Under the pieces are notes generated by a model. It was not told the DNA's origin, did no database searches, and saw only the letters and a list, made by a program, of their open reading frames with translations. Of a stretch of 64,000 nt of DNA, positions 1-64,000 are shown piece by piece (the stretch's first letter is position 1; every line of letters begins with the position of its first letter). The stretch is from Deltaproteobacteria bacterium. GTDB taxonomy: Bacteria; Myxococcota; JADLHZ01. A program made the translations under genes and the position numbers. The stretch is taken from positions 1 through 64,000 of the forward strand of contig JADLHZ010000084.1 of the NCBI GenBank assembly GCA_020848545.1, in the 5' to 3' direction.

Positions 1-96
1 CTGGGCCCGCTCAGTGCCCTCAACCAACCGTCATCGGATCGCGCTTGCATCGATTCACCTCCGTGTTACGCCGACCTTCAGCGTCATGCGGAGGCC

Positions 97-3000
97 TCAA
101 CAAGATGCGGGCTGGCGGGCGGATACCGAGAAAGGTGGCTCACTGGGGCACCAAGCTAATGTTTGTTCCTCGTAGTTGCACGTCCTTGCAATGTCATTGA
201 AGGCCCAGCGTTGACACTCGTCCGCGGCGTTTGGCATCTCGCTGGGTATGAAGTCCTCGGCGGCGACATGTCGAGGAGCACTGCCGTCCATACGCGAGGC
301 AAGGTGAAATCGACGCCAAGGCGCGCCGTGATCTCCCAGTGCGCAAGGATAGTGATAGATGGCGGGATCAGCGCTGAATCGGTAACCTCCGCAGAACGCC
401 GCACGTTCGTCATACAGTGAGTCGCCGTTCGTCACTAGCGACGCCGGCAGCGCGCTACCCCACACATCTTTGCCGCTGTAGATGTGAAGCAAGCCTCGAG
501 CAAAGTCGTCTTCGGACATGGCTGGTTTGAAGTTTCGGAGCAGGCACTGCACTGGGGCTCTTCTCTCAGCCCGGGGGTCGTCCAAGTCGAAAGCCCAATT
601 TCTAAGCTGGTTATCGTGAGACACTACTTCAGAGCCTTGCAACCACTTCGTATAAGTAAACCAGTCGCCCCAGTTGTAGTTGAGATCGCCACCGAAGAAC
701 GGCGGGTATGCCGGGCCCGGCAACTCCTGATGTATGCGAGCAAAGAAAGGATGAAGCAGCTCGTAGTCAGGGTTGCCGTCGAGGTGCGCCGCCCCCACGG
801 AGATGAATCGACCAGATCCGCGGGGAAACTCGAATGATGCTGCCACAAGTGTTGGCTGTGAGTATCCGCCGACAATATCGTTGCACGTCGTACTCGGCTT
901 GTCTGGACGAATCACAAAGGCCGGTGGCACTCGCGCGTGTTCGCTTCGAAGAAGGCCCATTGTCTCGTTGAAACTGTCGGGCGAGTTGATCGTCGTGCCA
1001 TAGCGCTCGTCTGTGTTGAGCAGGTCGAGCCGACTCTTTCGATAGACAATCGCATCGCCACCCGTCCCGACATCGAGATTTCCCAATTTGCAGTGGAAGC
1101 CAGCCGAGCTGTTCGCCGCGGCGAAATCGTCACCGGTCACACGCTCCATTGCGCCGACAAAGTAGTCCAGCCACTCCCCCGGCTTCAGATCGCCCCAGGA
1201 TGCACCGCCGCCTTCCATGGATACTTCGTTGAGAATGATCACATCGGGCTTCTTGTCCGACAGAAACGCCGCGTAGCGGTCAACTTTCTCTCGCCAGGGT
1301 CCGAGAATAATGTTCGGCGTACCGCTTCGCTCAAAGGCCCCCGTCGAGCTCCAGACCGCGATCATCAAATTTCTGTCCACGTGCTCGCTGCACCGTGCGC
1401 GGCGTATCTGCGTCGTGATGGTCACATCGAACCCGCCGGTCCCGTCACCCGGAGTGTCGTCGTTCACGCGCAGAATGAGATGGCCCTGCTCGCCGCGTCG
1501 AGGGATGACATCGTGCGAACCGCCAGTCTGAAAATACTTGTTCGTGATTGCCCCAATGCGCGCGACGAGCGCGTAGACTGGCGCGCCCGGAACCGGAAAC
1601 CCAGCCGGCGCGCGTTCTGGATGTGCACCAGAAGGGCCGATGTCTCGAATTGCTAGGGAGTCGAGGCCCCAAGGACCGAGAACGAAGCTTCCGGGAAATG
1701 GGACAACGGTGCCGGAGGCGGTGATCACGTAGCGTAGACTGGGAGAATCGCTGACGACGATGCCTGTTCTTACATCTATGCCGGCTTCTGGCACGAAAAC
1801 GCGCGTGGTCGCGATGTCTTCGAACGGGAAGAATTGATCTTCGTCACCGCACGGCTTCAAAACTCCATTCACATACGTCGCATTGTCGAAGGGCGACAGG
1901 ACCTGCGTGCCGCCGTACGGGACGAATGGGCGTGAGTCGATCGCAATGGGGGCTAGGTTCGTCGTCCGAGACAGGCGAGCCCCAGCGAAGAACCAGCTGA
2001 GCGAGGAGACGCACGCGCTAATCGTGTGATTCGTTTCGTCGACGATCGGAATATCCGTGGCCTCGATGACGGTCGGCGCCTCGCCTGCTAGCACCTCGAT
2101 CGGGTTTGCAATCTTATACAGTCGCAAATCGGAAGGCGTGAGACCGAACGGTACCAACCAACTGGGCTCGTAGGTCTTGCGCAGCCGAACGCAAGGATCG
2201 CTCGGGTTGAAGAGATAGGCGCCGTTGATGCCAACGGCATTCACGTTCGAGCTCGGTCCGAGCACGATGAACATCTCCTGATCTCCGATTATGGAAGTCT
2301 CCGCGATCTCCGCGTTCGAAACGAGCGTGAAATCCTGAAACGGCGGCACGACACCACGCGGAATAATCAGCGCCTCCCCGATGATGTTCGCGTCTGTGGT
2401 CACGAACTCTTCGAGTTGAACAACGCCGCCGACGACGTCAGGCTCGCCGAGGCGCAAGTCCGCTGTCGTCACGCCGGCAAGAGGACTGCCATCGACGCTG
2501 AATAAGAAGTACTGGCTTAGGCGTACGTCACCGGCGACGGCGCCGTCGGAGCAGCTCTCAAATATGAACCTTTGCCCAAGCTCGTTTGGCGTAGATGGTT
2601 CGTCGCAAATTCCGCGAGACGTGCCCTCGCCCCGAAAGAAGCAAGTCGTGAAACCCCCACCCGCTGCATCTGTGAAAGTCAGCTTGGCCGTGGCGGACCC
2701 TGCGTCTCCAGCGCGCACGGCGATTGTCGCTGGAATCTCGAAAGAGATTGCAGCGCAGAGGCAGCGTTCGCCGTCCACCGAAGTGAAGTGCTCCTTCGGC
2801 GAACCTTTCTTTTTCCCACACTGGTTCGCGTTCGTCGCGTAGGCACGGCTTGCCAACAACTCGACGCCTTCCCAAGTGCCGCATTGGCTGGGAAGCATTT
2901 CGCCGGGGCATCCTTTTTCTACAGAGGCGCGACCGCACTCGCTTTTCGCGGCGGCAGACTGCAGCTCGCCTTTCTCTTTGCCGCTAATCCGCCCTTCGGC

Positions 3001-3252
3001 CTTCATTTGATTGGTCGCATGCGCAACGCAGGAGACATAGTCGCCGTGATTCGACCACGGTCCTGCGCACGCACACTGCTCCGCGATGATTTCTGCAACG
3101 GGTCGCGTGTCCGTCGCGTCCGCAGGCGCTTCTTGGCCCGTCGAAGCCTGGGATTTGTCGTCGCCCTCGCTGGCGTCCACGTCGATCCCTGCAGTGCACC
3201 CGCTGAAGACGAAGAGAATGCCGATGACTGCACGATCGCCGACGCCTCGCAT
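97..3252 (-). CDS. Large secreted lipoprotein with C-terminal endonuclease/exonuclease/phosphatase (EEP) domain
   Basis: 1051 aa. I chose the ATG at 3252 because a GGGGGA Shine-Dalgarno-like run lies just upstream and the protein then begins with a lipoprotein signal peptide (LFVFSGC lipobox); the longer frame adds a non-signal leader. Residues 1-626 are beta-rich with several Cys and unrecognised. Residues about 627-985 form an EEP-superfamily domain: DVIILNE (Glu near 676), AAHLDG (His near 823), GGDLNYN (GDxN near 855) and GDHG (Asp-His near 975) are the usual metal and catalytic positions. EEP enzymes cleave phosphodiesters (DNases, sphingomyelinases, inositol phosphatases); the substrate here is unknown. 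The fold call is good and an envelope or secreted location is inferred from the lipobox. Base composition by eye is lower in GC than the neighbours (31/60 at 481-540 and 30/60 at 2281-2340, against 44/60 at 5041-5100), which suggests later acquisition. The 233 nt between this gene and the divergent xylF hold both promoters; I see only a short GCGAAATTCGC palindrome at 3312-3322. Confidence 0.8.
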   Translation of the reverse strand: MRGVGDRAVIGILFVFSGCTAGIDVDASEGDDKSQASTGQEAPADATDTRPVAEIIAEQCACAGPWSNHGDYVSCVAHATNQMKAEGRISGKEKGELQSAAAKSECGRASVEKGCPGEMLPSQCGTWEGVELLASRAYATNANQCGKKKGSPKEHFTSVDGERCLCAAISFEIPATIAVRAGDAGSATAKLTFTDAAGGGFTTCFFRGEGTSRGICDEPSTPNELGQRFIFESCSDGAVAGDVRLSQYFLFSVDGSPLAGVTTADLRLGEPDVVGGVVQLEEFVTTDANIIGEALIIPRGVVPPFQDFTLVSNAEIAETSIIGDQEMFIVLGPSSNVNAVGINGAYLFNPSDPCVRLRKTYEPSWLVPFGLTPSDLRLYKIANPIEVLAGEAPTVIEATDIPIVDETNHTISACVSSLSWFFAGARLSRTTNLAPIAIDSRPFVPYGGTQVLSPFDNATYVNGVLKPCGDEDQFFPFEDIATTRVFVPEAGIDVRTGIVVSDSPSLRYVITASGTVVPFPGSFVLGPWGLDSLAIRDIGPSGAHPERAPAGFPVPGAPVYALVARIGAITNKYFQTGGSHDVIPRRGEQGHLILRVNDDTPGDGTGGFDVTITTQIRRARCSEHVDRNLMIAVWSSTGAFERSGTPNIILGPWREKVDRYAAFLSDKKPDVIILNEVSMEGGGASWGDLKPGEWLDYFVGAMERVTGDDFAAANSSAGFHCKLGNLDVGTGGDAIVYRKSRLDLLNTDERYGTTINSPDSFNETMGLLRSEHARVPPAFVIRPDKPSTTCNDIVGGYSQPTLVAASFEFPRGSGRFISVGAAHLDGNPDYELLHPFFARIHQELPGPAYPPFFGGDLNYNWGDWFTYTKWLQGSEVVSHDNQLRNWAFDLDDPRAERRAPVQCLLRNFKPAMSEDDFARGLLHIYSGKDVWGSALPASLVTNGDSLYDERAAFCGGYRFSADPAIYHYPCALGDHGAPWRRFHLASRMDGSAPRHVAAEDFIPSEMPNAADECQRWAFNDIARTCNYEEQTLAWCPSEPPFSVSARQPASC

Positions 3253-3485
3253 GTGTCCCCCACGCGCGTAAGAACGTGTTGCAGTTCCAAGGCTTAGTCT
3301 TCCCGTAGAACGCGAAATTCGCAAGAGAAACGAAGACCTCTGATGGCGCACTTCACCGCACCTGACGAAAGGCTGCGCACCACTGTTAGCGCTCCGGCCG
3401 AAAGCGCAGCGCACGGGAAGGACGCGTTCGCCATGATACGCACGACTCGTCGATTCGCCCGGCACGCCGGTGTATACGGGAGACC

Positions 3486-4514
3486 GTGAACGCCCGCATC
3501 GCCCTCGTCGCCGTCTCCCTCGCGCTCAGCGTGCTCATCGGCCTCACGCTGCGCGGTGGCGGCGACACGAAGAGCGCCGAAAAGCGCCTCGTCATCGGCT
3601 TCTCGATGGACACGCTGAAGGAAGCCCGCTGGCAGCGCGACCGCGACTACTTCGTCGCGAAGGCGAAGGCCCTCGGCGCCGAAGTCTTGGTGCAGTCGGC
3701 GAACAGCGACGACACGCGGCAGATGCAAGACGTGCAAGCGCTGCTCAGCGCCGGCGTGAGCGTGCTCGTCATCGTGCCGCACAACGGCGACGCCATGAAG
3801 AAGGCGGTCGAGCTCGCGCACGAGCAGCACGTGCCGGTCATCGCCTACGATCGGCTGATCACGGGCACCGACCTCGATCTCTATGTGAGCTTCGATCCCG
3901 TGCGCATCGGCGAGGTGCAGGCGCAGTATCTCGTCGATCACCTCGGCGCACAGAAGCGCATCGTGCGCATCCACGGCGCGAACACCGATCAGAACGCGCA
4001 CTTCATGAAGCAAGGGCAGGACAAGGTGCTGCAGCCGTTGATCGCTTCGAAAGCGCTGATGATCGTGCACGAAGACTGGGCCGAGAACTGGAAGCCCGAA
4101 CAAGCGAAGAAGATCACGAACGCGGCGATCACGAAGCACGGAAAAACGATCGACGCCGTGCTCGCTGCGAATGACGGCACGGCCGGCGGCGCGATCCAGG
4201 CGCTGACCGAGGAAGGGCTCGCCGGGAAGATCGTCGTCACGGGCCAAGACGCCGAGCTCGTCGCGTGCCAGCGCATCGCCCAGGGCTCGCAGCTGATGAC
4301 GATCTACAAGCCGCTCGAAAAGCTCGCGGCGACGGCGGCGGAGCTCGCGGTGAAGCTGGCGCTTGGGCGGCCGGTGGTCGCCAAGGGGAGCCTGAACAAC
4401 GGCAAGGTCGACGTGCCGGCGGTGCTGCTCGACGTCGTCGTCGTCGACAAAGACAACCTGAAGAGCACGGTCGTCAAAGACGGCTTTCACGCTGAAAAAG
4501 ACGTCTTTCCGTGA
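3486..4514 (+). CDS. xylF: D-xylose-type sugar ABC transporter substrate-binding protein
   Basis: 342 aa with a GTG start preceded by GGGAG (the run ACGGGAGACC ends at the start). An N-terminal hydrophobic stretch (residues 4-22) exports or anchors it in the periplasm. The rest is a periplasmic-binding-protein/LacI-type fold: RLVIGFSMDTLKEARW opens strand 1 with the Arg/Trp-rich sugar-contact region typical of XylF, followed by VIVPHNGDAMKKAV, VIAYDRLI, and AANDGTAGGAIQAL with TGQDAE in the second lobe. It should bind a pentose, probably D-xylose, and deliver it to the XylGH importer encoded immediately downstream. The stop overlaps the GTG of xylG by 4 nt, so the three genes form a tight operon. 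The family assignment is strong; xylose specificity is by resemblance only and no xylose isomerase or xylulokinase gene is near. Confidence 0.85.
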   Translation: MNARIALVAVSLALSVLIGLTLRGGGDTKSAEKRLVIGFSMDTLKEARWQRDRDYFVAKAKALGAEVLVQSANSDDTRQMQDVQALLSAGVSVLVIVPHNGDAMKKAVELAHEQHVPVIAYDRLITGTDLDLYVSFDPVRIGEVQAQYLVDHLGAQKRIVRIHGANTDQNAHFMKQGQDKVLQPLIASKALMIVHEDWAENWKPEQAKKITNAAITKHGKTIDAVLAANDGTAGGAIQALTEEGLAGKIVVTGQDAELVACQRIAQGSQLMTIYKPLEKLAATAAELAVKLALGRPVVAKGSLNNGKVDVPAVLLDVVVVDKDNLKSTVVKDGFHAEKDVFP

Positions 4515-5920
4515 CGCTCGCGCTGCGTGGCATCGCGAAGTCGTTCGGCGCCGTGCGTGCGCTCGCGGGCGTCGACTTCGAGGCGCGCAGCGGAGAAGTG
4601 CACGCCATCTGCGGTGAGAACGGGGCCGGCAAGTCGACGCTGCTGAAGATCCTCTCGGGCGTGCACGCGCCGGACACAGGGACGATGACGCTCGACGGCA
4701 AGCCCTTCGCGCCCCGCCACGTGCGCGACGCCGAGCGCGCGGGGCTCGTCATCGTGCACCAAGAGCTCGCGCTCGTGGCGGAGCTGAGTGTGGCGGAGAA
4801 CCTCTTCCTCGGCCGGCCGCTGATGAAGGGTTGGTTCGTCGATCACGACGCGATGGCGCTCGCCGCGAAGACGCACTTGGCCGCGGTCGGCCTCGACGTC
4901 GATCCGCTGACGCGCACCGGCGATCTGTCGGTCAGCGCCCAGCAGCTCGTCGAGATCGCGCGGGCCCTCGCCAAGAATTGCCGCGTGCTCTTGCTCGACG
5001 AGCCGACCGCGGCGTTGTCGCAGCGCGAGGCCGACGCTTTACTCGCGCGCGTGCGGGCGTTGGCGGCGAGCGGGGTCACCTGCCTCTACGTCTCGCATCG
5101 TATCCGCGAAGTGACGGCGATCGCCGATCGCGTGACGGTGCTGCGTGACGGGAGCACCGCCGCCACCTTCGCCAAAGGCGCGTCCGAAGCCGAGATCGTC
5201 CGCGCGATGATCGGTCGCGACCTTCAAGCGTTCTATCCGAGGCGCCGTGGTGAGCGTGGCCGGGCCGTCTTCGTCGCCGGCGGCCTCACCGTGCGCGACC
5301 AGCGCGGGCGCGTGCGCTTCGCAGACCTGCGCTTCGACGCCTACGCCGGCGAGGTGCTCGGCATCTATGGCGCGCTCGGCTCGGGGCGCAGCACCTTGCT
5401 CCGCGCGATGCACGCTCGTGAGAAACGCGCCGTGCTCGTGCCGGAAGATCGCCGGCGTGAAGGCTTGTTCTGGGAGCAGGACGTCGACTTCCATCTCGGC
5501 GTCACGCGCTTGCTCGCGATGAACGCCTTTGTTCCCTTCGACAACATCGCGGTCAGCGCCGACAACGCGCGCGCGATGCGCCGATTGCAGATCGCGGCGC
5601 CGTCGCTCGCCACGCCCGTGAGCGCGCTGTCCGGCGGCAATCAGCAGAAGGTGGTGCTCGGAAAAGCGCTCGCCACGAACCCCGAGCTCGTGCTCCTCGA
5701 TGAGCCGACCCGCGGCGTCGACGTGGGCGCCAAGGTCGAGATCTACGAGTGGATGAACGCGCTGACCGACGCGGGGAGGGCGGTGGTGCTCGTGTCGAGC
5801 GACGTGCTCGAGCTCGTGGGCATGAGCGATCGCGTGCTCGTGCTCGACCAGGGCCGCGTCCGCGCCGAGCTGACGCAGCCGACGCAGGACGCGCTCCTGG
5901 AGGCCGCGCATGCGCTATAG
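4511..5920 (+). CDS. xylG: Sugar ABC transporter ATP-binding protein (two ATPase domains)
   Basis: 469 aa, GTG start inside the xylF stop (GTGA, 4-nt overlap). It is a tandem ATPase of the carbohydrate uptake CUT2 class. The N-terminal domain has Walker A GENGAGKST (residues 35-43) and Walker B LLLDEPTAALS, with a degenerate signature (LSVSAQQLVEIARA). The C-terminal domain has a degenerate P-loop (GALGSGRST) but a canonical LSGGNQQKV signature and LLLDEPTRGVDVGAK Walker B, the asymmetric arrangement known for RbsA/XylG/MglA proteins. At about 470 aa it is slightly shorter than the usual 500-510 because the second domain is compact. It powers XylH by ATP hydrolysis at the cytoplasmic face. 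The last 11 nt overlap xylH. Confidence 0.88.
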   Translation: MTLALRGIAKSFGAVRALAGVDFEARSGEVHAICGENGAGKSTLLKILSGVHAPDTGTMTLDGKPFAPRHVRDAERAGLVIVHQELALVAELSVAENLFLGRPLMKGWFVDHDAMALAAKTHLAAVGLDVDPLTRTGDLSVSAQQLVEIARALAKNCRVLLLDEPTAALSQREADALLARVRALAASGVTCLYVSHRIREVTAIADRVTVLRDGSTAATFAKGASEAEIVRAMIGRDLQAFYPRRRGERGRAVFVAGGLTVRDQRGRVRFADLRFDAYAGEVLGIYGALGSGRSTLLRAMHAREKRAVLVPEDRRREGLFWEQDVDFHLGVTRLLAMNAFVPFDNIAVSADNARAMRRLQIAAPSLATPVSALSGGNQQKVVLGKALATNPELVLLDEPTRGVDVGAKVEIYEWMNALTDAGRAVVLVSSDVLELVGMSDRVLVLDQGRVRAELTQPTQDALLEAAHAL

Positions 5921-7037
5921 AACCCTGCCGCTCGCCGCCTCGTTGATCGCGCTCTTCGTTGCGTTCGCGTCGGCGTCCGAGTCCTTCTTGAGCCCGCGCA
6001 ATCTCTCGATGCTCGCGATCGAGCTGTCGATCACCGCCGTCCTCGCGCTCGGCATGTTGCTCGTCTTGCTCTTGGGATTGATCGATCTCTCGGCGGGCAG
6101 CGGCGTCGGCCTCGTCGGCGGCATCGCGAGCGTGCTCGTGTTTCGCCACGATCTGCCGGCCGGCCTGGCGATGCTCATCGGCGCTTTGACGGCGATCGCG
6201 GTGTGGGCGGCGATGGGCGCGCTGATCGTGCGCCAGAAGATGCCGGCGTTCATCATCACGCTTGGCGGCTTGCTCGTCTTCAAAGGGCTCTTCTGGCTCG
6301 TCATTCGAAACGCCACGGTGCCGGTCGCGCGCGGCAGCACGGAGAACGCGCTGTCGATGCTGACGACTTACTTCCTCCCGCGCGCGGCCGGCTTCACGCT
6401 CGCGGCGGTGGCGGTCACCGCGCTGCTCCTCTTGCGCATGCGCCGCCGAAGAGCGCGGGTCGCGCACGGGCTCAGCGTCGAGGATCGCGAGAGCTTCACG
6501 CTGCAGCTCATCGTCACCGCGCAGGCCGCGTTGTTGCTGCTCCTCGTGCTCGATCGCTTCCGCGGCGTGCCGGTGTCGCTCGTGATCCTCGGCGTCGCTG
6601 CGGCGGCGATCCACACGCTCACGCAGCACACGCCCTTCGGCCGCTATCTCTACGCGATCGGCGACAATCCGGAGGCGGCGCGGCTCTCGGGGATCGCGGT
6701 GGAGAAGACGATCGTCGTCGCGTTCGCGATGATGGGCGTCGTCGTGGCGTTGACCGGCTGCTTGCAGACCGCCTACGCCGGCGCGTCGACGACGACCGTC
6801 GGCGATCTCATGGAGCTCGACGCCATCGCCGCGTGCGTGATCGGCGGAACGTCTCTGCGCGGCGGGCGGGGCAGCGTGGCCGGCGTGCTGTTCGGCGCGC
6901 TGATCATGGCCACGCTCTTGAACGGCATGACGCTGCTCGCGGTGCCGCCGGAGCTCAAGTTGATCGCGCGTGGAAGCGTGCTCGTGCTCGCGGTGTGGCT
7001 CGACGTCACGCTGGCAAGGCGAAGCGCGCGGTCATGA
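5910..7037 (+). CDS. xylH: Sugar ABC transporter permease (XylH/RbsC family)
   Basis: 375 aa, highly hydrophobic with about ten predicted membrane segments, and starting inside the 3' end of xylG (11-nt overlap). The motif EAARLSGI in a cytoplasmic loop (from GDNPEAARLSGIAVEKT) and the final GGTSLRGGRGSVAGVLFGAL are signatures of CUT2 permeases of the RbsC/XylH type. It forms the channel for the XylFG system in the inner membrane. It ends at 7037, overlapping the stop of the convergent lipB by 6 nt, so there is no room for an independent terminator between the two operons. Family assignment is strong; the sugar is inferred from the binding protein. Confidence 0.87.
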   Translation: MRYRTLPLAASLIALFVAFASASESFLSPRNLSMLAIELSITAVLALGMLLVLLLGLIDLSAGSGVGLVGGIASVLVFRHDLPAGLAMLIGALTAIAVWAAMGALIVRQKMPAFIITLGGLLVFKGLFWLVIRNATVPVARGSTENALSMLTTYFLPRAAGFTLAAVAVTALLLLRMRRRRARVAHGLSVEDRESFTLQLIVTAQAALLLLLVLDRFRGVPVSLVILGVAAAAIHTLTQHTPFGRYLYAIGDNPEAARLSGIAVEKTIVVAFAMMGVVVALTGCLQTAYAGASTTTVGDLMELDAIAACVIGGTSLRGGRGSVAGVLFGALIMATLLNGMTLLAVPPELKLIARGSVLVLAVWLDVTLARRSARS

Positions 7038-7658
7038 CGCGAGCGAAAAGCGCTCGACAACCAACTCAGCGAAGCGCTCTTTGTATTCGTCAAACGTCGC
7101 TTCGCGACGATAGCTCTGCACGCGCACCATCGTGTCGGCGGAGAAGCCGCACGGCGTGATCAGCGCGAAGTCCTTCAAGTCGTTGCTCACGTTCACCGCG
7201 AGCCCGTGCCGCGTGACGCCCTCGATCAACGAGACGCCGAGCGACGCGATCTTGCGCGGACCCACCCACACGCCGGTCTTGCCTTCTTCGGCGCGCGCTT
7301 CGATGCCGTCCATCGCCAACCCGTCGATGATCACGCGCTCGAGCTCGCGCAGGTACGTCACCGGCGAGAGGCGGCGCGTGTCCAGCCGGATCAACGGATA
7401 GACGACGAGCTGCCCGGGGTTGTGCATCGTGGCGCCGCCGCCGCGCTCGACCTCGACGACGTTCACTTCGCTAGGCGATGCCAAGAGCTGGGACTGCGAC
7501 TTCAACGATCGCCCGAGGGTGACCGTGGTCGCGTGATCGCCGATCCAGAACGTCTCCGGCAGCTCGCCGCGGGCGATCTTCGTCGCTTCGTCCTGCATCG
7601 CCGCGTACACGTCCTGGTAGCGCGTGGTCGGTACGAAATCGACGCGGCGGAGGGTCAT
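7032..7658 (-). CDS. lipB: Lipoyl(octanoyl) transferase LipB
   Basis: 208 aa. It transfers octanoate from acyl carrier protein to lipoyl domains of E2 and GcvH proteins, the first step of lipoate biosynthesis in the cytoplasm. The family block is RGGGATMHNPGQLVVYPLI (residues 72-90), with the conserved RGG, His79 and PGQ; Asn80 replaces the usual Gly. Lys136 (PRKIASLGV) and Cys170 (TPCG) match the catalytic Lys/Cys dyad. The ATG at 7658 overlaps the TAA of the upstream gene by one base (TAATG), pointing to translational coupling. Length is normal for the family. A much longer frame upstream is only the shadow of the neighbouring gene. No lipA is present in the window. Confidence 0.93.
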   Translation of the reverse strand: MTLRRVDFVPTTRYQDVYAAMQDEATKIARGELPETFWIGDHATTVTLGRSLKSQSQLLASPSEVNVVEVERGGGATMHNPGQLVVYPLIRLDTRRLSPVTYLRELERVIIDGLAMDGIEARAEEGKTGVWVGPRKIASLGVSLIEGVTRHGLAVNVSNDLKDFALITPCGFSADTMVRVQSYRREATFDEYKERFAELVVERFSLAS

Positions 7659-10123
7659 TACCGCTTCTTTATCGTGAAATAGATCGGATTTGTCACGGCG
7701 AACGGCTTCGACGGCTTGTTCCGAAACGTCGGCACCACCGGGTCCAACGACTTCTCGCCGCGGACGACGGCGAACACATACGAGTCCTTCGTCACCTGCA
7801 GCTTGTGCATGCCTTCGGCGCGCAGCGGGTTCTTCGACGCCGGCACCGGCAGCGTGAAGATCTTCGCGCCGTCCTGCCACAGCTCCAACGACGACACGTC
7901 CACCCACGGCGCCGCTTGCAGCTTGTAGAGCAGCGTCACCTCGCCCGCCTTCACCGCGAGCGAATCGCCCACCTGCGCCGGCGCCGACGCTTCGCCGGCG
8001 AAGAGCTCGATGAACGGCCCGTTCGTTACGATGATCGCATGCTTCTTCTTCACCGCCTCCACGAACGCCTTCTCGTTGAACGGCTCTGGCATGCGAATGA
8101 AATTGCGCGGGTAGCCGACCTCTTGGAACACGACGTTGTGGCTGTCCGAGTTGCCCGTAGCGGTCACGCGCTTGCCCTTCGAGAGCAAGTGCATCCAGTC
8201 CACGATCACCTTCTCGGCGTCCTTGATGCGCTTGCCGTTCAAGACCTCGACCGCGTCGAAGTCCCACGCGAAGTCGGGGTCCACGGACTCGCCCGTCTTC
8301 GCATCCAGGTGCTGCGCGTCGAAGTAGCCGGTCATCTCGGCGCGCGGGTGGTTGATTTGCAGCACCTTGTCCGTCGGCTCCCCGCGCAGATCGGCGAAGA
8401 TGTCCTTCACCTTCTTGTTCCACGTGTCGGGAGCGCCGTTTCGCGGCAGGTCCGGCCGCGGCTTGATCGGGAAGGCGCCGAAGTGGCCGAGCGTGTGCGT
8501 GGTGGCTTCGACGCCGCTCACGGTGACGAGCGGCGCCTTCATTTGGGCGAGCACCGGCCGGTAGTCGGTGATGAAGTCGTGATCCGTCGGCACCATGAGC
8601 TCGAGGCCCTCGGCCAGGTTCGTGATCACGCGGTCTTCCAAGCTCATCGCCGAGTCGAAGGAGTTCCTCTGGTGCTGATGAAAGTCGCCACTCGTATAGC
8701 CACGCGTGTCGACGACATGCTTCAGCACGAGCGCCACATCGTAGCTCTTGTTCGACTCGACGGTGAGCTCGCTCTCGGCGAGATCGTACTCGACGCCGCG
8801 CGACGCGTAGAGCTTGTAGGTGCCGGCCGGCAGCTTCACCTCGCCGCTGCCGCTCATCGTCAGCGCCACGTTCATCGCGCCGCTCGCTTGAAACGGCTTG
8901 CCGAACACAGGGTTCATCGTGCCGTTCGTGCCGAGAACGGTGAGCTTCGCCGCGACGGGCTGGTCGCCTTCTTTCACGGAGAAGCGGATGGTGCCGCCGC
9001 TCTCGACCACGAAGTTTTTCTCCGCGCTCCGTTCGCCGATGACCACGCGCTCGCGTTGTTTGCTGCGCAGGCCGGCGCCGGTGACAACGACATCGTATTC
9101 GCCGGCGGGGAGCGCTGCGTCGTAGAAGCCGCCGCTCACGCACTTCGTCGTCGCGAACGGCTGGTCGCCCTTCATGAACGTGAGCTCGCCGTTCACCACT
9201 TGCTCGCCGTTCGATTGCGACACGACGCCGTGCAAGCGGCCGAGCGTCATCAGCGGCGCGCCGGGCGGTGTGTACGTCGCGTAGTGATCGAGCACGCTCG
9301 TCACGTCGCCGGCACCGACGATGAAGTAGCGTTCGAAGCTCGCAGACTCGCCGGGTCCGAGCGTCGCGGCTTTGTGCACCACGTCGGTCCACGACGCGCC
9401 GGAGAACGAGCTCATCAGCGGCGTCTTCGACACGACGCCGTAGCTCACCCCGTCGCCGACGCCGACGACCCACGGCACGTCGAGGCGCTTGCCTTGCATC
9501 TCGTAGCCGACAGTTGGCGCGAAGTGCTCGGTCTTGCCCCACTGCAAGCAATCGCCGAGCTCGAACGCGCTGACGACTTTGTTGCCCTTGTTCGTCACGC
9601 GCGTCGTCATCGTGAGCACTGGGCCGTGCGCCGGCAGCGTGTACGTGCTCGAAAATTTCAGCGTCGGATCGTTCGTGTCTTCGCCGGCGACGGTGATCGA
9701 AGCGCTGCCGTCGTTGGCGTTGGTCGCGGTCTCGATCGTGCGCCAGTACGCTTGCCGCGGAAAGGTCTCGTCCAAATAGAGGAACGTTTGGTTCAGCGCG
9801 TCGACGCCCGTCGGCTTCAGGCGCGCGTCGATCACGTTGCCGCCGGTGGCCGCGAAGCCCTGCTTGCCGCCCAGGCTGTCGACGAAGATCTCGACGTCGG
9901 CGTTCTCCAAGCGATAGTCGCCGAGCTTCGCCGTCGCGTTCACGCCGAGCGGCAATTGCTCGGCGCTCGCCACGCGGGACACGCTCGCGACCCCTGCCGG
10001 CGGCACCGTGATTCTCTGCGACCCAGCCCGGTCGACGACGTGCTTCGGCTCGCTCTTCGGCGCCGGCGTTCGGCACGCACACGCAAAGAGAACGACGAGC
10101 ACAGGTGTACAGAATCTGGACAA
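7658..10123 (-). CDS. CehA/McbA-like PHP-domain metallohydrolase lipoprotein
   Basis: About 821 aa. I prefer the TTG at 10123, which gives a short lipoprotein signal (MSRFCTPVLVVLFACAC after initiation). A longer frame to 10174 would read through a palindromic repeat and into the upstream gene. The first ~450 residues are beta-rich with carboxypeptidase-regulatory-like segments (GGFYDAALPAGEYDVVVTG, LPAGTYKLYASRG). The C-terminal PHP domain begins at GDFHQHQ (His482, His484) and continues with PTDHDF, THTLGHFG, NHPRAEM and NSDSHN, the metal-binding pattern of CehA/McbA carbaryl hydrolases and related phosphoesterases. The true substrate is unknown; it probably acts in the periplasm or outer membrane. 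It sits between an aconitase-like gene and lipB on one strand. Its presumed AGGGA ribosome site lies inside the GGTCCCTGGGACC repeat, so that element appears to be part of the leader. Confidence 0.75.
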   Translation of the reverse strand: MSRFCTPVLVVLFACACRTPAPKSEPKHVVDRAGSQRITVPPAGVASVSRVASAEQLPLGVNATAKLGDYRLENADVEIFVDSLGGKQGFAATGGNVIDARLKPTGVDALNQTFLYLDETFPRQAYWRTIETATNANDGSASITVAGEDTNDPTLKFSSTYTLPAHGPVLTMTTRVTNKGNKVVSAFELGDCLQWGKTEHFAPTVGYEMQGKRLDVPWVVGVGDGVSYGVVSKTPLMSSFSGASWTDVVHKAATLGPGESASFERYFIVGAGDVTSVLDHYATYTPPGAPLMTLGRLHGVVSQSNGEQVVNGELTFMKGDQPFATTKCVSGGFYDAALPAGEYDVVVTGAGLRSKQRERVVIGERSAEKNFVVESGGTIRFSVKEGDQPVAAKLTVLGTNGTMNPVFGKPFQASGAMNVALTMSGSGEVKLPAGTYKLYASRGVEYDLAESELTVESNKSYDVALVLKHVVDTRGYTSGDFHQHQRNSFDSAMSLEDRVITNLAEGLELMVPTDHDFITDYRPVLAQMKAPLVTVSGVEATTHTLGHFGAFPIKPRPDLPRNGAPDTWNKKVKDIFADLRGEPTDKVLQINHPRAEMTGYFDAQHLDAKTGESVDPDFAWDFDAVEVLNGKRIKDAEKVIVDWMHLLSKGKRVTATGNSDSHNVVFQEVGYPRNFIRMPEPFNEKAFVEAVKKKHAIIVTNGPFIELFAGEASAPAQVGDSLAVKAGEVTLLYKLQAAPWVDVSSLELWQDGAKIFTLPVPASKNPLRAEGMHKLQVTKDSYVFAVVRGEKSLDPVVPTFRNKPSKPFAVTNPIYFTIKKR

Positions 10124-10147
10124 AAAATAGGTCCCTGGGACCTTTTT
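10122..10147. repeat. GGTCCCTGGGACC palindromic element, copy 1
   Basis: A 13-bp palindrome GGTCCCTGGGACC at 10130-10142, flanked by A-rich sequence on the left and TTTTT on the right. It separates the aconitase-like gene (its TAA lies in the T run) from the CehA-like gene and probably supplies the latter's ribosome-binding AGGGA. Two further copies in inverted orientation lie at 35887-35899 and 35936-35948. Function is unknown. The A/T flanks would let it act as a small terminator hairpin. Confidence 0.7.
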
Positions 10148-12149
10148 AGTCGAACAACTGCTCCGGCGCGACAATCCGGCCGGCGATCGCGCTGGCGGCG
10201 ACGACCAAGGGCGAGGCGAGGTAGACGCTGCCGGGGCCGCTGCGACCTGGGAAGTTTCGGTTGATCGCGCTGATCGTCACTTGCGACTTGTCGCTGGAGA
10301 CGCCGGGGCCGGCCTTGATGCATGCGCCGCACGACGGATTGATCACGTGCACGCCCGCGCGCTCGAACAACGCGAGATAACCCTTTTGCTCGGCGTAGCG
10401 GCGGATCTTCTGCGAGCCGAACTGGATGTAGAGCTGCACGCCGTCATGGAGGCGCATGCCGCGATCCAACGCGCGGCCGAGCACAGAGGCGTACATGTCC
10501 ATGTCTTCCATCTTGCCGCCGGTGCACGAGCCGCCGTACGCGATGTTCACGGCGACCGCCGCCGGCAGCTGCGAGACCGGGATGCCGTTGCGCGGATCGC
10601 CGGGCGTCGCCACCATCGGCTCCAGCGCGGAGAGATCGATGTCGAAGGTCTCGGCGTACTCGGCGCCGGCGTCGCTCGCCATGAAGCCCGCGCGAATCTG
10701 CTGCTCGTCCACGCCGGGCCGCATGCGCTTCAAGTAGTCGACCGTGACGTCGTCCGCGGCGATGATGCCCGTCGTCGCTCCGGCTTCGACGGCCATGTTC
10801 GTCAGCGTGGCGCGCTCGTCGATCGACATCGCCGTGATCGCTTCGCCGCGGAACTCGAGCACTTGCCCGATCGCTTTGCCGTTCTTGATGTACTCGTGCG
10901 CCATCACGTGCAGCATCACGTCCTTGGCGACGACGTCTTTCTTCAGCTTGCCGTGCAAGCGATACAACACGCTCTTCGGCACGGTGACGCGCACGTCTTT
11001 GGTGAACCAGGCGTTCGCCATCTCGGTGCTGCCGACGCCGAACGCGAAGGTGCCGAGCGCGCCGGCGGTGCAGGTGTGGCTGTCGGTGCCGACGACGAGA
11101 TCGCCCGGCATCGCGAGGTCCTCGAGCACGGCGTTGTGGCAGATCGCTTCCGAGCCACCCGCCTCGACTTCGTCGTAGAGGCGGATGCCTTGGCGCTTGC
11201 AGAAGTCTTCCTGCACCGTCTTCAGATTGTCTGCGAGCACGTTCAGGCCCTGCTTCTTCTGCGCCTCGGGCATCACTTGGTTCAGGAACGTCAAGTGATC
11301 GCGGAAGGCGAAGATGCTCGCCGGATCCTTCACGCGCGCTTGCGCGCCGAAGCCCTGCATGAACTGCGCTTCGGCCATCGCCGTCGTGTAGTCGTGCGAG
11401 AAGCGCAAGTGCGAACGGCAGAACAACGCGTCGCCGGGCTTCACCGCGCTGATCCCGAGCTTGGCGCTGACGGCGTCGGCGATCGCGGCCCGTGCGATGA
11501 TCTTCTCGACGAGCGTCATGGGCGGCGTCGTCGACTTGGAGGCGTGCGTGGGCAGCGCCGGGACCGTCTCACCCGCGAGCCGCGCCCGGTTGTATTGGAA
11601 CAGCCCGCCGTATTCGACGATCGCCTTGCTCACGGGATCGAGCCCGCGCGTGAATTCGTCGACGTCGACCTCTTCGCCGGCCTCTAAGCGTTGCAGCAGC
11701 AGAAAGTCCGTGGACGTGAGCAGCCCGATGTTCTGGCAGTTCTGCCCGTAGATCTTCTCGATGTTCTGCGCGAACACGATCTCGACGCCTGCCGCCTTCT
11801 CCGCGTACGGCGCCGTCTCGCGCGAGCTGCCGCAGCCCTTCGACTTGCCGCTGGCGATCGCCTGGAAGCCCTTCTTCCAGATCGCGTCCTTCTCCACGTT
11901 GCCGCCGCGCAGGCCGACGAACGCGTAGTGGCCCAGGGTTTCGTCGTACCAAAAGCACACCCAGCCCGGCGTCATCTCGTCGGTCGAGATGTTGTCGATG
12001 AGCTTCTCTTTGGCGTCGTACTTCAGCGCCTTGTCGCCCGACAACTGCGCCTTTAGCGTGTCTTGGTTCTCGGTGAGGTAAAGGACGCGCCCTTGCAAAC
12101 GCACGCGCCGCGGACGCTTCTCGACCTTCTCACTCGTCGTCGTCGTCAT
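10146..12149 (-). CDS. Aconitase-superfamily hydratase with N-terminal swivel (LeuD-like) domain
   Basis: 667 aa from the ATG at 12149, set by AGGAAGG at 12158-12164 (8-nt spacing). The order is reversed relative to aconitase: a LeuD/swivel domain comes first (GKSKGCGSSRETAPYAEK, residues about 98-115, with FAQNIEKIYGQNCQNIGLL), then a LeuC-like catalytic domain from about 205 (TLVEKIIARAA). In the catalytic part, VGTDSHTCTAGALG carries the first cluster Cys and NPSCGACIKAGPG the CxxC pair. The usual SCTNG motif is SCTGGKMEDM, so Asn is replaced by Gly. It should bind a [4Fe-4S] cluster and hydrate/dehydrate a hydroxyacid. Candidates are isopropylmalate, homoaconitate or a related tricarboxylate; I cannot choose. 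The start overlaps the TPR gene by 20 nt and the TAA is in the palindromic repeat preceding the CehA-like gene. Confidence 0.82.
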   Translation of the reverse strand: MTTTTSEKVEKRPRRVRLQGRVLYLTENQDTLKAQLSGDKALKYDAKEKLIDNISTDEMTPGWVCFWYDETLGHYAFVGLRGGNVEKDAIWKKGFQAIASGKSKGCGSSRETAPYAEKAAGVEIVFAQNIEKIYGQNCQNIGLLTSTDFLLLQRLEAGEEVDVDEFTRGLDPVSKAIVEYGGLFQYNRARLAGETVPALPTHASKSTTPPMTLVEKIIARAAIADAVSAKLGISAVKPGDALFCRSHLRFSHDYTTAMAEAQFMQGFGAQARVKDPASIFAFRDHLTFLNQVMPEAQKKQGLNVLADNLKTVQEDFCKRQGIRLYDEVEAGGSEAICHNAVLEDLAMPGDLVVGTDSHTCTAGALGTFAFGVGSTEMANAWFTKDVRVTVPKSVLYRLHGKLKKDVVAKDVMLHVMAHEYIKNGKAIGQVLEFRGEAITAMSIDERATLTNMAVEAGATTGIIAADDVTVDYLKRMRPGVDEQQIRAGFMASDAGAEYAETFDIDLSALEPMVATPGDPRNGIPVSQLPAAVAVNIAYGGSCTGGKMEDMDMYASVLGRALDRGMRLHDGVQLYIQFGSQKIRRYAEQKGYLALFERAGVHVINPSCGACIKAGPGVSSDKSQVTISAINRNFPGRSGPGSVYLASPLVVAASAIAGRIVAPEQLFD

Positions 12150-13251
12150 CAGCAGCACCTTCCTGCAGGATCTCCGGCACGCGCGTTTTGTCCGAGATGT
12201 CGACGACGCCGGCGAACGGCCCGCCAGCTTTGCCTGTCACTTTGAGGTCGGCGACCACGAGGTGCTCGGCCTCCGCTTCCTCGTGCACCGCGCGCACGAA
12301 GCCGAGGGCGCCTTCCTCGTTGTCGGCGTCTACCTCGCACTCTTCGTAGTAGTCGCCTTCTGCGTCCTCACCGGCGACGACGAGCACGAAGCGCTTGCCG
12401 CGCGGGCCAACGGTGAGGCCGGTGAGGCGCCGCAGCCGCTCGAACAACGCGAGACTCCGGCGGCCGCTCTTCAACGCTTGCATCACCGTCTCGGCTGCTG
12501 CCGCGCCGCCGTGCCGTGTCTCGACGACGGCCGCGAGCTCCTGCACGATCCACGCGGCGTAGGCTTCGTGGCCGGCCGGGATCAGCGAGAGCGCCTTCCT
12601 AAACGCCGGCTCGGCTTCGTCGGGCTTGCCGAGCTGCAGCGCCACGACGCCCATGTACGCGTGCGGATAGAACGCGCCGGCGTCAGCCGCGATCGAAACC
12701 GACAGCTTCTCGTGCGCTTCCTTCGGATGCCCGGCGTCGCAGTACGCCTTGCCCCACGCGGAGTAGACTTCGCTCACGCGATCCGGCGCCAGCTCGAGCG
12801 CGGTTTGAAACAACGTTCCCGCTTCGGCGATGTTGCCGAGCGCCAGCTCACTCGCGCCCCACAATTGATAGAGGTCGACCGTCTCTTCGCCGGCTTGCTG
12901 CGCGTCCTTGAAGTGCGCGCACGCTTCGGCCGTCTTATCGAGCGCGACCGCGAGCTCGCCGAGCTGGAACAAGAGCGGCCCGCTGCCTTGGTTCTTCTGC
13001 GCCGAGCTGAGACAAATTTCATACGCCCGGTCGATGTCGCCGACGTTCGAGAGCGCTTCCTTCAGCGTGGCGCGCAGCTCCGGGTGCGAGACGCCGGTGA
13101 CCGCTTCGGCGAGGAGGCGGAGTGCTTGCTCGTCCTGATCGTCGTTGCAGAGCTGCTCGAAGAGCTGCAGCGTCTGCTCATCGACGCGAAAGCGCGTTGA
13201 TTGGTCGGTCAGCGCAGGGTCTTTCGAGCGGCTGTTCTTCATACGGCTCAT
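12130..13251 (-). CDS. TPR-repeat protein, cytoplasmic
   Basis: About 373 aa from the ATG at 13251; an ATG at 13242 is also possible. Residues about 25-230 consist of helical tetratricopeptide units (for example LYQLWGASELALGNIAEAG, AYMGVVALQLGKPDEAEPA and VYSAWGKAYCDAGHPKEAH). The C-terminal ~130 residues form a separate domain (KRFVLVVAGEDAEGDYYEEC, EHLVVADLKVTGKAGG), followed by an acidic tail ending in DDDDDE. There is no signal peptide. TPR proteins are scaffolds and nothing in the sequence reveals the partner. The 3' end overlaps the aconitase-like gene by 20 nt, so the two are probably translated from one message. The acidic tail and internal charge suggest a soluble adaptor. Confidence 0.75.
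   Translation of the reverse strand: MSRMKNSRSKDPALTDQSTRFRVDEQTLQLFEQLCNDDQDEQALRLLAEAVTGVSHPELRATLKEALSNVGDIDRAYEICLSSAQKNQGSGPLLFQLGELAVALDKTAEACAHFKDAQQAGEETVDLYQLWGASELALGNIAEAGTLFQTALELAPDRVSEVYSAWGKAYCDAGHPKEAHEKLSVSIAADAGAFYPHAYMGVVALQLGKPDEAEPAFRKALSLIPAGHEAYAAWIVQELAAVVETRHGGAAAAETVMQALKSGRRSLALFERLRRLTGLTVGPRGKRFVLVVAGEDAEGDYYEECEVDADNEEGALGFVRAVHEEAEAEHLVVADLKVTGKAGGPFAGVVDISDKTRVPEILQEGAADDDDDE
12158..12164 (-). promoter_or_regulatory. Ribosome binding site deciding the aconitase-like start
   Basis: AGGAAGG on the minus strand, 8 nt before the ATG at 12149. A possible upstream GTG at 12158 would overlap this site, which argues for the ATG. The site lies within the 3' end of the upstream TPR gene, whose stop codon is at 12130-12132. 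Confidence 0.6.
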
Positions 13252-13302
13252 GCAGATGCCGAAGATCCTGACACACAATGAAACGAAGGAAAAGCCGGCC
13301 GC

Positions 13303-14922
13303 TCAGAAGCCCTGCGCGCCCTTGCCGTTGATGCAGGTGTAGGCGGGCGGCAACGGACCGCTGACGTTGGCGACGACGGCTTGGGTGAACGCCGCCGCCG
13401 ATTGGTTCAGCTTGTCGGCCGTGCTCGGCTCTTCGACGCAGAGGAACTTCGCTTCGCCGCAGAGGCCGGCGCTGATGCAGCTCTGCACGTTGCTCGCGTC
13501 CATGAGGCGCGCGTCGCCGTAGAGGGTCTTGCCGCCGACCATCGTCAAGCGCACGTGGCTCGTGTCGGCGGCGAGCAGGGCCTCGAAGGGCTTTTCGCGA
13601 TCGCCGGCGAGCACCATGAGGTCGGCGTACTTGTTCTCGGTGATCGAGCCCAAGTGCATGTCGACGCCGAGGGCTTTGGCCGCGTTGATCGTCGCCATCT
13701 CGAAGAGCTTTTGCGGCGAGAGCACGTCGCCCCATTGCTGATTGTCGAGCGCGTCGGCGTAGCGCAGCTCGTCGAGCATGTTGACGCTGCCGCTGATCGA
13801 CCAGTCCGGCGCGAGCGCGACGATCACTTCGGCGGCGAGCGCGGCGGGGATGTCGGTCGTCTGTCCGTAGAGCACGACGTTCGACTTCGGCGACCACACG
13901 AGCGTCATGCCGTGCGCGGCCATCTGCGTGAACTCGGCGGACGTGAGCGCGGTGCCGTGGATGATCGTGGTCTCGGGCATCAACAGGCCGAGCGTGACAA
14001 GGCGGTTCCACTCGTTCCTGCTGCCTTGGTCGATGCCTTCGGCGAGGTGAATCACCCACGCGTCGACCTTGTCGGCGGCGACGTCGGCCTTCAGCGCGTC
14101 GGCCTCGGTTTGATCGAAGCCGGAGAGCGCGAGCGTGTACGTGCGAATCTTGTCGGCGGGCAGATCGTTGTAGCGCGTGTCGATCGTGCGCGCGAGCGAG
14201 GCGAAGCACTTTCGTTCGGTGGCGAGGCCGATGACGCTGGTCGTGCCGGCGAGCAGCGCTTTCAATTCGCCGTACTTGTTCATCTCGCAGGCGATCGTCG
14301 CGTAGGCTTGGTCGTAGCGATCCTTCATGGCGCCGTAACCTTGGTCGCTGCCCCAGGTGTAGCGGTTCGTGTAGAGGTGCGGCGGGGTCCAGTCCTGCTC
14401 GTCGAAGACGTTGTAGAGGATGTGGTTGTGGGCGTCGATCAGGCCCGGGTAGATGATGCCGCCGGTGTCGATGATCGTGGCCGCCGGCGCGTCTGGGTGT
14501 GCGTGGCAGCTCTCGGCGACGCAAGCGATCTTTTGATCGACGACGAGCACTTCGCCGTTTCGGAGGACGCCTTGTTCGGCGACGACAGTGCCCTTCAGGA
14601 GCACGCGGTTCGGATCGCCGGGCTTCAGGATCGCGGGCTCAGTGGTCAGCGGGCCGGTGCTGCCGGTCGAGCCCGTGGTTCCGGTGCTGCCTGTCGATCC
14701 CGTGGTCCCGGTGCTGCCGGTCTTGCCGGTGGTTCCGGTCGCGGTGTCATCGTCTTCGTCGATCGTCGCGTTGTCATCGCCCGGCGGAAGCGACGTCGTC
14801 GCTGAGAACGTTTGCTGCGGTTCTTCCGTTTGAACGACGCACGCTTGCGCCGACAAGGAGATAGCGACGACGCCTGCGAGCCATCGCAACACGTGGCCTG
14901 GGGAGAGCCAAACGCGCGCCAT
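13303..14922 (-). CDS. Exported amidohydrolase with collagen-like GTTG linker
   Basis: 539 aa from the ATG at 14922; a signal peptide ends near SAQAC. A low-complexity linker of Gly-Thr-Thr-Gly and Gly-Ser-Thr units follows (encoded by 14651-14742). The rest is an amidohydrolase-fold enzyme: YPGLIDAHNHILYN gives the HxH metal motif, then WVIHLAEGID (His), TTIIHGTAL (His) and a late VALAPDWSISGS carrying the conserved Asp. C-terminal ATINAAKALGVDMHLGSI and KYADLMVL are typical of the imidazolonepropionase/triazine-hydrolase branch. It probably deaminates or hydrolyses a cyclic amide or amidine outside the cytoplasm. An added Cys-containing tail (CINGKG) is unusual. The substrate is unknown. 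Downstream of it the TPR gene follows after 51 nt on the same strand. Confidence 0.8.
   Translation of the reverse strand: MARVWLSPGHVLRWLAGVVAISLSAQACVVQTEEPQQTFSATTSLPPGDDNATIDEDDDTATGTTGKTGSTGTTGSTGSTGTTGSTGSTGPLTTEPAILKPGDPNRVLLKGTVVAEQGVLRNGEVLVVDQKIACVAESCHAHPDAPAATIIDTGGIIYPGLIDAHNHILYNVFDEQDWTPPHLYTNRYTWGSDQGYGAMKDRYDQAYATIACEMNKYGELKALLAGTTSVIGLATERKCFASLARTIDTRYNDLPADKIRTYTLALSGFDQTEADALKADVAADKVDAWVIHLAEGIDQGSRNEWNRLVTLGLLMPETTIIHGTALTSAEFTQMAAHGMTLVWSPKSNVVLYGQTTDIPAALAAEVIVALAPDWSISGSVNMLDELRYADALDNQQWGDVLSPQKLFEMATINAAKALGVDMHLGSITENKYADLMVLAGDREKPFEALLAADTSHVRLTMVGGKTLYGDARLMDASNVQSCISAGLCGEAKFLCVEEPSTADKLNQSAAAFTQAVVANVSGPLPPAYTCINGKGAQGF
14651..14742 (-). repeat. Coding tandem repeat for GTTG/GSTG linker
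   Basis: Degenerate 9-18 bp units (GGTGCTGCCGGT, GTGGTTCCGGT and similar on the plus strand) encode the Gly-Ser/Thr-Thr-Gly linker after the amidohydrolase signal peptide. Such repeats are prone to length change by slippage. The neighbouring dihaem gene carries a related array at 17151-17245. Confidence 0.7.
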
Positions 14923-14998
14923 CAACAACCTCGGCCCGTCGCCCCGGGGTGGCAACGAGACCGCGTCCCCTTATCCCACATCGCCTCCAGGGACCAGC

Positions 14999-15051
14999 GA
15001 AAAGGGACCGGGGAGAGAATCGAAAAGGGACCGGGGAGCGGGACCGGGGAG
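14999..15051. repeat. GAAAAGGGACCGGGGAG element, copy 1 (three tandem units)
   Basis: Units GAAAAGGGACCGGGGAG at 14999-15015 and 15022-15038, then a shortened GGGACCGGGGAG at 15040-15051. The spacer between the first two is AGAATC. The array lies between the stop of the dihaem gene (15061) and the start of the amidohydrolase gene. The same unit-spacer-unit-short-unit order recurs at 53149-53203, and a head-to-head version occurs at 31796-31858. Confidence 0.8.
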
Positions 15052-15060
15052 GGAATCCGT

Positions 15061-17376
15061 TCAGGGGCAGGACGGCGTGGCGGCGATCCAGGCGTCGACG
15101 AGCGCGGTGCCGTCGGGGTCGACGGCGGCGGTGCCGAGCGGGGGCATGCGGCCGGACGCGGTCGCGTGCATGCGCGCGGAGATCACCGAGGACGCCGGCG
15201 CGCCCGGGGCGAAGACGCGTGCGTTCGTGATGCCGAGCGTGCCGCGCGTCGGGAGCGCGTCGCAGATGCCCATGCCGGCGAACGACGTGGAAAAGAGAAA
15301 GTTCGGCGGCACGACAGCGGCGGCGCCCGGGCGATGGCAGCTCGAACAATTCGCGTGCAGATAGGCGCGAGCCCGCGACGAGGCTGGTGCAGTAGAGTCG
15401 TGCGGGTAGGGCAGCGCGGGCACTGACGGCAGCGCGCCGTCGAATAGGCCGATCGCCGACAGCGTGAGGAGCTGCGGCGCATTTCGTCCGGTTGCCGGAT
15501 AGAACGTGTTGCGATCGAGCTGCGCGACCTCGAGGCCCAAGCTGAATCCCGCCGCCTGCGTGTGGCAAGTCATGCAATCGCCGCGGCTCGGGAAGGTCCA
15601 CGCCGCGGTCTCCTTGCGCCCGTCGAGCAGCGTCGCCTCGGTGCCGCCCGCGTTCCACTCGTAGCTGTAGCCCGCCCAGCCGCCATCCGAGTGACGCACG
15701 AAGAGCCGCGTCTCCACGCGCGCGCCGCCGAGCGAGAACTCCTTCGCCAAAACTGAGCCGACGGGCAGCGTGAAGTCGCCGTCGCTCTCGACGTGAATCT
15801 GGGTGCCGTTCGGCAGCGCGAGCCAGCGACGCTTCGTGGCGCCGTCCGACCACAAGGGTGCGTTCACGTCGAACGGGATCATGCCGCTCGATGGCGTGGC
15901 GCCGCTGAAGCAGCCGGTCGCCGACAAGGTCTGCGGAAAGCCGCCGCCGCCGGACGCCGGCACGACCTTGTACATCTGGGTGCCTTGGCCGCCGTACAGG
16001 TTCAAGACGTAGAGCTCGCCGGCTTCGTCCTCGGCGAAGGTCGAGATGTTCGCTGGGGTCGTCAGCAGCGCGGCCGGCTCGAACACGGTCGATGCCGTCG
16101 TGGCGTCGAGCGCCCACACTTCGCGCGAGCCGTAGTCGCCGAACACGTACTTGCCCTTCAGCGCGTCGACGGACGAGCCGCGGTAGACGTAGCCGCCGGT
16201 GATCGACTGCCGATTGCCGACGTCGTTCGAGTACTCGGCGAGCGGCGCGGCCACGTTGTTGACGCCCGCGCAGACGCCATCGCTCGTGATCCGGTGCGTC
16301 GCCTCGAAGCAGTTCCAGCCGTAGTTCTTGCCCTTCTCGATGCGGTTCACTTCTTCGTAGTCGTCTTGGCCCACGTCGCCAGCCCAGAGCGCGCCGGTCG
16401 TCCGATCGAAGGAGATACGCCACGGGTTGCGCAGGCCGTACGCCCAAACCAGCGGACAGCAAGCGTTCCCCGCTGGGCACGTGCCGGCGAAGGGATTGTC
16501 GGACGGTGCCAGAGACCCGCCGTTCACGTTCAAGCGCAGGATCTTGCCGAGGCACACGTTCTTGTTCTGCGCGTTGCCGAGCTGGTCGAGCCAGCTGCCG
16601 CCGTCGCCGAACGACGCGTAGAGCATGCCGTCCGGCCCGAACGCGACGCCGCCGCCGTTGTGGTTGTCGTAGGGTTGATCGATCTTGAGGAGCACGTCTT
16701 CGCTCGACGCGGTGAAGCTCGTCCGCGCGGCGTTCGGCGTCACGGTGAAGCGCGAGAGGTACGAGCACATCGCGACGCCGGCGCCGCAGCCCTTGCTCGA
16801 GGTGTACGAGGCGTAGACGCGGCGGTTGTTGCGAAAGTCCGGATCGACGGCGAGCCCGAGCAGGCCGCACTCGTAGCAGGAGGACTCCACGCGATCAGAG
16901 GAGCCCTCGACGTTCAAGAACATGTACGACGTGCCCGGCGCGGCGTCTTTCACGAGGCGAACCGTTCCGGGCTTCTCGACGAGCAGCCAATGGTTCGGCT
17001 CGCCGCTCGCGAACTGCACGCGCGCCGCTTGGGTCAGCGAGTCGAACGCGAGCGCCGGGAACATCGCTTCCAGGGCGACGCCGGTCGAAGGGGCGGGCCG
17101 TGCCGGTGCCAGACACGCGTTGTTGCTCGGGCGCGCGTCGAGGCCGGCGCCAGTCGTGCCGGTGACGCCTGTCTGGCCTGTGGTGCCCGTTTGTCCCGTC
17201 GTGCCTGTGTGACCTGTCGTGCCCGTGGTGCCGGTCGAGCTCGTCGGGCCGGTCGGACCCGGTGGATTCGGCGGATCCGGATCGCAGGCGTCGCAGCCCG
17301 CGCCGGTGCCGCCGAATCCAGTAAAGCCGAAGAGCAGGTGCGCGATGACGACCAAGCGGAGCGTGGACAAACGCAT
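15061..17376 (-). CDS. Sorbosone-dehydrogenase-like beta-propeller with two C-terminal haem c motifs
   Basis: 771 aa. Signal peptide (residues 1-27), then a proline/GTTG linker (about 36-77). The propeller domain (about 85-470) has the glucose/sorbosone dehydrogenase hallmarks GLLGLAVDPDFRNNRRVYASYT, HNGGGVAFGPDGMLYASFGDGG, LGKILRLNVNGG, YGLRNPWRISFD and AGDVGQDDYEEVNRI. The C-terminal part carries CMTCH (Cys601) and CSSCH (Cys677), two c-type haem sites. It should be a periplasmic PQQ- or metal-dependent sugar/alcohol oxidoreductase passing electrons through its own haems. PQQ use is inferred from the family and no PQQ synthesis genes are nearby. The ATG overlaps the TAA of a very short upstream frame (TAATG). 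A GTGCCAGACAC element lies inside the coding sequence at 17106-17116. Confidence 0.85.
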   Translation of the reverse strand: MRLSTLRLVVIAHLLFGFTGFGGTGAGCDACDPDPPNPPGPTGPTSSTGTTGTTGHTGTTGQTGTTGQTGVTGTTGAGLDARPSNNACLAPARPAPSTGVALEAMFPALAFDSLTQAARVQFASGEPNHWLLVEKPGTVRLVKDAAPGTSYMFLNVEGSSDRVESSCYECGLLGLAVDPDFRNNRRVYASYTSSKGCGAGVAMCSYLSRFTVTPNAARTSFTASSEDVLLKIDQPYDNHNGGGVAFGPDGMLYASFGDGGSWLDQLGNAQNKNVCLGKILRLNVNGGSLAPSDNPFAGTCPAGNACCPLVWAYGLRNPWRISFDRTTGALWAGDVGQDDYEEVNRIEKGKNYGWNCFEATHRITSDGVCAGVNNVAAPLAEYSNDVGNRQSITGGYVYRGSSVDALKGKYVFGDYGSREVWALDATTASTVFEPAALLTTPANISTFAEDEAGELYVLNLYGGQGTQMYKVVPASGGGGFPQTLSATGCFSGATPSSGMIPFDVNAPLWSDGATKRRWLALPNGTQIHVESDGDFTLPVGSVLAKEFSLGGARVETRLFVRHSDGGWAGYSYEWNAGGTEATLLDGRKETAAWTFPSRGDCMTCHTQAAGFSLGLEVAQLDRNTFYPATGRNAPQLLTLSAIGLFDGALPSVPALPYPHDSTAPASSRARAYLHANCSSCHRPGAAAVVPPNFLFSTSFAGMGICDALPTRGTLGITNARVFAPGAPASSVISARMHATASGRMPPLGTAAVDPDGTALVDAWIAATPSCP
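17106..17116. repeat. GTGCCAGACAC motif within CDS
   Basis: Exact GTGCCAGACAC, also present at 21296-21306, with a one-base variant (GTGTCAGACAC) at 21774-21784. The motif is an imperfect palindrome (GTGYC-A-GACAC). All three copies are inside coding sequences and are translated. Confidence 0.5.
17151..17245 (-). repeat. Coding tandem repeat for GTTG linker of the dihaem protein
   Basis: Short degenerate units (GTGCCGGTGACGCC, GTGGTGCCCGTTTGTCC and similar on the plus strand) encode the Gly-Thr-Thr-Gly and Gly-Gln/His-Thr linker near the N-terminus of the sorbosone-dehydrogenase-like protein. The composition matches the array in the adjacent amidohydrolase gene. Confidence 0.65.
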
Positions 17377-17504
17377 TAGTGCACCGCATGCGAGATGTTG
17401 TCGCGAATCTCGACATAGAACACCGCCATGCCTGCGTTTTTTGAGCGCAACATTGGCTCAAAATCGCCTCGAGCTTCATCGACATCATCTCGCACACGGT
17501 GCAC
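17376..17504 (-). CDS. Possible 42-aa leader/small protein coupled to the dihaem gene
   Basis: A short frame closed by a TAG upstream and ending in TAA that shares its last A with the ATG of the dihaem gene (TAATG). From a GTG at 17504 it would encode 42 residues; from an ATG at 17453, 25 residues. The visible sequence (RVRDDVDEARGDFEPMLRSK, then VFYVEIRDNISHAVH) is mixed charged/hydrophobic with no signal peptide and no family I recognise. The stop/start overlap is the pattern of translational coupling seen elsewhere in this window. It may be a leader peptide or coincidental. The 17377-17575 interval is otherwise a less GC-rich gap. Confidence 0.25.
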   Translation of the reverse strand: MHRVRDDVDEARGDFEPMLRSKNAGMAVFYVEIRDNISHAVH

Positions 17505-17575
17505 TTTGGCGTTCTCGGGCGGCGTGTGAGTTTGGTTGCCTCGTTGCTAGGCAATTCGGTCGCCCAAATGGCGTC

Positions 17576-18274
17576 CTAAAGCAGCTCGTCGAACGGCGGC
17601 AGCGGCGGCGGCGCGTTCAGCCAGCTGACGAACTCGTCCCACTCGTCGGCGTTCCACGGCTGCTGCTGTGTCGGCTTGCGGTTCGGCGGCACGCCCCGCG
17701 GCCAGCCCTTCAGCTGCCAGAACAAGCGACCGAGCGTCGTGTTCGGATCCGTGCTCAGCTTGAAGCCGAAGTCGCCCGTCATCACTTGGCGCAAGATGTC
17801 GCGCAGTTGTTCTTCGGTTTTGACCCGCTTCAGATCCGGCGCTTGTCCGGCTTTCTGCGCGACGCCTGGCTGTCCGCTCGCGAGATCGATCTCTTGAGCG
17901 AGCTCATCGAGCTGCGCACAGACGCTCGCGAGCATCGCGTGCAGGTGCGGCTCGGTGAGGGTGACGCCTTCTTGCTGCTTCGGCTGCTTGTCGAGCTTCG
18001 GCCCGACCGGCACGTTCGGCTGCTGCTGCTGCTGCTGAAACCCTTGCTGCCCCGACTCGCCCGACGCCTCGAGCTTCTGCAAGGAGTCGATGTCCTCGGG
18101 CGCGATCTCGTCGCCGAGCGCCGCGGCCGCTGCGGCCTCGCCGGCTTTTTGCGCCTTGTTCCGCATCGTCTTGAAGCCGCCGGTCATCGGCCCTTGCTTC
18201 TGCGGCTTCACGTGCTTCGTGCTCGGCGGGTGCGAGGTCTGTGGCGGGCCGGGCGGCGGCTTTCCGATCTTCAT
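17576..18274 (-). CDS. Uncharacterised protein, Lys/Pro/Gln-rich N-terminus
   Basis: 232 aa, not recognised. The first ~100 residues are disordered: KPPPGPPQTSHPPSTKHVKP, an Ala run, and a poly-Gln run. The C-terminal ~130 residues look folded and helical (LHAMLASVCAQLDELAQEID, EEQLRDILRQVMTGDFGFKL, then GRLFWQLKGWPRGV and ADEWDEFVSWLNAPPPLPPF). There is no signal peptide or membrane segment. The ATG overlaps the stop of the preceding gene by 4 nt, and both follow the FHA-AgmX gene on the same strand. It is therefore the last gene of a three-gene operon. The Trp/Pro-rich end could be a partner-binding motif; this is inference. Confidence 0.7.
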   Translation of the reverse strand: MKIGKPPPGPPQTSHPPSTKHVKPQKQGPMTGGFKTMRNKAQKAGEAAAAAALGDEIAPEDIDSLQKLEASGESGQQGFQQQQQQPNVPVGPKLDKQPKQQEGVTLTEPHLHAMLASVCAQLDELAQEIDLASGQPGVAQKAGQAPDLKRVKTEEQLRDILRQVMTGDFGFKLSTDPNTTLGRLFWQLKGWPRGVPPNRKPTQQQPWNADEWDEFVSWLNAPPPLPPFDELL

Positions 18275-18984
18275 GCGTCCTCGCCTTCTTCGCTCTCGAA
18301 CGCCGAGCCCATGGCCACGAGCTTGTCGCGGATCGAGCTCGTCTGCAGGCCCTTCTTCTGCTCCGGCTCCTTCACGACGAGCTGCGAGAGGAGCGCCGGC
18401 GTTTCGTTGTCCGGCAGGCGCGCGCGCAGTTCCTTCGCCAAGATCGCGCCGTCGGTCTCGACGAGCGCCAAGAGCGACGCGAAGATGCCGGCGCGTCGCG
18501 AGTCCGCGCGCGTGAGGATCAACGCTTCCATCAGGATCGACAGCAGCTCGTCGTGCATGCGCGTGAACAAGCGGCGCACCGAGGCGTGCCGCTTCTGCTC
18601 GAACTTGCCCAACAGATTCAGCGCCGGCAGATCCGTGCGCAGCTGCGCCGCGAGCGCCGCCCGCCCCTGCTGCGTGCGGGAGATCTTCGTGAGGAACGGG
18701 CTCAGCACCCAGAGGCGGCGCCAGCGCGTCTCGACGTCTTGCGATTGGCTCGCTTCGAAGAGCGCGGGCACATCGGCGATGCGGGCGAAGCTGAGATAAA
18801 GGATGCCGCGATAAGCGCCGCGCCCGTCGGCCACTTGGTCGGCGGCTTTGACGACGAGCTCCGGCTTGAGCTTCGGAAGATCAGCGTCTTTGGCGAAGAG
18901 GCTCGGCTTGTGCGACGCGCCCGCGGCCTGCGGGTTGCTCGGTTTGGCTAGGGGAGCGCGTTTGCGATCGTCGACGCCGGCCAC
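18271..18984 (-). CDS. Uncharacterised helical protein
   Basis: 237 aa with a GTG start, not recognised. After a basic ~40-residue lead (DDRKRAPLAKPSNPQAAG) it is predicted mostly alpha-helical and soluble: LVVKAADQVADGRGAYRGIL, RRLFTRMHDELLSILMEALI and RRAGIFASLLALVETDGAIL. The C-terminus is acidic (ESEEGEDA). There are no cysteines, membrane segments or catalytic motifs I can name. It follows the FHA-AgmX gene by 26 nt and overlaps the next gene by 4 nt, so the three are likely co-transcribed and may form a complex. Helical content suggests a structural or adaptor role; this is inference. Confidence 0.7.
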   Translation of the reverse strand: MAGVDDRKRAPLAKPSNPQAAGASHKPSLFAKDADLPKLKPELVVKAADQVADGRGAYRGILYLSFARIADVPALFEASQSQDVETRWRRLWVLSPFLTKISRTQQGRAALAAQLRTDLPALNLLGKFEQKRHASVRRLFTRMHDELLSILMEALILTRADSRRAGIFASLLALVETDGAILAKELRARLPDNETPALLSQLVVKEPEQKKGLQTSSIRDKLVAMGSAFESEEGEDA

Positions 18985-19010
18985 GGCGATTTGGCTAGCA
19001 CGCCGGAGGG

Positions 19011-20684
19011 TCAGCGCCCAGTCGTGGTGAAGACGAGCGGGTACTTCACGGAGACGGTGCCGCCGCCTTTCGGTTCGGGGAAGCGCAGCCGAGCCACGAC
19101 GCGCTGTAAGCAGCCTTCGACGCCCGCGTGCGCGAGGGTGCTCAGCGCGGCGCTCGCGTCGACGACCTCGCCGCCTCTGCCGATGCTGAACGCGAGCGTC
19201 ACCTTGCCGTGCAGATCCGGCGTCTTTCCGAGCTCGCGCTCGTAGCAGTGGCGCATCTGGCTCTGCGCGCGCGCGAGCACGCGGGCGATGACCTCGTGCG
19301 ACAGGCCGTCGCCCGGCTTGCCGCTCTTGTCGATCGTGACGTCGCGCTCGGGGCGTTCCTTCGTGCCCATGTCGGCGTCGCCGAGGCCGCCTGGGCCGCG
19401 CTTGCCGATGCGGCCGATGTCGAGCGAGTCGCCGCCGCCGCCCGGGCCGTTGCCGCGCGTCGACATGCCGCCGTTGCCGCCGGCGTCGCCTTCGTCGTTG
19501 CCGCGCAGGTTTCCGGCGAAGCGATCGATCGCGGCGTCGAGACCGCCGGGGCCGAGGACGCGCGTGGTCGCCGTCTTCGTGCCCTTCAAGATCGCCAGGA
19601 TGCCCACGTCTTCGGCACGCACGGGCTTGTTCCTCGTGTGCTTCTTTGGCGCGTCCTTGCGACCCATCTCGCCAGCGGTGTCTCGGAACGCGGGCCCGCC
19701 AGCGTGCGGCTTTGGCTTCTCGAGCTTCACCTCGATGGTGTGCGGGCGGCGGTTCGTCGTGAGCGCGTCGCTCAACGCCTCCTCACCCTTCGGCGCCGAC
19801 AGCGCGAGCCCGAACAAGAACGCCGCAGCGATGCCGGTGAACGTGAGCACGCTGACGAACGCCTGGTCCAAGCGCTCGCCGAGCGGTCGCGTGACGGCGG
19901 CGGTGCTCGGCACGCGCTTGACGACGACCGTCAGCGCGTCGAGGGCGATGGCGATCTTCTCGCTCGGCTCGATGCGCAGTCGATCGTCGACCAACCGCAT
20001 CGCTTCGACCAGCGCGCCGCGGGCCGAACGCGTCTTCGAGCCGGCGCGATCGAGCTCGACGGGCGCGAGGCTCGGCACGCGCACGATGGGCCCTGCGTCG
20101 CTCGGCTCGACGAGCACGAAGCTCTTTCCTTTGATCTCGCGCGCGGCGAGGACGAAGTCGTTGCCCTCGCCTTCGCCGATGCGTACGGTGGCGCCCGGGC
20201 CGAAGTGGGCGACCTGCAAGAGCTCGTTGCCCCAGAAGAGCGCCACTTCGGTGCGCAGCTCACTCTTCGCCGGCGCGGCCTCGGATTCACCGCTCGCGAG
20301 CACCGCCGTCGGAATGCCGGCGACATCGCGATCGACGCCGGCGAGGGCGCCTTCCAAGTTCGGCAATTCGATCGGCGCGGGCGGCGGCGCGTCGTCTTGC
20401 TCGGTCGTCACGAAGACGAAGGACAAGCGGCCGATGCGCAGGTGATCGCCTTCGGCAAGCGTGGCGCGCTCGACGATGGTGCCGTTCAGCTCCACCGGAC
20501 CAAACGCTGCGAGCTCCACGTTCTCGTGGCGCATGCGGATCAGCGCGTGCACCGGCTCGGCCGAGTCATCGAGCACGAGATCGGCGTCCGGGCGACTGCC
20601 GATGATGATCGTCGATGAGTCGAAGCTGATGGGGCGGGGAGACAAGACGCGAGGAATGAAGGTGATCGTGCGTTTACGCGGCAC
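19011..20684 (-). CDS. FHA-domain protein with membrane segment and AgmX/PglI-type (TonB-like) C-terminus
   Basis: 557 aa, GTG start preceded by GGGAGAG with 4-nt spacing. Residues about 17-90 form an FHA phosphothreonine-binding domain (STIIIGSRPDADLVLDD, then NGTIVERATLAEGDHLRIGR). A second FHA-like segment (VRIGEGEGNDFVLAAREIKG) follows at about 140-190. A single membrane helix (about 275-295, VLTFTGIAAAFLFGLALSAP) is followed by a Gly-rich linker. The C-terminal ~100 residues (SHEVIARVLARAQSQMRHCY, GKVTLAFSIGRGGEVVDASA and RLRFPEPKGGGTVSVKYPL) match the AgmX/PglI domain of myxobacterial motility proteins, which resembles TonB C-termini. I infer an inner-membrane protein with cytoplasmic phospho-binding and a periplasm-spanning arm. 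The nearby Ser/Thr kinase could supply the phosphorylated partner. Confidence 0.82.
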   Translation of the reverse strand: MPRKRTITFIPRVLSPRPISFDSSTIIIGSRPDADLVLDDSAEPVHALIRMRHENVELAAFGPVELNGTIVERATLAEGDHLRIGRLSFVFVTTEQDDAPPPAPIELPNLEGALAGVDRDVAGIPTAVLASGESEAAPAKSELRTEVALFWGNELLQVAHFGPGATVRIGEGEGNDFVLAAREIKGKSFVLVEPSDAGPIVRVPSLAPVELDRAGSKTRSARGALVEAMRLVDDRLRIEPSEKIAIALDALTVVVKRVPSTAAVTRPLGERLDQAFVSVLTFTGIAAAFLFGLALSAPKGEEALSDALTTNRRPHTIEVKLEKPKPHAGGPAFRDTAGEMGRKDAPKKHTRNKPVRAEDVGILAILKGTKTATTRVLGPGGLDAAIDRFAGNLRGNDEGDAGGNGGMSTRGNGPGGGGDSLDIGRIGKRGPGGLGDADMGTKERPERDVTIDKSGKPGDGLSHEVIARVLARAQSQMRHCYERELGKTPDLHGKVTLAFSIGRGGEVVDASAALSTLAHAGVEGCLQRVVARLRFPEPKGGGTVSVKYPLVFTTTGR

Positions 20685-20772
20685 TTTTCTCTCCCGGGGC
20701 GGTGGTGATTCTGAAGGAACGCGATCTCTACGAACGGGTTTCAGAAATTTGTCACCGCGTGATCCCTTGAGC

Positions 20773-20796
20773 CGATTGATCGGTCGCCGTCAATCG
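20773..20796. promoter_or_regulatory. Inverted repeat in the divergent FHA-AgmX / methyltransferase intergenic region
   Basis: CGATTGA at 20773-20779 and TCAATCG at 20790-20796, separated by 10 nt, in the 179-nt divergent spacer. It could be a regulator site or a hairpin in the methyltransferase leader. No regulator gene is adjacent. Confidence 0.3.
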
Positions 20797-20863
20797 AAAC
20801 CTTTGAAACGCGTCCCGAGGTGAAACTTGCACGGAAGCGGAAACTCGACGCAAAGCAAGCGCG

Positions 20864-22051
20864 ATGCAGTTCGGCTACGACGATCCACGCACGCACGCCT
20901 GGCTCGTGCTCGATCGGGTGCGCACCGCCGCGTTCGCCCGTGCCATCGCTGCTGCCGTGCGGCCAGGCGACACAGTCGTCGACATCGGCACCGGTAGCGG
21001 TGTGCTCGCGTTGTTCGCGGCGAAGGCGGGGGCGAAGAAAGTCTACGCGATCGAGCGCACCGCGGCGGCCGAGCTCGCCAAAGCGCACGCGGCCGAGAAC
21101 GGCTTCTCCGGTGTCATCGAAGTCGTCCGCGCCGAAGCGAGCGACGCGCTCGATCCCGAGCACCCGCGCTTCATCCCCGGCCTGCGTGACGTGCGCGTGA
21201 TCCTCGGCGAGATCTTGGGCCACGTCGCCGGCGACGAGCACGTGCACCGCCTGTTTCGCGCCGCCAAGAGGGTCGCCCGCCCCGACGCCGTGACGGTGCC
21301 AGACACTTACGCGATGACCTTCGCGCTCGCGGCGGTAGAGCGCTTTTTCTCCGAGCGAACGACATTTACAAAAGTAAATGACATTTACGGATCCGTAAAT
21401 CCGATTTACTTTTCGGCGCTGTGGTCGAAGCTCGCGGCGCGGCCCGAGGTCATGCTGGTGCAGCCGGCAGAGCTGCTCGGACCTGAGGTTCGCACCGAGG
21501 CGTTCGCGCTGGCGGAGCCGCTGCCGCGCTCGTTCGGAGGGTCGTTCACCTCGGATCGAGAAGGCAGAGCGAACGCGATAGTCTGCGGCTTCGACAGCCA
21601 CTTATACGGCGACGTGCATCTCTCGACCGCCGTCACGTCGGCTCCGACCACCTGGCAACAGATCGTCTTCCCGCTCGACCCGCCGCTCGACGTTGCCAGT
21701 GGCGAACACTTCTCTCTGTCCGTCGAGCCACGCCTGATCAGCGATCGCTCGACCTACCGGTGGTCCGCACGTGGTGTCAGACACACGTCAAAGGGCGACG
21801 GGCTCGGCGCGACTTTCGGCGGGGGCAAAGAGGACTGGCTGGCGCAGCTCGGACTGCGGCTGAAGGAGCCGCGGGCGTTCGGGTGGAGCTCCCGGCTCGA
21901 TGCGCTGGCTGCGATGGTGGCCGGTGGCCCGACGGGCGACGTTGCGACCTTGGCCGAGCGGCTGCTCGCTGCGCATCCGACGCGCTACGCGGACAAAGAC
22001 GACGCGCGCCAGGAAGTGCTGCGGTTGTTGCGGCTGCTCGAAGTGCTGTGA
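20864..22051 (+). CDS. PRMT-like (protein arginine methyltransferase family) methyltransferase
   Basis: 395 aa. The SAM site is VVDIGTGSGVLALFAAKAGA (residues 38-57) followed by YAIE (acidic end of strand 2). The loop GEILGHVAGDEHV places Glu116 and Glu125 nine residues apart, the spacing of the PRMT double-E loop that holds the substrate guanidinium. The C-terminal beta-barrel has DVHLSTAVTSAPTTWQQIVF, like the PRMT THW-loop region, with Thr263 for His. It probably methylates a protein arginine in the cytoplasm; the substrate is unknown. Without these C-terminal marks it could be mistaken for a ribosomal L11-type methylase. Residues about 167-184 are encoded by an AT-rich palindromic element, and two GTGYCAGACAC motifs also lie in the frame. 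It converges on the VWA lipoprotein gene with a 28-nt gap. Confidence 0.78.
   Translation: MQFGYDDPRTHAWLVLDRVRTAAFARAIAAAVRPGDTVVDIGTGSGVLALFAAKAGAKKVYAIERTAAAELAKAHAAENGFSGVIEVVRAEASDALDPEHPRFIPGLRDVRVILGEILGHVAGDEHVHRLFRAAKRVARPDAVTVPDTYAMTFALAAVERFFSERTTFTKVNDIYGSVNPIYFSALWSKLAARPEVMLVQPAELLGPEVRTEAFALAEPLPRSFGGSFTSDREGRANAIVCGFDSHLYGDVHLSTAVTSAPTTWQQIVFPLDPPLDVASGEHFSLSVEPRLISDRSTYRWSARGVRHTSKGDGLGATFGGGKEDWLAQLGLRLKEPRAFGWSSRLDALAAMVAGGPTGDVATLAERLLAAHPTRYADKDDARQEVLRLLRLLEVL
21296..21306. repeat. GTGCCAGACAC motif within the methyltransferase gene
   Basis: Exact GTGCCAGACAC, 58 bp upstream of the AT-rich palindromic element in the same coding sequence. It is translated in frame as part of TVPDTY. 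Confidence 0.5.
21364..21413. repeat. AT-rich nested palindrome inserted in frame in the methyltransferase gene
   Basis: An 18-bp perfect palindrome ATTTACGGATCCGTAAAT (21383-21400) lies at the centre of a 44-bp near-palindrome (21370-21413). The outer arms are AAAAGTAAAT and ATTTACTTTT; only the 3-bp spacers GAC and CCG fail to pair. A further ATTTACAAAAGTAAAT palindrome starts at 21364. It is sharply AT-rich inside a GC-rich gene and adds about 17 codons without breaking the frame. Confidence 0.85.
21774..21784. repeat. GTGTCAGACAC variant motif within the methyltransferase gene
   Basis: One-base variant of GTGCCAGACAC, forming a more symmetrical GTGTC-A-GACAC palindrome. It lies in the barrel-coding part of the methyltransferase gene and encodes GVRHT. 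Confidence 0.4.
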
Positions 22052-22079
22052 CCGTTACTGCGCGGTTTCGTTCGCGCGC

Positions 22080-23537
22080 CTACTGCGCGACCGTGTCTGT
22101 CGATCCCGACACGCCAGACACGACGAAGAGCGAGATCGTGTCGCCGGTCTTGCGCTTCCAGATGCCGTTCAAGCACGCGGTCGGCGTGCCGTTGTTCTCG
22201 TAGTACCAACCGTCGCCGCGCTCATCGACCGCCGAGCCGGTCAGCGGGATCACGTCGAAGCGCGCCTCGCCGAGCCGGCGCATTTTCAATTCGACGTTGT
22301 TCGGATCGTTGTCGAGCGGCGCCTTCTCGAGCGAGAAGCACTGCCGATCGGCCAGGTTCGCGAGCGCGAGCAAGGTCTGCGAGAAGTCGCGCTGGCAAAT
22401 CGTGTCCTTCAGATTCTCGAAGGTGTTCGTGAACGCGAACATGCGATCGTTCGCGAGCGCGATGCAGCAGTTGCCTTCGAGCGCGGCGTTCGCCTGCGGC
22501 GCCGGGCACGCGTTCGTCGGCGGGGTGCTCATCGCCTGCTGGCCGCACGCGTTGCCCGACGTCAGCGACGGCGTCTTCAGCTTGGTGAAGTTGCAGTACG
22601 ACTGGGGTTGCGACACCGGGTTCAAGTAGAAGCACGCGCAGTCATCGGTGGCGACGCTTTGGCCGCCGACGTCGCTGATGCGACACGACGCCGGTTGCAG
22701 CGTGCCGTTGCCGTCTTTCACCGACGACGAGATCAACCCGACGCGCACGAGCGTCTTGTCGCCGCCCTTTCTTTGGATGATCCGGTTCGCCCACACCGCC
22801 GGCGCGACCAGCTGATCGCGCTGCGAATAGCAGGAGTGCCCAAAGACCGTGCCAGGCGTCATGCGCGCGGTCACGGTGGCGAACACCGCCGCTTTGTCGT
22901 CGTCGTAAGAGCAGTCGCTCTCGTCCGTGACGAACACGATGACGAGCAGCGCGTCCTTGCGGAAGAACCCTTCGTTGGGGCCGCCCGGCATCGCCAGCAA
23001 AGGATCCAACGCGTTGAACGCGCTCTTCAACGGCTGCTCGACCGGGCTGCCGCCGGTCGTGATCGTGGAGTTGTCGCGCTTCAAGTAGTTGGCGAACTCG
23101 ACCGCCATCGCTTGCGGCGTGCCGAAGTCCTCGCGCTTCAGAAATCCGGGCTTGCCCGCCGGCGCCAAAAAGTGCCCGCAACGGCCGTGGCGCTTGTTTG
23201 CGAGGTCGACCGACGCCGAGACGCCCGGTGGATTGTCGCAGTTGCCGCCGGTGTCGTCCTGATTGTCGGTGGTCGTCACGGCGACGCGGAACTTGTTCTC
23301 GGTGGCGCTCAAGGCCTCGACGAAGCCTTGGATCGAGCAGCGCATGTTGTCGATCTCTTCGCCCATCGAGCCCGAGTTATCGAGCACGAACAAGATGTCG
23401 CTCTCGGACGGGACGTTGATCGTCACCTCCTTCTTGCTCGCTTCGACGATGCCTTCGGCCTGCTGCTGAAAGACGTAGCGCCGGCACGCGGCGAGCGAGA
23501 GCACGATGACAATATATGTAAGGCCGCGCCTGCCCAT
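22080..23537 (-). CDS. VWA-domain lipoprotein, cysteine-containing
   Basis: 485 aa with a lipoprotein signal (IVIVLSLAAC). The von Willebrand A domain starts at DILFVLDNSGSMGEEIDNM (DxSxS metal site) and continues to IVFVTDESDCSYDDDKAAVF. Later regions are Cys-rich (DDCACFYLNP, GNCCIALANDR) and end in a beta segment (GIWKRKTGDTISLFVVSGVS). Such proteins sit on the outer-membrane periplasmic face or cell surface and bind ligands in a Mg-dependent way; the ligand is unknown. It lies 50 nt downstream of the DUF4476/kinase pair on the same strand. A GTGTCTG/CAGACAC inverted repeat overlaps its last codons (22093-22121). A second VWA lipoprotein lies at 56957-59074. Confidence 0.83.
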   Translation of the reverse strand: MGRRGLTYIVIVLSLAACRRYVFQQQAEGIVEASKKEVTINVPSESDILFVLDNSGSMGEEIDNMRCSIQGFVEALSATENKFRVAVTTTDNQDDTGGNCDNPPGVSASVDLANKRHGRCGHFLAPAGKPGFLKREDFGTPQAMAVEFANYLKRDNSTITTGGSPVEQPLKSAFNALDPLLAMPGGPNEGFFRKDALLVIVFVTDESDCSYDDDKAAVFATVTARMTPGTVFGHSCYSQRDQLVAPAVWANRIIQRKGGDKTLVRVGLISSSVKDGNGTLQPASCRISDVGGQSVATDDCACFYLNPVSQPQSYCNFTKLKTPSLTSGNACGQQAMSTPPTNACPAPQANAALEGNCCIALANDRMFAFTNTFENLKDTICQRDFSQTLLALANLADRQCFSLEKAPLDNDPNNVELKMRRLGEARFDVIPLTGSAVDERGDGWYYENNGTPTACLNGIWKRKTGDTISLFVVSGVSGSTDTVAQ

Positions 23538-23587
23538 GGCTCGGACACTCTATCGCGCAGGGGAGGCGGGTGCCAAGAATCGGCCGT

Positions 23588-24268
23588 TCACTGGTCGATG
23601 GCGCAGTCGAACCAGTCCGACATCGGCTGACACACGTTCTTGTTCCACGCCGGCGGATCGATCACGCGCGCGCGCAGGAGCCGCCCAGCCGCGAGCTTCT
23701 CGTCGCGATAGAGGACGGCGTCGATCAGCGCCTTCGCCTGCGCTGCCGTGAAGGTGCGATCGCGCAAGTGCGCCCGCACCGCCCTCACTTGTGCCGACGC
23801 CGGCCGCTCGCTCGCCACGGCGCCCTGCATCTTCTGAACGTCGGCGTCGGTGATCGGCGCGAGCGCAAGGCAGATCGCCGGCTGCAAGCGCAGGCCGGTC
23901 GCCGCGACGATCGGCCCGACGATGAGCATGCCGGCGCCGGCGCGATCGGGCTGCGCGGCGTACCACGGCGGCACCGGCACGCGCGGCTCGAGATCGGCGA
24001 AGTTGTCCTTGTCGACGACGTAGGGGAACACGAGCACCGCGGCGTTGTGTCGCTGCGCAGGGGCGCTGAAGGTGAGATACACGCGCACTGCCTGCGCTGC
24101 GAGCAGCGCTGACTTCGCGACGTAGGTCTCCACGCGGCGCATGCGATCGCCGTCGGTCGAGTCGCGATCGAGCGCGCTCGCGAGCGCAGCGAAGGTCGCG
24201 TCGCTCGGCAGGCGCACGACCGGACAGCCCGCCTCGGCGACGGCCGCGAGCAAGAGCGCGAGGATCAC
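23588..24268 (-). CDS. Exported protein with two DUF4476-like repeats
   Basis: 226 aa from a GTG at 24268 whose GTGA overlaps the kinase stop by 4 nt. An upstream TTG would add only eight residues. An N-terminal hydrophobic signal (ILALLLAAVAEAG) precedes two related helical units. The first (about 22-75) has FAALASALDRDSTDGDRMRR and LLAAQAV. The second (about 150-210) has VQKMQGAVASERPASAQVRA, FTAAQAKALIDAVLYRDEKL. Both follow the DUF4476 pattern (Arg/Val-rich helix, then an xxAQ helix ending in a charged L). Between them lies a beta-rich stretch with WYAAQPDRAGAGMLIVGP. Function unknown. Coupling to a Ser/Thr kinase suggests it senses or reports an envelope state. Confidence 0.65.
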   Translation of the reverse strand: MILALLLAAVAEAGCPVVRLPSDATFAALASALDRDSTDGDRMRRVETYVAKSALLAAQAVRVYLTFSAPAQRHNAAVLVFPYVVDKDNFADLEPRVPVPPWYAAQPDRAGAGMLIVGPIVAATGLRLQPAICLALAPITDADVQKMQGAVASERPASAQVRAVRAHLRDRTFTAAQAKALIDAVLYRDEKLAAGRLLRARVIDPPAWNKNVCQPMSDWFDCAIDQ

Positions 24269-25491
24269 CTTTGGAACATCCGCTGCAGCCAAGCGCGCAA
24301 GCCGGCGAGCACCTCGGTCTCGGCGACGACCAGCCCCAAGAGCACGATGCTCGTCGCCGCGATCATCGACCAGAAGAGCACGCCGAGCGACTTCGGCGGC
24401 GGCGGCGGTCGCGGATGCGTGTCGGACTTTTCGAGCGGCAGGAGCTGCGGCTTCGCCTTCAACGCCGCTTCAATCTGCGGCGGCGCAGCCGGCTCCTTCG
24501 GCGCTTTCTTCTGCGTCAGCATGATCATCGTGTGGCGCGGATTGTCCTTCAGTTGGTCGAGCGGAATGAGCGTCGTGCTGTTCATGCCGGCCGACTCGTC
24601 ACGCGCGTGCATCAACAGCGCCTGCAACGCCCGGCGCGGGTCGTGGTGCGGACTCTTCGCGACGATGTGCGCGAGCTGCTCGCCGACCTGTCGCGCGCTT
24701 CCGAAGCGCTTCTCCGGATCGCGCTGGAGCAGCTTGTGCACGAGGCGCGAGTACTCTTCCGGCACGTCGTTGCGCGTCTCTAGCAAGCTCGCGCACTTCA
24801 CCTCGCTCACGTTCTTAAGGATCTTGTGCATCGAGTTGCCGGCGAACGCGTGCACGCCGGTGACCAAGAAGTAGAGCAGGCTGCCGAGCGAGAACAGATC
24901 CGACGCTGGCCCGACTTGCTGCGGCGTCAGCACTTGCTCGGGCGACATGTACATCGGCGAGCCAGCGAGCGTCGTGTTGTGGCTCGCGAGCGTGTGCTTC
25001 ATGGCGCTGCGATAGTCGCGCGCGATGCCGAAGTCGCAGAGCACGACGCGGCCGTCCGGCTCCAGGAACACGTTCTCGGGCTTCACGTCGCGGTGGATGA
25101 TGCCGCTCGCGTGCGCGTGCGTGAGGGCGAGACAGATCTCGTGCCCCGCGGCGGCGGCGTGCGACGCGCTCATCGGCTTACCGCGCTTCTCCACGATGTC
25201 GAGCAGCGTCTGGCCGCTCAAGCGCTCGACGACGAGATAAATGATCTCGGAGTCTGGGCCCGAGTAGTCGTGAAGCGCGATGATGTTCGGGTGGTGCAGC
25301 TTGGCGATCGCGCGCGCTTCTCGGTGAAAGAGCGAGCGCGCCGTGGGATCGCCGGCGACTTCGGGCGAGATCACCTTCAGCGCCACTTCGCGATCGAGCT
25401 TCGTGTCTTTGGCGAGGTAGACCATGCCGGTCGCGCCCTGGCCGAGCGAGGCCAGGAGCTCGTAGCGGTCGATCTTCGCGTTGGCTTGCAT
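24265..25491 (-). CDS. Eukaryotic-type Ser/Thr protein kinase with C-terminal membrane anchor
   Basis: 408 aa from the ATG at 25491. Kinase domain (about 10-275): glycine loop LGQGATGMVY (16-25), Lys39 in VALKVIS, catalytic HRDVKPEN (Asp135), DFG (153-155) and SPMYMSPEQ in the activation segment. A long proline-rich linker (PRPPPPPKS) leads to one membrane helix (SLGVLFWSMIAATSIVLLGL) near the C-terminus with a short tail, so the kinase faces the cytoplasm. All catalytic residues are present, so it should be active. It overlaps the DUF4476 gene by 4 nt, and the VWA lipoprotein follows. The nearby FHA-domain protein is a plausible reader of its phosphorylation, though this is inference. It diverges from the flavoprotein gene across 51 nt. 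Confidence 0.9.
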   Translation of the reverse strand: MQANAKIDRYELLASLGQGATGMVYLAKDTKLDREVALKVISPEVAGDPTARSLFHREARAIAKLHHPNIIALHDYSGPDSEIIYLVVERLSGQTLLDIVEKRGKPMSASHAAAAGHEICLALTHAHASGIIHRDVKPENVFLEPDGRVVLCDFGIARDYRSAMKHTLASHNTTLAGSPMYMSPEQVLTPQQVGPASDLFSLGSLLYFLVTGVHAFAGNSMHKILKNVSEVKCASLLETRNDVPEEYSRLVHKLLQRDPEKRFGSARQVGEQLAHIVAKSPHHDPRRALQALLMHARDESAGMNSTTLIPLDQLKDNPRHTMIMLTQKKAPKEPAAPPQIEAALKAKPQLLPLEKSDTHPRPPPPPKSLGVLFWSMIAATSIVLLGLVVAETEVLAGLRAWLQRMFQR

Positions 25492-25542
25492 CCGCTGAGG
25501 CACACTGTAGCCGTTGCGCACGCTTTGCAATATGTTGGCCCC

Positions 25543-26946
<1,404 letters not shown>

Positions 26947-28470
26947 GCGCGAACGCGAAGAGCACGCCGATGACCGCGCCGCTCACGTGCGCCGCCATGG
27001 CGATGCGCGGGGTGAACAAGTCGAACAACGCCTGCGCGCCGAAGATCACCGCGAAGAGCCCGATGCGTTGCAGCAAGTGCGCGCGCCGCGTCTGCAACCA
27101 CTCGCCGATCGTCGCGCCGAGCAAGCCGCCGATGATGCCCATGACGCAGCCGGAAGCGCCGACGAGCACGTCCGCCTGCGCGAGCGTGGAGCCCGAGTCC
27201 TGCATCCACGCGTGGAACAAGGCGTATGCGCCCATGCTGCCGACGCCGGCGCCGAGGTAGAGCACGAAGAAGCGCCAGCGGCCGAGCATGCGCTCCAACG
27301 CCGCGCCGAAGACCACGAGCGCGATCACGTTCATCACGACGTGCAGCCAGCCGAAGTGGAGAAAGCACGCGCTGAGCAGGCGCCACGCGTCGCGCCAGGA
27401 TTCCAAAGGAAGTACGAGCGCGCCGAGGCGGATCAAGTTCTCGGTGTCGAGCGCGCCGCCCGGAAGCTCGACGGCGAACATCGCCAAGTTGACGACGACG
27501 AACGCCGTCGTGACGCTGGCGAAGCGCAGGACGCCGTGCTCGCGCACGAACGCGTCGCGGTCGGCGACGGCGTCGCGCTCCAAGCGATCGAGGCGCGCCG
27601 TCTGCTCGTCGGTGAGCGCCGGCCGCACCACGCCGCGCGCGAGGCGATGATCGATCGCCCGGCGCACGGCGGGTCCCACGCCCGCCGACGCGAACGCCGA
27701 ACGCGCCAGTGCCTCGTCACCTGCCGCGAGCGCAGCGGTGCCGCGCCAGTACGCCTTCACATCGACAGGGTACGCGCGCAGCGGGCCGTCGAGCATCGCG
27801 TCGACGATCTGCGAACGCCCGGTGAAGGCGCCGATGACGAGCCGCACGTTGGCCCACGGCTCGACGGGCAGGCCGTGCTGCTCGCGTGCCGCCGCCAGCA
27901 TCTCCGTGATCGCGCCAGTCTCGCCGAGCGCGCGCACGTACACCGCGGCGAGCACCGGGTTTCGCAGGCGCACGAGATCCTGCTCGATGAAGTCGCGCAT
28001 GCCCGAGAAGTCGTCGTCGAGGCGCATCGCGTGAATGCGCGCGTAATCCGCCGCCGGGCCGCCACGCTCGACCAACGCTCGCAACGCCGCCCGCGCTTCT
28101 TCGAAGTCACCGCGATCGACGAGCGCAGACGCTTCGAACAAACGGACCTGGTCCGCAAAGAGGCCGAAGGGATGCAGGATGCCCGCGAGCTGCAAGAGCC
28201 GGTGGGTCAACGCGTGCCGGCTGCGATGCGCGGCGGCGTTCGCCAGGCGCACGAGCCACGCCGGCGCGATGACAGTCAGGGCGAAGATCGGCGCCGTCGC
28301 GTAGCCGGCGATGTCCGGCGCGAAGACGAGGCCGGCCGTGAGCAGCGCCGCGTTGACGCCGTACACGAAGTACCAAGACGGCGCGCGGAAGCGTTGCAGG
28401 ATGAACAGCGCGGCGGTGTTGCCGACGGAGCCGAGCCCGACGAGCCAGCACAGGATGAGGTTCGGATCCA

Positions 28471-29706
28471 TCAGTACAAAATGCGAGTACGGATATTCGT
28501 CGACAGCTCCGAGATCTCCTTGCGCACTTCGTTCGAGACATCGTGATCGAGGTCCATCATCAAGTAGCCGATGTGCGGATCGGTCGCGAGCAGCTGGCTA
28601 TGGATGTTCGCTTGCAGCTTGCTCACGATGCCGTTGATGCTCGAGAGCACGCCCGGAACGTTCCTGTGCACGTTCAAGATGCGGTGCTTGCCTGGCTCGA
28701 TCGGCAGCTCGATCTGCGGGAAGTTCACGGCGCCTGTCGTCGCCCCGGCGTTGATGAACTTCATCAGGCTCGTCGATACCTCGCGGCCGATCGCTTCCTG
28801 TGCCTCTTCGGTCGACCCGCCGATGTGTGGCGACAGGATCACGTTCGGTAGGTTGCGCAGCTCGCTCGTGAAGTTGTCGCCGTTCGCCTCGGGCTCATCC
28901 GGATACACGTCGACCGCGGCGCCGCCGATGTGGCCTTCTTTGATCGCCGCCGCCAACGCTGGCATCGCGACGACCGTGCCGCGGCTGATGTTGAGCAAGT
29001 GGCTGCCTGGCTTCATCAGCTTCAGCTCGCGCTCGCCGATCATGTTGTGCGTCTTTGGCGTGGCGGGAACGTGCAGGGTGACGAAGTCCGCCTCGCGCAG
29101 CACGGCGTCGAGCGTCGCCACCGGCCGGTTGTTGCCGAGCGGGAGCTTCGTCGCGATGTCGTAGAACACGACCCGCATGCCGAGCATCTCGGCGAGGATG
29201 CCCACCTGCGAGCCGATGTGGCCGTAGCCGACGATGCCGATCGTCTTGCCGCGCACCTCATGGCAGTTCGCCGAGATCTTGCGCCATTTTCCTTCATGCA
29301 CTTCTCGTGAGCGATCGAAGAGCTGGCGGGCGAGGGCGATCACCTCGGCGATGACCAGCTCGGCGACGCTGCGTGTGTTCGAGAAGGGCGCGTTGAACAC
29401 CGGCACGCCCATCTTGTTGCACTCGTCGACGTCGACTTGGTTCGTGCCGATGCAGAAGCAGCCGAGAGAGAGCAGGCGCTTGGCGTTCTTCAGGTGCTTT
29501 GCCCGCACCTGCGTCTTCGAGCGGATGCCGAGCACGTGCACATCGCTCAGCGCCGCGGTGAGCTCATCGTCGGACAGCGCTCCTTTCTTCGTCTCGACGG
29601 CGAAGCCTTGTTCTTGGAACGCCGAGATCGCGCTCTGATGCACGTTCTCGAGCAGGAGCACTTTGATCTTGTCCTTGGGATACGAGGTCTTTTCCGGCGA
29701 GATCAT
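28471..29706 (-). CDS. serA: D-3-phosphoglycerate dehydrogenase
   Basis: 411 aa, the E. coli-type length. It oxidises 3-phosphoglycerate with NAD to start serine synthesis. Rossmann motif GIVGYGHIGSQVGILAEMLG with the acidic FYD strand end, substrate/catalytic segments NAPFSNTRSVAE, SRGTVV and SPHIGGSTEEAQ (catalytic His), and a C-terminal ACT domain (about 338-411; HRNVPGVLSSINGIVSKLQA, IGYLMMDLDHDVS). ACT domains give serine feedback control. The gene is followed by the coupled rhomboid protease. No serC or serB is in view. A D-2-hydroxyacid oxidase is encoded nearby on the opposite strand. Confidence 0.95.
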   Translation of the reverse strand: MISPEKTSYPKDKIKVLLLENVHQSAISAFQEQGFAVETKKGALSDDELTAALSDVHVLGIRSKTQVRAKHLKNAKRLLSLGCFCIGTNQVDVDECNKMGVPVFNAPFSNTRSVAELVIAEVIALARQLFDRSREVHEGKWRKISANCHEVRGKTIGIVGYGHIGSQVGILAEMLGMRVVFYDIATKLPLGNNRPVATLDAVLREADFVTLHVPATPKTHNMIGERELKLMKPGSHLLNISRGTVVAMPALAAAIKEGHIGGAAVDVYPDEPEANGDNFTSELRNLPNVILSPHIGGSTEEAQEAIGREVSTSLMKFINAGATTGAVNFPQIELPIEPGKHRILNVHRNVPGVLSSINGIVSKLQANIHSQLLATDPHIGYLMMDLDHDVSNEVRKEISELSTNIRTRILY

Positions 29707-29729
29707 ACGCCCAAGGTCATAGCACGGGA

Positions 29730-30308
29730 TCAGGCGACAGTCTTCGGAGCCTCGATTGCGGCGTCGTCCTCTTTGCGGGTGGCGTTCGCCTGCAGGACGA
29801 CGCGCGACTTCTGAGCGCGGCGCGCTTGATCGTCTTCGAACTTCTGTGTGCCGACGTACGGCTTGCGCGTGCCCATGATGTCATCGAACCACGGCTTCGT
29901 CACGCACCAGTTCTGGTTCTGGTCCGGCCCGAGGTGGTGATCCACGTGCCACGGCAGGTGCTTCTTTCCCCACTCTGGATCCAGGTGCGAGCGCTTGTGT
30001 ACGCGATAATAATTGATGCCCGCGTACCACACGGTCATCGTGAAGAAGGGCGCGATCGGAAAGAGCGGCAAGTGCGCGATCGCCATGCCGACGAGGCCGA
30101 GGGCTTCCTTCGTCTGCGGGCTCCATGAAAGAAGGCTGCGCTTGTAGTTGGGATCGTATTGGTTATGCTCGCGGGCGGCGCGGTGGTGCTCGTGCCAGTG
30201 AAAGGCCCAGAAATTTTGCTTATTCTTGCCGAGTCCGTGCAGTACGTACTTGTGGATGAGCCATTCGCCTGCGTTCGCGTAGAGGAGGCCAAGGGGGATT
30301 CCGATCAT
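29730..30308 (-). CDS. Fatty-acid-hydroxylase/sterol-desaturase-superfamily membrane protein
   Basis: 192 aa. Histidine clusters HKYVLH, HWHEHH and LPWHVDHH are the di-iron ligand pattern of the fatty acid hydroxylase superfamily, and two hydrophobic stretches (MIGIPLGLLYANAGEWL, AHLPLFPIAPFFTMTVWYAG) fit membrane embedding. It is shorter than typical sterol desaturases but keeps all three His boxes. A hydroxylation or desaturation of a lipid chain or carotenoid is likely; the substrate is unknown. It diverges from a TetR regulator across 81 nt containing a TGACTgtttAGTCA palindrome, so repression by that regulator is likely. The C-terminal ~30 residues are charged and probably cytoplasmic. 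Confidence 0.78.
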   Translation of the reverse strand: MIGIPLGLLYANAGEWLIHKYVLHGLGKNKQNFWAFHWHEHHRAAREHNQYDPNYKRSLLSWSPQTKEALGLVGMAIAHLPLFPIAPFFTMTVWYAGINYYRVHKRSHLDPEWGKKHLPWHVDHHLGPDQNQNWCVTKPWFDDIMGTRKPYVGTQKFEDDQARRAQKSRVVLQANATRKEDDAAIEAPKTVA

Positions 30309-30345
30309 CGAAGCACCAAGCCGTTTGAGGACAACCGTTTAATGA

Positions 30346-30379
30346 TGACTGTTTAGTCACCATATCGAGTATCGGTCAA
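30346..30379 (-). promoter_or_regulatory. Promoter and operator candidate for the hydroxylase gene
   Basis: On the minus strand, TTGACC (30379-30374) is followed after 17 nt by CTAAAC (30356-30351). The palindrome TGACTGTTTAGTCA (30346-30359) covers this -10 position. Binding of the divergently encoded TetR protein there would block both genes. The spacing is sound, the -10 match weak. Confidence 0.4.
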
Positions 30380-30389
30380 GCGAAAGATC

Positions 30390-31082
30390 ATGATGCGCAA
30401 AACCGCGACGAAAAACGCGACGACAACACGCAAGAAGCCGTCACCCCGGCTGGCGCGGCCGGGGCCGATCGGCGGCAAGCGCGACGAGAACAGAAAGCAG
30501 CGCCGTGCCGAGTTCGAGACGGCGGCGCTCGAGCTGTTCTTGCGCCAGGGCATCGAGGGCACGACGATTGACGACATCGTCGAGCGCACGGGCGCCGCGA
30601 AGGGCAGCTTCTATCGCTATTACGAGGACAAGCGCGACATCGTGCTCGCGCTCCTGCAGCCGGTGAAGGAGTCGCTCGACGAAGTGTTTGGCAACGTCGC
30701 CGGTTCGGTCGAAGCGGCGCGCTCGCCGCCCGAGCTGATGGAGACTTACCAAATGCTCGCGCTGTCGATCTCGGGCGTGATCTTCTCGAACCAACGCCTC
30801 GTGCTCCTCTATTTGCAAGAGAGCCGTTCGCCCGGCGTCGGCGCCCGCGAGCCGGTCGTCGCGCTGGCCGACAGTATGAAGAAGGCCGCGCTGCGCCTCA
30901 CCTTGGTGGCGCACGAGCACAAGCTCCTGCGCGATCTCGATCCGCGCGTGACGTCGTTGGCCGTGCTCGGCGCGTCGGAGCAGCTGCTCTTCGAATTGTT
31001 CCGCGACGGAACGCTCGGCGAGCCGCTGAAGATGGCTGAGGCGCTGATCTCGATGGTGCTCGACGGCCTACGGCCCGATTGA
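30390..31082 (+). CDS. TetR-family transcriptional regulator
   Basis: 230 aa. A basic N-terminal extension of about 30 residues precedes the HTH domain (EFETAALELFLRQGIEGTTI, DDIVERTGAAKGSFYRYYED), the classic TetR pattern with the YRYY recognition-helix end. The C-terminal ligand domain is helical (residues about 85-225) and I cannot name an inducer. Divergent arrangement with the hydroxylase and the intervening palindrome indicate local autoregulation and repression of that gene. By family analogy (FadR-like TetR proteins of lipid metabolism) the ligand may be an acyl-CoA; this is inference. Confidence 0.88.
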   Translation: MMRKTATKNATTTRKKPSPRLARPGPIGGKRDENRKQRRAEFETAALELFLRQGIEGTTIDDIVERTGAAKGSFYRYYEDKRDIVLALLQPVKESLDEVFGNVAGSVEAARSPPELMETYQMLALSISGVIFSNQRLVLLYLQESRSPGVGAREPVVALADSMKKAALRLTLVAHEHKLLRDLDPRVTSLAVLGASEQLLFELFRDGTLGEPLKMAEALISMVLDGLRPD

Positions 31083-31162
31083 CCCTCGTGGCCGTCGCAC
31101 CTGGCCGTGGCACTTGGCCGAAACTTTGATTCTTTGAAACACGCGCCCGACAATTGCGGCGT

Positions 31163-31771
31163 ATGGTCGTTCTCTTCCTCCTCCTGTCCTCACTCCCCGC
31201 CGAAGGCACGGTGATCATCGGTGACTCGCAAGCGACCGGGCTAAAGAACGCGGGCGTCCTCACCACGCTCGGCGTCGACATCCACGCGTTCTCCGGAAAG
31301 AGCAGCGCGTTCTTCGTCGATTGGCTGCGAAAGAACCCGCGCGTCGTGGAGAACCGCACGGTCGTCTACTTCCAGCTCGGCGGCAACGACGTGACCGCCG
31401 GCGAGTCGCTCGAGACCATCAAGCTGAACGTCGCCCTGCTCGCCCGCATCGCCAAGACGGCGAGCCCGAAAGCGCGCGTCGTCTTCGGCGCCGTGCCGGT
31501 GCGCGGGCAGTGGTTCGACGCGCAGAAGCGGACGAAGCCCGAGCTGACCGCGCAAAAAGAGCGCACGTTCAACGCGCTGAATCAGTGGCTGCAGCAGGGC
31601 GAGCATGCGGACTTCTCGACCTTCGCAACGAACCCGCTGGTCAGCGACCCCGAAGTGCCGCGCTTCGTCCGGCAAGAGTACCGCCGCGCCGGCGCCCCCG
31701 ACGTACACCTGAACCGGCGCGGCTACGTCGCCCTCTCGACCGCCCTCGCCGCCCTCGTCCTTCACAACTGA
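31163..31771 (+). CDS. Exported SGNH/GDSL-type hydrolase
   Basis: 202 aa from the ATG at 31163; an in-frame TTG lies 9 nt upstream. A signal peptide (MVVLFLLLSSLPAEG) is followed by the SGNH blocks: IIGDSQATGL (nucleophile Ser in block I), GGND (block III Asn) and DVHLNRRGY (block V Asp-x-x-His). This points to an esterase, for example an acetyl or lipid esterase acting on envelope polysaccharide or lipid; the substrate cannot be deduced. Two of the three usual block II residues are less clear. The gap to the metallophosphoesterase downstream contains the 40-bp palindromic element. Confidence 0.72.
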   Translation: MVVLFLLLSSLPAEGTVIIGDSQATGLKNAGVLTTLGVDIHAFSGKSSAFFVDWLRKNPRVVENRTVVYFQLGGNDVTAGESLETIKLNVALLARIAKTASPKARVVFGAVPVRGQWFDAQKRTKPELTAQKERTFNALNQWLQQGEHADFSTFATNPLVSDPEVPRFVRQEYRRAGAPDVHLNRRGYVALSTALAALVLHN

Positions 31772-31795
31772 CGCGCCGCGTCTCAGTGTCCCCCG

Positions 31796-31858
31796 CCGAA
31801 AAGGGACCGGGGAGCGCTCCCCGGTCCCTTTTCGGAGTGCTCCCCGGTCCCTTTTCGG
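31796..31858. repeat. GAAAAGGGACCGGGGAGC element, head-to-head copy with perfect 40-bp palindrome
   Basis: The left half CCGAAAAGGGACCGGGGAGC (31796-31815) is followed directly by its exact reverse complement (31816-31835), a perfect 40-bp palindrome. A third inverted unit GCTCCCCGGTCCCTTTTCGG follows at 31839-31858. It starts 25 nt after the SGNH hydrolase stop and 66 nt before the metallophosphoesterase start. It could act as a terminator (stem ending in TTTT) or be a mobile palindrome. Confidence 0.88.
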
Positions 31859-31923
31859 GGCGGATTCGGGGCGTTTTTCACGCAGGGGCACCTTTTGCCG
31901 CGGCGAGGTATATTATTAGAACG

Positions 31924-32754
31924 ATGCGGGTTGCTCAGCTGTCAGACTTACACTTGCTCGAACCTGGGTTCTCGGCGCGTTCGTTCGGCAGTCAGTGGCG
32001 CGCGCGCTTCTTGAGCATCGGGCGGCCGCTCGACGCCAAGGCGCGAAGGACCCGCTTCGTCGACGCGCTGAAGGCGGCGGTGCAGCGCGGCTTCGATCAC
32101 CTCTTGGTCAGCGGCGATCTCACCGAAGAAGGCGAGCCCGAGCAGTTCGAGGTCGCGGCAGAAGCGCTCGCGGAGGCGAAGATCGCGTCCGATCGCGTGA
32201 CCCTGCTCGCGGGCAACCACGACATCTACGCGCGCTCCGACGGCTGGAAGCGCGCGCTCGCCGGTCCGCTCGCCGCCGCTGCGCAGGCGAGTCGTTTCGG
32301 TGAGCCCATCGACACGCGCGGCGTCACGTTCATCCCGGTCGACACCACGCGGGCGCAGCATTATGTGCTCAGCGCTGGCGAGCTTGACCACGCCCAGTGG
32401 GACAAGGTTCGGGCGCTCGTCGCCGATCGCACGAAGAAGGGCCGCGCGGTCGTCTTGTTCATGCACCACCCGCCGCGCCGGCACGTCTTCTCGCCGATGC
32501 AGTGGATCGATGGCCTGAGAAACGCGCACCTCGTCCACACCTTGCTCAAAGACTTTCCAAACGTGCACGTGATCCACGGACACACGCACCGCGCGGTACA
32601 GGAGATTTGGCCCGGCAACGCTCGCGCGCGCGTGTTCTCGTCGGAGTCCGTCGTCGAGAGCAAAGATCCGCTGCGCGTCTACAACGTGGACGACTCCGGC
32701 GTGTCGATCGCGGCGTTGCCAGCGAGGCGAGTTCCGGCATTCGCGACGGCGTAG
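31924..32754 (+). CDS. Calcineurin-like metallophosphoesterase
   Basis: 276 aa from the ATG at 31924. Metal motifs in order: QLSDLHL, SGDLTEEG, LAGNHDIYA, FMHHPPRR, HGHTH. These are the full set of class III cyclic-nucleotide-phosphodiesterase-like phosphoesterases, which use two metal ions. No signal peptide, so cytoplasmic. Substrates in this family include cAMP, phospholipid head groups and nucleotides. The class III cyclase-domain gene 3.3 kb away makes cyclic-nucleotide hydrolysis conceivable, though without further evidence. It converges on fhs with a 25-nt gap. Confidence 0.86.
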   Translation: MRVAQLSDLHLLEPGFSARSFGSQWRARFLSIGRPLDAKARRTRFVDALKAAVQRGFDHLLVSGDLTEEGEPEQFEVAAEALAEAKIASDRVTLLAGNHDIYARSDGWKRALAGPLAAAAQASRFGEPIDTRGVTFIPVDTTRAQHYVLSAGELDHAQWDKVRALVADRTKKGRAVVLFMHHPPRRHVFSPMQWIDGLRNAHLVHTLLKDFPNVHVIHGHTHRAVQEIWPGNARARVFSSESVVESKDPLRVYNVDDSGVSIAALPARRVPAFATA

Positions 32755-32779
32755 TCGGCCCGGCGACTCGGTCGCGCGA

Positions 32780-34447
32780 TCAGCCGCCCTGCATGAGTCC
32801 GCTGATCCGTCCATCAGCGTGCAAGCTCACCCGCCGCGCGCTCGGCTCCTTCGGCAACCCTGGCATCGTCAGCAACTCGCCGGTCAGCGCGACGACGAAC
32901 CCGGCGCCGGCCGCGTGCCGTAATTCGCGCACGGTGATCGTGAAGTCCTTCGGACGGCCGACCGCGCTGGCGACGTCGCTCAAGGACAGGTGCGTCTTCG
33001 CCACGCACACGGGCAGCGAGCCGCCGCCCTGCTTCTCGATGCGCGCGAGATCGTCGCGGGCTGCCGCCGTGAGCTGCACGTCCTTGGCGCCGTACACCTT
33101 CGTCGCGATGGCCGAGAGCTTCTGCTCGATGGAATCTTCGAGCGCGTAGGTGTACCTCGGCGCCCGCTTCGGCGCCGTCTCCAACGCGCTCGTCACGGCG
33201 TCGGCGAATTCCAACGCGCCTTCGCCGCCCTGCACGAACGACGAGCACACCGCGAGCGTCACACCGCGCGCTTGCAGGAACTTTCGCAGCTCCTCGTGCT
33301 CGTGGTCGCTGTCGGTCGGAAACCGGTTCAACACGACGACACAAGGCAGCGCGAACATCTTCGCCGTGTCCAAGTGCTTCTCGAGCATGTCCATGCCCTT
33401 GCGCAGCGCTTCGTCGTTGCGATCGCCGAGCTGCTTCGGATTCTGGCCGCCGTGGTACTTCAGCGATCGCACCGTCGCCACGAGCACGAGCGCGTCCGGT
33501 TGCTTACCGAGCACGCGCGTCTTGATGTCCATGAACTTCTCGCCGCCGAGATCGAAGCCGAAGCCGGCCTCGGTGACGACGACGTCGCCGTACGCAAGCG
33601 CCATCTCCGTCGCCAGCACGGAGTTGCAGCCGTGCGCGATGTTCGCGAACGGGCCGCCGTGGACGATCGCCGGGCCCCCTTCGGCCGTCTGCGCGAGGTT
33701 CGGCATCAGCGCGTCGCGGAGCAGCGCCGCCATCGCCGGGCCCGCGAACACGTCGCCTGCGCGCACGGTGTCGCCCGATCGCGTGGTGCCGACGATGATC
33801 TTCGAGCAGCGCTCCTGCAGATCTTGCAGGCTCTTCGCCAAACACAAGATCGCCATCACCTCGCTCGCCGCCGTGATGTCGAAGCGCGACTCGCGTGGGA
33901 TGCCGTGGCCCTTGCCGCCGAGGCCGATGATCACGTTGCGCAGCGAGCGATCGTTCATGTCCATCGCGCGCGGCCAGGTGACGGTGCGCGGGTCGATCTC
34001 CATGGGGTCACGGTAGAGGATCGCGTTGTCGACCAACGCCGCCAGGAGATTGTGCGCCGCCGTCACCGCGTGGATGTCGCCGGTGAAGTGCAGGTTGATG
34101 TCGTCCTGCGGCTCGATGGTGGCACGCCCGCCGCCGGTGCCGCCGCCCTTCACGCCGAACACCGGGCCGAGCGACGGCTCCCGCAGCGCCGCGACGGCGT
34201 TCTTCCCGCGGCGCCGGAGGCCCATCGCCAGCGCCACGCTCATCGTCGTCTTGCCTTCGCCCGCCGGCGTCGGATTGATCGCGCTGACGAGGACCAGCTT
34301 GCCCTTCGCCGAACGGCCATTCAGCGCGGCGAGATCGATCTTGGCGCGGTGGCGTCCCCACGGCAGCACGTGATCCGACTGCAGGCCGAGGGTGTCGCCG
34401 ATGGCGGCGATGGGCTTCAAGACGAGCGGGTGACCAGGGGCGTTCAT
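32780..34447 (-). CDS. fhs: Formate-tetrahydrofolate ligase
   Basis: 555 aa, the normal length. It makes 10-formyl-tetrahydrofolate from formate, ATP and THF for one-carbon metabolism. The ATP-binding motif is INPTPAGEGKTT (P-loop residues 59-68), followed by the family blocks REPSLGPVFGVKGGGTGGG, LHFTGDIHAVTAAHNLLA and ARDDLARIEKQGGGSLPVCV. The ATG at 34447 faces the HAD gene across a 70-nt divergent spacer containing an 8-bp inverted repeat. Presence of fhs, serA and no obvious glycine-cleavage genes indicates serine-derived or formate-derived one-carbon supply. Confidence 0.95.
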   Translation of the reverse strand: MNAPGHPLVLKPIAAIGDTLGLQSDHVLPWGRHRAKIDLAALNGRSAKGKLVLVSAINPTPAGEGKTTMSVALAMGLRRRGKNAVAALREPSLGPVFGVKGGGTGGGRATIEPQDDINLHFTGDIHAVTAAHNLLAALVDNAILYRDPMEIDPRTVTWPRAMDMNDRSLRNVIIGLGGKGHGIPRESRFDITAASEVMAILCLAKSLQDLQERCSKIIVGTTRSGDTVRAGDVFAGPAMAALLRDALMPNLAQTAEGGPAIVHGGPFANIAHGCNSVLATEMALAYGDVVVTEAGFGFDLGGEKFMDIKTRVLGKQPDALVLVATVRSLKYHGGQNPKQLGDRNDEALRKGMDMLEKHLDTAKMFALPCVVVLNRFPTDSDHEHEELRKFLQARGVTLAVCSSFVQGGEGALEFADAVTSALETAPKRAPRYTYALEDSIEQKLSAIATKVYGAKDVQLTAAARDDLARIEKQGGGSLPVCVAKTHLSLSDVASAVGRPKDFTITVRELRHAAGAGFVVALTGELLTMPGLPKEPSARRVSLHADGRISGLMQGG

Positions 34448-34462
34448 GGTGGAAGCGCCTAA

Positions 34463-34497
34463 GTTCCGCCTCCCGCCTTGTCAACGCTTGGCGGAAC
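34463..34497. promoter_or_regulatory. Inverted repeat between fhs and the HAD gene
   Basis: GTTCCGCC at 34463-34470 and GGCGGAAC at 34490-34497, 19 nt apart, in the divergent promoter region. On the plus strand TTGTCA (34478-34483) and ACTAAT (34500-34505), 16 nt apart, resemble a sigma-70 promoter overlapping the right arm and leaving a leader of a few nucleotides before the ATG at 34518. Confidence 0.35.
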
Positions 34498-34517
34498 GCA
34501 CTAATCGGCGTGGCGTC

Positions 34518-35261
34518 ATGAAGTCCTACGACCCATTTCAAACCGACGCCGCCCACGTGGGCGTCTTGAACGACGTGCTCGACAGCGTCCAAAAAGCGCC
34601 GGCGCCCAAGGTCGTCGTCTTCGATCTCGACTCGACCGTCTTCGACAATCGCCCGCGCCAGGTGCACATCCTGCGCGAGTGGGGCATCGCCCACGGCATG
34701 CCCGAGCTCTTCGGCCTCGAGCGCACGCACTTCGTCGACTGGGATCTGATGACGCCGCTCGTGCGCCTCGGCATCGCCCCGGAACGAGCGCAGGCGGTGC
34801 ATGCCGACGTCAAGCAGTTCTGGCGCGAGCGCTTCTTCACGAGCCCCTATTGCCTCTACGACGTCGCGATGCCGCACGCGCCGCACTACGTCCGCGGCCT
34901 GCACGCGCGCGGGGCGCACATCGTCTACTTGACCGGCCGTCATGAAGAGATGCGCGCGGGCTCCGCCGAGTCGCTCGTGCGCTTCAAGTTCCCCGCGCCG
35001 CCCGAAGCGCGCGTCACGCTGCTCATGAAGCCGACGCTCGACATCCCTGACACCGACTACAAGAAGAGCGCGTTCGAGGCGGTGCGCGGGATCGGTCGCG
35101 TCATCGCCGGCTTCGACAACGAGCCCGCGCACGCGAACGCGTTGAAAGAAGGATTTCCCGAGGCGAAGATCGTGTGGCTGAAGACCGATCGTTCGCCGGC
35201 CAACGACGTACCACGCCCGGACCTGCTCCACGCCTGGGGCTTCGCCGGCGCGACTCTATAA
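34518..35261 (+). CDS. HAD-superfamily phosphatase
   Basis: 247 aa from the ATG at 34518. HAD motif I is VVVFDLDST (nucleophile Asp36, Asp38), motif II is VYLTGR, and the Lys (LLMKPTLDIPDTDYKK) and IAGFDNEPAHANA complete motifs III and IV. The cap region lies between motifs I and II, as in the C2/C1 phosphatases. Soluble and cytoplasmic, it should hydrolyse a phosphate ester; which is not evident. Divergent from fhs. Its stop overlaps the Shine-Dalgarno (AAGGAGG, 35261-35267) of the cyclase-domain gene, so the two are probably co-transcribed. A leaderless start is possible, as no good ribosome site precedes the ATG. Confidence 0.8.
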   Translation: MKSYDPFQTDAAHVGVLNDVLDSVQKAPAPKVVVFDLDSTVFDNRPRQVHILREWGIAHGMPELFGLERTHFVDWDLMTPLVRLGIAPERAQAVHADVKQFWRERFFTSPYCLYDVAMPHAPHYVRGLHARGAHIVYLTGRHEEMRAGSAESLVRFKFPAPPEARVTLLMKPTLDIPDTDYKKSAFEAVRGIGRVIAGFDNEPAHANALKEGFPEAKIVWLKTDRSPANDVPRPDLLHAWGFAGATL

Positions 35262-35271
35262 AGGAGGCTCC

Positions 35272-35883
35272 ATGATCGGTGCAGATCTCAAAGGCAGCGA
35301 AGTGAAGCTCTGGCAGCTCGTCGAAGAACGCACCAAGCCCGGCGCCGATCGCAAGGTGATCGATCAGCGCATCTGGGATCTCTTCGGGCAAGAGTGGGCG
35401 ATCATGTTCACCGACTTGTCCGGGTTCTCGCGGCACGTGGCGGCGTTCGGCATCATCCACTTCTTGCAGGTGATCCACGAGCAGAAGCGCCTGCTGCTGC
35501 CGATCGTCGCCGCCAACGACGGCATCGTCGTCAAAGTCGAAGCCGACAGCTTCTTGATCCTCTTCCGCAAAGCGGCGACTGCGGTTCGGACGGCCGTCGA
35601 CATGCAGCGCGCGTGCTACAAGCTCAACAAGACGCGCGCGCCGGAGGACCAAGTGCTCCTCTGCATCGGCCTCGGCTATGGCCGCGTGCTGCGTATCGGC
35701 GACGAAGATGTCTACGGCCAAGAGGTGAACTTGGCGAGCAAGCTCGGCGAAGACACCGCAAAGGCGAACGAGATCTTGCTCACCGAGGCCGCTGTCCAAG
35801 CCGCCGGCGAGATCCTCGGCACGAAGTACGTCGAGCGCGCTGGATCGGGACGCGCGATGCAGCTGCAATACAAGCCGGAGTAA
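35272..35883 (+). CDS. Class III adenylate/guanylate-cyclase-domain protein
   Basis: 203 aa with a strong AAGGAGG 4 nt before the ATG. The domain spans about 40-195: MFTDLSGFS (metal Asp48), GIVVKVEADSFLILF (second metal Asp92) and EVNLASKLGED (Asn153). Arg, which normally follows to stabilise the transition state, is Lys157, and the purine-specifying positions are not typical, so activity may be low or different. No sensor domain is fused. It could be a cyclase homologue used as a nucleotide-binding regulator. It is directly followed by the inverted GGTCCCTGGGACC elements and the aminotransferase gene. Confidence 0.75.
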   Translation: MIGADLKGSEVKLWQLVEERTKPGADRKVIDQRIWDLFGQEWAIMFTDLSGFSRHVAAFGIIHFLQVIHEQKRLLLPIVAANDGIVVKVEADSFLILFRKAATAVRTAVDMQRACYKLNKTRAPEDQVLLCIGLGYGRVLRIGDEDVYGQEVNLASKLGEDTAKANEILLTEAAVQAAGEILGTKYVERAGSGRAMQLQYKPE

Positions 35884-35953
35884 AAAGGTCCCTGGGACCA
35901 TTTCATGACGCCGATGACTTCGCTTTCGGAGAAATGGTCCCTGGGACCTTTTT
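35882..35953. repeat. GGTCCCTGGGACC palindromic elements, inverted pair
   Basis: Copies at 35887-35899 and 35936-35948. With their flanks (AAAAA on the outer sides, ATTTC and GAAAT on the inner) they form a 23-nt inverted repeat whose only mismatch is the centre base, separated by a 26-nt loop. The left arm overlaps the cyclase-domain stop codon. The aminotransferase ATG (35905) is in the loop, so the right arm is translated into the protein N-terminus. Confidence 0.85.
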
Positions 35954-37107
35954 GCGGATTTTGGCGTTTGGACCCCGCCGTCACCTTCCTGAACCACGGC
36001 TCGTATGGCGCCTGCCCGCACGCGGTGCTGGCGAAGCAACAGGCGCTGCGCGATCAGATCGAAGCGAACCCGGTGCGCTTCTTCTCGCGCGATCTCTGGC
36101 CGCTGCTCGAAGAAGCGCGAGAGACGCTCGCCGCCTACGTGCGCGCGCCGAGCGAGGACGTGGCGTTCGTGCCGAATGCGACGGCGGGCGTGAACGCCGT
36201 GCTCGTCTCGCTGGCGCAGTCGCTCACGCATGGCGATGAGTTGCTCACGATCGATCACGCCTACAACGCGTGCAAGAACGCGCTCGTTCGCATCGCGGAG
36301 AAGACCGGCGCGCGCGTTGTCGTCGCGACGCTGCCGTTGCCGGTGCGCGATCCCGAGAGCGTCACCGCGGCCGTCCTCGCCAAGGTCACGGCGCGGACGA
36401 AGCTCGCGCTGATCGATCACGTGACGAGCCCGAGCGCGTTCGTCTTGCCGGTGGCCGAGATCGTCGCTGCCTTGAGCGCGCGCGGTATCGACACGCTGGT
36501 CGACGGCGCGCACGCCCCCGGGCAGATCGCGGTGGATCTCGGAGCAATGCAACCCGCGTACTACACGGCGAACTGCCACAAGTGGATGTGCGCGCCGAAG
36601 GGCAGCGGCTTTCTCTACGTGCGTCGCGATCGCCAAGGCGCGATTCATCCGTTGGCGACGAGCCACGGCTTGAACGCGCCGACAGACGGCACGACGCGCT
36701 TTCGCCGCGAGTTCGATTGGACCGGCACCGACGATCCGTCGGCGTACCTTTGTGTGCCGGAGGCGATCCGCGTGTTGAAGGCGATGCATCCGGACTTGCC
36801 GGCGCGCAATCGGAAGCTCGCGGCCGAGGCGACGGCGTTGCTCGCGCAGCGCTTCGGATGGACCCCGAGCGCGCCGGCGGCGATGCGTGGATCGATGGGC
36901 GCCTTGCTGCTGCCGCCGAGCCAAGGCGCACCGCGCACCTCCGCGCTCGATCCGGATCCGCTGCAGGACGCCCTCGCGCGCCGCGGCATCGAGATCCCGG
37001 TGATGCCGCTGGGGGAGAACAGGCTTCTGCGTTTGTCCGCGCACGGCTACAACACGCTCCCTGACTACGAGCGCCTCGCCGACGCCGTCACGGACGCGGC
37101 GTCCTGA
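35905..37107 (+). CDS. Class V aminotransferase, isopenicillin-N-epimerase-like
   Basis: 400 aa. PLP Lys226 lies in TANCHKWMCAPKGSGFLYV, and HAPGQIAVDL supplies the Asp/His site. The N-terminal FLNHGSYGACPHAVL is diagnostic of the isopenicillin-N-epimerase branch. The family racemises or desulfurates amino acids, so this label is not proof of a beta-lactam pathway (none is nearby). The first ~20 residues (ending WSLGPFCGFWRLDP) are encoded by the inserted palindromic repeat. Alternatively translation begins at a TTG near the LDP, which would make the repeat untranslated leader. Family is firm, start uncertain. Confidence 0.83.
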   Translation: MTPMTSLSEKWSLGPFCGFWRLDPAVTFLNHGSYGACPHAVLAKQQALRDQIEANPVRFFSRDLWPLLEEARETLAAYVRAPSEDVAFVPNATAGVNAVLVSLAQSLTHGDELLTIDHAYNACKNALVRIAEKTGARVVVATLPLPVRDPESVTAAVLAKVTARTKLALIDHVTSPSAFVLPVAEIVAALSARGIDTLVDGAHAPGQIAVDLGAMQPAYYTANCHKWMCAPKGSGFLYVRRDRQGAIHPLATSHGLNAPTDGTTRFRREFDWTGTDDPSAYLCVPEAIRVLKAMHPDLPARNRKLAAEATALLAQRFGWTPSAPAAMRGSMGALLLPPSQGAPRTSALDPDPLQDALARRGIEIPVMPLGENRLLRLSAHGYNTLPDYERLADAVTDAAS

Positions 37108-37108
37108 G

Positions 37109-37879
37109 TCACAAATCCGCGGCCACGGCGGCGATGCGATCGTAGAGCGCAGCCAACAGCTCGCTCGCGATGATCGATTCGCCCTTCAAGCGCAGCATGC
37201 CGACGCAGCCCGGCTCTTCGGCGACGGTGATGAGCCGCGCGTGGCGGATGAGGCGATCGAAGACGGCGCCGGCCGTCGGAGCGATGCCGCGCGCCGTGCG
37301 GAAGTAGTCGAGGTCGACGTCGAGGATGTAGTCGCTGCGATCGATCGGCGCGCCGAGCGCGGCTTCGACTCGCGCGACGATCGGCTGAAGCACGTGATCC
37401 TCGAGCAAAGCGTTACAGAACGCCAGCGTGCACTCGGCGTCGTGGGCGCCCGTGTGCGCGAGGGGACACGGCGGCACGATCACCGTCGCCCAGGGCGGCA
37501 CGCTCCCTGGCTCGTAGCAGCCGAGCACGACGAACGCGGGCCCGAGGATTCCGGCGCGCACAGCCGCGTCGATGTGCTCGTCGTGCGAGAGGCGCATCAC
37601 CGCGTCCTTCAGCGCCGTGCGATCGCTCCAGTCGATGCGCGCGTGCTCGTCAGCGCACAAAGCGTCGCGCACGTCGCGCGCCGGCAGCTCGGCGTGCTGC
37701 TTCTTGTAGCGGCGCGACACCTCGTCGGCGAACGCCGGCAACGTGTCCGTGTGATAGTCGAACGAGATCAGCGCCAGTGGAGCACCGGCTTCGTCGCGCG
37801 CGTCGGCCCACGCTTCGAGCACGTTGTGGTGTTGCTCGCGGGTGTAGACGCGCTTTTGGCCGATGGTGCGATAGCTCAT
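37109..37879 (-). CDS. UPF0489-family protein (arginase-like)
   Basis: 256 aa from the ATG at 37879. The UPF0489 signature ISFDYHTD (Asp41, His43, Asp45) and the later YILDVDLDYF are the metal-binding Asp/His clusters of an arginase-like fold. Some members of this family hydrolyse arginine residues in peptides to ornithine (peptide arginases in RiPP pathways); others are uncharacterised. There is no precursor peptide or RiPP enzyme in the vicinity, so the substrate is open. It is soluble. It converges on the aminotransferase gene with a 1-nt gap and diverges from fadI across 39 nt. Confidence 0.75.
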   Translation of the reverse strand: MSYRTIGQKRVYTREQHHNVLEAWADARDEAGAPLALISFDYHTDTLPAFADEVSRRYKKQHAELPARDVRDALCADEHARIDWSDRTALKDAVMRLSHDEHIDAAVRAGILGPAFVVLGCYEPGSVPPWATVIVPPCPLAHTGAHDAECTLAFCNALLEDHVLQPIVARVEAALGAPIDRSDYILDVDLDYFRTARGIAPTAGAVFDRLIRHARLITVAEEPGCVGMLRLKGESIIASELLAALYDRIAAVAADL

Positions 37880-37918
37880 GACGTGACGCGAAGTGTCGAA
37901 ACGAGTTAGGCCCAACGC

Positions 37919-39226
37919 ATGGCAAAAGCACAGCACAAAGGCAAAGGCGGGCGTGTCGCGATTGTCGCGGGCCTCCGCACACCGTTCGTCAAGCAGGCGA
38001 CGGAGTTTCAGCAAAACTCGCCGCTCGAGCTCGCGAGCGCCGTCGTCAAGGAGCTGGTGATTCGCACGGGCATCGACCCGAACGAGATCTCGCAGATCGT
38101 GTATGGCGCCGTCGGTCCCTCGCTCACGCACCCGAACATCGCGCGCGAGATCATCTTTCAGACGAACCTGCCGAGGAAGATTGAAGGCTTCTCGGTCGTC
38201 CGTGCGTGCGCGACGTCGCTGCAAGCGATCGCCAGCGGCGCCGAAGCGATCATGGCCGGCAACGCCGAGGTGGTCATCGCCGGTGGCGTCGACAGCGCGT
38301 CCGACGTGCTCGTCGGCGTGTCGCGCAAGATGTCGCACGCGCTGTTGAAGGCGTCGAAGGCGAAGGATCTGCAAGGGCGCGTGAAGGCGCTCTTGTCGCT
38401 CGGGTTGAAGGATCTGCTCCCGGTACCGCCGGCGCTGAAAGAGGCGTCCACCGGCCTATCGATGGGCGAGAGCGCCGAGAAGATGGCCAAGGAGAACAAG
38501 ATCAGCCGCGGCGCGCAGGACGAGCTCGCGCACCGATCACACGTGCGGGCGGCCAAAGCGTGGGCCGAAGGCAAGTTCAAAGACGAAGTGATGACCACCT
38601 ACGCCGGCGCCGATTTTTCGAAGGTGGTCAGAGAGGACAACACCTATCGCAAAGAGTCGGACCTCGCGGCATACGCGAAGCTGTCGCCGGTCTTCGATCG
38701 CAAGCACGGCACGGTGACCGCCGCGAACAGCTCGCCGCTCACCGATGGCGCGGCCGCAGTGATGATCATGAGCGAAGAGAAGGCGAAAGCGCTCGGCATC
38801 GACCCGATGGGCTACCTGCGCTCCTGGGCGTTCGCCGCCTTGGACCCGAACGGCCAGATGCTGCTCGGTCCGGCGTACGCGTCGCCGATCGCGTTGGAGC
38901 GCGCCGGCATGACCTTGAAGGACATGGACCTCGTCGACATGCACGAAGCGTTCGCGGCGCAGATCTTGTCGAACCTGCAGAAGTTCGCGTCGAAGGACTT
39001 TGCGAACAACGCGCTCGGCCGGCCACAAGCGACCGGCGATGTCGACATGGACAAGTTCAACGTCAACGGCGGTTCGATCGCGCTCGGGCATCCGTTCGCA
39101 GCGACGGCGGCGCGCATGGTGACGCAGACCTTGAACGAGCTGAAGCGGCGCGGAAAGAACACCGGCCTCGTCACCTTGTGCGCCGCAGGTGGCCTCGGCG
39201 CCGCGGCCGTGTTGGAGCGGGAGTAA
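37919..39226 (+). CDS. fadI: Acetyl-CoA acyltransferase (3-ketoacyl-CoA thiolase)
   Basis: 435 aa, FadI length. Nucleophile Cys97 is in VVRACATSLQ, the second Cys421 in TLCAAGG, and the catalytic His in SIALGHPFAATAARM. It performs the last step of beta-oxidation, releasing acetyl-CoA from 3-ketoacyl-CoA. A basic N-terminus (AKAQHKGKGG) is typical of FadI. FadJ starts 3 nt after the stop; the two form the fatty acid oxidation complex. Which acyl chains are used cannot be read from sequence. Confidence 0.93.
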   Translation: MAKAQHKGKGGRVAIVAGLRTPFVKQATEFQQNSPLELASAVVKELVIRTGIDPNEISQIVYGAVGPSLTHPNIAREIIFQTNLPRKIEGFSVVRACATSLQAIASGAEAIMAGNAEVVIAGGVDSASDVLVGVSRKMSHALLKASKAKDLQGRVKALLSLGLKDLLPVPPALKEASTGLSMGESAEKMAKENKISRGAQDELAHRSHVRAAKAWAEGKFKDEVMTTYAGADFSKVVREDNTYRKESDLAAYAKLSPVFDRKHGTVTAANSSPLTDGAAAVMIMSEEKAKALGIDPMGYLRSWAFAALDPNGQMLLGPAYASPIALERAGMTLKDMDLVDMHEAFAAQILSNLQKFASKDFANNALGRPQATGDVDMDKFNVNGGSIALGHPFAATAARMVTQTLNELKRRGKNTGLVTLCAAGGLGAAAVLERE

Positions 39227-39229
39227 GCC

Positions 39230-41383
<2,154 letters not shown>

Positions 41384-41390
41384 TGGACGC

Positions 41391-42287
41391 TCACGGCGTG
41401 GACATGGACGCGGCGGGCTCCTTCTTCTGCCAATCGAACACGAAGCTGTAGCCGAGGTTGATCGTCCACTGCGTGCCGCCGTAGCCCGTCGTGTCCTGCG
41501 ACGTCAGCGCCAAGATCGCGCCGAGCGAGATCGCGTCGTCGAAGCGGCCGCCGCTCCACGGTGGCGCCCACAGCAGATCGCCTCCGAAGTAGGGGAAGGG
41601 CGTCTCGGCGCTCGCGAAGGTCGTCGTGCCGGCGGGCGCCGTGTCGGTGCGGTTGCCGCCGAAGACGACGCCGTCGACGCCGCCGAACGCCGCGATGAAG
41701 ATGCCGCGCCAGATGTGTAAGTGCACCGCGACGCCCGCCCGATACTCGAAGGACTGCTCGGCGAAGTCCGTGCGCGCGAGCGGCTCGACTTGCTGCTGCC
41801 GGAAGAGATCGGCGATGCCGCGCGCGTAAACGTAGATCCAGATGTTGCCGGGGTTCGGCTGACCGCGATCGGGGCCCCATGAGAAGACGCGAAAGTTCGT
41901 CTGCACCGCGAGCTTGAACGCGTAGCCGGTGACGTCGGCCTCGGTGTTCTGCGTGATGTCGCCTGGGCTCGGCCCGGTGATGCTGCCGATCTTCGCGTAG
42001 CCTTCGAGGCCGAGCGTCAACGAGAACCAGCGCGCGAGGCCGATCTGCGCTTCGAGCTGCAGGCCGAGCGACGAGATTGCGTACTTGCGCTCGGTCGCCG
42101 GCGTCGTCGGCAGCGGCGTCGTGTCCGAGTAGTTCGTGTAGACGAAGCGCGGCGCGAACAGCCATTGGCCGGCGTCGAGGCGGCTGTTCTGGATCGGCGA
42201 CGGCGTCGGGCGCAGCTGGTTCGACTTCGCGGCGAAGGCGTCGCGCGCGACCAGGCAGACGACGAGCATAGAGAGCGCGAGGCGCAT
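41391..42287 (-). CDS. Probable outer-membrane beta-barrel protein
   Basis: 298 aa from the ATG at 42287. Signal peptide (ALSMLVVCLVARDAFAAKS). The mature part alternates amphipathic beta-strands (WLFAPRFVYTNYSD, WFSLTLGLEGYAKIGS, EYRAGVAVHLHIWRGIFIAA, WTINLGYSFVFDWQKKE), consistent with a porin-like barrel; the final strand ends in Trp-x-Lys-Lys-Glu plus a ~10-residue tail, not the classical terminal Phe. I recognise no named family. The ATG shares a base with the TGA of the upstream Cys-rich lipoprotein (TGATG), so the two are co-translated and presumably act together at the outer membrane. Confidence 0.7.
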   Translation of the reverse strand: MRLALSMLVVCLVARDAFAAKSNQLRPTPSPIQNSRLDAGQWLFAPRFVYTNYSDTTPLPTTPATERKYAISSLGLQLEAQIGLARWFSLTLGLEGYAKIGSITGPSPGDITQNTEADVTGYAFKLAVQTNFRVFSWGPDRGQPNPGNIWIYVYARGIADLFRQQQVEPLARTDFAEQSFEYRAGVAVHLHIWRGIFIAAFGGVDGVVFGGNRTDTAPAGTTTFASAETPFPYFGGDLLWAPPWSGGRFDDAISLGAILALTSQDTTGYGGTQWTINLGYSFVFDWQKKEPAASMSTP

Positions 42288-43882
42288 CAGTCGGGCCTCC
42301 GCACATCGGGCGGCGCCACCGTCGCCGTCGGCGCCGCCGGCGGTGTGATGCACGCGCGCGTCCGCTTCTCGCTGAGCCACGTCGCGCAGCTCGGGCAGTC
42401 GACCTTCAGGCACGCGCCGATGCATCCCGGCGTCGGAAACGCGCACTTCTCGCCGGCGGCGGTGCACTCTGGGTCGTTCTCGCACGGCGCGAGCGTCGAA
42501 ATGCAGCTCGGCGCTGCGCACGCCGTAGGCAAGCACGTTCGGCGCTGCACGCTCTTCTTGTCTACCGTGCGGCTCGCAAAGGGTGGCGTGCAGACGAAGC
42601 CAGCGCCGCACGTCGGCGTGAGGCCGAGGTTGGTGTCGGCGCACTGGTCCGCGCACTGCGGATGGTTGCCGTCGCCGCCGAACCAGTGGTTCGACACTTC
42701 GCTGTTCAGCCCGGCGATCAGCATGTCCTGCAACATGTGCTTGCGCCCGCACTCTTGGTCGTCGGCGCAGCCGCGACCGCTCGCCGCGGTGCCCCAATCG
42801 TTCTGGGCGCCGCGACACACGCTGTCCGAGCGGCACGCCGCCCACTCTGGGCAATCGCTCGCTTCGTCGCAATCGCAGGGCGGGCACTCGGCGGCGGCGC
42901 GCAAGAAGCACGTGCGGCCGAGCGGATTGCACACGGCGCACTCGTTGCCTTGGCACACGACGCAGTCGTTGCTCGTGCACGCCGCGCAGCGGGCGTCGAA
43001 GTCGCACGCCGTTGGGCAGCTGCTCGCCTGCGTGCAGCAGCGGCGCGCTTCGATCTTCTCCGGTTGGCGCACGCAGCGGCCGTTCACGCAATCGTCGCGC
43101 ACGTCGCAGTCGTCTTCGCTGTCGCACTGCGAGGCGCAGCTGTGATCGGCGCAGACGACTTGCGTGTTTCGGCAGACGCCCGCCAGGCAGACGGAGTTGT
43201 TGGCGCCCGAGTAGTAGCCGCAGTCGGCGGTGGAGCGGCACGTGCGCTGGCATTCGCCGGCGACGCAATGCGGGAGCGGGATCAAGCAGCGGCCGCCGCG
43301 ACACTCGTACGCCGTGCTGATCTTGTCGCAGTCCGCCTGGCTCGCGCACGCTTGCGCGCACTGGCCTTCGACGCAGTCGACCGGCCGCGGCACGCAGGCG
43401 CCGTTGTCGCAGCGCTCGTCGAAGCGACAGAAGCCGTCGGAGGTACAGGCCGTGCGACATTCGAGGTTGCGGCAGATCTTCGGCTGGGTGCAGAGATTGC
43501 CGAAGGGCGCGCAGTCGGGATCGCCGACGCACGGCGCGCCGCCAGAGAACAGGGTGCAGTCCGAGGGCGCCGAGCAAAACGTGGGGCTCGCGCACGACGC
43601 GTCGTCGGTGCAGGCGGGCGGCGGCGTTTGCATGGCGCAGTCGTTTGTCCCGTTGCACTCGACGTCGACGCACGCGCCGTCGACGCAGCCTTGCCACACC
43701 CACTTCACTTCGCCGACCGCCGGCGCGTAGGCCGGGCACGAGCCGTCGCTCTTGCACGGCACGCGGCAGCTCGGCGTGAGCGGCTTCGTGTCGACGGTGA
43801 TCCCGCTCGGGCCGAGGATGCGGCCTTCGCGCTTGCACGCGACGAAGGTCAGGACTGCTGCGGCGAAGAGGAGCCGGCGCAT
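42287..43882 (-). CDS. Cysteine-rich Dickkopf-like repeat lipoprotein
   Basis: 531 aa. Lipobox LTFVAC. The mature protein has roughly 80 cysteines in repeated CxxxxDC, CxxGxC and CVxGxC units (for example CVEGQCAQACASQADCD, CVAGECQRTCRSTADC, CVNGRC), the pattern of myxobacterial Dickkopf-like N-terminal Cys-rich repeats. It would be strongly disulfide-bonded, exported and lipid-anchored, hence surface or periplasmic. No enzyme motif. A C-terminal Thr/Pro-rich tail (PPAAPTATVAPPD) ends it. Translational coupling with the barrel-protein gene (TGATG) suggests a barrel-plus-surface-lipoprotein pair. Ligand unknown. Confidence 0.8.
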   Translation of the reverse strand: MRRLLFAAAVLTFVACKREGRILGPSGITVDTKPLTPSCRVPCKSDGSCPAYAPAVGEVKWVWQGCVDGACVDVECNGTNDCAMQTPPPACTDDASCASPTFCSAPSDCTLFSGGAPCVGDPDCAPFGNLCTQPKICRNLECRTACTSDGFCRFDERCDNGACVPRPVDCVEGQCAQACASQADCDKISTAYECRGGRCLIPLPHCVAGECQRTCRSTADCGYYSGANNSVCLAGVCRNTQVVCADHSCASQCDSEDDCDVRDDCVNGRCVRQPEKIEARRCCTQASSCPTACDFDARCAACTSNDCVVCQGNECAVCNPLGRTCFLRAAAECPPCDCDEASDCPEWAACRSDSVCRGAQNDWGTAASGRGCADDQECGRKHMLQDMLIAGLNSEVSNHWFGGDGNHPQCADQCADTNLGLTPTCGAGFVCTPPFASRTVDKKSVQRRTCLPTACAAPSCISTLAPCENDPECTAAGEKCAFPTPGCIGACLKVDCPSCATWLSEKRTRACITPPAAPTATVAPPDVRRPD

Positions 43883-43936
43883 GCCGATAGAGGCATGACA
43901 CGACTTCGGCGACGCTGCCGCTTTATTCGAGGCGTA

Positions 43937-46255
43937 TCATTCGAGCGACACGCGCACGGTCGCGGTCGCTCCGGACACGACCCGCACGCGGGCCTCGCCT
44001 TTTCTCCCGCCGCTCGTCACGACGTGGACGGTCGCGTCGCCGATCGCCGGCACGTCGTGGAATGAGAACGCCGCGCCCGCGAACTCCAGGCGGCGCGTCA
44101 TCTGGCTCGACTGCAGCTCGACTTCGATCGTTTGGCCGTCCGGCACGCCGGTGACGCTGCCCTCGACGGTCCCCGGCGGCAACAGGCGCAGCACGTGCTC
44201 TTGGCCGGCGACGAACGGAATCGCCGGCGTGTTCTTGCCGGGATCGAGCCAAGCGCGGAGCTGCATCGTCGAGCTGCGCGCCGCGGCGTTTCTGCGCAGG
44301 GCGAAGTGACCGTCGCTCCCAGTGCGCTGCCACGCGTCGGCGCCGTTGCGCTTTTGATCACTGTTCTCGAAGATCACGGTCGCTTGCGCGGCCGGCGTGC
44401 CGTCGACGTCGAGGACGGTGCCGCTGACGAGATCGTCGCCGCTCGCGTCGACGATCACCTTCGCCGTTGCGGTCTTTGCGGGCTCGAGGCGGATCGGCGC
44501 GCTCTTGCCCGAGAGGTCGCTCTTCGGCGTCGGCCGCACGACCGCGCGATACGCGCCGCTCACCAAGGTGAACGAGTAGCTTGCGCTGCCGTCGAGCTCG
44601 CGTTTGAAGCGGCTGACGTCCTTGGTCGCCGGCTCGATCGAGAGCTGCGCGCCCGTCGCCGGCTTGCCCTCGCGATCGACCACCTCGACCTCGAGGCGGC
44701 CCGAGGTCGGCAGCGTGATCGTCACCCGCGCCGTTTCGCCGGGGCGGACCGCGACGCGTTTTCTCACGTCGCTCTCTTCGTTTGGGCGATGCGCGCGCAG
44801 CGAGACGTTGCTCGGCGCCACCTCGTCGAAGTGAAACTGGCCTTGCTCATTCGTGGTCGCTTGCAGCTCGTTCTTGCCGTCCGGCTCGACGAGAACACCG
44901 GCCTGGGGCGCCTCGTTCTCGTCGGTGACGATGCCTTCGATGCTGCCCGGTTGGTCGAGCGCGAACGAAAGCTCGAAGCGCTCGCCGTGCTGCACGCTGA
45001 TCCCGCGGCGCATCTTCTGCGCGTAGCCGCCGGCGCGGACGACGACGTCGTAGGCTCCGGGTGAGAGCGGCGTGACAGTGAACGCCCCGCCGTCGCCGCT
45101 CTTGCCGTGGCCGCTGTCTCCGTACCAACCGAACGGGCTCACTTCGATCACGGCGCCGGCGATCGCTTGGCTCGTCTTCGCGTCGGTGACCGTGCCGGCG
45201 ATCGCGGCGGCGCGTCCGAGCTCGATGTCTAGGCCGCTCAGGGTTCGGTTCGCGATCGCGGTGACGGTGTTTGGATGCGCGCCGGTTTCACCCGCGAGCG
45301 CGGCGACCAGGCGGTGTCGGCCTGGCGCCGCCTCGATCGCGAAGCCGCCGTTCTTGCCGGCGATCGCGGTCTGCGGCGTGGCCGGACCGTAGGCCGTCAC
45401 CGTGGCTCCCGCGGCCGGCGAACCGTCGGCGGCGCGCACCGTGCCGGTGAGGAAGCCGGGTGCCTTCAGCGCGATGCGGATCAACGCGTCGCGCGGTATC
45501 GATTCGCGCGCGCGGCCGCGGCCTTCGCCCTCGGCATACGCGGAGAAGCGGTAGCTGCCGGGCGCGAGGTTCGTAAACGAGAAGACGCCGTGCGCGTCGC
45601 TCTTCGTCTTCACTTCTTTGTCGCGCGGCACGTCGCCGTCGCCGCTCGGAGTCTCGGCGACAGGCGTAGCGGTGACGTGCGCGAACGCGACGCGGGCGCT
45701 GTCCTCGTCGCGCACGGTCTCGCCGCGGACCACGACGCCGGTGGCGAGCGCTATCGTCACTCTTGTCTCGGCGTCGCCCGCGTTTCTGACGGCTTCCTTG
45801 TACGCGGGCGCGAAGCGCTGGGCTCGGGCCGCGACGACGTAGCGGCCGGGCGCGGCGAAGAAGCGGACGATGCCGTCGTCGCGAGTGACGCCGGCGCCGG
45901 CGCGACGCCACGCGATCGCGCCGTCGGTAGAGTCGCGCGCGCCGCGAGAGTAGATCGTGACCTCGGCGCCGGCGAGCGAGACACCGTTGCTCGTAGCGCG
46001 CACTTCGAGCACGCCGTCATCGGCGGTGGCGGCGCGCTCGAGCGGCGGCGAGCGTGGCGGCGGTGAGATCGGCGCGTCGGGCGTGAGGAACGAAGGGACC
46101 GGGGGCGTCGTCGTGCTCGAGGAGGGCGGGGCGCCGGTTTCCCTGGGCGCTTCGTCAGTCGCGGCTTCGGGCGGCGGCGCGGCAAGCTCGTGCGAGATCG
46201 TCAGCGCGAGCGCGATCGCGAGGAGGACGGCGGCGAGGGCGAGGGCGCGGCGCAC
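43937..46255 (-). CDS. Envelope protein of carboxypeptidase-regulatory-like repeats
   Basis: 772 aa, GTG start. An N-terminal signal/membrane segment (ALALAAVLLAIALALTISHE) and a Pro/Ser/Thr-rich stalk precede at least six beta-sandwich repeats with the carboxypeptidase regulatory-domain consensus: GTVTDAKTSQAIAGAVIEV, GIVTDENEAPQAGVLV, GTVLDVDGTPAAQATVI, each followed by F-x-L-x-PG-x-Y-type strands (PLSPGAYDVVVRAGGY). These modules bind peptides or carbohydrate and give stalk-like surface proteins. No catalytic residues visible. The 46256-46428 spacer is a divergent promoter region with the small secreted protein gene. Confidence 0.8.
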   Translation of the reverse strand: MRRALALAAVLLAIALALTISHELAAPPPEAATDEAPRETGAPPSSSTTTPPVPSFLTPDAPISPPPRSPPLERAATADDGVLEVRATSNGVSLAGAEVTIYSRGARDSTDGAIAWRRAGAGVTRDDGIVRFFAAPGRYVVAARAQRFAPAYKEAVRNAGDAETRVTIALATGVVVRGETVRDEDSARVAFAHVTATPVAETPSGDGDVPRDKEVKTKSDAHGVFSFTNLAPGSYRFSAYAEGEGRGRARESIPRDALIRIALKAPGFLTGTVRAADGSPAAGATVTAYGPATPQTAIAGKNGGFAIEAAPGRHRLVAALAGETGAHPNTVTAIANRTLSGLDIELGRAAAIAGTVTDAKTSQAIAGAVIEVSPFGWYGDSGHGKSGDGGAFTVTPLSPGAYDVVVRAGGYAQKMRRGISVQHGERFELSFALDQPGSIEGIVTDENEAPQAGVLVEPDGKNELQATTNEQGQFHFDEVAPSNVSLRAHRPNEESDVRKRVAVRPGETARVTITLPTSGRLEVEVVDREGKPATGAQLSIEPATKDVSRFKRELDGSASYSFTLVSGAYRAVVRPTPKSDLSGKSAPIRLEPAKTATAKVIVDASGDDLVSGTVLDVDGTPAAQATVIFENSDQKRNGADAWQRTGSDGHFALRRNAAARSSTMQLRAWLDPGKNTPAIPFVAGQEHVLRLLPPGTVEGSVTGVPDGQTIEVELQSSQMTRRLEFAGAAFSFHDVPAIGDATVHVVTSGGRKGEARVRVVSGATATVRVSLE

Positions 46256-46320
46256 GTGTCGAGATCTACGTTGAACGAGCGGGGAACGGAAACATTCCGG
46301 CGGGCGTGTGAGCGCCGTGA

Positions 46321-46335
46321 CACATGTTCCATGTG
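46321..46335. promoter_or_regulatory. 15-bp palindrome in divergent promoter region
   Basis: CACATG-TTC-CATGTG, perfectly symmetrical arms of 6 bp around a 3-bp centre, in the 173-nt spacer between the carboxypeptidase-regulatory-repeat gene and the small secreted protein gene. Its size and position suit a dimeric regulator. No regulator gene is adjacent, so this is a candidate only. Confidence 0.35.
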
Positions 46336-46428
46336 CGGCGTGATCCCTGTTTTACCCGCTCGACGCGCTCCTTCGCCGTGATACGCCGCTCCCGCTCGCA
46401 ATGTCGCGGGCACCAACGGGAGTCAGTC

Positions 46429-46887
46429 ATGAAGCGAATTCTAGCAGTGGTCACGATCCTCGGCATCGCCGCATCGGCAGAAGCAGCGACCTACAGCGCG
46501 ACGGGCGCAGCGTGCGAGACCGCCTACAACGAGGGCTCGACGTACCTGACGGAGTGGGGCGTCGTGTACAATACGGCGACCAATTGGGCTCGAACGATCG
46601 TGTGTCCGCTCACCACCAACGGTAACGTTCCCTACAACATCGAGATCGGTGTCATCGACAAGAACCCGAACCAGGATTTCACGTGTCAGGTGATGTTTCA
46701 GACCGACGCCTTCTCGGCCTTCACGGGTGTGCTGTACTCGAGCGGGGCATCGGCAAGCCGCCAGATCTTGCGCTGGGGGCCGATGACCGGCTGGCCGAAC
46801 GCGCGCTGGAGCATCTACTGCTACGTTCCCATGAGCTCGGCCGGATCGTTGTCCGGCGTCGAGTTCTACCGCTGGAGCTCGAACTGA
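46429..46887 (+). CDS. Small secreted protein, Cys-containing, myxobacterial type
   Basis: 152 aa from the ATG at 46429 with GGGAG upstream. A Sec signal (RILAVVTILGIAASAEA) precedes a beta-rich protein with four Cys (AACETAYNEG, IVCPLTTNG, DFTCQVMFQ, IYCYVPMSS). The Ser-rich end of the sequence carries CYVPMSSAGSLSGVEFYRW. Similar short exported proteins with CP and CYVP motifs are common in myxobacteria and mostly uncharacterised; I identify no domain. It shares a transcript with the next lipoprotein, whose ATG follows the stop by 1 nt. Confidence 0.7.
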   Translation: MKRILAVVTILGIAASAEAATYSATGAACETAYNEGSTYLTEWGVVYNTATNWARTIVCPLTTNGNVPYNIEIGVIDKNPNQDFTCQVMFQTDAFSAFTGVLYSSGASASRQILRWGPMTGWPNARWSIYCYVPMSSAGSLSGVEFYRWSSN

Positions 46888-46888
46888 G

Positions 46889-47482
46889 ATGCGACGCTCC
46901 ATGCTACTCGCGGCCTGCGCGTTCGCCTTGGGTCTTGGCTTTGGGATCGGTTGCCATGACGATGCGCCGCTCGCTTATCGCGGCACCAGCGCCGCCGGCG
47001 AAAGTGCGCCAACAGAACGCGCTGCAGATCTCGCGCGGATAGAACGAGAGATCGCGTCGCTGCGCGCCGAGCTCGCCGCGCGCTCGGTAGCGCCGCCCCC
47101 GCCCGCCGCAACGGCCGCTACGGAGAAAGAGGTCGCGCCGCCGGAAGACGACTCAGAGGCGCGTCAGTTCGTTGAGCTCGATCAGCGCGCCAGAAACGAA
47201 GCGAGAGATGCCCAATGGAGCGGCGGGACCGAGACGAAGATCCGCGACGTCTTCGCGGCGGCGCAATTGCAGGGGACGCAAGTCGCGAGCGTCAGTTGCG
47301 CCAGCACCCTGTGCAAGGTCGAAGTGATCCACGACAGCCTCGAGGCCGAGCAACGACTCCTACCCGCGATGTTGCGCTCGGAGGTCTTCAAAAACGGCGG
47401 CGTCATGAAACGTGGAGGAGACAGCGCCACCGGCGCCGTGACGACCTTGCTCTTCCTCGCGCGCGAAGGGCACGCGCTCTAG
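46889..47482 (+). CDS. Small lipoprotein with coiled-coil segment
   Basis: 197 aa. Signal ends at GIGC (AFALGLGFGIGC). A Glu/Arg/Ala-rich helix (LARIEREIASLRAELAARSV) may be a coiled coil, followed by an Ala/Pro-rich linker and a C-terminal globular part with two Cys (VSCASTLCKVEVIHDSLEAE). No known domain. It starts 1 nt after the preceding gene and converges with the DUF481-like gene; both stop codons lie in one CTAG tetranucleotide. It is probably a periplasmic outer-membrane-anchored accessory. Function unknown. Confidence 0.65.
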   Translation: MRRSMLLAACAFALGLGFGIGCHDDAPLAYRGTSAAGESAPTERAADLARIEREIASLRAELAARSVAPPPPAATAATEKEVAPPEDDSEARQFVELDQRARNEARDAQWSGGTETKIRDVFAAAQLQGTQVASVSCASTLCKVEVIHDSLEAEQRLLPAMLRSEVFKNGGVMKRGGDSATGAVTTLLFLAREGHAL

Positions 47483-48432
47483 AACGAAACGTCGGCGCCG
47501 AAGGCCAGGATCGTGTCGAGCTTCTGCGAGCCGGGCGGCGGCAAGTTGTCGAACTTCAGCGTGAAGCTCGTCGACAACGACAACGGGCCGATCAACTTCA
47601 CGACGAGCGCGGTCGTGTTGTTGAGCATGAAATTGCGCGGCGTCAGCACGTCCGGCAGCACTTCGATGGCCTCGGTCACGAGCACGTTCGTCGTCGGCGC
47701 GTAGCGCAGCCCGAGGCCGGCTTTGATCGCCAAGATGTTCGGCGCCGGGTTGACGATCGGGCCGACCGGATCCGTCGCGCTCGGGAAGTAGCGAAACCAT
47801 GCTTCGCGCTGATAACGAATACCGACGTCCGCGCCGAGCTGAAACTTGATGAAGTCCTTGTCCATGATCTTGAAGAAGGTGAGCCCGAGGCCGCCTTCGC
47901 CGTAGACGCGCCATTGCACCTTCGCCACCTGATCGTGGCCGGCGCCGGTCAGCAAATACGCGCTGACCAAGTCGGTGAAGTTCCGTCCAGCGCGCAGCTC
48001 TCCGCCGACGTTGAGGGCCGTCACTTGACTGACCGTGTCCTCTGCGCCGCGCGATTGGCCGTAGGCGCCGTTGCCCTTCAGCGTCAGTGTCCACTTGTCG
48101 ACGAGCAGACTGAGGCCGGCGTTCAGCTGGCCGGTGAGCGCGTTCGAGTTGCCGGCGAGCCAAACGAACGAGAGCGACGCCGAGCCGCTGAGCTTCACCT
48201 TCGACTTCGGGGCTTCGGCGGCAGGCGCGGCGCCGTCGGCCAGCGGCGCGACCGGTGCTTCGATGCCGCTCGCTTTCTCGGCCGCCCGCGCGGAGCGTTC
48301 GGCGGCGGCGGCGGAGCGCTCAGCCGCGTCGGCGGTCTTCCTCATGAGCTCGACGAGCTCCTTCATGGAGTCGGCAGGTTGCGAAGCGGCGTCGGTTTGC
48401 GAGAGCAGCAGGGTCAAAGCAATGACGTACAT
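47479..48432 (-). CDS. DUF481-like outer-membrane beta-barrel protein
   Basis: 317 aa from the ATG at 48432. After a signal peptide (MYVIALTLLLSQTDA) a short helical Glu/Arg/Ala-rich segment (MRKTADAAERSAAAAERSAR) precedes the barrel. Strands such as KVKLSGSASLSFVWLAGNSN, KWTLTLKGNGAYGQSRG and LSTSFTLKFDN, together with the final GADVSF (terminal Phe), fit the DUF481/salt-induced outer-membrane-protein family. Role in the family is poorly known. The stop overlaps that of the convergent lipoprotein gene. Confidence 0.78.
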   Translation of the reverse strand: MYVIALTLLLSQTDAASQPADSMKELVELMRKTADAAERSAAAAERSARAAEKASGIEAPVAPLADGAAPAAEAPKSKVKLSGSASLSFVWLAGNSNALTGQLNAGLSLLVDKWTLTLKGNGAYGQSRGAEDTVSQVTALNVGGELRAGRNFTDLVSAYLLTGAGHDQVAKVQWRVYGEGGLGLTFFKIMDKDFIKFQLGADVGIRYQREAWFRYFPSATDPVGPIVNPAPNILAIKAGLGLRYAPTTNVLVTEAIEVLPDVLTPRNFMLNNTTALVVKLIGPLSLSTSFTLKFDNLPPPGSQKLDTILAFGADVSF

Positions 48433-48535
48433 GCGCGCGCGTCTACGCGGCCTCCGGGGTCGATTGCAACGGCTCGAGATGCACAAACGTGCGGCGAATT
48501 GACACCTTGGGGGCGAACCCAGTAGGGCGCCCGGC

Positions 48536-49042
48536 ATGCGCCTCTTTCTGCTCTCGCTCGCACTTCTGTCTTCGAGCGCCGCCGCCTGTGCGCCGAAAAC
48601 GCCCACGGCCCTCGACGGTCCCGATCGCCAAGCGGCCCTCGACAAGTACACCGAGCTGTTCAGCAAGCAGGTGGCCGACACCTGGAATCCACGCCAAGCA
48701 CTCGCCGACTATCCGAACCAAGTGCTGCCGGCCGGCACGTTGACGACGGTCGTGTGGGTGATCGTCGACGAGCTCGGCGATCTCGTGGTCACCGACATCG
48801 CGCGCTCGGCCTACGGCTCGCTCGATCGCGAAGCGTTGCGCGCGCTGATGGTGACGGCGCCGTTCCCGCCGCCGCCGAAGGGCTTGCTCTACCGCTCGAG
48901 CCGCGGCCTCGTCGCTGCGTTTCCGATGCAGTTCACGATACAGGTTCCGGGCGAAGCGGGTGGCTATGTGCAGAACCGCTTCAACGTCGAAGGCAAGGCG
49001 CCGCAAGTGCAGAAGCCGCTCGAGATCCTGCTCGAGCTGTAG
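48536..49042 (+). CDS. Small lipoprotein with TonB/TolA-like C-terminal domain
   Basis: 168 aa. Lipobox SSSAAAC, so lipid-anchored. The rest resembles the C-terminal domain of TonB/TolA-type energy transducers (GTLTTVVWVIVDELGDLVVT, SLDREALRALMVTAPFPPPP), here without the usual long proline-rich periplasm-spanning arm or N-terminal membrane helix. It lies next to a convergent TonB-dependent receptor with a 21-nt gap, which may be meaningful. It probably sits at the outer membrane. Family match is partial. Confidence 0.6.
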   Translation: MRLFLLSLALLSSSAAACAPKTPTALDGPDRQAALDKYTELFSKQVADTWNPRQALADYPNQVLPAGTLTTVVWVIVDELGDLVVTDIARSAYGSLDREALRALMVTAPFPPPPKGLLYRSSRGLVAAFPMQFTIQVPGEAGGYVQNRFNVEGKAPQVQKPLEILLEL

Positions 49043-49063
49043 AAGATCTCAGAAGCTGTCCGG

Positions 49064-51145
49064 CTAGAAGCTGGCGCGCAGCTCGATCCAAAAACGCTGC
49101 CCGATGCGCTCGCCGCTCTGATTATCGCGCAAGACGTGCTTCGTCACCGCGTAGCGAAACACGCGAAGGTCGAGCAGGTTCGTGCCTGACGCGACCAGCT
49201 TGAAGCGCTCGGCGTCGTCGATCGCGACGGCGAGCTGCGCGTTCCAGATGACCCGCCCGGCATACTCGCTCGTGCCCGGCGTCTTCGGGTTGGCGCCGAA
49301 GTCGAGGAAGGGATCCAGGTAGTAGAGCTGCGTCGACGCGACGAAGCGCCCGACGTTGAGCTGCGCGCCGAGGCCCGCCATGTGCTCGGGCCGCATCGGC
49401 GTGTAGTGGTAGTACGCCCACACCTTCGCCATCTTCTTGATGTCGGCTTCGAGGCGCAGGCTCGCCGCTGGGATCCAAAACACGTCGGGTAAGTTGCCGA
49501 AAACGTCAGGCAGTTTCTTCGATTGCCCCTCGTACACGTCGACGGGGTACCCGAAGATCTCGGTGACGTCCGAGTTCGCGCCGACGCGCTGCGGGATGAT
49601 CACGTTCGTCACGCGCACCGCCAGGATCTCGGCGCGCATTTTGAGCCAATCGATGCGGCCGTTGTAGCCGAGCGAAATTTGCAAGATCTGCTCGCTGCGC
49701 GTCGTCGGGTTGCCGTGGTACCAGGGCAACCCGTCTTCGGCGATCGCATCGGAGAAGCTCTCGAACACGCTCGGGTTGCGAAACGCAGACGCCGCTTCCA
49801 GGCGCAGCGCATGGTCATCGTTGACGAGCCAGACGATCGATCCGCGCGGCGCCACGTTGAAGCGGCTGAAGGCGCGCAGGCGTGGGCTCTCGTTCGTCTC
49901 GATGCGCGCGCCGAGCGTGAAGACGAGCTTGTCGATCGGACGCCAAGTGTCTTCGGCGAAGAGGCCGTACACGTGCTGAAAGCGCGCGTCCTCGGGGATG
50001 CCCTGCTGGCCGATGTACGCGAAGCGGATCTGGGTGCCGACGCTCAACTGGTTGTTCAACAGGAACTTCGGCGTTCGGTACTGCGCGAAGATCTCGCTCG
50101 TGCCCGAACGCGACGAGAACGAGAGCGGTACGATGTTGTCGCGGATGAACGTGTGATCGACGCCGACGAAGCGGCCCCAGACGATGAACGAGAGCTCGTC
50201 GCCTTCTTTGGCCAGGTTCGGCCGCGACGCGTGCACGGTGAGCGAGTAGTCTTGGAAGCGAATCAGCGCCGGCTTCTCGGCGGTGAACACCGCGTTGTGT
50301 ACGGTGGCGGCGACGCGCTGCCGCAACGACCAGCCGGACGCCCGCTCGCTGAAGTCGAGCGACGCGTTGACGCGGCCGTGCGGGGTGATCTCCTTCGTGC
50401 TCACGTTGTCGAAGCGCAGCGCCGGCACGAACGCCGGCAGGTAATCGGCGCCGACGCTCGCGCGAAAGCCGAAGCGCTCGCTGCCGTAGCTCGTGTCGAC
50501 GAAGGCGCGGGCGAGCGGCTGCCACGCGCCGCTCGGCGTGCTTCCCGGTTCACCGCTGGCGCCCGTGGCGAGGCCGCCGCGCACGCTCAGGTTCGTGTGC
50601 GCGCCGTCCTGCGCCGCGCTCTTGGTCACGATGTTGACGACGCCGGCGTAGGCGTTGGTCCCGTACAAGGTGGACGACGGGCCCATGATGACCTCGATGC
50701 GCTCCACGTCGCCGAGCTCGATGCCCATCTTGTCGGTGTAGCCGAACACGTCGAACTGCTGGCTGCGGCCGTCGATCATGAACAGCGTCTGATTGTCGGG
50801 GATGATCACCGGAAAGCGCGTGTGCGTCTCGACGAAGCTCGGGTTGATCTCGCGCACGTAGATGCCGGGGATGAGCCGCAAGACGTCCGGCAGGCTCGTC
50901 GCGGCGATGGCGTCGATCGTCGCGCGATCGATCACCCACACGTTGCTTCCGGACTCGCGCACCTTGGTGACGCCGCGCGCGCCGGTGAAGACCTCTTGCT
51001 CCTCGTTCAGGATGTCGAAGACGTCGAGCGACGGCTCTTCACTCGGTGCGCTCGTTGGCCCCGCGGCCTCGCTCGCCGGCTCGCTGCTCGGCGCGGTCGA
51101 AGGATCGGCGAGGAGCCACGCTGCGCACAGAAGAAGCGAAGGCAT
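49064..51145 (-). CDS. TonB-dependent outer-membrane receptor
   Basis: 693 aa from the ATG at 51145; an upstream extension lacks a signal. A short signal and Ser/Pro-rich linker lead to a plug domain (VWVIDRATIDAIAATSLPDV, LFMIDGRSQQFDVFGYTDK, VERIEVIMGPSSTLYGTNAY) and a barrel ending in WIELRASF with terminal Phe. This is the cobalamin/siderophore-receptor architecture. It imports a large nutrient such as a metal chelate using TonB energy. The substrate is not evident and no adjacent ABC importer is present. It diverges from the M2 peptidase gene across 67 nt. Confidence 0.87.
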   Translation of the reverse strand: MPSLLLCAAWLLADPSTAPSSEPASEAAGPTSAPSEEPSLDVFDILNEEQEVFTGARGVTKVRESGSNVWVIDRATIDAIAATSLPDVLRLIPGIYVREINPSFVETHTRFPVIIPDNQTLFMIDGRSQQFDVFGYTDKMGIELGDVERIEVIMGPSSTLYGTNAYAGVVNIVTKSAAQDGAHTNLSVRGGLATGASGEPGSTPSGAWQPLARAFVDTSYGSERFGFRASVGADYLPAFVPALRFDNVSTKEITPHGRVNASLDFSERASGWSLRQRVAATVHNAVFTAEKPALIRFQDYSLTVHASRPNLAKEGDELSFIVWGRFVGVDHTFIRDNIVPLSFSSRSGTSEIFAQYRTPKFLLNNQLSVGTQIRFAYIGQQGIPEDARFQHVYGLFAEDTWRPIDKLVFTLGARIETNESPRLRAFSRFNVAPRGSIVWLVNDDHALRLEAASAFRNPSVFESFSDAIAEDGLPWYHGNPTTRSEQILQISLGYNGRIDWLKMRAEILAVRVTNVIIPQRVGANSDVTEIFGYPVDVYEGQSKKLPDVFGNLPDVFWIPAASLRLEADIKKMAKVWAYYHYTPMRPEHMAGLGAQLNVGRFVASTQLYYLDPFLDFGANPKTPGTSEYAGRVIWNAQLAVAIDDAERFKLVASGTNLLDLRVFRYAVTKHVLRDNQSGERIGQRFWIELRASF

Positions 51146-51212
51146 ACCGACGCTTGTGCCATCTAGCGGCTGTGTGCAAGTTTCCGCGCCGCCCTGAACC
51201 CTGGAGGCTTGC

Positions 51213-52979
<1,767 letters not shown>

Positions 52980-53253
52980 CCTAGATCTCGCTTCGCTCGT
53001 TCTCGGTCAAATTTGTCGGCCCCCCCTCCGTCGCTTCGCTCCTCGTCCCCCTGCGGGTGACAAGCTCAAACGCCGCATGGCTCTATCGGATCTTCGTTTC
53101 GTCGGGCTGGCGCCCTTGCTCGCTGCGCGAGCCCACTTGTAGCGGGTCGAAAACGGACCGGGGAAGAAATCGAAAAGGGACCGGGGAGCAGGGACCGGGG
53201 AGGTTTTCTCCGGGGCTGGAGCGGCAGTCCATCCCCGAGTACCACTGTCCCCC
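52980..53253. repeat. Intergenic repeat region with GAAAAGGGACCGGGGAG element, copy 3
   Basis: No gene. It contains low-complexity CTCGCTTCGCTCG and TCGCTTCGCTCC runs near its start, a perfect-arm hairpin GCTCGC-TGC-GCGAGC (53118-53132), and then three units of the element: a variant GAAAACGGACCGGGGA from 53149, GAAAAGGGACCGGGGAG (53172-53188) and a shortened GGGACCGGGGAG (53191-53202). The array layout matches the one at 14999-15051. The SppA start follows 51 nt after the last unit. Confidence 0.75.
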
Positions 53254-55677
53254 ATGTTCGCTGTGGCCCTCCTCTCCCTCGCCGTCTCGCAGCCCGTCGT
53301 CCTCCCGATCGCCAATAAGCCGCCGCTCGAAGCGCACGCGACGCTCGACGGCCAAGACGCGCTGCAGGCGAACGCCGGCACGCTCGCGTTCCAGGAGGGC
53401 GCCGGCTTCAGCTATCGCCACGTCGGCCCGCCGCGCGAAGGTGACACCGACGCCTTCCTCGCCGCCTGGGCGCCCTGGTCGTTCGTCACCTTCGGTGGCG
53501 GCCTCGAGTACGCGCGTTTCCCCGGCGATCATCGCTTCCTGCAAGGCGCGATCGCGCTCGGCTTCCGCCCAACCGTCGCGCTGTCTGTGTCGCTCGTCTA
53601 TCGCCCGTTCTTCGGCATGGGCGCGTTGCAAGGCGCGCGGCTCGACGCCTGGGACTTCGGCCTCGGTTTTCGTCCGGCGCGCTGGCTCAGCCTCACCGCC
53701 GCCATCGAGAACTTCTCCAACCCGGTCTCGCGCGGCTTCGTCATTCCGCGCACCTACGCCGTCGGCTTCGGCGTGCGGCCCTTTCGCAGCGACTTTCTGA
53801 CCATCGGCGCCGACGCGCGCCTGCGCGAAACGCTCGACCTCAGACAGTGGCCGGCGCCGCGCTTCACCCTCGACGTGCGGCCAGTGTCGTGGCTCGGCCT
53901 CATGCTCAGCGCGACGACGAAGGGCGAGTTCTACGCCGGCGTGACCGTGCGCGAGCAGCACGTCGACGCCGGCGTCGGCTTCGGCGTCTCGCGCGATCAG
54001 GGCTTCTACTCGTCCTACGTCTTCGCCCGCGGCACGACCAAAGCGCGCGAGGGCCTCGACTTCACCGGCAAGAAGACCGTGCAGATGGCGTTGAAGGGCG
54101 AGCTGCGCCCCGGCGCCGATCTCGATCTCTTGCGCATCGCGATGGGCGACTTCACGGGCCCGCCCTTCGGCGAGATTCCGCTCGAGCTCTACGCCCTCGC
54201 TGAACGCGCCGACATCACCGGTGTGCGTCTCGTGTTCCAAGGCTTCGACTGCAACTTCGCGACGCTCCACGAAATTCGCGACGCGATCCTGCACCTGCGC
54301 AAGAAGGGCAAGCGTGTCGTCGCCGAGCTCGGTGAATCGGACGATCGCGATCTCTACGTGGCCTCCGCCGCCGACGAGATCATCATGGAGCCCGAGGCCG
54401 GCCTCGCTTTTGACGGCATCAAGGTGACGATCCGAAACTACAAGGGCCTGCTCGACAAGATCGGGGTCAAGGTCGAAGCGCACGCGAGCGGCGAGTACAA
54501 GAACTCGCCGGACTCGTTCACGAAGGAGCAGCCGTCGTCGCAGCAGATCATGGTGCAGAACGCGCTCCTCGACGACATGAGCGGCGCGATCGTCAAAGCC
54601 GTGGCCGACGGGCGCAAGCTGCCCGAAGAGCGCGTGCGCGAGCTGATCGAGAAGGGTCTGTTCTCCGCCACGCAAGCCAAAGACGCCGGGCTCATCGACA
54701 CGCTCGCCTATAACCCGGACCCGGCGGCGCCGTTGCCGCGCGCGCGTTACTCGAACCTGGTGAACGCCGGCAGCACCGTGATCCATCGTGACGAATGGAA
54801 CGAGCCGCCCGAGATCGCGATTGTCTCGATCAACGGCACCATCGCCGGCGGCGACAGCTTCGAGGATCCCTTCGGCCTCTTCCCGATCGCCGGCGCCGGC
54901 ACGATCATCCGCGCCATCGAAAAGGCGCGCCTCGATCCGAACGTGGAGGCGATCGTCGTGCGGATCAACTCGCCGGGCGGCGACATCCTGGCGTCCGACT
55001 TCATCTGGCAGGCGATGCGCCGCGCTGCGCTGACGAAGCCGACCGTCGTCTCGATGGGCGACATGGCCGCGTCGGGCGGTTACTACTCGGCGTTGCCGGC
55101 GCACGTGATCTTCGCCGAGCCCGAGACCGTCACGGGCTCGATCGGCGTCTTCAACTTCAGCGTCGATCTCTCGGGCCTGTTTGCGAAGCTCGGCATCAAC
55201 AACACCGTCATCAAGCGCGGCGAGCACGCCGACATGACCGATCTCAGCAGGCCGCTCACTGACGAAGAGCACACGATGATGCACGCGTACGTCGGCGACT
55301 TGTACCAGAGCTTTCTGCGCAAGGTGGCCCACGCGCGCAAGCTCGACGTCGCGAAGGCCGACAGCCTGGCGCGCGGCCGGGTGTGGTCCGGCAAGGCGGC
55401 GTTCGAGCATGGCCTCGTCGACAAGCTCGGCGGCCTCATCGACGCGATCAACGAGGCGAAGCGGCTCGCGGGCTTGTCCGAAGCGGCGATCGTCAACGTG
55501 CGCCCGTACCCCGCGGGTGGCGGCGGTCGGCTCGAACGTTTCGCGGCGGAAGTGACGGAGAGCGTCGGCATCAAAGCGACGCCGGCGATCGATCTCAAGG
55601 CGATCGCGGACTACGTGCGGAGAGTGTCAGCGCTGTTCTCGGCGAAGGCGTTGTACCTCTCGCCGGAGGCTTTCTAG
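53254..55677 (+). CDS. sppA: SppA-type peptidase with N-terminal beta-barrel-like domain
   Basis: 807 aa. Residues about 1-265 carry a signal peptide and strongly beta, aromatic-rich strands (FVTFGGGLEYARF, VALSVSLVYRPFF, FLTIGADARLRET and similar), like an outer-membrane barrel, not a usual SppA. Residues about 285-807 are the two-domain SppA peptidase: Lys416 in GEYKNSPDSF and Ser607 in GDMAASGGYYS form the Lys/Ser dyad split between the two halves, as in E. coli SppA. SppA cleaves leftover signal peptides in the inner membrane. A barrel fusion suggests an envelope-spanning or outer-membrane version, which is unusual. Converges with rpmB across 23 nt. Confidence 0.83.
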   Translation: MFAVALLSLAVSQPVVLPIANKPPLEAHATLDGQDALQANAGTLAFQEGAGFSYRHVGPPREGDTDAFLAAWAPWSFVTFGGGLEYARFPGDHRFLQGAIALGFRPTVALSVSLVYRPFFGMGALQGARLDAWDFGLGFRPARWLSLTAAIENFSNPVSRGFVIPRTYAVGFGVRPFRSDFLTIGADARLRETLDLRQWPAPRFTLDVRPVSWLGLMLSATTKGEFYAGVTVREQHVDAGVGFGVSRDQGFYSSYVFARGTTKAREGLDFTGKKTVQMALKGELRPGADLDLLRIAMGDFTGPPFGEIPLELYALAERADITGVRLVFQGFDCNFATLHEIRDAILHLRKKGKRVVAELGESDDRDLYVASAADEIIMEPEAGLAFDGIKVTIRNYKGLLDKIGVKVEAHASGEYKNSPDSFTKEQPSSQQIMVQNALLDDMSGAIVKAVADGRKLPEERVRELIEKGLFSATQAKDAGLIDTLAYNPDPAAPLPRARYSNLVNAGSTVIHRDEWNEPPEIAIVSINGTIAGGDSFEDPFGLFPIAGAGTIIRAIEKARLDPNVEAIVVRINSPGGDILASDFIWQAMRRAALTKPTVVSMGDMAASGGYYSALPAHVIFAEPETVTGSIGVFNFSVDLSGLFAKLGINNTVIKRGEHADMTDLSRPLTDEEHTMMHAYVGDLYQSFLRKVAHARKLDVAKADSLARGRVWSGKAAFEHGLVDKLGGLIDAINEAKRLAGLSEAAIVNVRPYPAGGGGRLERFAAEVTESVGIKATPAIDLKAIADYVRRVSALFSAKALYLSPEAF

Positions 55678-55700
55678 CCCCCGTGGACAGACCTGCTGGT

Positions 55701-55952
55701 CTAGAGGCCCAACGCCTTCAACACTCGAGGATCGTCGACGCCGTACTTACGGATGTACGCCGACAGGCCGATCTTATCGAGCGTGCGCAGCGCGCGCGTG
55801 GTCAACGAGAGCGTGACCGTGCGCTTGGTCACCGGATCGTAGACCCGGCGCTTCTGCACGTTGGCGCGCTTCACGATGTTGGTCTTGATGTTCGAGTGCG
55901 ACACTTTGTGCGCGACGACTCGAGCTTTACCGGTCAGTTGACACTTGGCCAT
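55701..55952 (-). CDS. rpmB: 50S ribosomal protein L28
   Basis: 83 aa, the normal length. The start MAKCQLTGKARVVAHKVSHS and NIVKRANVQKRRVYDP are diagnostic of L28, a large-subunit ribosomal protein. Only one Cys is seen (no zinc-ribbon pair). A GAAGAGG lies 8 nt before the ATG at 55952. A small AGACC-TGCT-GGTCT hairpin (55689-55702) straddles the stop, perhaps assisting termination between it and sppA. rpmG is not next to it. Confidence 0.95.
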   Translation of the reverse strand: MAKCQLTGKARVVAHKVSHSNIKTNIVKRANVQKRRVYDPVTKRTVTLSLTTRALRTLDKIGLSAYIRKYGVDDPRVLKALGL

Positions 55953-56029
55953 GGCACGTACCTCTTCCCAAAAGGAGGCGTGGCCGTAGCAAAATCGACC
56001 TAGGCACGCAAGGGACCGGCCGCGAAAGC

Positions 56030-56785
56030 TCAGGCAAAACGAATCCCGTTGTCGACCTTCGCCCGCGTTGGCAGGCCGTCCGGCCAGGGGCGCAACGCCT
56101 TCTGCGAGTGCCAGGGGTCGCCTGGCAAGACGAGCCAGAGCGCGTCGTCCTTGGCCACGAGCTCCGGAAACACCTCCGGAACCTCGGCCTGCGTCGCCGC
56201 GGCGAAGAGCGCATCGACGGAGGCGAAGCCCGCGAGCTCTCGCAGGGTCACCTGCGTCGGCGGCGGCAGCGAGATCTCGCCGCGGCCCTGGGCTTCGAAC
56301 GCGGCAGCCGGCGTGAGCCAACGGTGTAGGACGGTCTCGTCGCCGTCTATCTGCACGTCGGCGCCGGGCGGCACGCGGGCGAGGAAGAACAGCGTGTCGT
56401 AGCGCTTTGGCTCGACGACGGGGGTGATCCAGCGCGACCACGGAACCAGCGAGCCGATGGCGACGTCGAGGCCGACCTCTTCCTTCACCTCGCGCGCGGC
56501 GGCGGCGAGATACGCGACGTAGGCGCGCTGCTCGTCGTTGAGCCCGAGGTCTGCGGGCCGCAGCGCGTGCTTGGTCCACGGCACGCGCCGAAGCGCCGTC
56601 ACGGGCATCGAGATGCTCGCACCGCTCGGGGGCGCGTCGCTCTCTTCGACACGGCCGCCCGGAAACGCGAAGGCGCCGCCGAAGAAGTTGATCGCTTTGT
56701 TGCGTTGAATCAGCAGGACCGAGAAGTCGTCTTTCAAGACGATGACGGTCGAGGCGGGCCTGGGTGGAGTTGGAGTGTCGCTCAC
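56030..56785 (-). CDS. NUDIX hydrolase with interrupted Nudix box (NUDT19-like)
   Basis: 251 aa from a GTG at 56785, matching the start of the domain (SDTPTPPRPASTVIVLKDD). The Nudix box is split by an insertion: FPGGRVEESD supplies the first half and AAREVKEEVGLDV (REVxEExGL) the second, about 50 residues later. This interruption is a known trait of NUDT19-type (RP2p-like) acyl-CoA diphosphatases. It likely cleaves a nucleoside diphosphate derivative, possibly CoA-linked. The GTG has no strong ribosome site. It lies downstream of the VWA gene and a long hairpin. Confidence 0.78.
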   Translation of the reverse strand: MSDTPTPPRPASTVIVLKDDFSVLLIQRNKAINFFGGAFAFPGGRVEESDAPPSGASISMPVTALRRVPWTKHALRPADLGLNDEQRAYVAYLAAAAREVKEEVGLDVAIGSLVPWSRWITPVVEPKRYDTLFFLARVPPGADVQIDGDETVLHRWLTPAAAFEAQGRGEISLPPPTQVTLRELAGFASVDALFAAATQAEVPEVFPELVAKDDALWLVLPGDPWHSQKALRPWPDGLPTRAKVDNGIRFA

Positions 56786-56847
56786 GCGCTCTAGATGGGC
56801 GAGCGCCGCGGAGAAGGCAAGGACTCTAGGGGCGCCTGTCTCACTCG

Positions 56848-56924
56848 TGGCCGTGAACGTGGCCGTCGCCGTGGCCGAGAACGCGCGCCGAGACCGACCG
56901 ATTTCGGCCACGCTCACGGCCACG
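56848..56924 (-). terminator. Long inverted repeat downstream of the VWA gene
   Basis: GTGGCCGTGAACGTGGCCG at 56848-56866 pairs with its reverse complement at 56906-56924 with one mismatch in 19; extra GTGGCC and GGCCAC units lie in the 39-nt loop and beyond. It is between the stop of the VWA/choice-of-anchor gene and the NUDIX start. It may act as a transcription barrier, but there is no clear T run. Confidence 0.45.
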
Positions 56925-56956
56925 GCCACGGCTACTATCTCAGAAAGGGACGCGCC

Positions 56957-59074
56957 CTAGTCTGGCAATTTGTTCGGGTCGGCAATGCACAGATCGCCGA
57001 TGCCGTCGCTGTTCTCGTCCTTCTGATCGGTGTTTTGGACGAACGGGCAGTTGTCCATCAGGTCCGGCACCGTGTCCTTGTCACCGTCCGGCGTGCGCAA
57101 GCAGGCGGTGTAGTCGAAGGTGATCGAGCTCTCGGTCGTCGGGCACTTGTTGTCGACGATGGTCACCGTGCCGAAGGGCGAGTTTTCGCCAGGCGGCGTG
57201 TACTTGTAGTCGGCCGCATCGAAGCAGACGCCGCCTTGGATGCACAGCGTGTTCTCTTCGTCGACCGTGACCTGGCCTTGCTGAACCGCGAAGGTGCAGT
57301 CGGCCTTGGCGATGATCTTGCCGATGCTGCTCAAGGTCTTCGCGAAGTCCGAGCAGAGCGGGATGAACTGACCCGACTTGCCCATCGCCGTCACGAACTT
57401 GTGGTAGACGGGCGTGTTCGACGCTTCGTTGCCGTACGGCGGATCGCCGATCTTCCAGTTCGACGGCATCGGGCACGCCGGCGCGCCGCTCACCGACGGC
57501 TCGCCGATGACGAAGATGGCGAGGTTGTCGTCCGGCTTGTCGAGGAGCTTCTGCTTGAAGCCGGCCGGGACGCCTGGCTTTCCGACGAGGCCCTTCAGCT
57601 GCTTGATGTAATCGATGTGCTGCTGCACGTTGGCGTCGCCCGTCACGTCATCGGCGTCGGTGATGATGATCGCGTAAAAGCGCGCGTCCGGTCGCAAGAA
57701 GCCGTTCGGCTTCGACAAGTCTGCGGAGGTCGAGAGGTTGGCGGCGCCCGCAACCGTCTTCGGCGAGCCCCACTCGTTCGTGAAGGTGTAGTTGCCGCCG
57801 GTCGTCAACGCGACGGCGACGGCGGCGAAGCCGTACTCGTCGCTCGAGCCGTTCGTGTTGAACTGATCCATCAGGTGCTCGAACGCCTTCACCGGGCCAC
57901 GGTCAGCCGCGTTCGGCGCGCCGATGAGCGAGTTGCGTGTGATGATCTTGATCTGCTCGCTGAACGCGCCGCTCGTGAAGGTGGCGCTGACGAGCTTGCC
58001 GGAGCGGCCGCTCGCGTCGAGGTCGGTCGAGATGGCGCCGATGTGGAAGTCGACGGGCAGCGTCGGGTTGTTCAGCTCTTGCACGAAGCTCTTCGCGTAG
58101 AACTTCACCGACTCTTGCGTGTCGTTCATCGAGTACGACTCGTCGATCACGAAGAGCACGTCGACCTTGTTGTCGACCGTGACCTTCGACGTGTACGTCT
58201 CGCTGTAGGCGACGCAGTCTTGCTCGCCGACGCCGACGAGGGTGACGCGCGGGCTCGGGTTGCGCGGATCGTTCGTCTCGATGATGAGCTCGGCCGAGTA
58301 CTCGCCCGGGCACGGCGGCGTGAAGGTGATGCCGAGCGGCCAGTTGGTGAGCGACTCGACGCGCGTCGGATTGTCGACGGCGTCGGTCACGAACGCTTGA
58401 TCGAGCGCGGCCTTCGCACACTTCGGACCTTCGACGTTGCTGACCGTGGCGCTCGAGAGCAACACGTCGCTGCCGCCGATCGCGCCGATGCGAAGGAAGC
58501 GTTTGCGCGAGAACTTCTCGATCGTCGGACCGAAGTCGAGCACGCGCTTGCCGGGCTTGCAGTTGTCTTCGGTGACGTCGAGCGGCGGCGTGCAGACGAG
58601 CACGTTCGGATCGGCGCCGGTGCCTTTGAATGTGATGGTGACGGCCTTGGCGTCTGGATCGTTCGTCGTCAGCACCAGCGTGCCGGTGAACTCACCGACT
58701 TCGGTCGGCGCGAACGCGGCGATGACCTTGCCGGTCTCGCCTTGGCCGAGCGCGGTCGGCAGCTTCGAGTAGCTGAACGACTTGTCGCCGGTGTACTTGG
58801 CGTCCGAGATTTGCAGGCTGCGACGGCCTTTGTTCGAGAGGATCAAGTTGCGCTTGGCGGTGTTCGTGACGACGACGTCGCTGAAGTCGACGACGAGCGC
58901 TTGGCCTGCGGCAGCGGTCGGTGCGAGCTCGATCTCGACGACGATGTCCGGCGACACGCCGAGCAATCCATCCTCACCGCAACCGGTCGGGAGCGCAAAA
59001 AGGGCGATTCCTATCACCAAAATGCTGAGCCGCTGCGTAAGGATTGTCGAGTTGCCGGGGCGCGCTGTCATCAT
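56957..59074 (-). CDS. VWA and choice-of-anchor (ASPM/SPD-2/Hydin-like) lipoprotein with Ca-binding tail
   Basis: 705 aa. Lipobox LPTGC. Beta-sandwich units follow: VDFSDVVVTNTAKRNLILSN with KVIAAFAPTEVGEFTGTLVL, then ITFTPPCPGEYSAELIIETN, the choice-of-anchor D/Hydin style. A VWA domain begins at DVLFVIDESYSMNDTQES (DxSxS site) and extends to YAIIITDADDVTGD. The C-terminus has DGDKDTVPDLMDNCPFVQNT and DENSDGIGDLC, a thrombospondin-type-3 calcium loop. It is a surface-exposed or periplasmic lipoprotein. Function unknown; architecture points to adhesion or matrix binding. Downstream: the hairpin and NUDIX gene. Confidence 0.83.
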   Translation of the reverse strand: MMTARPGNSTILTQRLSILVIGIALFALPTGCGEDGLLGVSPDIVVEIELAPTAAAGQALVVDFSDVVVTNTAKRNLILSNKGRRSLQISDAKYTGDKSFSYSKLPTALGQGETGKVIAAFAPTEVGEFTGTLVLTTNDPDAKAVTITFKGTGADPNVLVCTPPLDVTEDNCKPGKRVLDFGPTIEKFSRKRFLRIGAIGGSDVLLSSATVSNVEGPKCAKAALDQAFVTDAVDNPTRVESLTNWPLGITFTPPCPGEYSAELIIETNDPRNPSPRVTLVGVGEQDCVAYSETYTSKVTVDNKVDVLFVIDESYSMNDTQESVKFYAKSFVQELNNPTLPVDFHIGAISTDLDASGRSGKLVSATFTSGAFSEQIKIITRNSLIGAPNAADRGPVKAFEHLMDQFNTNGSSDEYGFAAVAVALTTGGNYTFTNEWGSPKTVAGAANLSTSADLSKPNGFLRPDARFYAIIITDADDVTGDANVQQHIDYIKQLKGLVGKPGVPAGFKQKLLDKPDDNLAIFVIGEPSVSGAPACPMPSNWKIGDPPYGNEASNTPVYHKFVTAMGKSGQFIPLCSDFAKTLSSIGKIIAKADCTFAVQQGQVTVDEENTLCIQGGVCFDAADYKYTPPGENSPFGTVTIVDNKCPTTESSITFDYTACLRTPDGDKDTVPDLMDNCPFVQNTDQKDENSDGIGDLCIADPNKLPD

Positions 59075-59332
59075 CTCTTCGCTCCGTTCACGGATTCGGG
59101 GCCGCGATCATCGGTCCGCTTCGAATCTCGTTGCGCTTTAATTAAGCGCTTAATTACATCATCGGTAAGCACGTCTACGGCGTCGCTCCGCTCACATGTC
59201 CCGACAAGGTCCGGCACATTGGCGACATTTCCCTGCACTGTCAATCGAAAAACCGCATGGTTATGCGGTGTGAGTGGCCACAGGCGAAAAATTCTGTGAT
59301 CGATTTCCGAGCGATTTTGGGGTCAAGAAAGC
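59075..59332. other. Intergenic region with AT-rich palindrome upstream of the VWA gene
   Basis: Part of a 332-nt gap without genes between the VWA gene and the Big2 lipoprotein gene (both minus). It holds the VWA promoter region, including a perfect 18-bp palindrome TAATTAAGCGCTTAATTA (59139-59156) partly overlapped by another GCGCTTTAATTAAGCGC near-palindrome. It lies about 65-80 nt upstream of the VWA start, a position suited to a regulator site. The remainder shows nothing I recognise; the terminator of the Big2 gene is the last part of the gap. Confidence 0.6.
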
Positions 59333-59365
59333 AAAAAGGCGACCCTTCCAAACGGAAAGGTCGCC
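59333..59365 (-). terminator. Rho-independent terminator of the Big2 lipoprotein gene
   Basis: On the minus strand the stem GGCGACC-TTTCC pairs with GGAAG-GGTCGCC across a GTTT loop and is followed by TTTTT. It starts 41 nt after the stop codon at 59407. The other strand also ends in TGTTTT, so it may work in both directions. Confidence 0.8.
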
Positions 59366-59406
59366 TGTTTTGCTTAAGTGCAATTGCCGCTTTTGCGGGC
59401 GCTTGC

Positions 59407-60030
59407 TTACTTCTTCTTCTTACCCTTCTTGTCGGCCTTCGCGGTCTTCTCCGGGGCCGGGGCCATGCCCGCGACGTCGACTTTCACTTCCGCCTTCAGG
59501 GTGCCAGCGGCAGCGGTGAGCGTCGTCGAGCCGTCTTTGACGCCCGTGATGACGCCCGTCGCATCGACCGTGGCGATCGTCGGATCGGCGATCGCGAAGG
59601 TCACCGGCTTGCCGGCGATCGGCGCGCCCTTCTCGTTGACGACCGTCGCCTTCACCGTCGGCTTGTCATCGGCCTTGGCGATCTTGATCTCCGACGGCTC
59701 GACCTTGACCGCTTGCGCGATCTCGACCGTCACCGCGGCGGCGCCGTTCACTTCTTCTTGCGTCACCTTGATCGTCGCGACGCCCGAGCCAACCGCCGTC
59801 ACCTTGCCGGTGTTGTCGACCGTCGCGACCTTGGCGTCCGAGCTCGACCACGTGGCGGCGGCGAGCGGCAGCTTGTTGTTCTCGGCGTCGAGGCCCGTCG
59901 CCGCGAGCGTCTGCGTCATGCCCGCCTTGTCCATCTTGGCGGTCGGCGGCGTCACTTGGATCGACACCGGCTTCTTTTCACAGGCAACGAGACCGAGGAG
60001 CGTAGCAGCAACAACGAGTGAACGTTTCAT
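59407..60030 (-). CDS. Lipoprotein with two Big2-like immunoglobulin domains
   Basis: 207 aa from the ATG at 60030 with GGAG 10 nt upstream. Lipobox LGLVAC. Two repeats follow with the Big2 signature: ATWSSSDAKVATVDNTGKVT, ending GVATIKVTQEEV, and PTIATVDATGVITGVKDGST. The C-terminal tail is basic (KTAKADKKGKKKK). Such modules serve as surface stalks or binding domains. No catalysis expected. A strong terminator follows. Confidence 0.83.
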   Translation of the reverse strand: MKRSLVVAATLLGLVACEKKPVSIQVTPPTAKMDKAGMTQTLAATGLDAENNKLPLAAATWSSSDAKVATVDNTGKVTAVGSGVATIKVTQEEVNGAAAVTVEIAQAVKVEPSEIKIAKADDKPTVKATVVNEKGAPIAGKPVTFAIADPTIATVDATGVITGVKDGSTTLTAAAGTLKAEVKVDVAGMAPAPEKTAKADKKGKKKK

Positions 60031-60113
60031 CACGTGATCTCCAAATGAGTGGCGAGTTGGCACAAAGTGCGTCGCGCGCGCGTCAAATCACGGGATCCCG
60101 CGCGAGTCAACGT

Positions 60114-62174
60114 TCACGGAAATTCGAAGGTGACTTCGAGGCGCGGCTTCTGCAGCAACGCGAAGGTGCCGGTGACCGCGCCGCTGTACCACCGGCAGTA
60201 GTCGAAGTCCTCGTTGTTGTCGGTGACGGTGTTGTAGCGGATGCGCCACTGCGAGCGCAGGTTGCGAGCGAGATCGTTGCGGTGGATCCAATCGTAGCGC
60301 ACCTTCGGCGCCACGTTGTAGTTGGTGCCGAGGACGCTCGTCACGCCGATCGTGTGATAGCCAGGGCTCGTGTCGTGTGCGTTGAAGGTGTTGTACCTGA
60401 GGTCGTAGGTCGGGGCGATCGAGCACACGACCGCCGGGCATTCGCTGGTCTCGTCTACCGCGGTAGCCCAGTCGAAGACGCCGATCCCTGGGCCGTAGTC
60501 GACGCTTTCGAAGAACATCGAGCCGAGGTCGCCGACGAGCGTGTTGGCGCCGTTCGTGAGGCAATTGATCATGTACATCTTGAGCGCCACGTTCGAGAAG
60601 GTGACAGCGTCTTTGCGCGCTTCGTCGAAGGCGCCGGTCGGTCCTCCCGGGGCGGTCAAGATCTGCCCGAGATCGAAGGTGAAGAACGCGCGCATGCCGA
60701 CGTTCGTGTCCCAATCGCCGACGTAGAGCTGCGGGTATTGGTAAGGACCGCCGCCGTCCGAGCCGAGATGGCCGTCCCACGTGCCGGTCGCGAGGATCAC
60801 CACCGAGCGTTGCTGGCGAATCCGCACAGAGCCCGTGTTCGTGCCCGTCAACAGGTTGGTCGAAGGATCCGTCGCCGAATGCGCCCGGTCTGCGGCGTCG
60901 ACCTTGAACGTCCACGTCAGCATCTTGCCCCAGGCGGGCGCAGAGGTCGGCGTCCAGGTCAGGGTGTCGTTCGCCGGAGAATTCCAGCTCGTCGTGCCGG
61001 CGAGGTTCACGCTGCCGTCGTTCACGGTGAGCGATGCCTCGGTCGCTGTTGGCTTCATCGCTTCGTCGAAGTGAAACACGAGCGACACCGCGTTCGGATA
61101 GACGTTCACCGTTCCGGTCGGCGGCGTGACCAGGGTGATCGAAGGCTGCATCACGTCGTCGGCGACGCCGGTAATGAAATGGTGCGGTGGCGTCGCCGCC
61201 ATCGCCAGGCCATGCGCGTCGGTGGCGCCCGGTAGGATCTCGACGTTGATCTGCGTCGACGGCGGCAAGCTGCTCGTCGGATCACAGGTGAGCACCTTAT
61301 GGCTCGCGTCGAACGCCGGCGTGCAGGCGATCGGCGTTCCGCTGCCGTTGATCGTGACCGACATCGTCACGCTCGCGGTGTTCATCGGCTCCGAGAAGCC
61401 GACGACGACGTCGACCCCGGTTGGTATTTGCGTCGTACTCGCCTCGGGCGATCGCAGCTGGATGTATGGCGCGGTCACGTCCGGCGGGGTCAAGGTGGTG
61501 AAGGTGAAGCTCGTCGCGGCGAGATCGAGGCCGTCGTCGGAGAGGCCCGTGATGGTTGCGACGTAGCTTTGGTTCGCGAGCAGCGGGGCGGTGGGCGGCG
61601 GAAACGTCATCACCGTCATCGCCGTGTTCCACTCTGGCGCGTCGAGGTTGACCGCCGGGTTCAGCGCGAGCGTCGCCGAGGCCATCGGCCTCGAAAACGT
61701 CACGCTGATGCTCGGCTGGAGCGCCACGCCGCCGGCGTCGTTCAGCGGGTTCGTCGCGCTGACGACGGGCGGCGCCGGCCCTTGGCTCATCACCGTCGCC
61801 GCTGCGGTCGTGAAGATGATCGCCGCCGGCGCGAGCGGACCGCCGCCCACGGCGGCACCGTCAATCGACACCGCGTAGCGCGTGGCGCCATCGAGCACCT
61901 GCGTCGGAAAAAACGCGACCCGCGTGTCGTCGAGATCCCAGATCGGCGAGCCGAGGGCGATCGCGGGGCTTGCGAGCACGAGCAACGCGTCGCGATCCAT
62001 GGGCCGCGTGAAGACAATCGTCAACGCGCTTGAAGTGTCGACGTTCTCTTCGCCGTCATGCGGCAACGTCGCCACGATCTCAGGCGGCGGCGGCGCGCCC
62101 TGCGAAAAGAGCGGCGCGCTGAAGTCGAGGCAGCCGCCGAAGGTCGCGATCGCGAGGGCAAGTATCAGCCGCAT
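60114..62174 (-). CDS. Surface lipoprotein with SbsA-type Ig-like repeats and C-terminal beta-sandwich
   Basis: 686 aa from the ATG at 62174. Lipobox FGGC. Four SbsA/Big-type Ig-like domains are visible: SALTIVFTRPMD, SISVTFSRPM, DVVVGFSEPM and VSLVFHFDEAM, each starting a repeat of ~100 residues. The last ~200 residues (VGMRAFFTFDLGQIL, FSNVALKMYMINC, KPRLEVTFEF) resemble DNRLRE-type carbohydrate-binding sandwiches, though this match is weaker. No enzymatic residues. It is likely a surface adhesin or glycan-binding protein, 84 nt upstream of the Big2 lipoprotein gene on the same strand. Confidence 0.75.
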   Translation of the reverse strand: MRLILALAIATFGGCLDFSAPLFSQGAPPPPEIVATLPHDGEENVDTSSALTIVFTRPMDRDALLVLASPAIALGSPIWDLDDTRVAFFPTQVLDGATRYAVSIDGAAVGGGPLAPAAIIFTTAAATVMSQGPAPPVVSATNPLNDAGGVALQPSISVTFSRPMASATLALNPAVNLDAPEWNTAMTVMTFPPPTAPLLANQSYVATITGLSDDGLDLAATSFTFTTLTPPDVTAPYIQLRSPEASTTQIPTGVDVVVGFSEPMNTASVTMSVTINGSGTPIACTPAFDASHKVLTCDPTSSLPPSTQINVEILPGATDAHGLAMAATPPHHFITGVADDVMQPSITLVTPPTGTVNVYPNAVSLVFHFDEAMKPTATEASLTVNDGSVNLAGTTSWNSPANDTLTWTPTSAPAWGKMLTWTFKVDAADRAHSATDPSTNLLTGTNTGSVRIRQQRSVVILATGTWDGHLGSDGGGPYQYPQLYVGDWDTNVGMRAFFTFDLGQILTAPGGPTGAFDEARKDAVTFSNVALKMYMINCLTNGANTLVGDLGSMFFESVDYGPGIGVFDWATAVDETSECPAVVCSIAPTYDLRYNTFNAHDTSPGYHTIGVTSVLGTNYNVAPKVRYDWIHRNDLARNLRSQWRIRYNTVTDNNEDFDYCRWYSGAVTGTFALLQKPRLEVTFEFP

Positions 62175-62209
62175 CGTCCCTTGATGATGCCTCATTTGCC
62201 GCCCCGGCG

Positions 62210-63535
62210 TTAGCGAGCGATCCTCGCCCGCTCGACCAAGCGCCGTTGATCGCGCGCCGCGTCGGCCATGAGCGCGGGCAGCGAGACGTCGAGGAGCTCG
62301 CCGTCGCTGACGCGCGCGATGCCGTCGACGAACACGTGCCGCACGTTGGCCGCCGTGGCGCCGTGCACCAGCGCTGACACCGGATCCGGCGAGGGCAACG
62401 CGAAGCCCGGATCGAGGCAGACGATGTCGGCGCGCTTGCCGGGCTCGAGCGATCCGATCGCGTGCGCGATGCCGAGCGCCGCAGCGCCGCCGATCGTCGC
62501 CAAATCGAGGACGGCCTGCGCGCTCAGGCCGGTCGGACCGTGCTGCAGACGATGCAGCAACGCCGCGAGCCGCATTTCGACGCGTTGATCGAGCGTGTTG
62601 TCGCAGGCCGCGCCGTCGGCGCCGAGCCCCACGCGCACGCCTTTCTTCAAGAGCCGCGGCACGTCGGCGACGCCGCTCGCGAGCTTCAAGTTCGAGCCCG
62701 GGCAGTGGCAGATGGCGGCCCCGCTTGCGACCAGGCACGCTTCTTCGCTCTCGTCGATCCACACGCCGTGCGCGACGACGGTGCCTGCGTGCAGACAGCC
62801 GAGCTCATGCAGCGCTCTGAGATTCTGGTGCCCGGTGATCTGCTTGACCACCTCGATCTCACCCTTGTTCTCCGACGCATGCGTGTGGATGAGCACGCGA
62901 TCGGCGCGTGAACGCTCGGCCACTTTCCGCATCAAGGCGTCGGTGCACGAGAGGATGAAGCGCGGCGCGTAGACGAAGTTGACGCGGCCGCCGCTCGTGT
63001 CATGCCAGCGCTGCTTCTGCGCTTCGGCCGTGCGCAGGGCGGTGTCGGTGTCTTCGAGTAATTCTTTCGGCGCGCCTTCGCCCTGATCCATCAGCGCCTT
63101 GCCGCCGTAGTAGCGCAGGCCCATGTCGCGCGCGGCTTCGAAGATCGCGTCGTGATGTTGCGTCGTGCCCATGTCGAGGATCGTGGTCGTGCCGGTCGTC
63201 AGCAACTCGGCGATGCCCACGCGCGCGGCGGTGTGGCTCGTCTCGGCAGAGTGCGCGGCCTCGAGCGGCCAGATGCGATCCTTCAGCCAAGGCAGTAGCT
63301 CGCGATCGTCGGCGAGGCCGCGGCACAAGGTCTGCGTCAGGTGGATGTGCGCCTGCACGAAGCCCGGGACCACGAAGAGCCCGCGCGCGTCGATCGCTTT
63401 GACGGCACCGTCGGCCGGGAGGTTCTCGCCGATCGCGGCGATCTTGCCGTCTTTCACCAAGACGTCGGCGGTGACGACCTCGCGCGCGGCGTTTTGCGTG
63501 AAGACGAGCCCGCCTCTGATGACGAGCGGGATCAT
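62210..63535 (-). CDS. Amidohydrolase, nucleoside/nucleobase deaminase type
   Basis: 441 aa from the ATG at 63535, which overlaps the cdd stop by 3 nt (ATGA). Metal and substrate motifs: VQAHIHLTQTLCRG (HxH), HTHASENKGEIE (His), VVAHGVWID (His) and GLGADGAACDN (Asp). HIHLTQTLCRGLADDRELLPW closely follows the 5-deoxyadenosine/S-adenosylhomocysteine/guanine-deaminase branch, and the coupling with cytidine deaminase supports nucleoside salvage. The exact substrate is not settled, and an s-triazine hydrolase is an alternative. Cytoplasmic. Confidence 0.85.
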   Translation of the reverse strand: MIPLVIRGGLVFTQNAAREVVTADVLVKDGKIAAIGENLPADGAVKAIDARGLFVVPGFVQAHIHLTQTLCRGLADDRELLPWLKDRIWPLEAAHSAETSHTAARVGIAELLTTGTTTILDMGTTQHHDAIFEAARDMGLRYYGGKALMDQGEGAPKELLEDTDTALRTAEAQKQRWHDTSGGRVNFVYAPRFILSCTDALMRKVAERSRADRVLIHTHASENKGEIEVVKQITGHQNLRALHELGCLHAGTVVAHGVWIDESEEACLVASGAAICHCPGSNLKLASGVADVPRLLKKGVRVGLGADGAACDNTLDQRVEMRLAALLHRLQHGPTGLSAQAVLDLATIGGAAALGIAHAIGSLEPGKRADIVCLDPGFALPSPDPVSALVHGATAANVRHVFVDGIARVSDGELLDVSLPALMADAARDQRRLVERARIAR

Positions 63536-63981
63536 TTTTTCGAACGCTTCGGGCGATCGGGCGGCTCGAAGACGAAGCGCTCGGGTAAGAGATCGGCCAA
63601 GCGGTGCTCGAAGATCTCGCCGGGGTTGCTGCCGACGAGCACGATGGGCAAGTCGCGCGCGAACTCGGCGAGCACCTCGCGGCAGGCGCCGCACGGAGGC
63701 GCGGGCGGCGACGCGTCGGAGGCGATGGCGATGCACTCGAGCTCGCTCTCGCCGTGCGCGATCGCTTGCGCCACGGCGTTGCGCTCGGCGCAGATCGTCA
63801 GGCCGTAAGAGCGGTTCTCCACGTTGCACCCGGCGAAGACGTGGCCGCTCTTCGTCTTCAGCGCGGCGCCAACGCGAAAGCGCGAGTAGGGCGAGTACGC
63901 GCGCGACTTCGCAGTGACCGCGGCGAGGATCAGAGCTTCGTGGCCGGTCGCAGGCGCGCGCTTCTTGGCGGGGTTCTTCAT
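63532..63981 (-). CDS. cdd: Cytidine deaminase
   Basis: 149 aa from the ATG at 63981, set by AGGAGAG at 63985-63991. It deaminates cytidine/deoxycytidine to uridine in pyrimidine salvage. Zinc motifs: CAERNAV (Cys and catalytic Glu) and PPCGACREVL (two Cys); the N-terminal SPYSRFRVGAALKTKSG and FAGCNVENRSY are typical of homotetrameric Cdd. A basic C-terminal tail (RPKRSKK) is extra. It is translationally coupled to the downstream deaminase (ATGA). The gene is complete within the window; the promoter is beyond its end. Confidence 0.93.
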   Translation of the reverse strand: MKNPAKKRAPATGHEALILAAVTAKSRAYSPYSRFRVGAALKTKSGHVFAGCNVENRSYGLTICAERNAVAQAIAHGESELECIAIASDASPPAPPCGACREVLAEFARDLPIVLVGSNPGEIFEHRLADLLPERFVFEPPDRPKRSKK

Positions 63982-64000
63982 TCGCTCTCCTAACACTCCG

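Follow-up and report, generated by a model that had tools for sequence, protein, structure and literature searches.

A 64,000-nucleotide stretch of a Deltaproteobacteria bacterium genome (hereafter the window) contains a perfect palindrome between two genes, and the short unit from which it is built recurs at two other places in the window. The question this locus raises is what the unit is. The initial annotation offered two answers: a family dispersed throughout the genome, such as REP or MITE elements moved by an unlinked transposase, or a structured regulatory element. Our analysis favors a form of the first. With a probability of roughly 60%, the unit belongs to the short, non-autonomous mobile repeats of REP/TIR type and is copied and dispersed by 16 RAYT-like single-tyrosine HUH transposases; we infer both the mobility and the enzyme. 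The best reading is that the repeat is asymmetric rather than palindromic and represents a new RAYT/TIRYT-type miniature repeat family.

Three loci in the window

The three intergenic loci described in the initial annotation (14999-15051, 31796-31858, and 53149-53203) are all present at these coordinates, and their components are given in Table 1. Exact 17-mers start at 14999, 15022, 31798, and 53172 on the forward strand and at 31817 and 31840 on the reverse strand, and copies with two or three mismatches are found at 15035, 53149, and 53186. At up to three mismatches, the window contains 9 matches compared to 0.12 expected. Loci 1 and 3 share the layout claimed for them, unit-spacer-unit-short unit, and the short third unit of each is a tandem duplication of the 3′ part of the unit (GGGACCGGGGAGC). 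The palindrome at locus 2 is indeed perfect, with two 20-nt arms that match at 100% without a gap. The third unit of this locus had been described as inverted, which is true relative to unit 1, yet it is a direct repeat of unit 2.

The palindrome and third unit together have a predicted RNA fold of -53.6 kcal/mol. Strong folding is limited to the rare head-to-head loci, while a single core folds weakly. No Rfam match was found at the 31796-31858 palindrome, and a terminator scan there was likewise empty.

Table 1. Units of the three loci in the window and the genes beside them
Feature	Coordinates	Strand	Remark
Locus 1, unit 1 (core CGAAAAGGGACCGGGGA + G)	14998..15015	+	Exact match
Locus 1, unit 2, 23 nt past unit 1	15021..15038	+	Exact match
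Locus 1, partial 3′-suffix copy	15039..15051	+	Tandem duplication, period 13
Glucose/sorbosone dehydrogenase-like gene, stop codon 9 bp from locus 1	15061..17376	-	PF07995
GDSL-like hydrolase gene 5′ of locus 2, stop 24 bp ahead of palindrome	31154..31771	+	PF13472
Locus 2, two head-to-head units that make up the perfect 40-bp palindrome	31796..31835	.	
Locus 2, unit 1	31798..31814	+	Exact match
Locus 2, unit 2, inverted relative to unit 1	31817..31833	-	Exact match
Locus 2, unit 3, in direct repeat with unit 2 (23 nt apart)	31840..31856	-	Exact match
Metallophosphoesterase-like gene 3′ of locus 2	31924..32754	+	PF00149
Locus 3, unit 1	53148..53165	+	2 mismatches
Locus 3, unit 2	53171..53188	+	Exact match
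Locus 3, partial 3′-suffix copy	53189..53202	+	Tandem duplication, period 14

The unit is a conserved 17-nt core dispersed through one genome

The whole 8.0-Mb genome (163 contigs) was searched with AAAAGGGACCGGGGAG at up to two mismatches. This gave 281 matches, 157 forward and 124 reverse, compared to 3 with the reversed pattern as a control, and thus bears out the proposal of a dispersed, genome-wide family. Of the phylum's other genomes, 194 were searched: 17 have one single-mismatch match each and the rest have none; these genomes belong to other classes, and the source genome is the sole member of its class in the comparison. The exact 17-mer also gives at least 15 scattered single matches in a wider genome collection. 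These have no HUH-like genes nearby and were set aside as chance matches.

To describe the unit, we drew a sample of 160 units in 71 clusters, taken from the window, two complete contigs, and some 40 other regions. The statistics cover some 0.79 Mb of contiguous sequence together with the regions around known units; since these regions were picked for holding units, they are informative on position rather than density. The core is 17 nt long (CGAAAAGGGACCGGGGA), and each position is 93-100% conserved across the 160 units. Its boundaries are sharp on both sides and the spacer behind it is variable. A single unit is the commonest cluster size (26 of 71); the other clusters are arrays of 2-7 units, mainly head-to-tail with a period of mostly 23-28 nt, and only a few arrays have mixed orientation. 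Within arrays, core identity is 97% compared to 83% for the spacers, although some arrays have identical spacers. TTTCG lies within 14 nt of the core in about 20% of units compared to a background of 0.7%. The alignments point to an ideal unit that would consist of the core and a degenerate complementary right end (NGTTTTCG), with CGAAAAGGGACCGGGGANGTTTTCG as the putative full form with short inverted ends. This terminal inversion, a MITE trait, is weak and is seen in a minority of units.

The genome contains a diverged group of RAYT-like transposase genes

A search for a RAYT-type transposase, which the initial annotation had suggested, did find RAYT-like genes elsewhere in the genome. A PF01797 profile search gave 17 matches at E values up to 0.1, and a protein search gave one further copy (C6:33554). 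Sixteen of the genes form one diverged multi-copy group (MKRIPRQAMLPFGR..., MKRIPRQ-type), with L045 and L046 as outliers. Two RAYT genes fall outside this group, a typical one on C18 and a decayed one on C25.

The HUH motif (DH[VLI]H or NHLH) and the Y...N motif, by which RAYTs are recognized, are conserved in 16 of 16 genes. Their PF01797 and NF047646 scores are mostly under the curated cut-offs, and the NCBIfam REP-associated tyrosine transposase match to the group (4.5e-8) is below the model cut-off. The Y...NP signature of class 2 RAYTs (PMC6006769) is absent from the 16 genes, in which YLFTNA or YVRDNA keeps the N without the P. A sequence search of solved structures gave no match to the transposase. 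The 16 genes are under purifying selection, with a median dN/dS of 0.22, and the copies are diverged (dS about 0.4-1).

Inverted repeats of 103-276 nt, with arms 73-95% identical, bracket 9 of the 16 genes (L045-L049, L052-L054, and L059). In the sampled DNA, transposase loci are the only places where they were found. RAYT relatives in other genomes of the phylum have no unit-like repeats beside the gene, and long inverted repeats are absent from 10 of 11 loci and weak in the eleventh.

Two minor features were seen at the transposase loci. Most copies (L050, L051, and L053-L059) have a near-identical sigma70-like promoter, TTGACA...TATAAT, directly before the ATG, in a genome with a GC content of about 66%. 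The copy at a contig end (L051, C67 start) lies beside a tandem repeat of GCCCGAAC-type octamers (L051 1-130).

Units are enriched after the transposase genes

Units were found within 80 bp 3′ of the stop codon in 4 of 16 transposase genes compared to 13 of 589 genes (about 2%; Fisher P 5e-4), where the unit-bearing transposase loci are not fully independent since L051 and L053 share ancestry. A rare variant unit, GGACCGGGAGCGTT, has 18 copies genome-wide and follows the stop of three transposase genes (P about 4e-8; the variant was spotted at transposase loci before being counted). L140, a transposase locus without units, aligns with its paralogue L058, which has them.

Some observations count against these transposases as the source of the units. 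The consensus unit is absent within 80 bp at 12 of 16 genes, and none of the 16 has a unit within 300 bp upstream. Units or variants are near the transposase genes in about 6 of 16 cases and downstream only, and not on both flanks as in classical RAYTs (PMC2817692); in a RAYT/REPtron, the cognate repeats on the two sides are inverted. There is also a mismatch in age, with old transposases, judging by their dS, and near-identical unit cores. Finally, a decayed RAYT of the other type also adjoins four units (L044).

The last observation bears on another explanation, that a different enzyme, a typical CNRG...MPNHWH RAYT that has since been lost, spread the units (decayed copy C25:47-426). The units after MKRIPRQ-type genes would then be ordinary post-stop insertions. 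The four units at L044 are in tandem, upstream of the truncated typical RAYT and close to its 5′ side, and typical RAYTs do have cognate repeats in this genome because the intact one on C18 has its own palindromic repeat over its stop codon. However, the L044 units also have the stop codon of a different gene 20 bp away, as expected from their general preference, and a lost RAYT of this kind does not predict that the rare variant units concentrate after MKRIPRQ-type genes. We therefore consider this explanation unlikely.

Units lie just past stop codons

Although intergenic DNA makes up only about 10% of the sequence, 58 of the 71 clusters are intergenic. Of these 58, 59% are no more than 30 bp from a stop codon compared to 11% expected, which was reached in none of 5000 simulations. 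Clusters near start codons are depleted (3% compared to 15% expected, with genes called by a simple codon-usage script whose start positions can be off). The orientation of the unit relative to the gene is mixed. The initial annotation had called for strand and position to be compared with stop codons; a strong positional bias was found, and both orientations occur. It had also said that the idea of a family would fall if there were only three copies or no positional bias, and neither is the case with 281 matches and the bias just described. This bias probably reflects selection because gene ends are the least harmful sites.

The remaining 13 of 71 clusters lie within predicted frames without interrupting them, in many cases in linkers or close to signal peptides. 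They include copies in UvrA-, XerC-, MBOAT-, and TopoIII/RecQ-like genes, names that were read from sequence, with XerC alone confirmed by search. The unit peptide of the XerC-like protein, EKGPGK...EKGPGR, occupies a loop that is short in E. coli XerD, where it corresponds to the stretch between residues 194 and 206. Some of the in-gene clusters other than that in XerC may be mis-called starts or frames. In-frame copies mean that such repeats add peptides to ordinary proteins.

A core far better conserved than the spacers, even inside arrays, and strongly concentrated in the 30 bp that follow stop codons could also mark a dispersed binding site or regulatory signal that is under host selection and is not mobile. 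This could be a site for a chromosome-organising protein, an mRNA 3′-end element, or a terminator, and the 31796-31858 element is a very stable predicted hairpin. Such a signal is improbable, however, as it would have to act in mixed orientation to the gene, from single units that do not fold, and from 13 clusters within coding sequence. The core is also missing from the rest of the phylum (194 genomes), there is no Rfam or terminator match at the palindrome, and the enrichment after transposase genes is left unexplained. The structured regulatory element of the initial annotation gains no support for the same reasons of mixed orientation, no Rfam match, and strong folding only at rare head-to-head loci.

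Partial copies break at the center of the unit

Partial copies in tandem are present at the edges of arrays. At 5′ array edges, host flank is joined to a unit prefix that ends at core positions 4-9 (12 cases), and at 3′ edges, a unit suffix that starts at core positions 8-11 is joined to host flank (7 cases). The random control for such breakpoints was 0.15%. The breakpoints of both edges meet at the unit center, GGG|A|CC. We read them as the result of cleavage or polymerase stalling at the center, and an HUH enzyme would be the candidate for such cleavage. The TnpA-REP enzymes that have been studied cut at CT or CA, 5′ or 3′ of a hairpin (PMC8266576). The recurrent central breakpoints directly predict a cleavage site.

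Array growth free of any transposase, in which replication slips at a G-rich motif that stalls it (possibly a two-unit quadruplex) and dispersal is old or via gene conversion, would account for partial tandem copies that break beside G runs, for the identical spacers in some arrays, and for the two G-runs per unit, but it is very improbable because slippage cannot place a core of 17 nt at some hundred unrelated sites, would not make single units the commonest cluster size, and does not fit cores that are identical where spacers differ.

Under dispersal by the MKRIPRQ-type transposases, the enzyme would recognize the core on single-stranded DNA and cut near the central A. Re-ligation or re-priming would then add tandem copies and carry units to new places. 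The 40-bp palindrome of locus 2 would then be a chance head-to-head pair and not the basic form of the family. A more tentative, and on its own rather doubtful, proposal concerns how this arose: a RAYT-like lineage may have given up palindromic ends for a centrally cut, asymmetric core of 17 nt. The resulting direct-repeat arrays would have prefix copies at their left and suffix copies at their right, and the transposase of this lineage would now be multi-copy with long inverted repeats.

Comparison with known repeat and transposase systems

RAYTs are usually described as low-copy enzymes that act on palindromic REPs. The units share with REP/BIME/REPIN repeats and their RAYT (TnpA-REP) a high copy number, with hundreds of short, mostly extragenic copies, a transposase encoded in trans, a repeat adjoining the transposase stop, a bias to gene ends, and occasional intragenic copies (PMC2817692, PMC3116915, PMC8266576). 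They differ in that the core is not a palindrome and a single unit lacks the palindromic hairpin of a REP, in that the arrays are direct rather than inverted, and in that the transposase is present in 16 diverged copies compared to one or a few. In addition, the sequence before the C at -1 shows no conserved tetranucleotide, and thus no GTAG or GT[AG]G tag. Dispersal and an unlinked RAYT-type transposase, both part of the earlier proposal, gain support from the 281 matches, from the RAYT-like genes, and from the preference of units for the 3′ ends of these genes, while the REP label fits poorly because the single unit is not palindromic and the arrays are mostly direct repeats.

TIRtrons are TIR repeat families with TIRYT transposases (Di Nocera et al. 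2013, PMC3733652). As in TIRtrons, RAYT-like HUH tyrosine transposase genes lie between inverted repeats that are unrelated to GTAG REPs, and repeats are dispersed as singles, dimers, or groups. Some TIR repeats share a GGGGWSAS motif (PMC3733652), which some units here happen to fit (GGGGAGAG). In TIRtrons that have a dispersed family, however, the TIR itself is the dispersed repeat. Here, the unit is separate from the distinct 100-275-bp inverted repeats, which the sampled sequence contains at transposase loci alone, and at the transposase genes it is found only after the stop; the units are also arrayed head-to-tail.

The transposase has the Y1 HUH catalytic core (PF01797-like) of IS200/IS605 elements and is likewise multi-copy. 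Those elements have small subterminal hairpins, in contrast to the long inverted repeats and diverged copies found here. We call the family a variant rather than a REP because it lacks two REP traits, the palindromic unit and the tag, and because the inverted repeats flanking the transposase are not the dispersed unit. Its importance is that a known type of miniature mobile DNA here has a non-palindromic variant.

A second, palindromic family in the same genome

A second dispersed family, the perfect palindrome AAAAAGGTCCCWGGGACCTTTTT, has 129 strand-wise matches genome-wide, with copies in the window at 10125-10147, 35882-35904, and 35931-35953. Copies are often paired about 40-90 bp apart, as in REPINs, and one overlaps the stop codon of the typical RAYT at C18:35609-35953 (L043). 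GGTCCC/GGGACC is common to this family and the 17-nt unit, and both are dispersed, but only AAAAAGGTCCCWGGGACCTTTTT is a perfect palindrome. With a RAYT of its own, this family offers a comparison for the unit within one genome.

Three sites, C12:230534, C12:274430, and C44:334416, carry palindromic sequences related to the unit (CGAAAACGGACCTGGTCCGTTTTCG and similar). These may be intermediate forms that link the asymmetric unit to a REP-like palindrome. One genome thus seems to hold palindromic and non-palindromic tandem families, each adjoining a RAYT-type gene, as well as palindromic relatives of the unit, which bears on the origin of REP families. K-mer counts on C44 and C12 also revealed a further repeated palindrome around GTGTCAGACAC, with 5-9 copies in 0.79 Mb.
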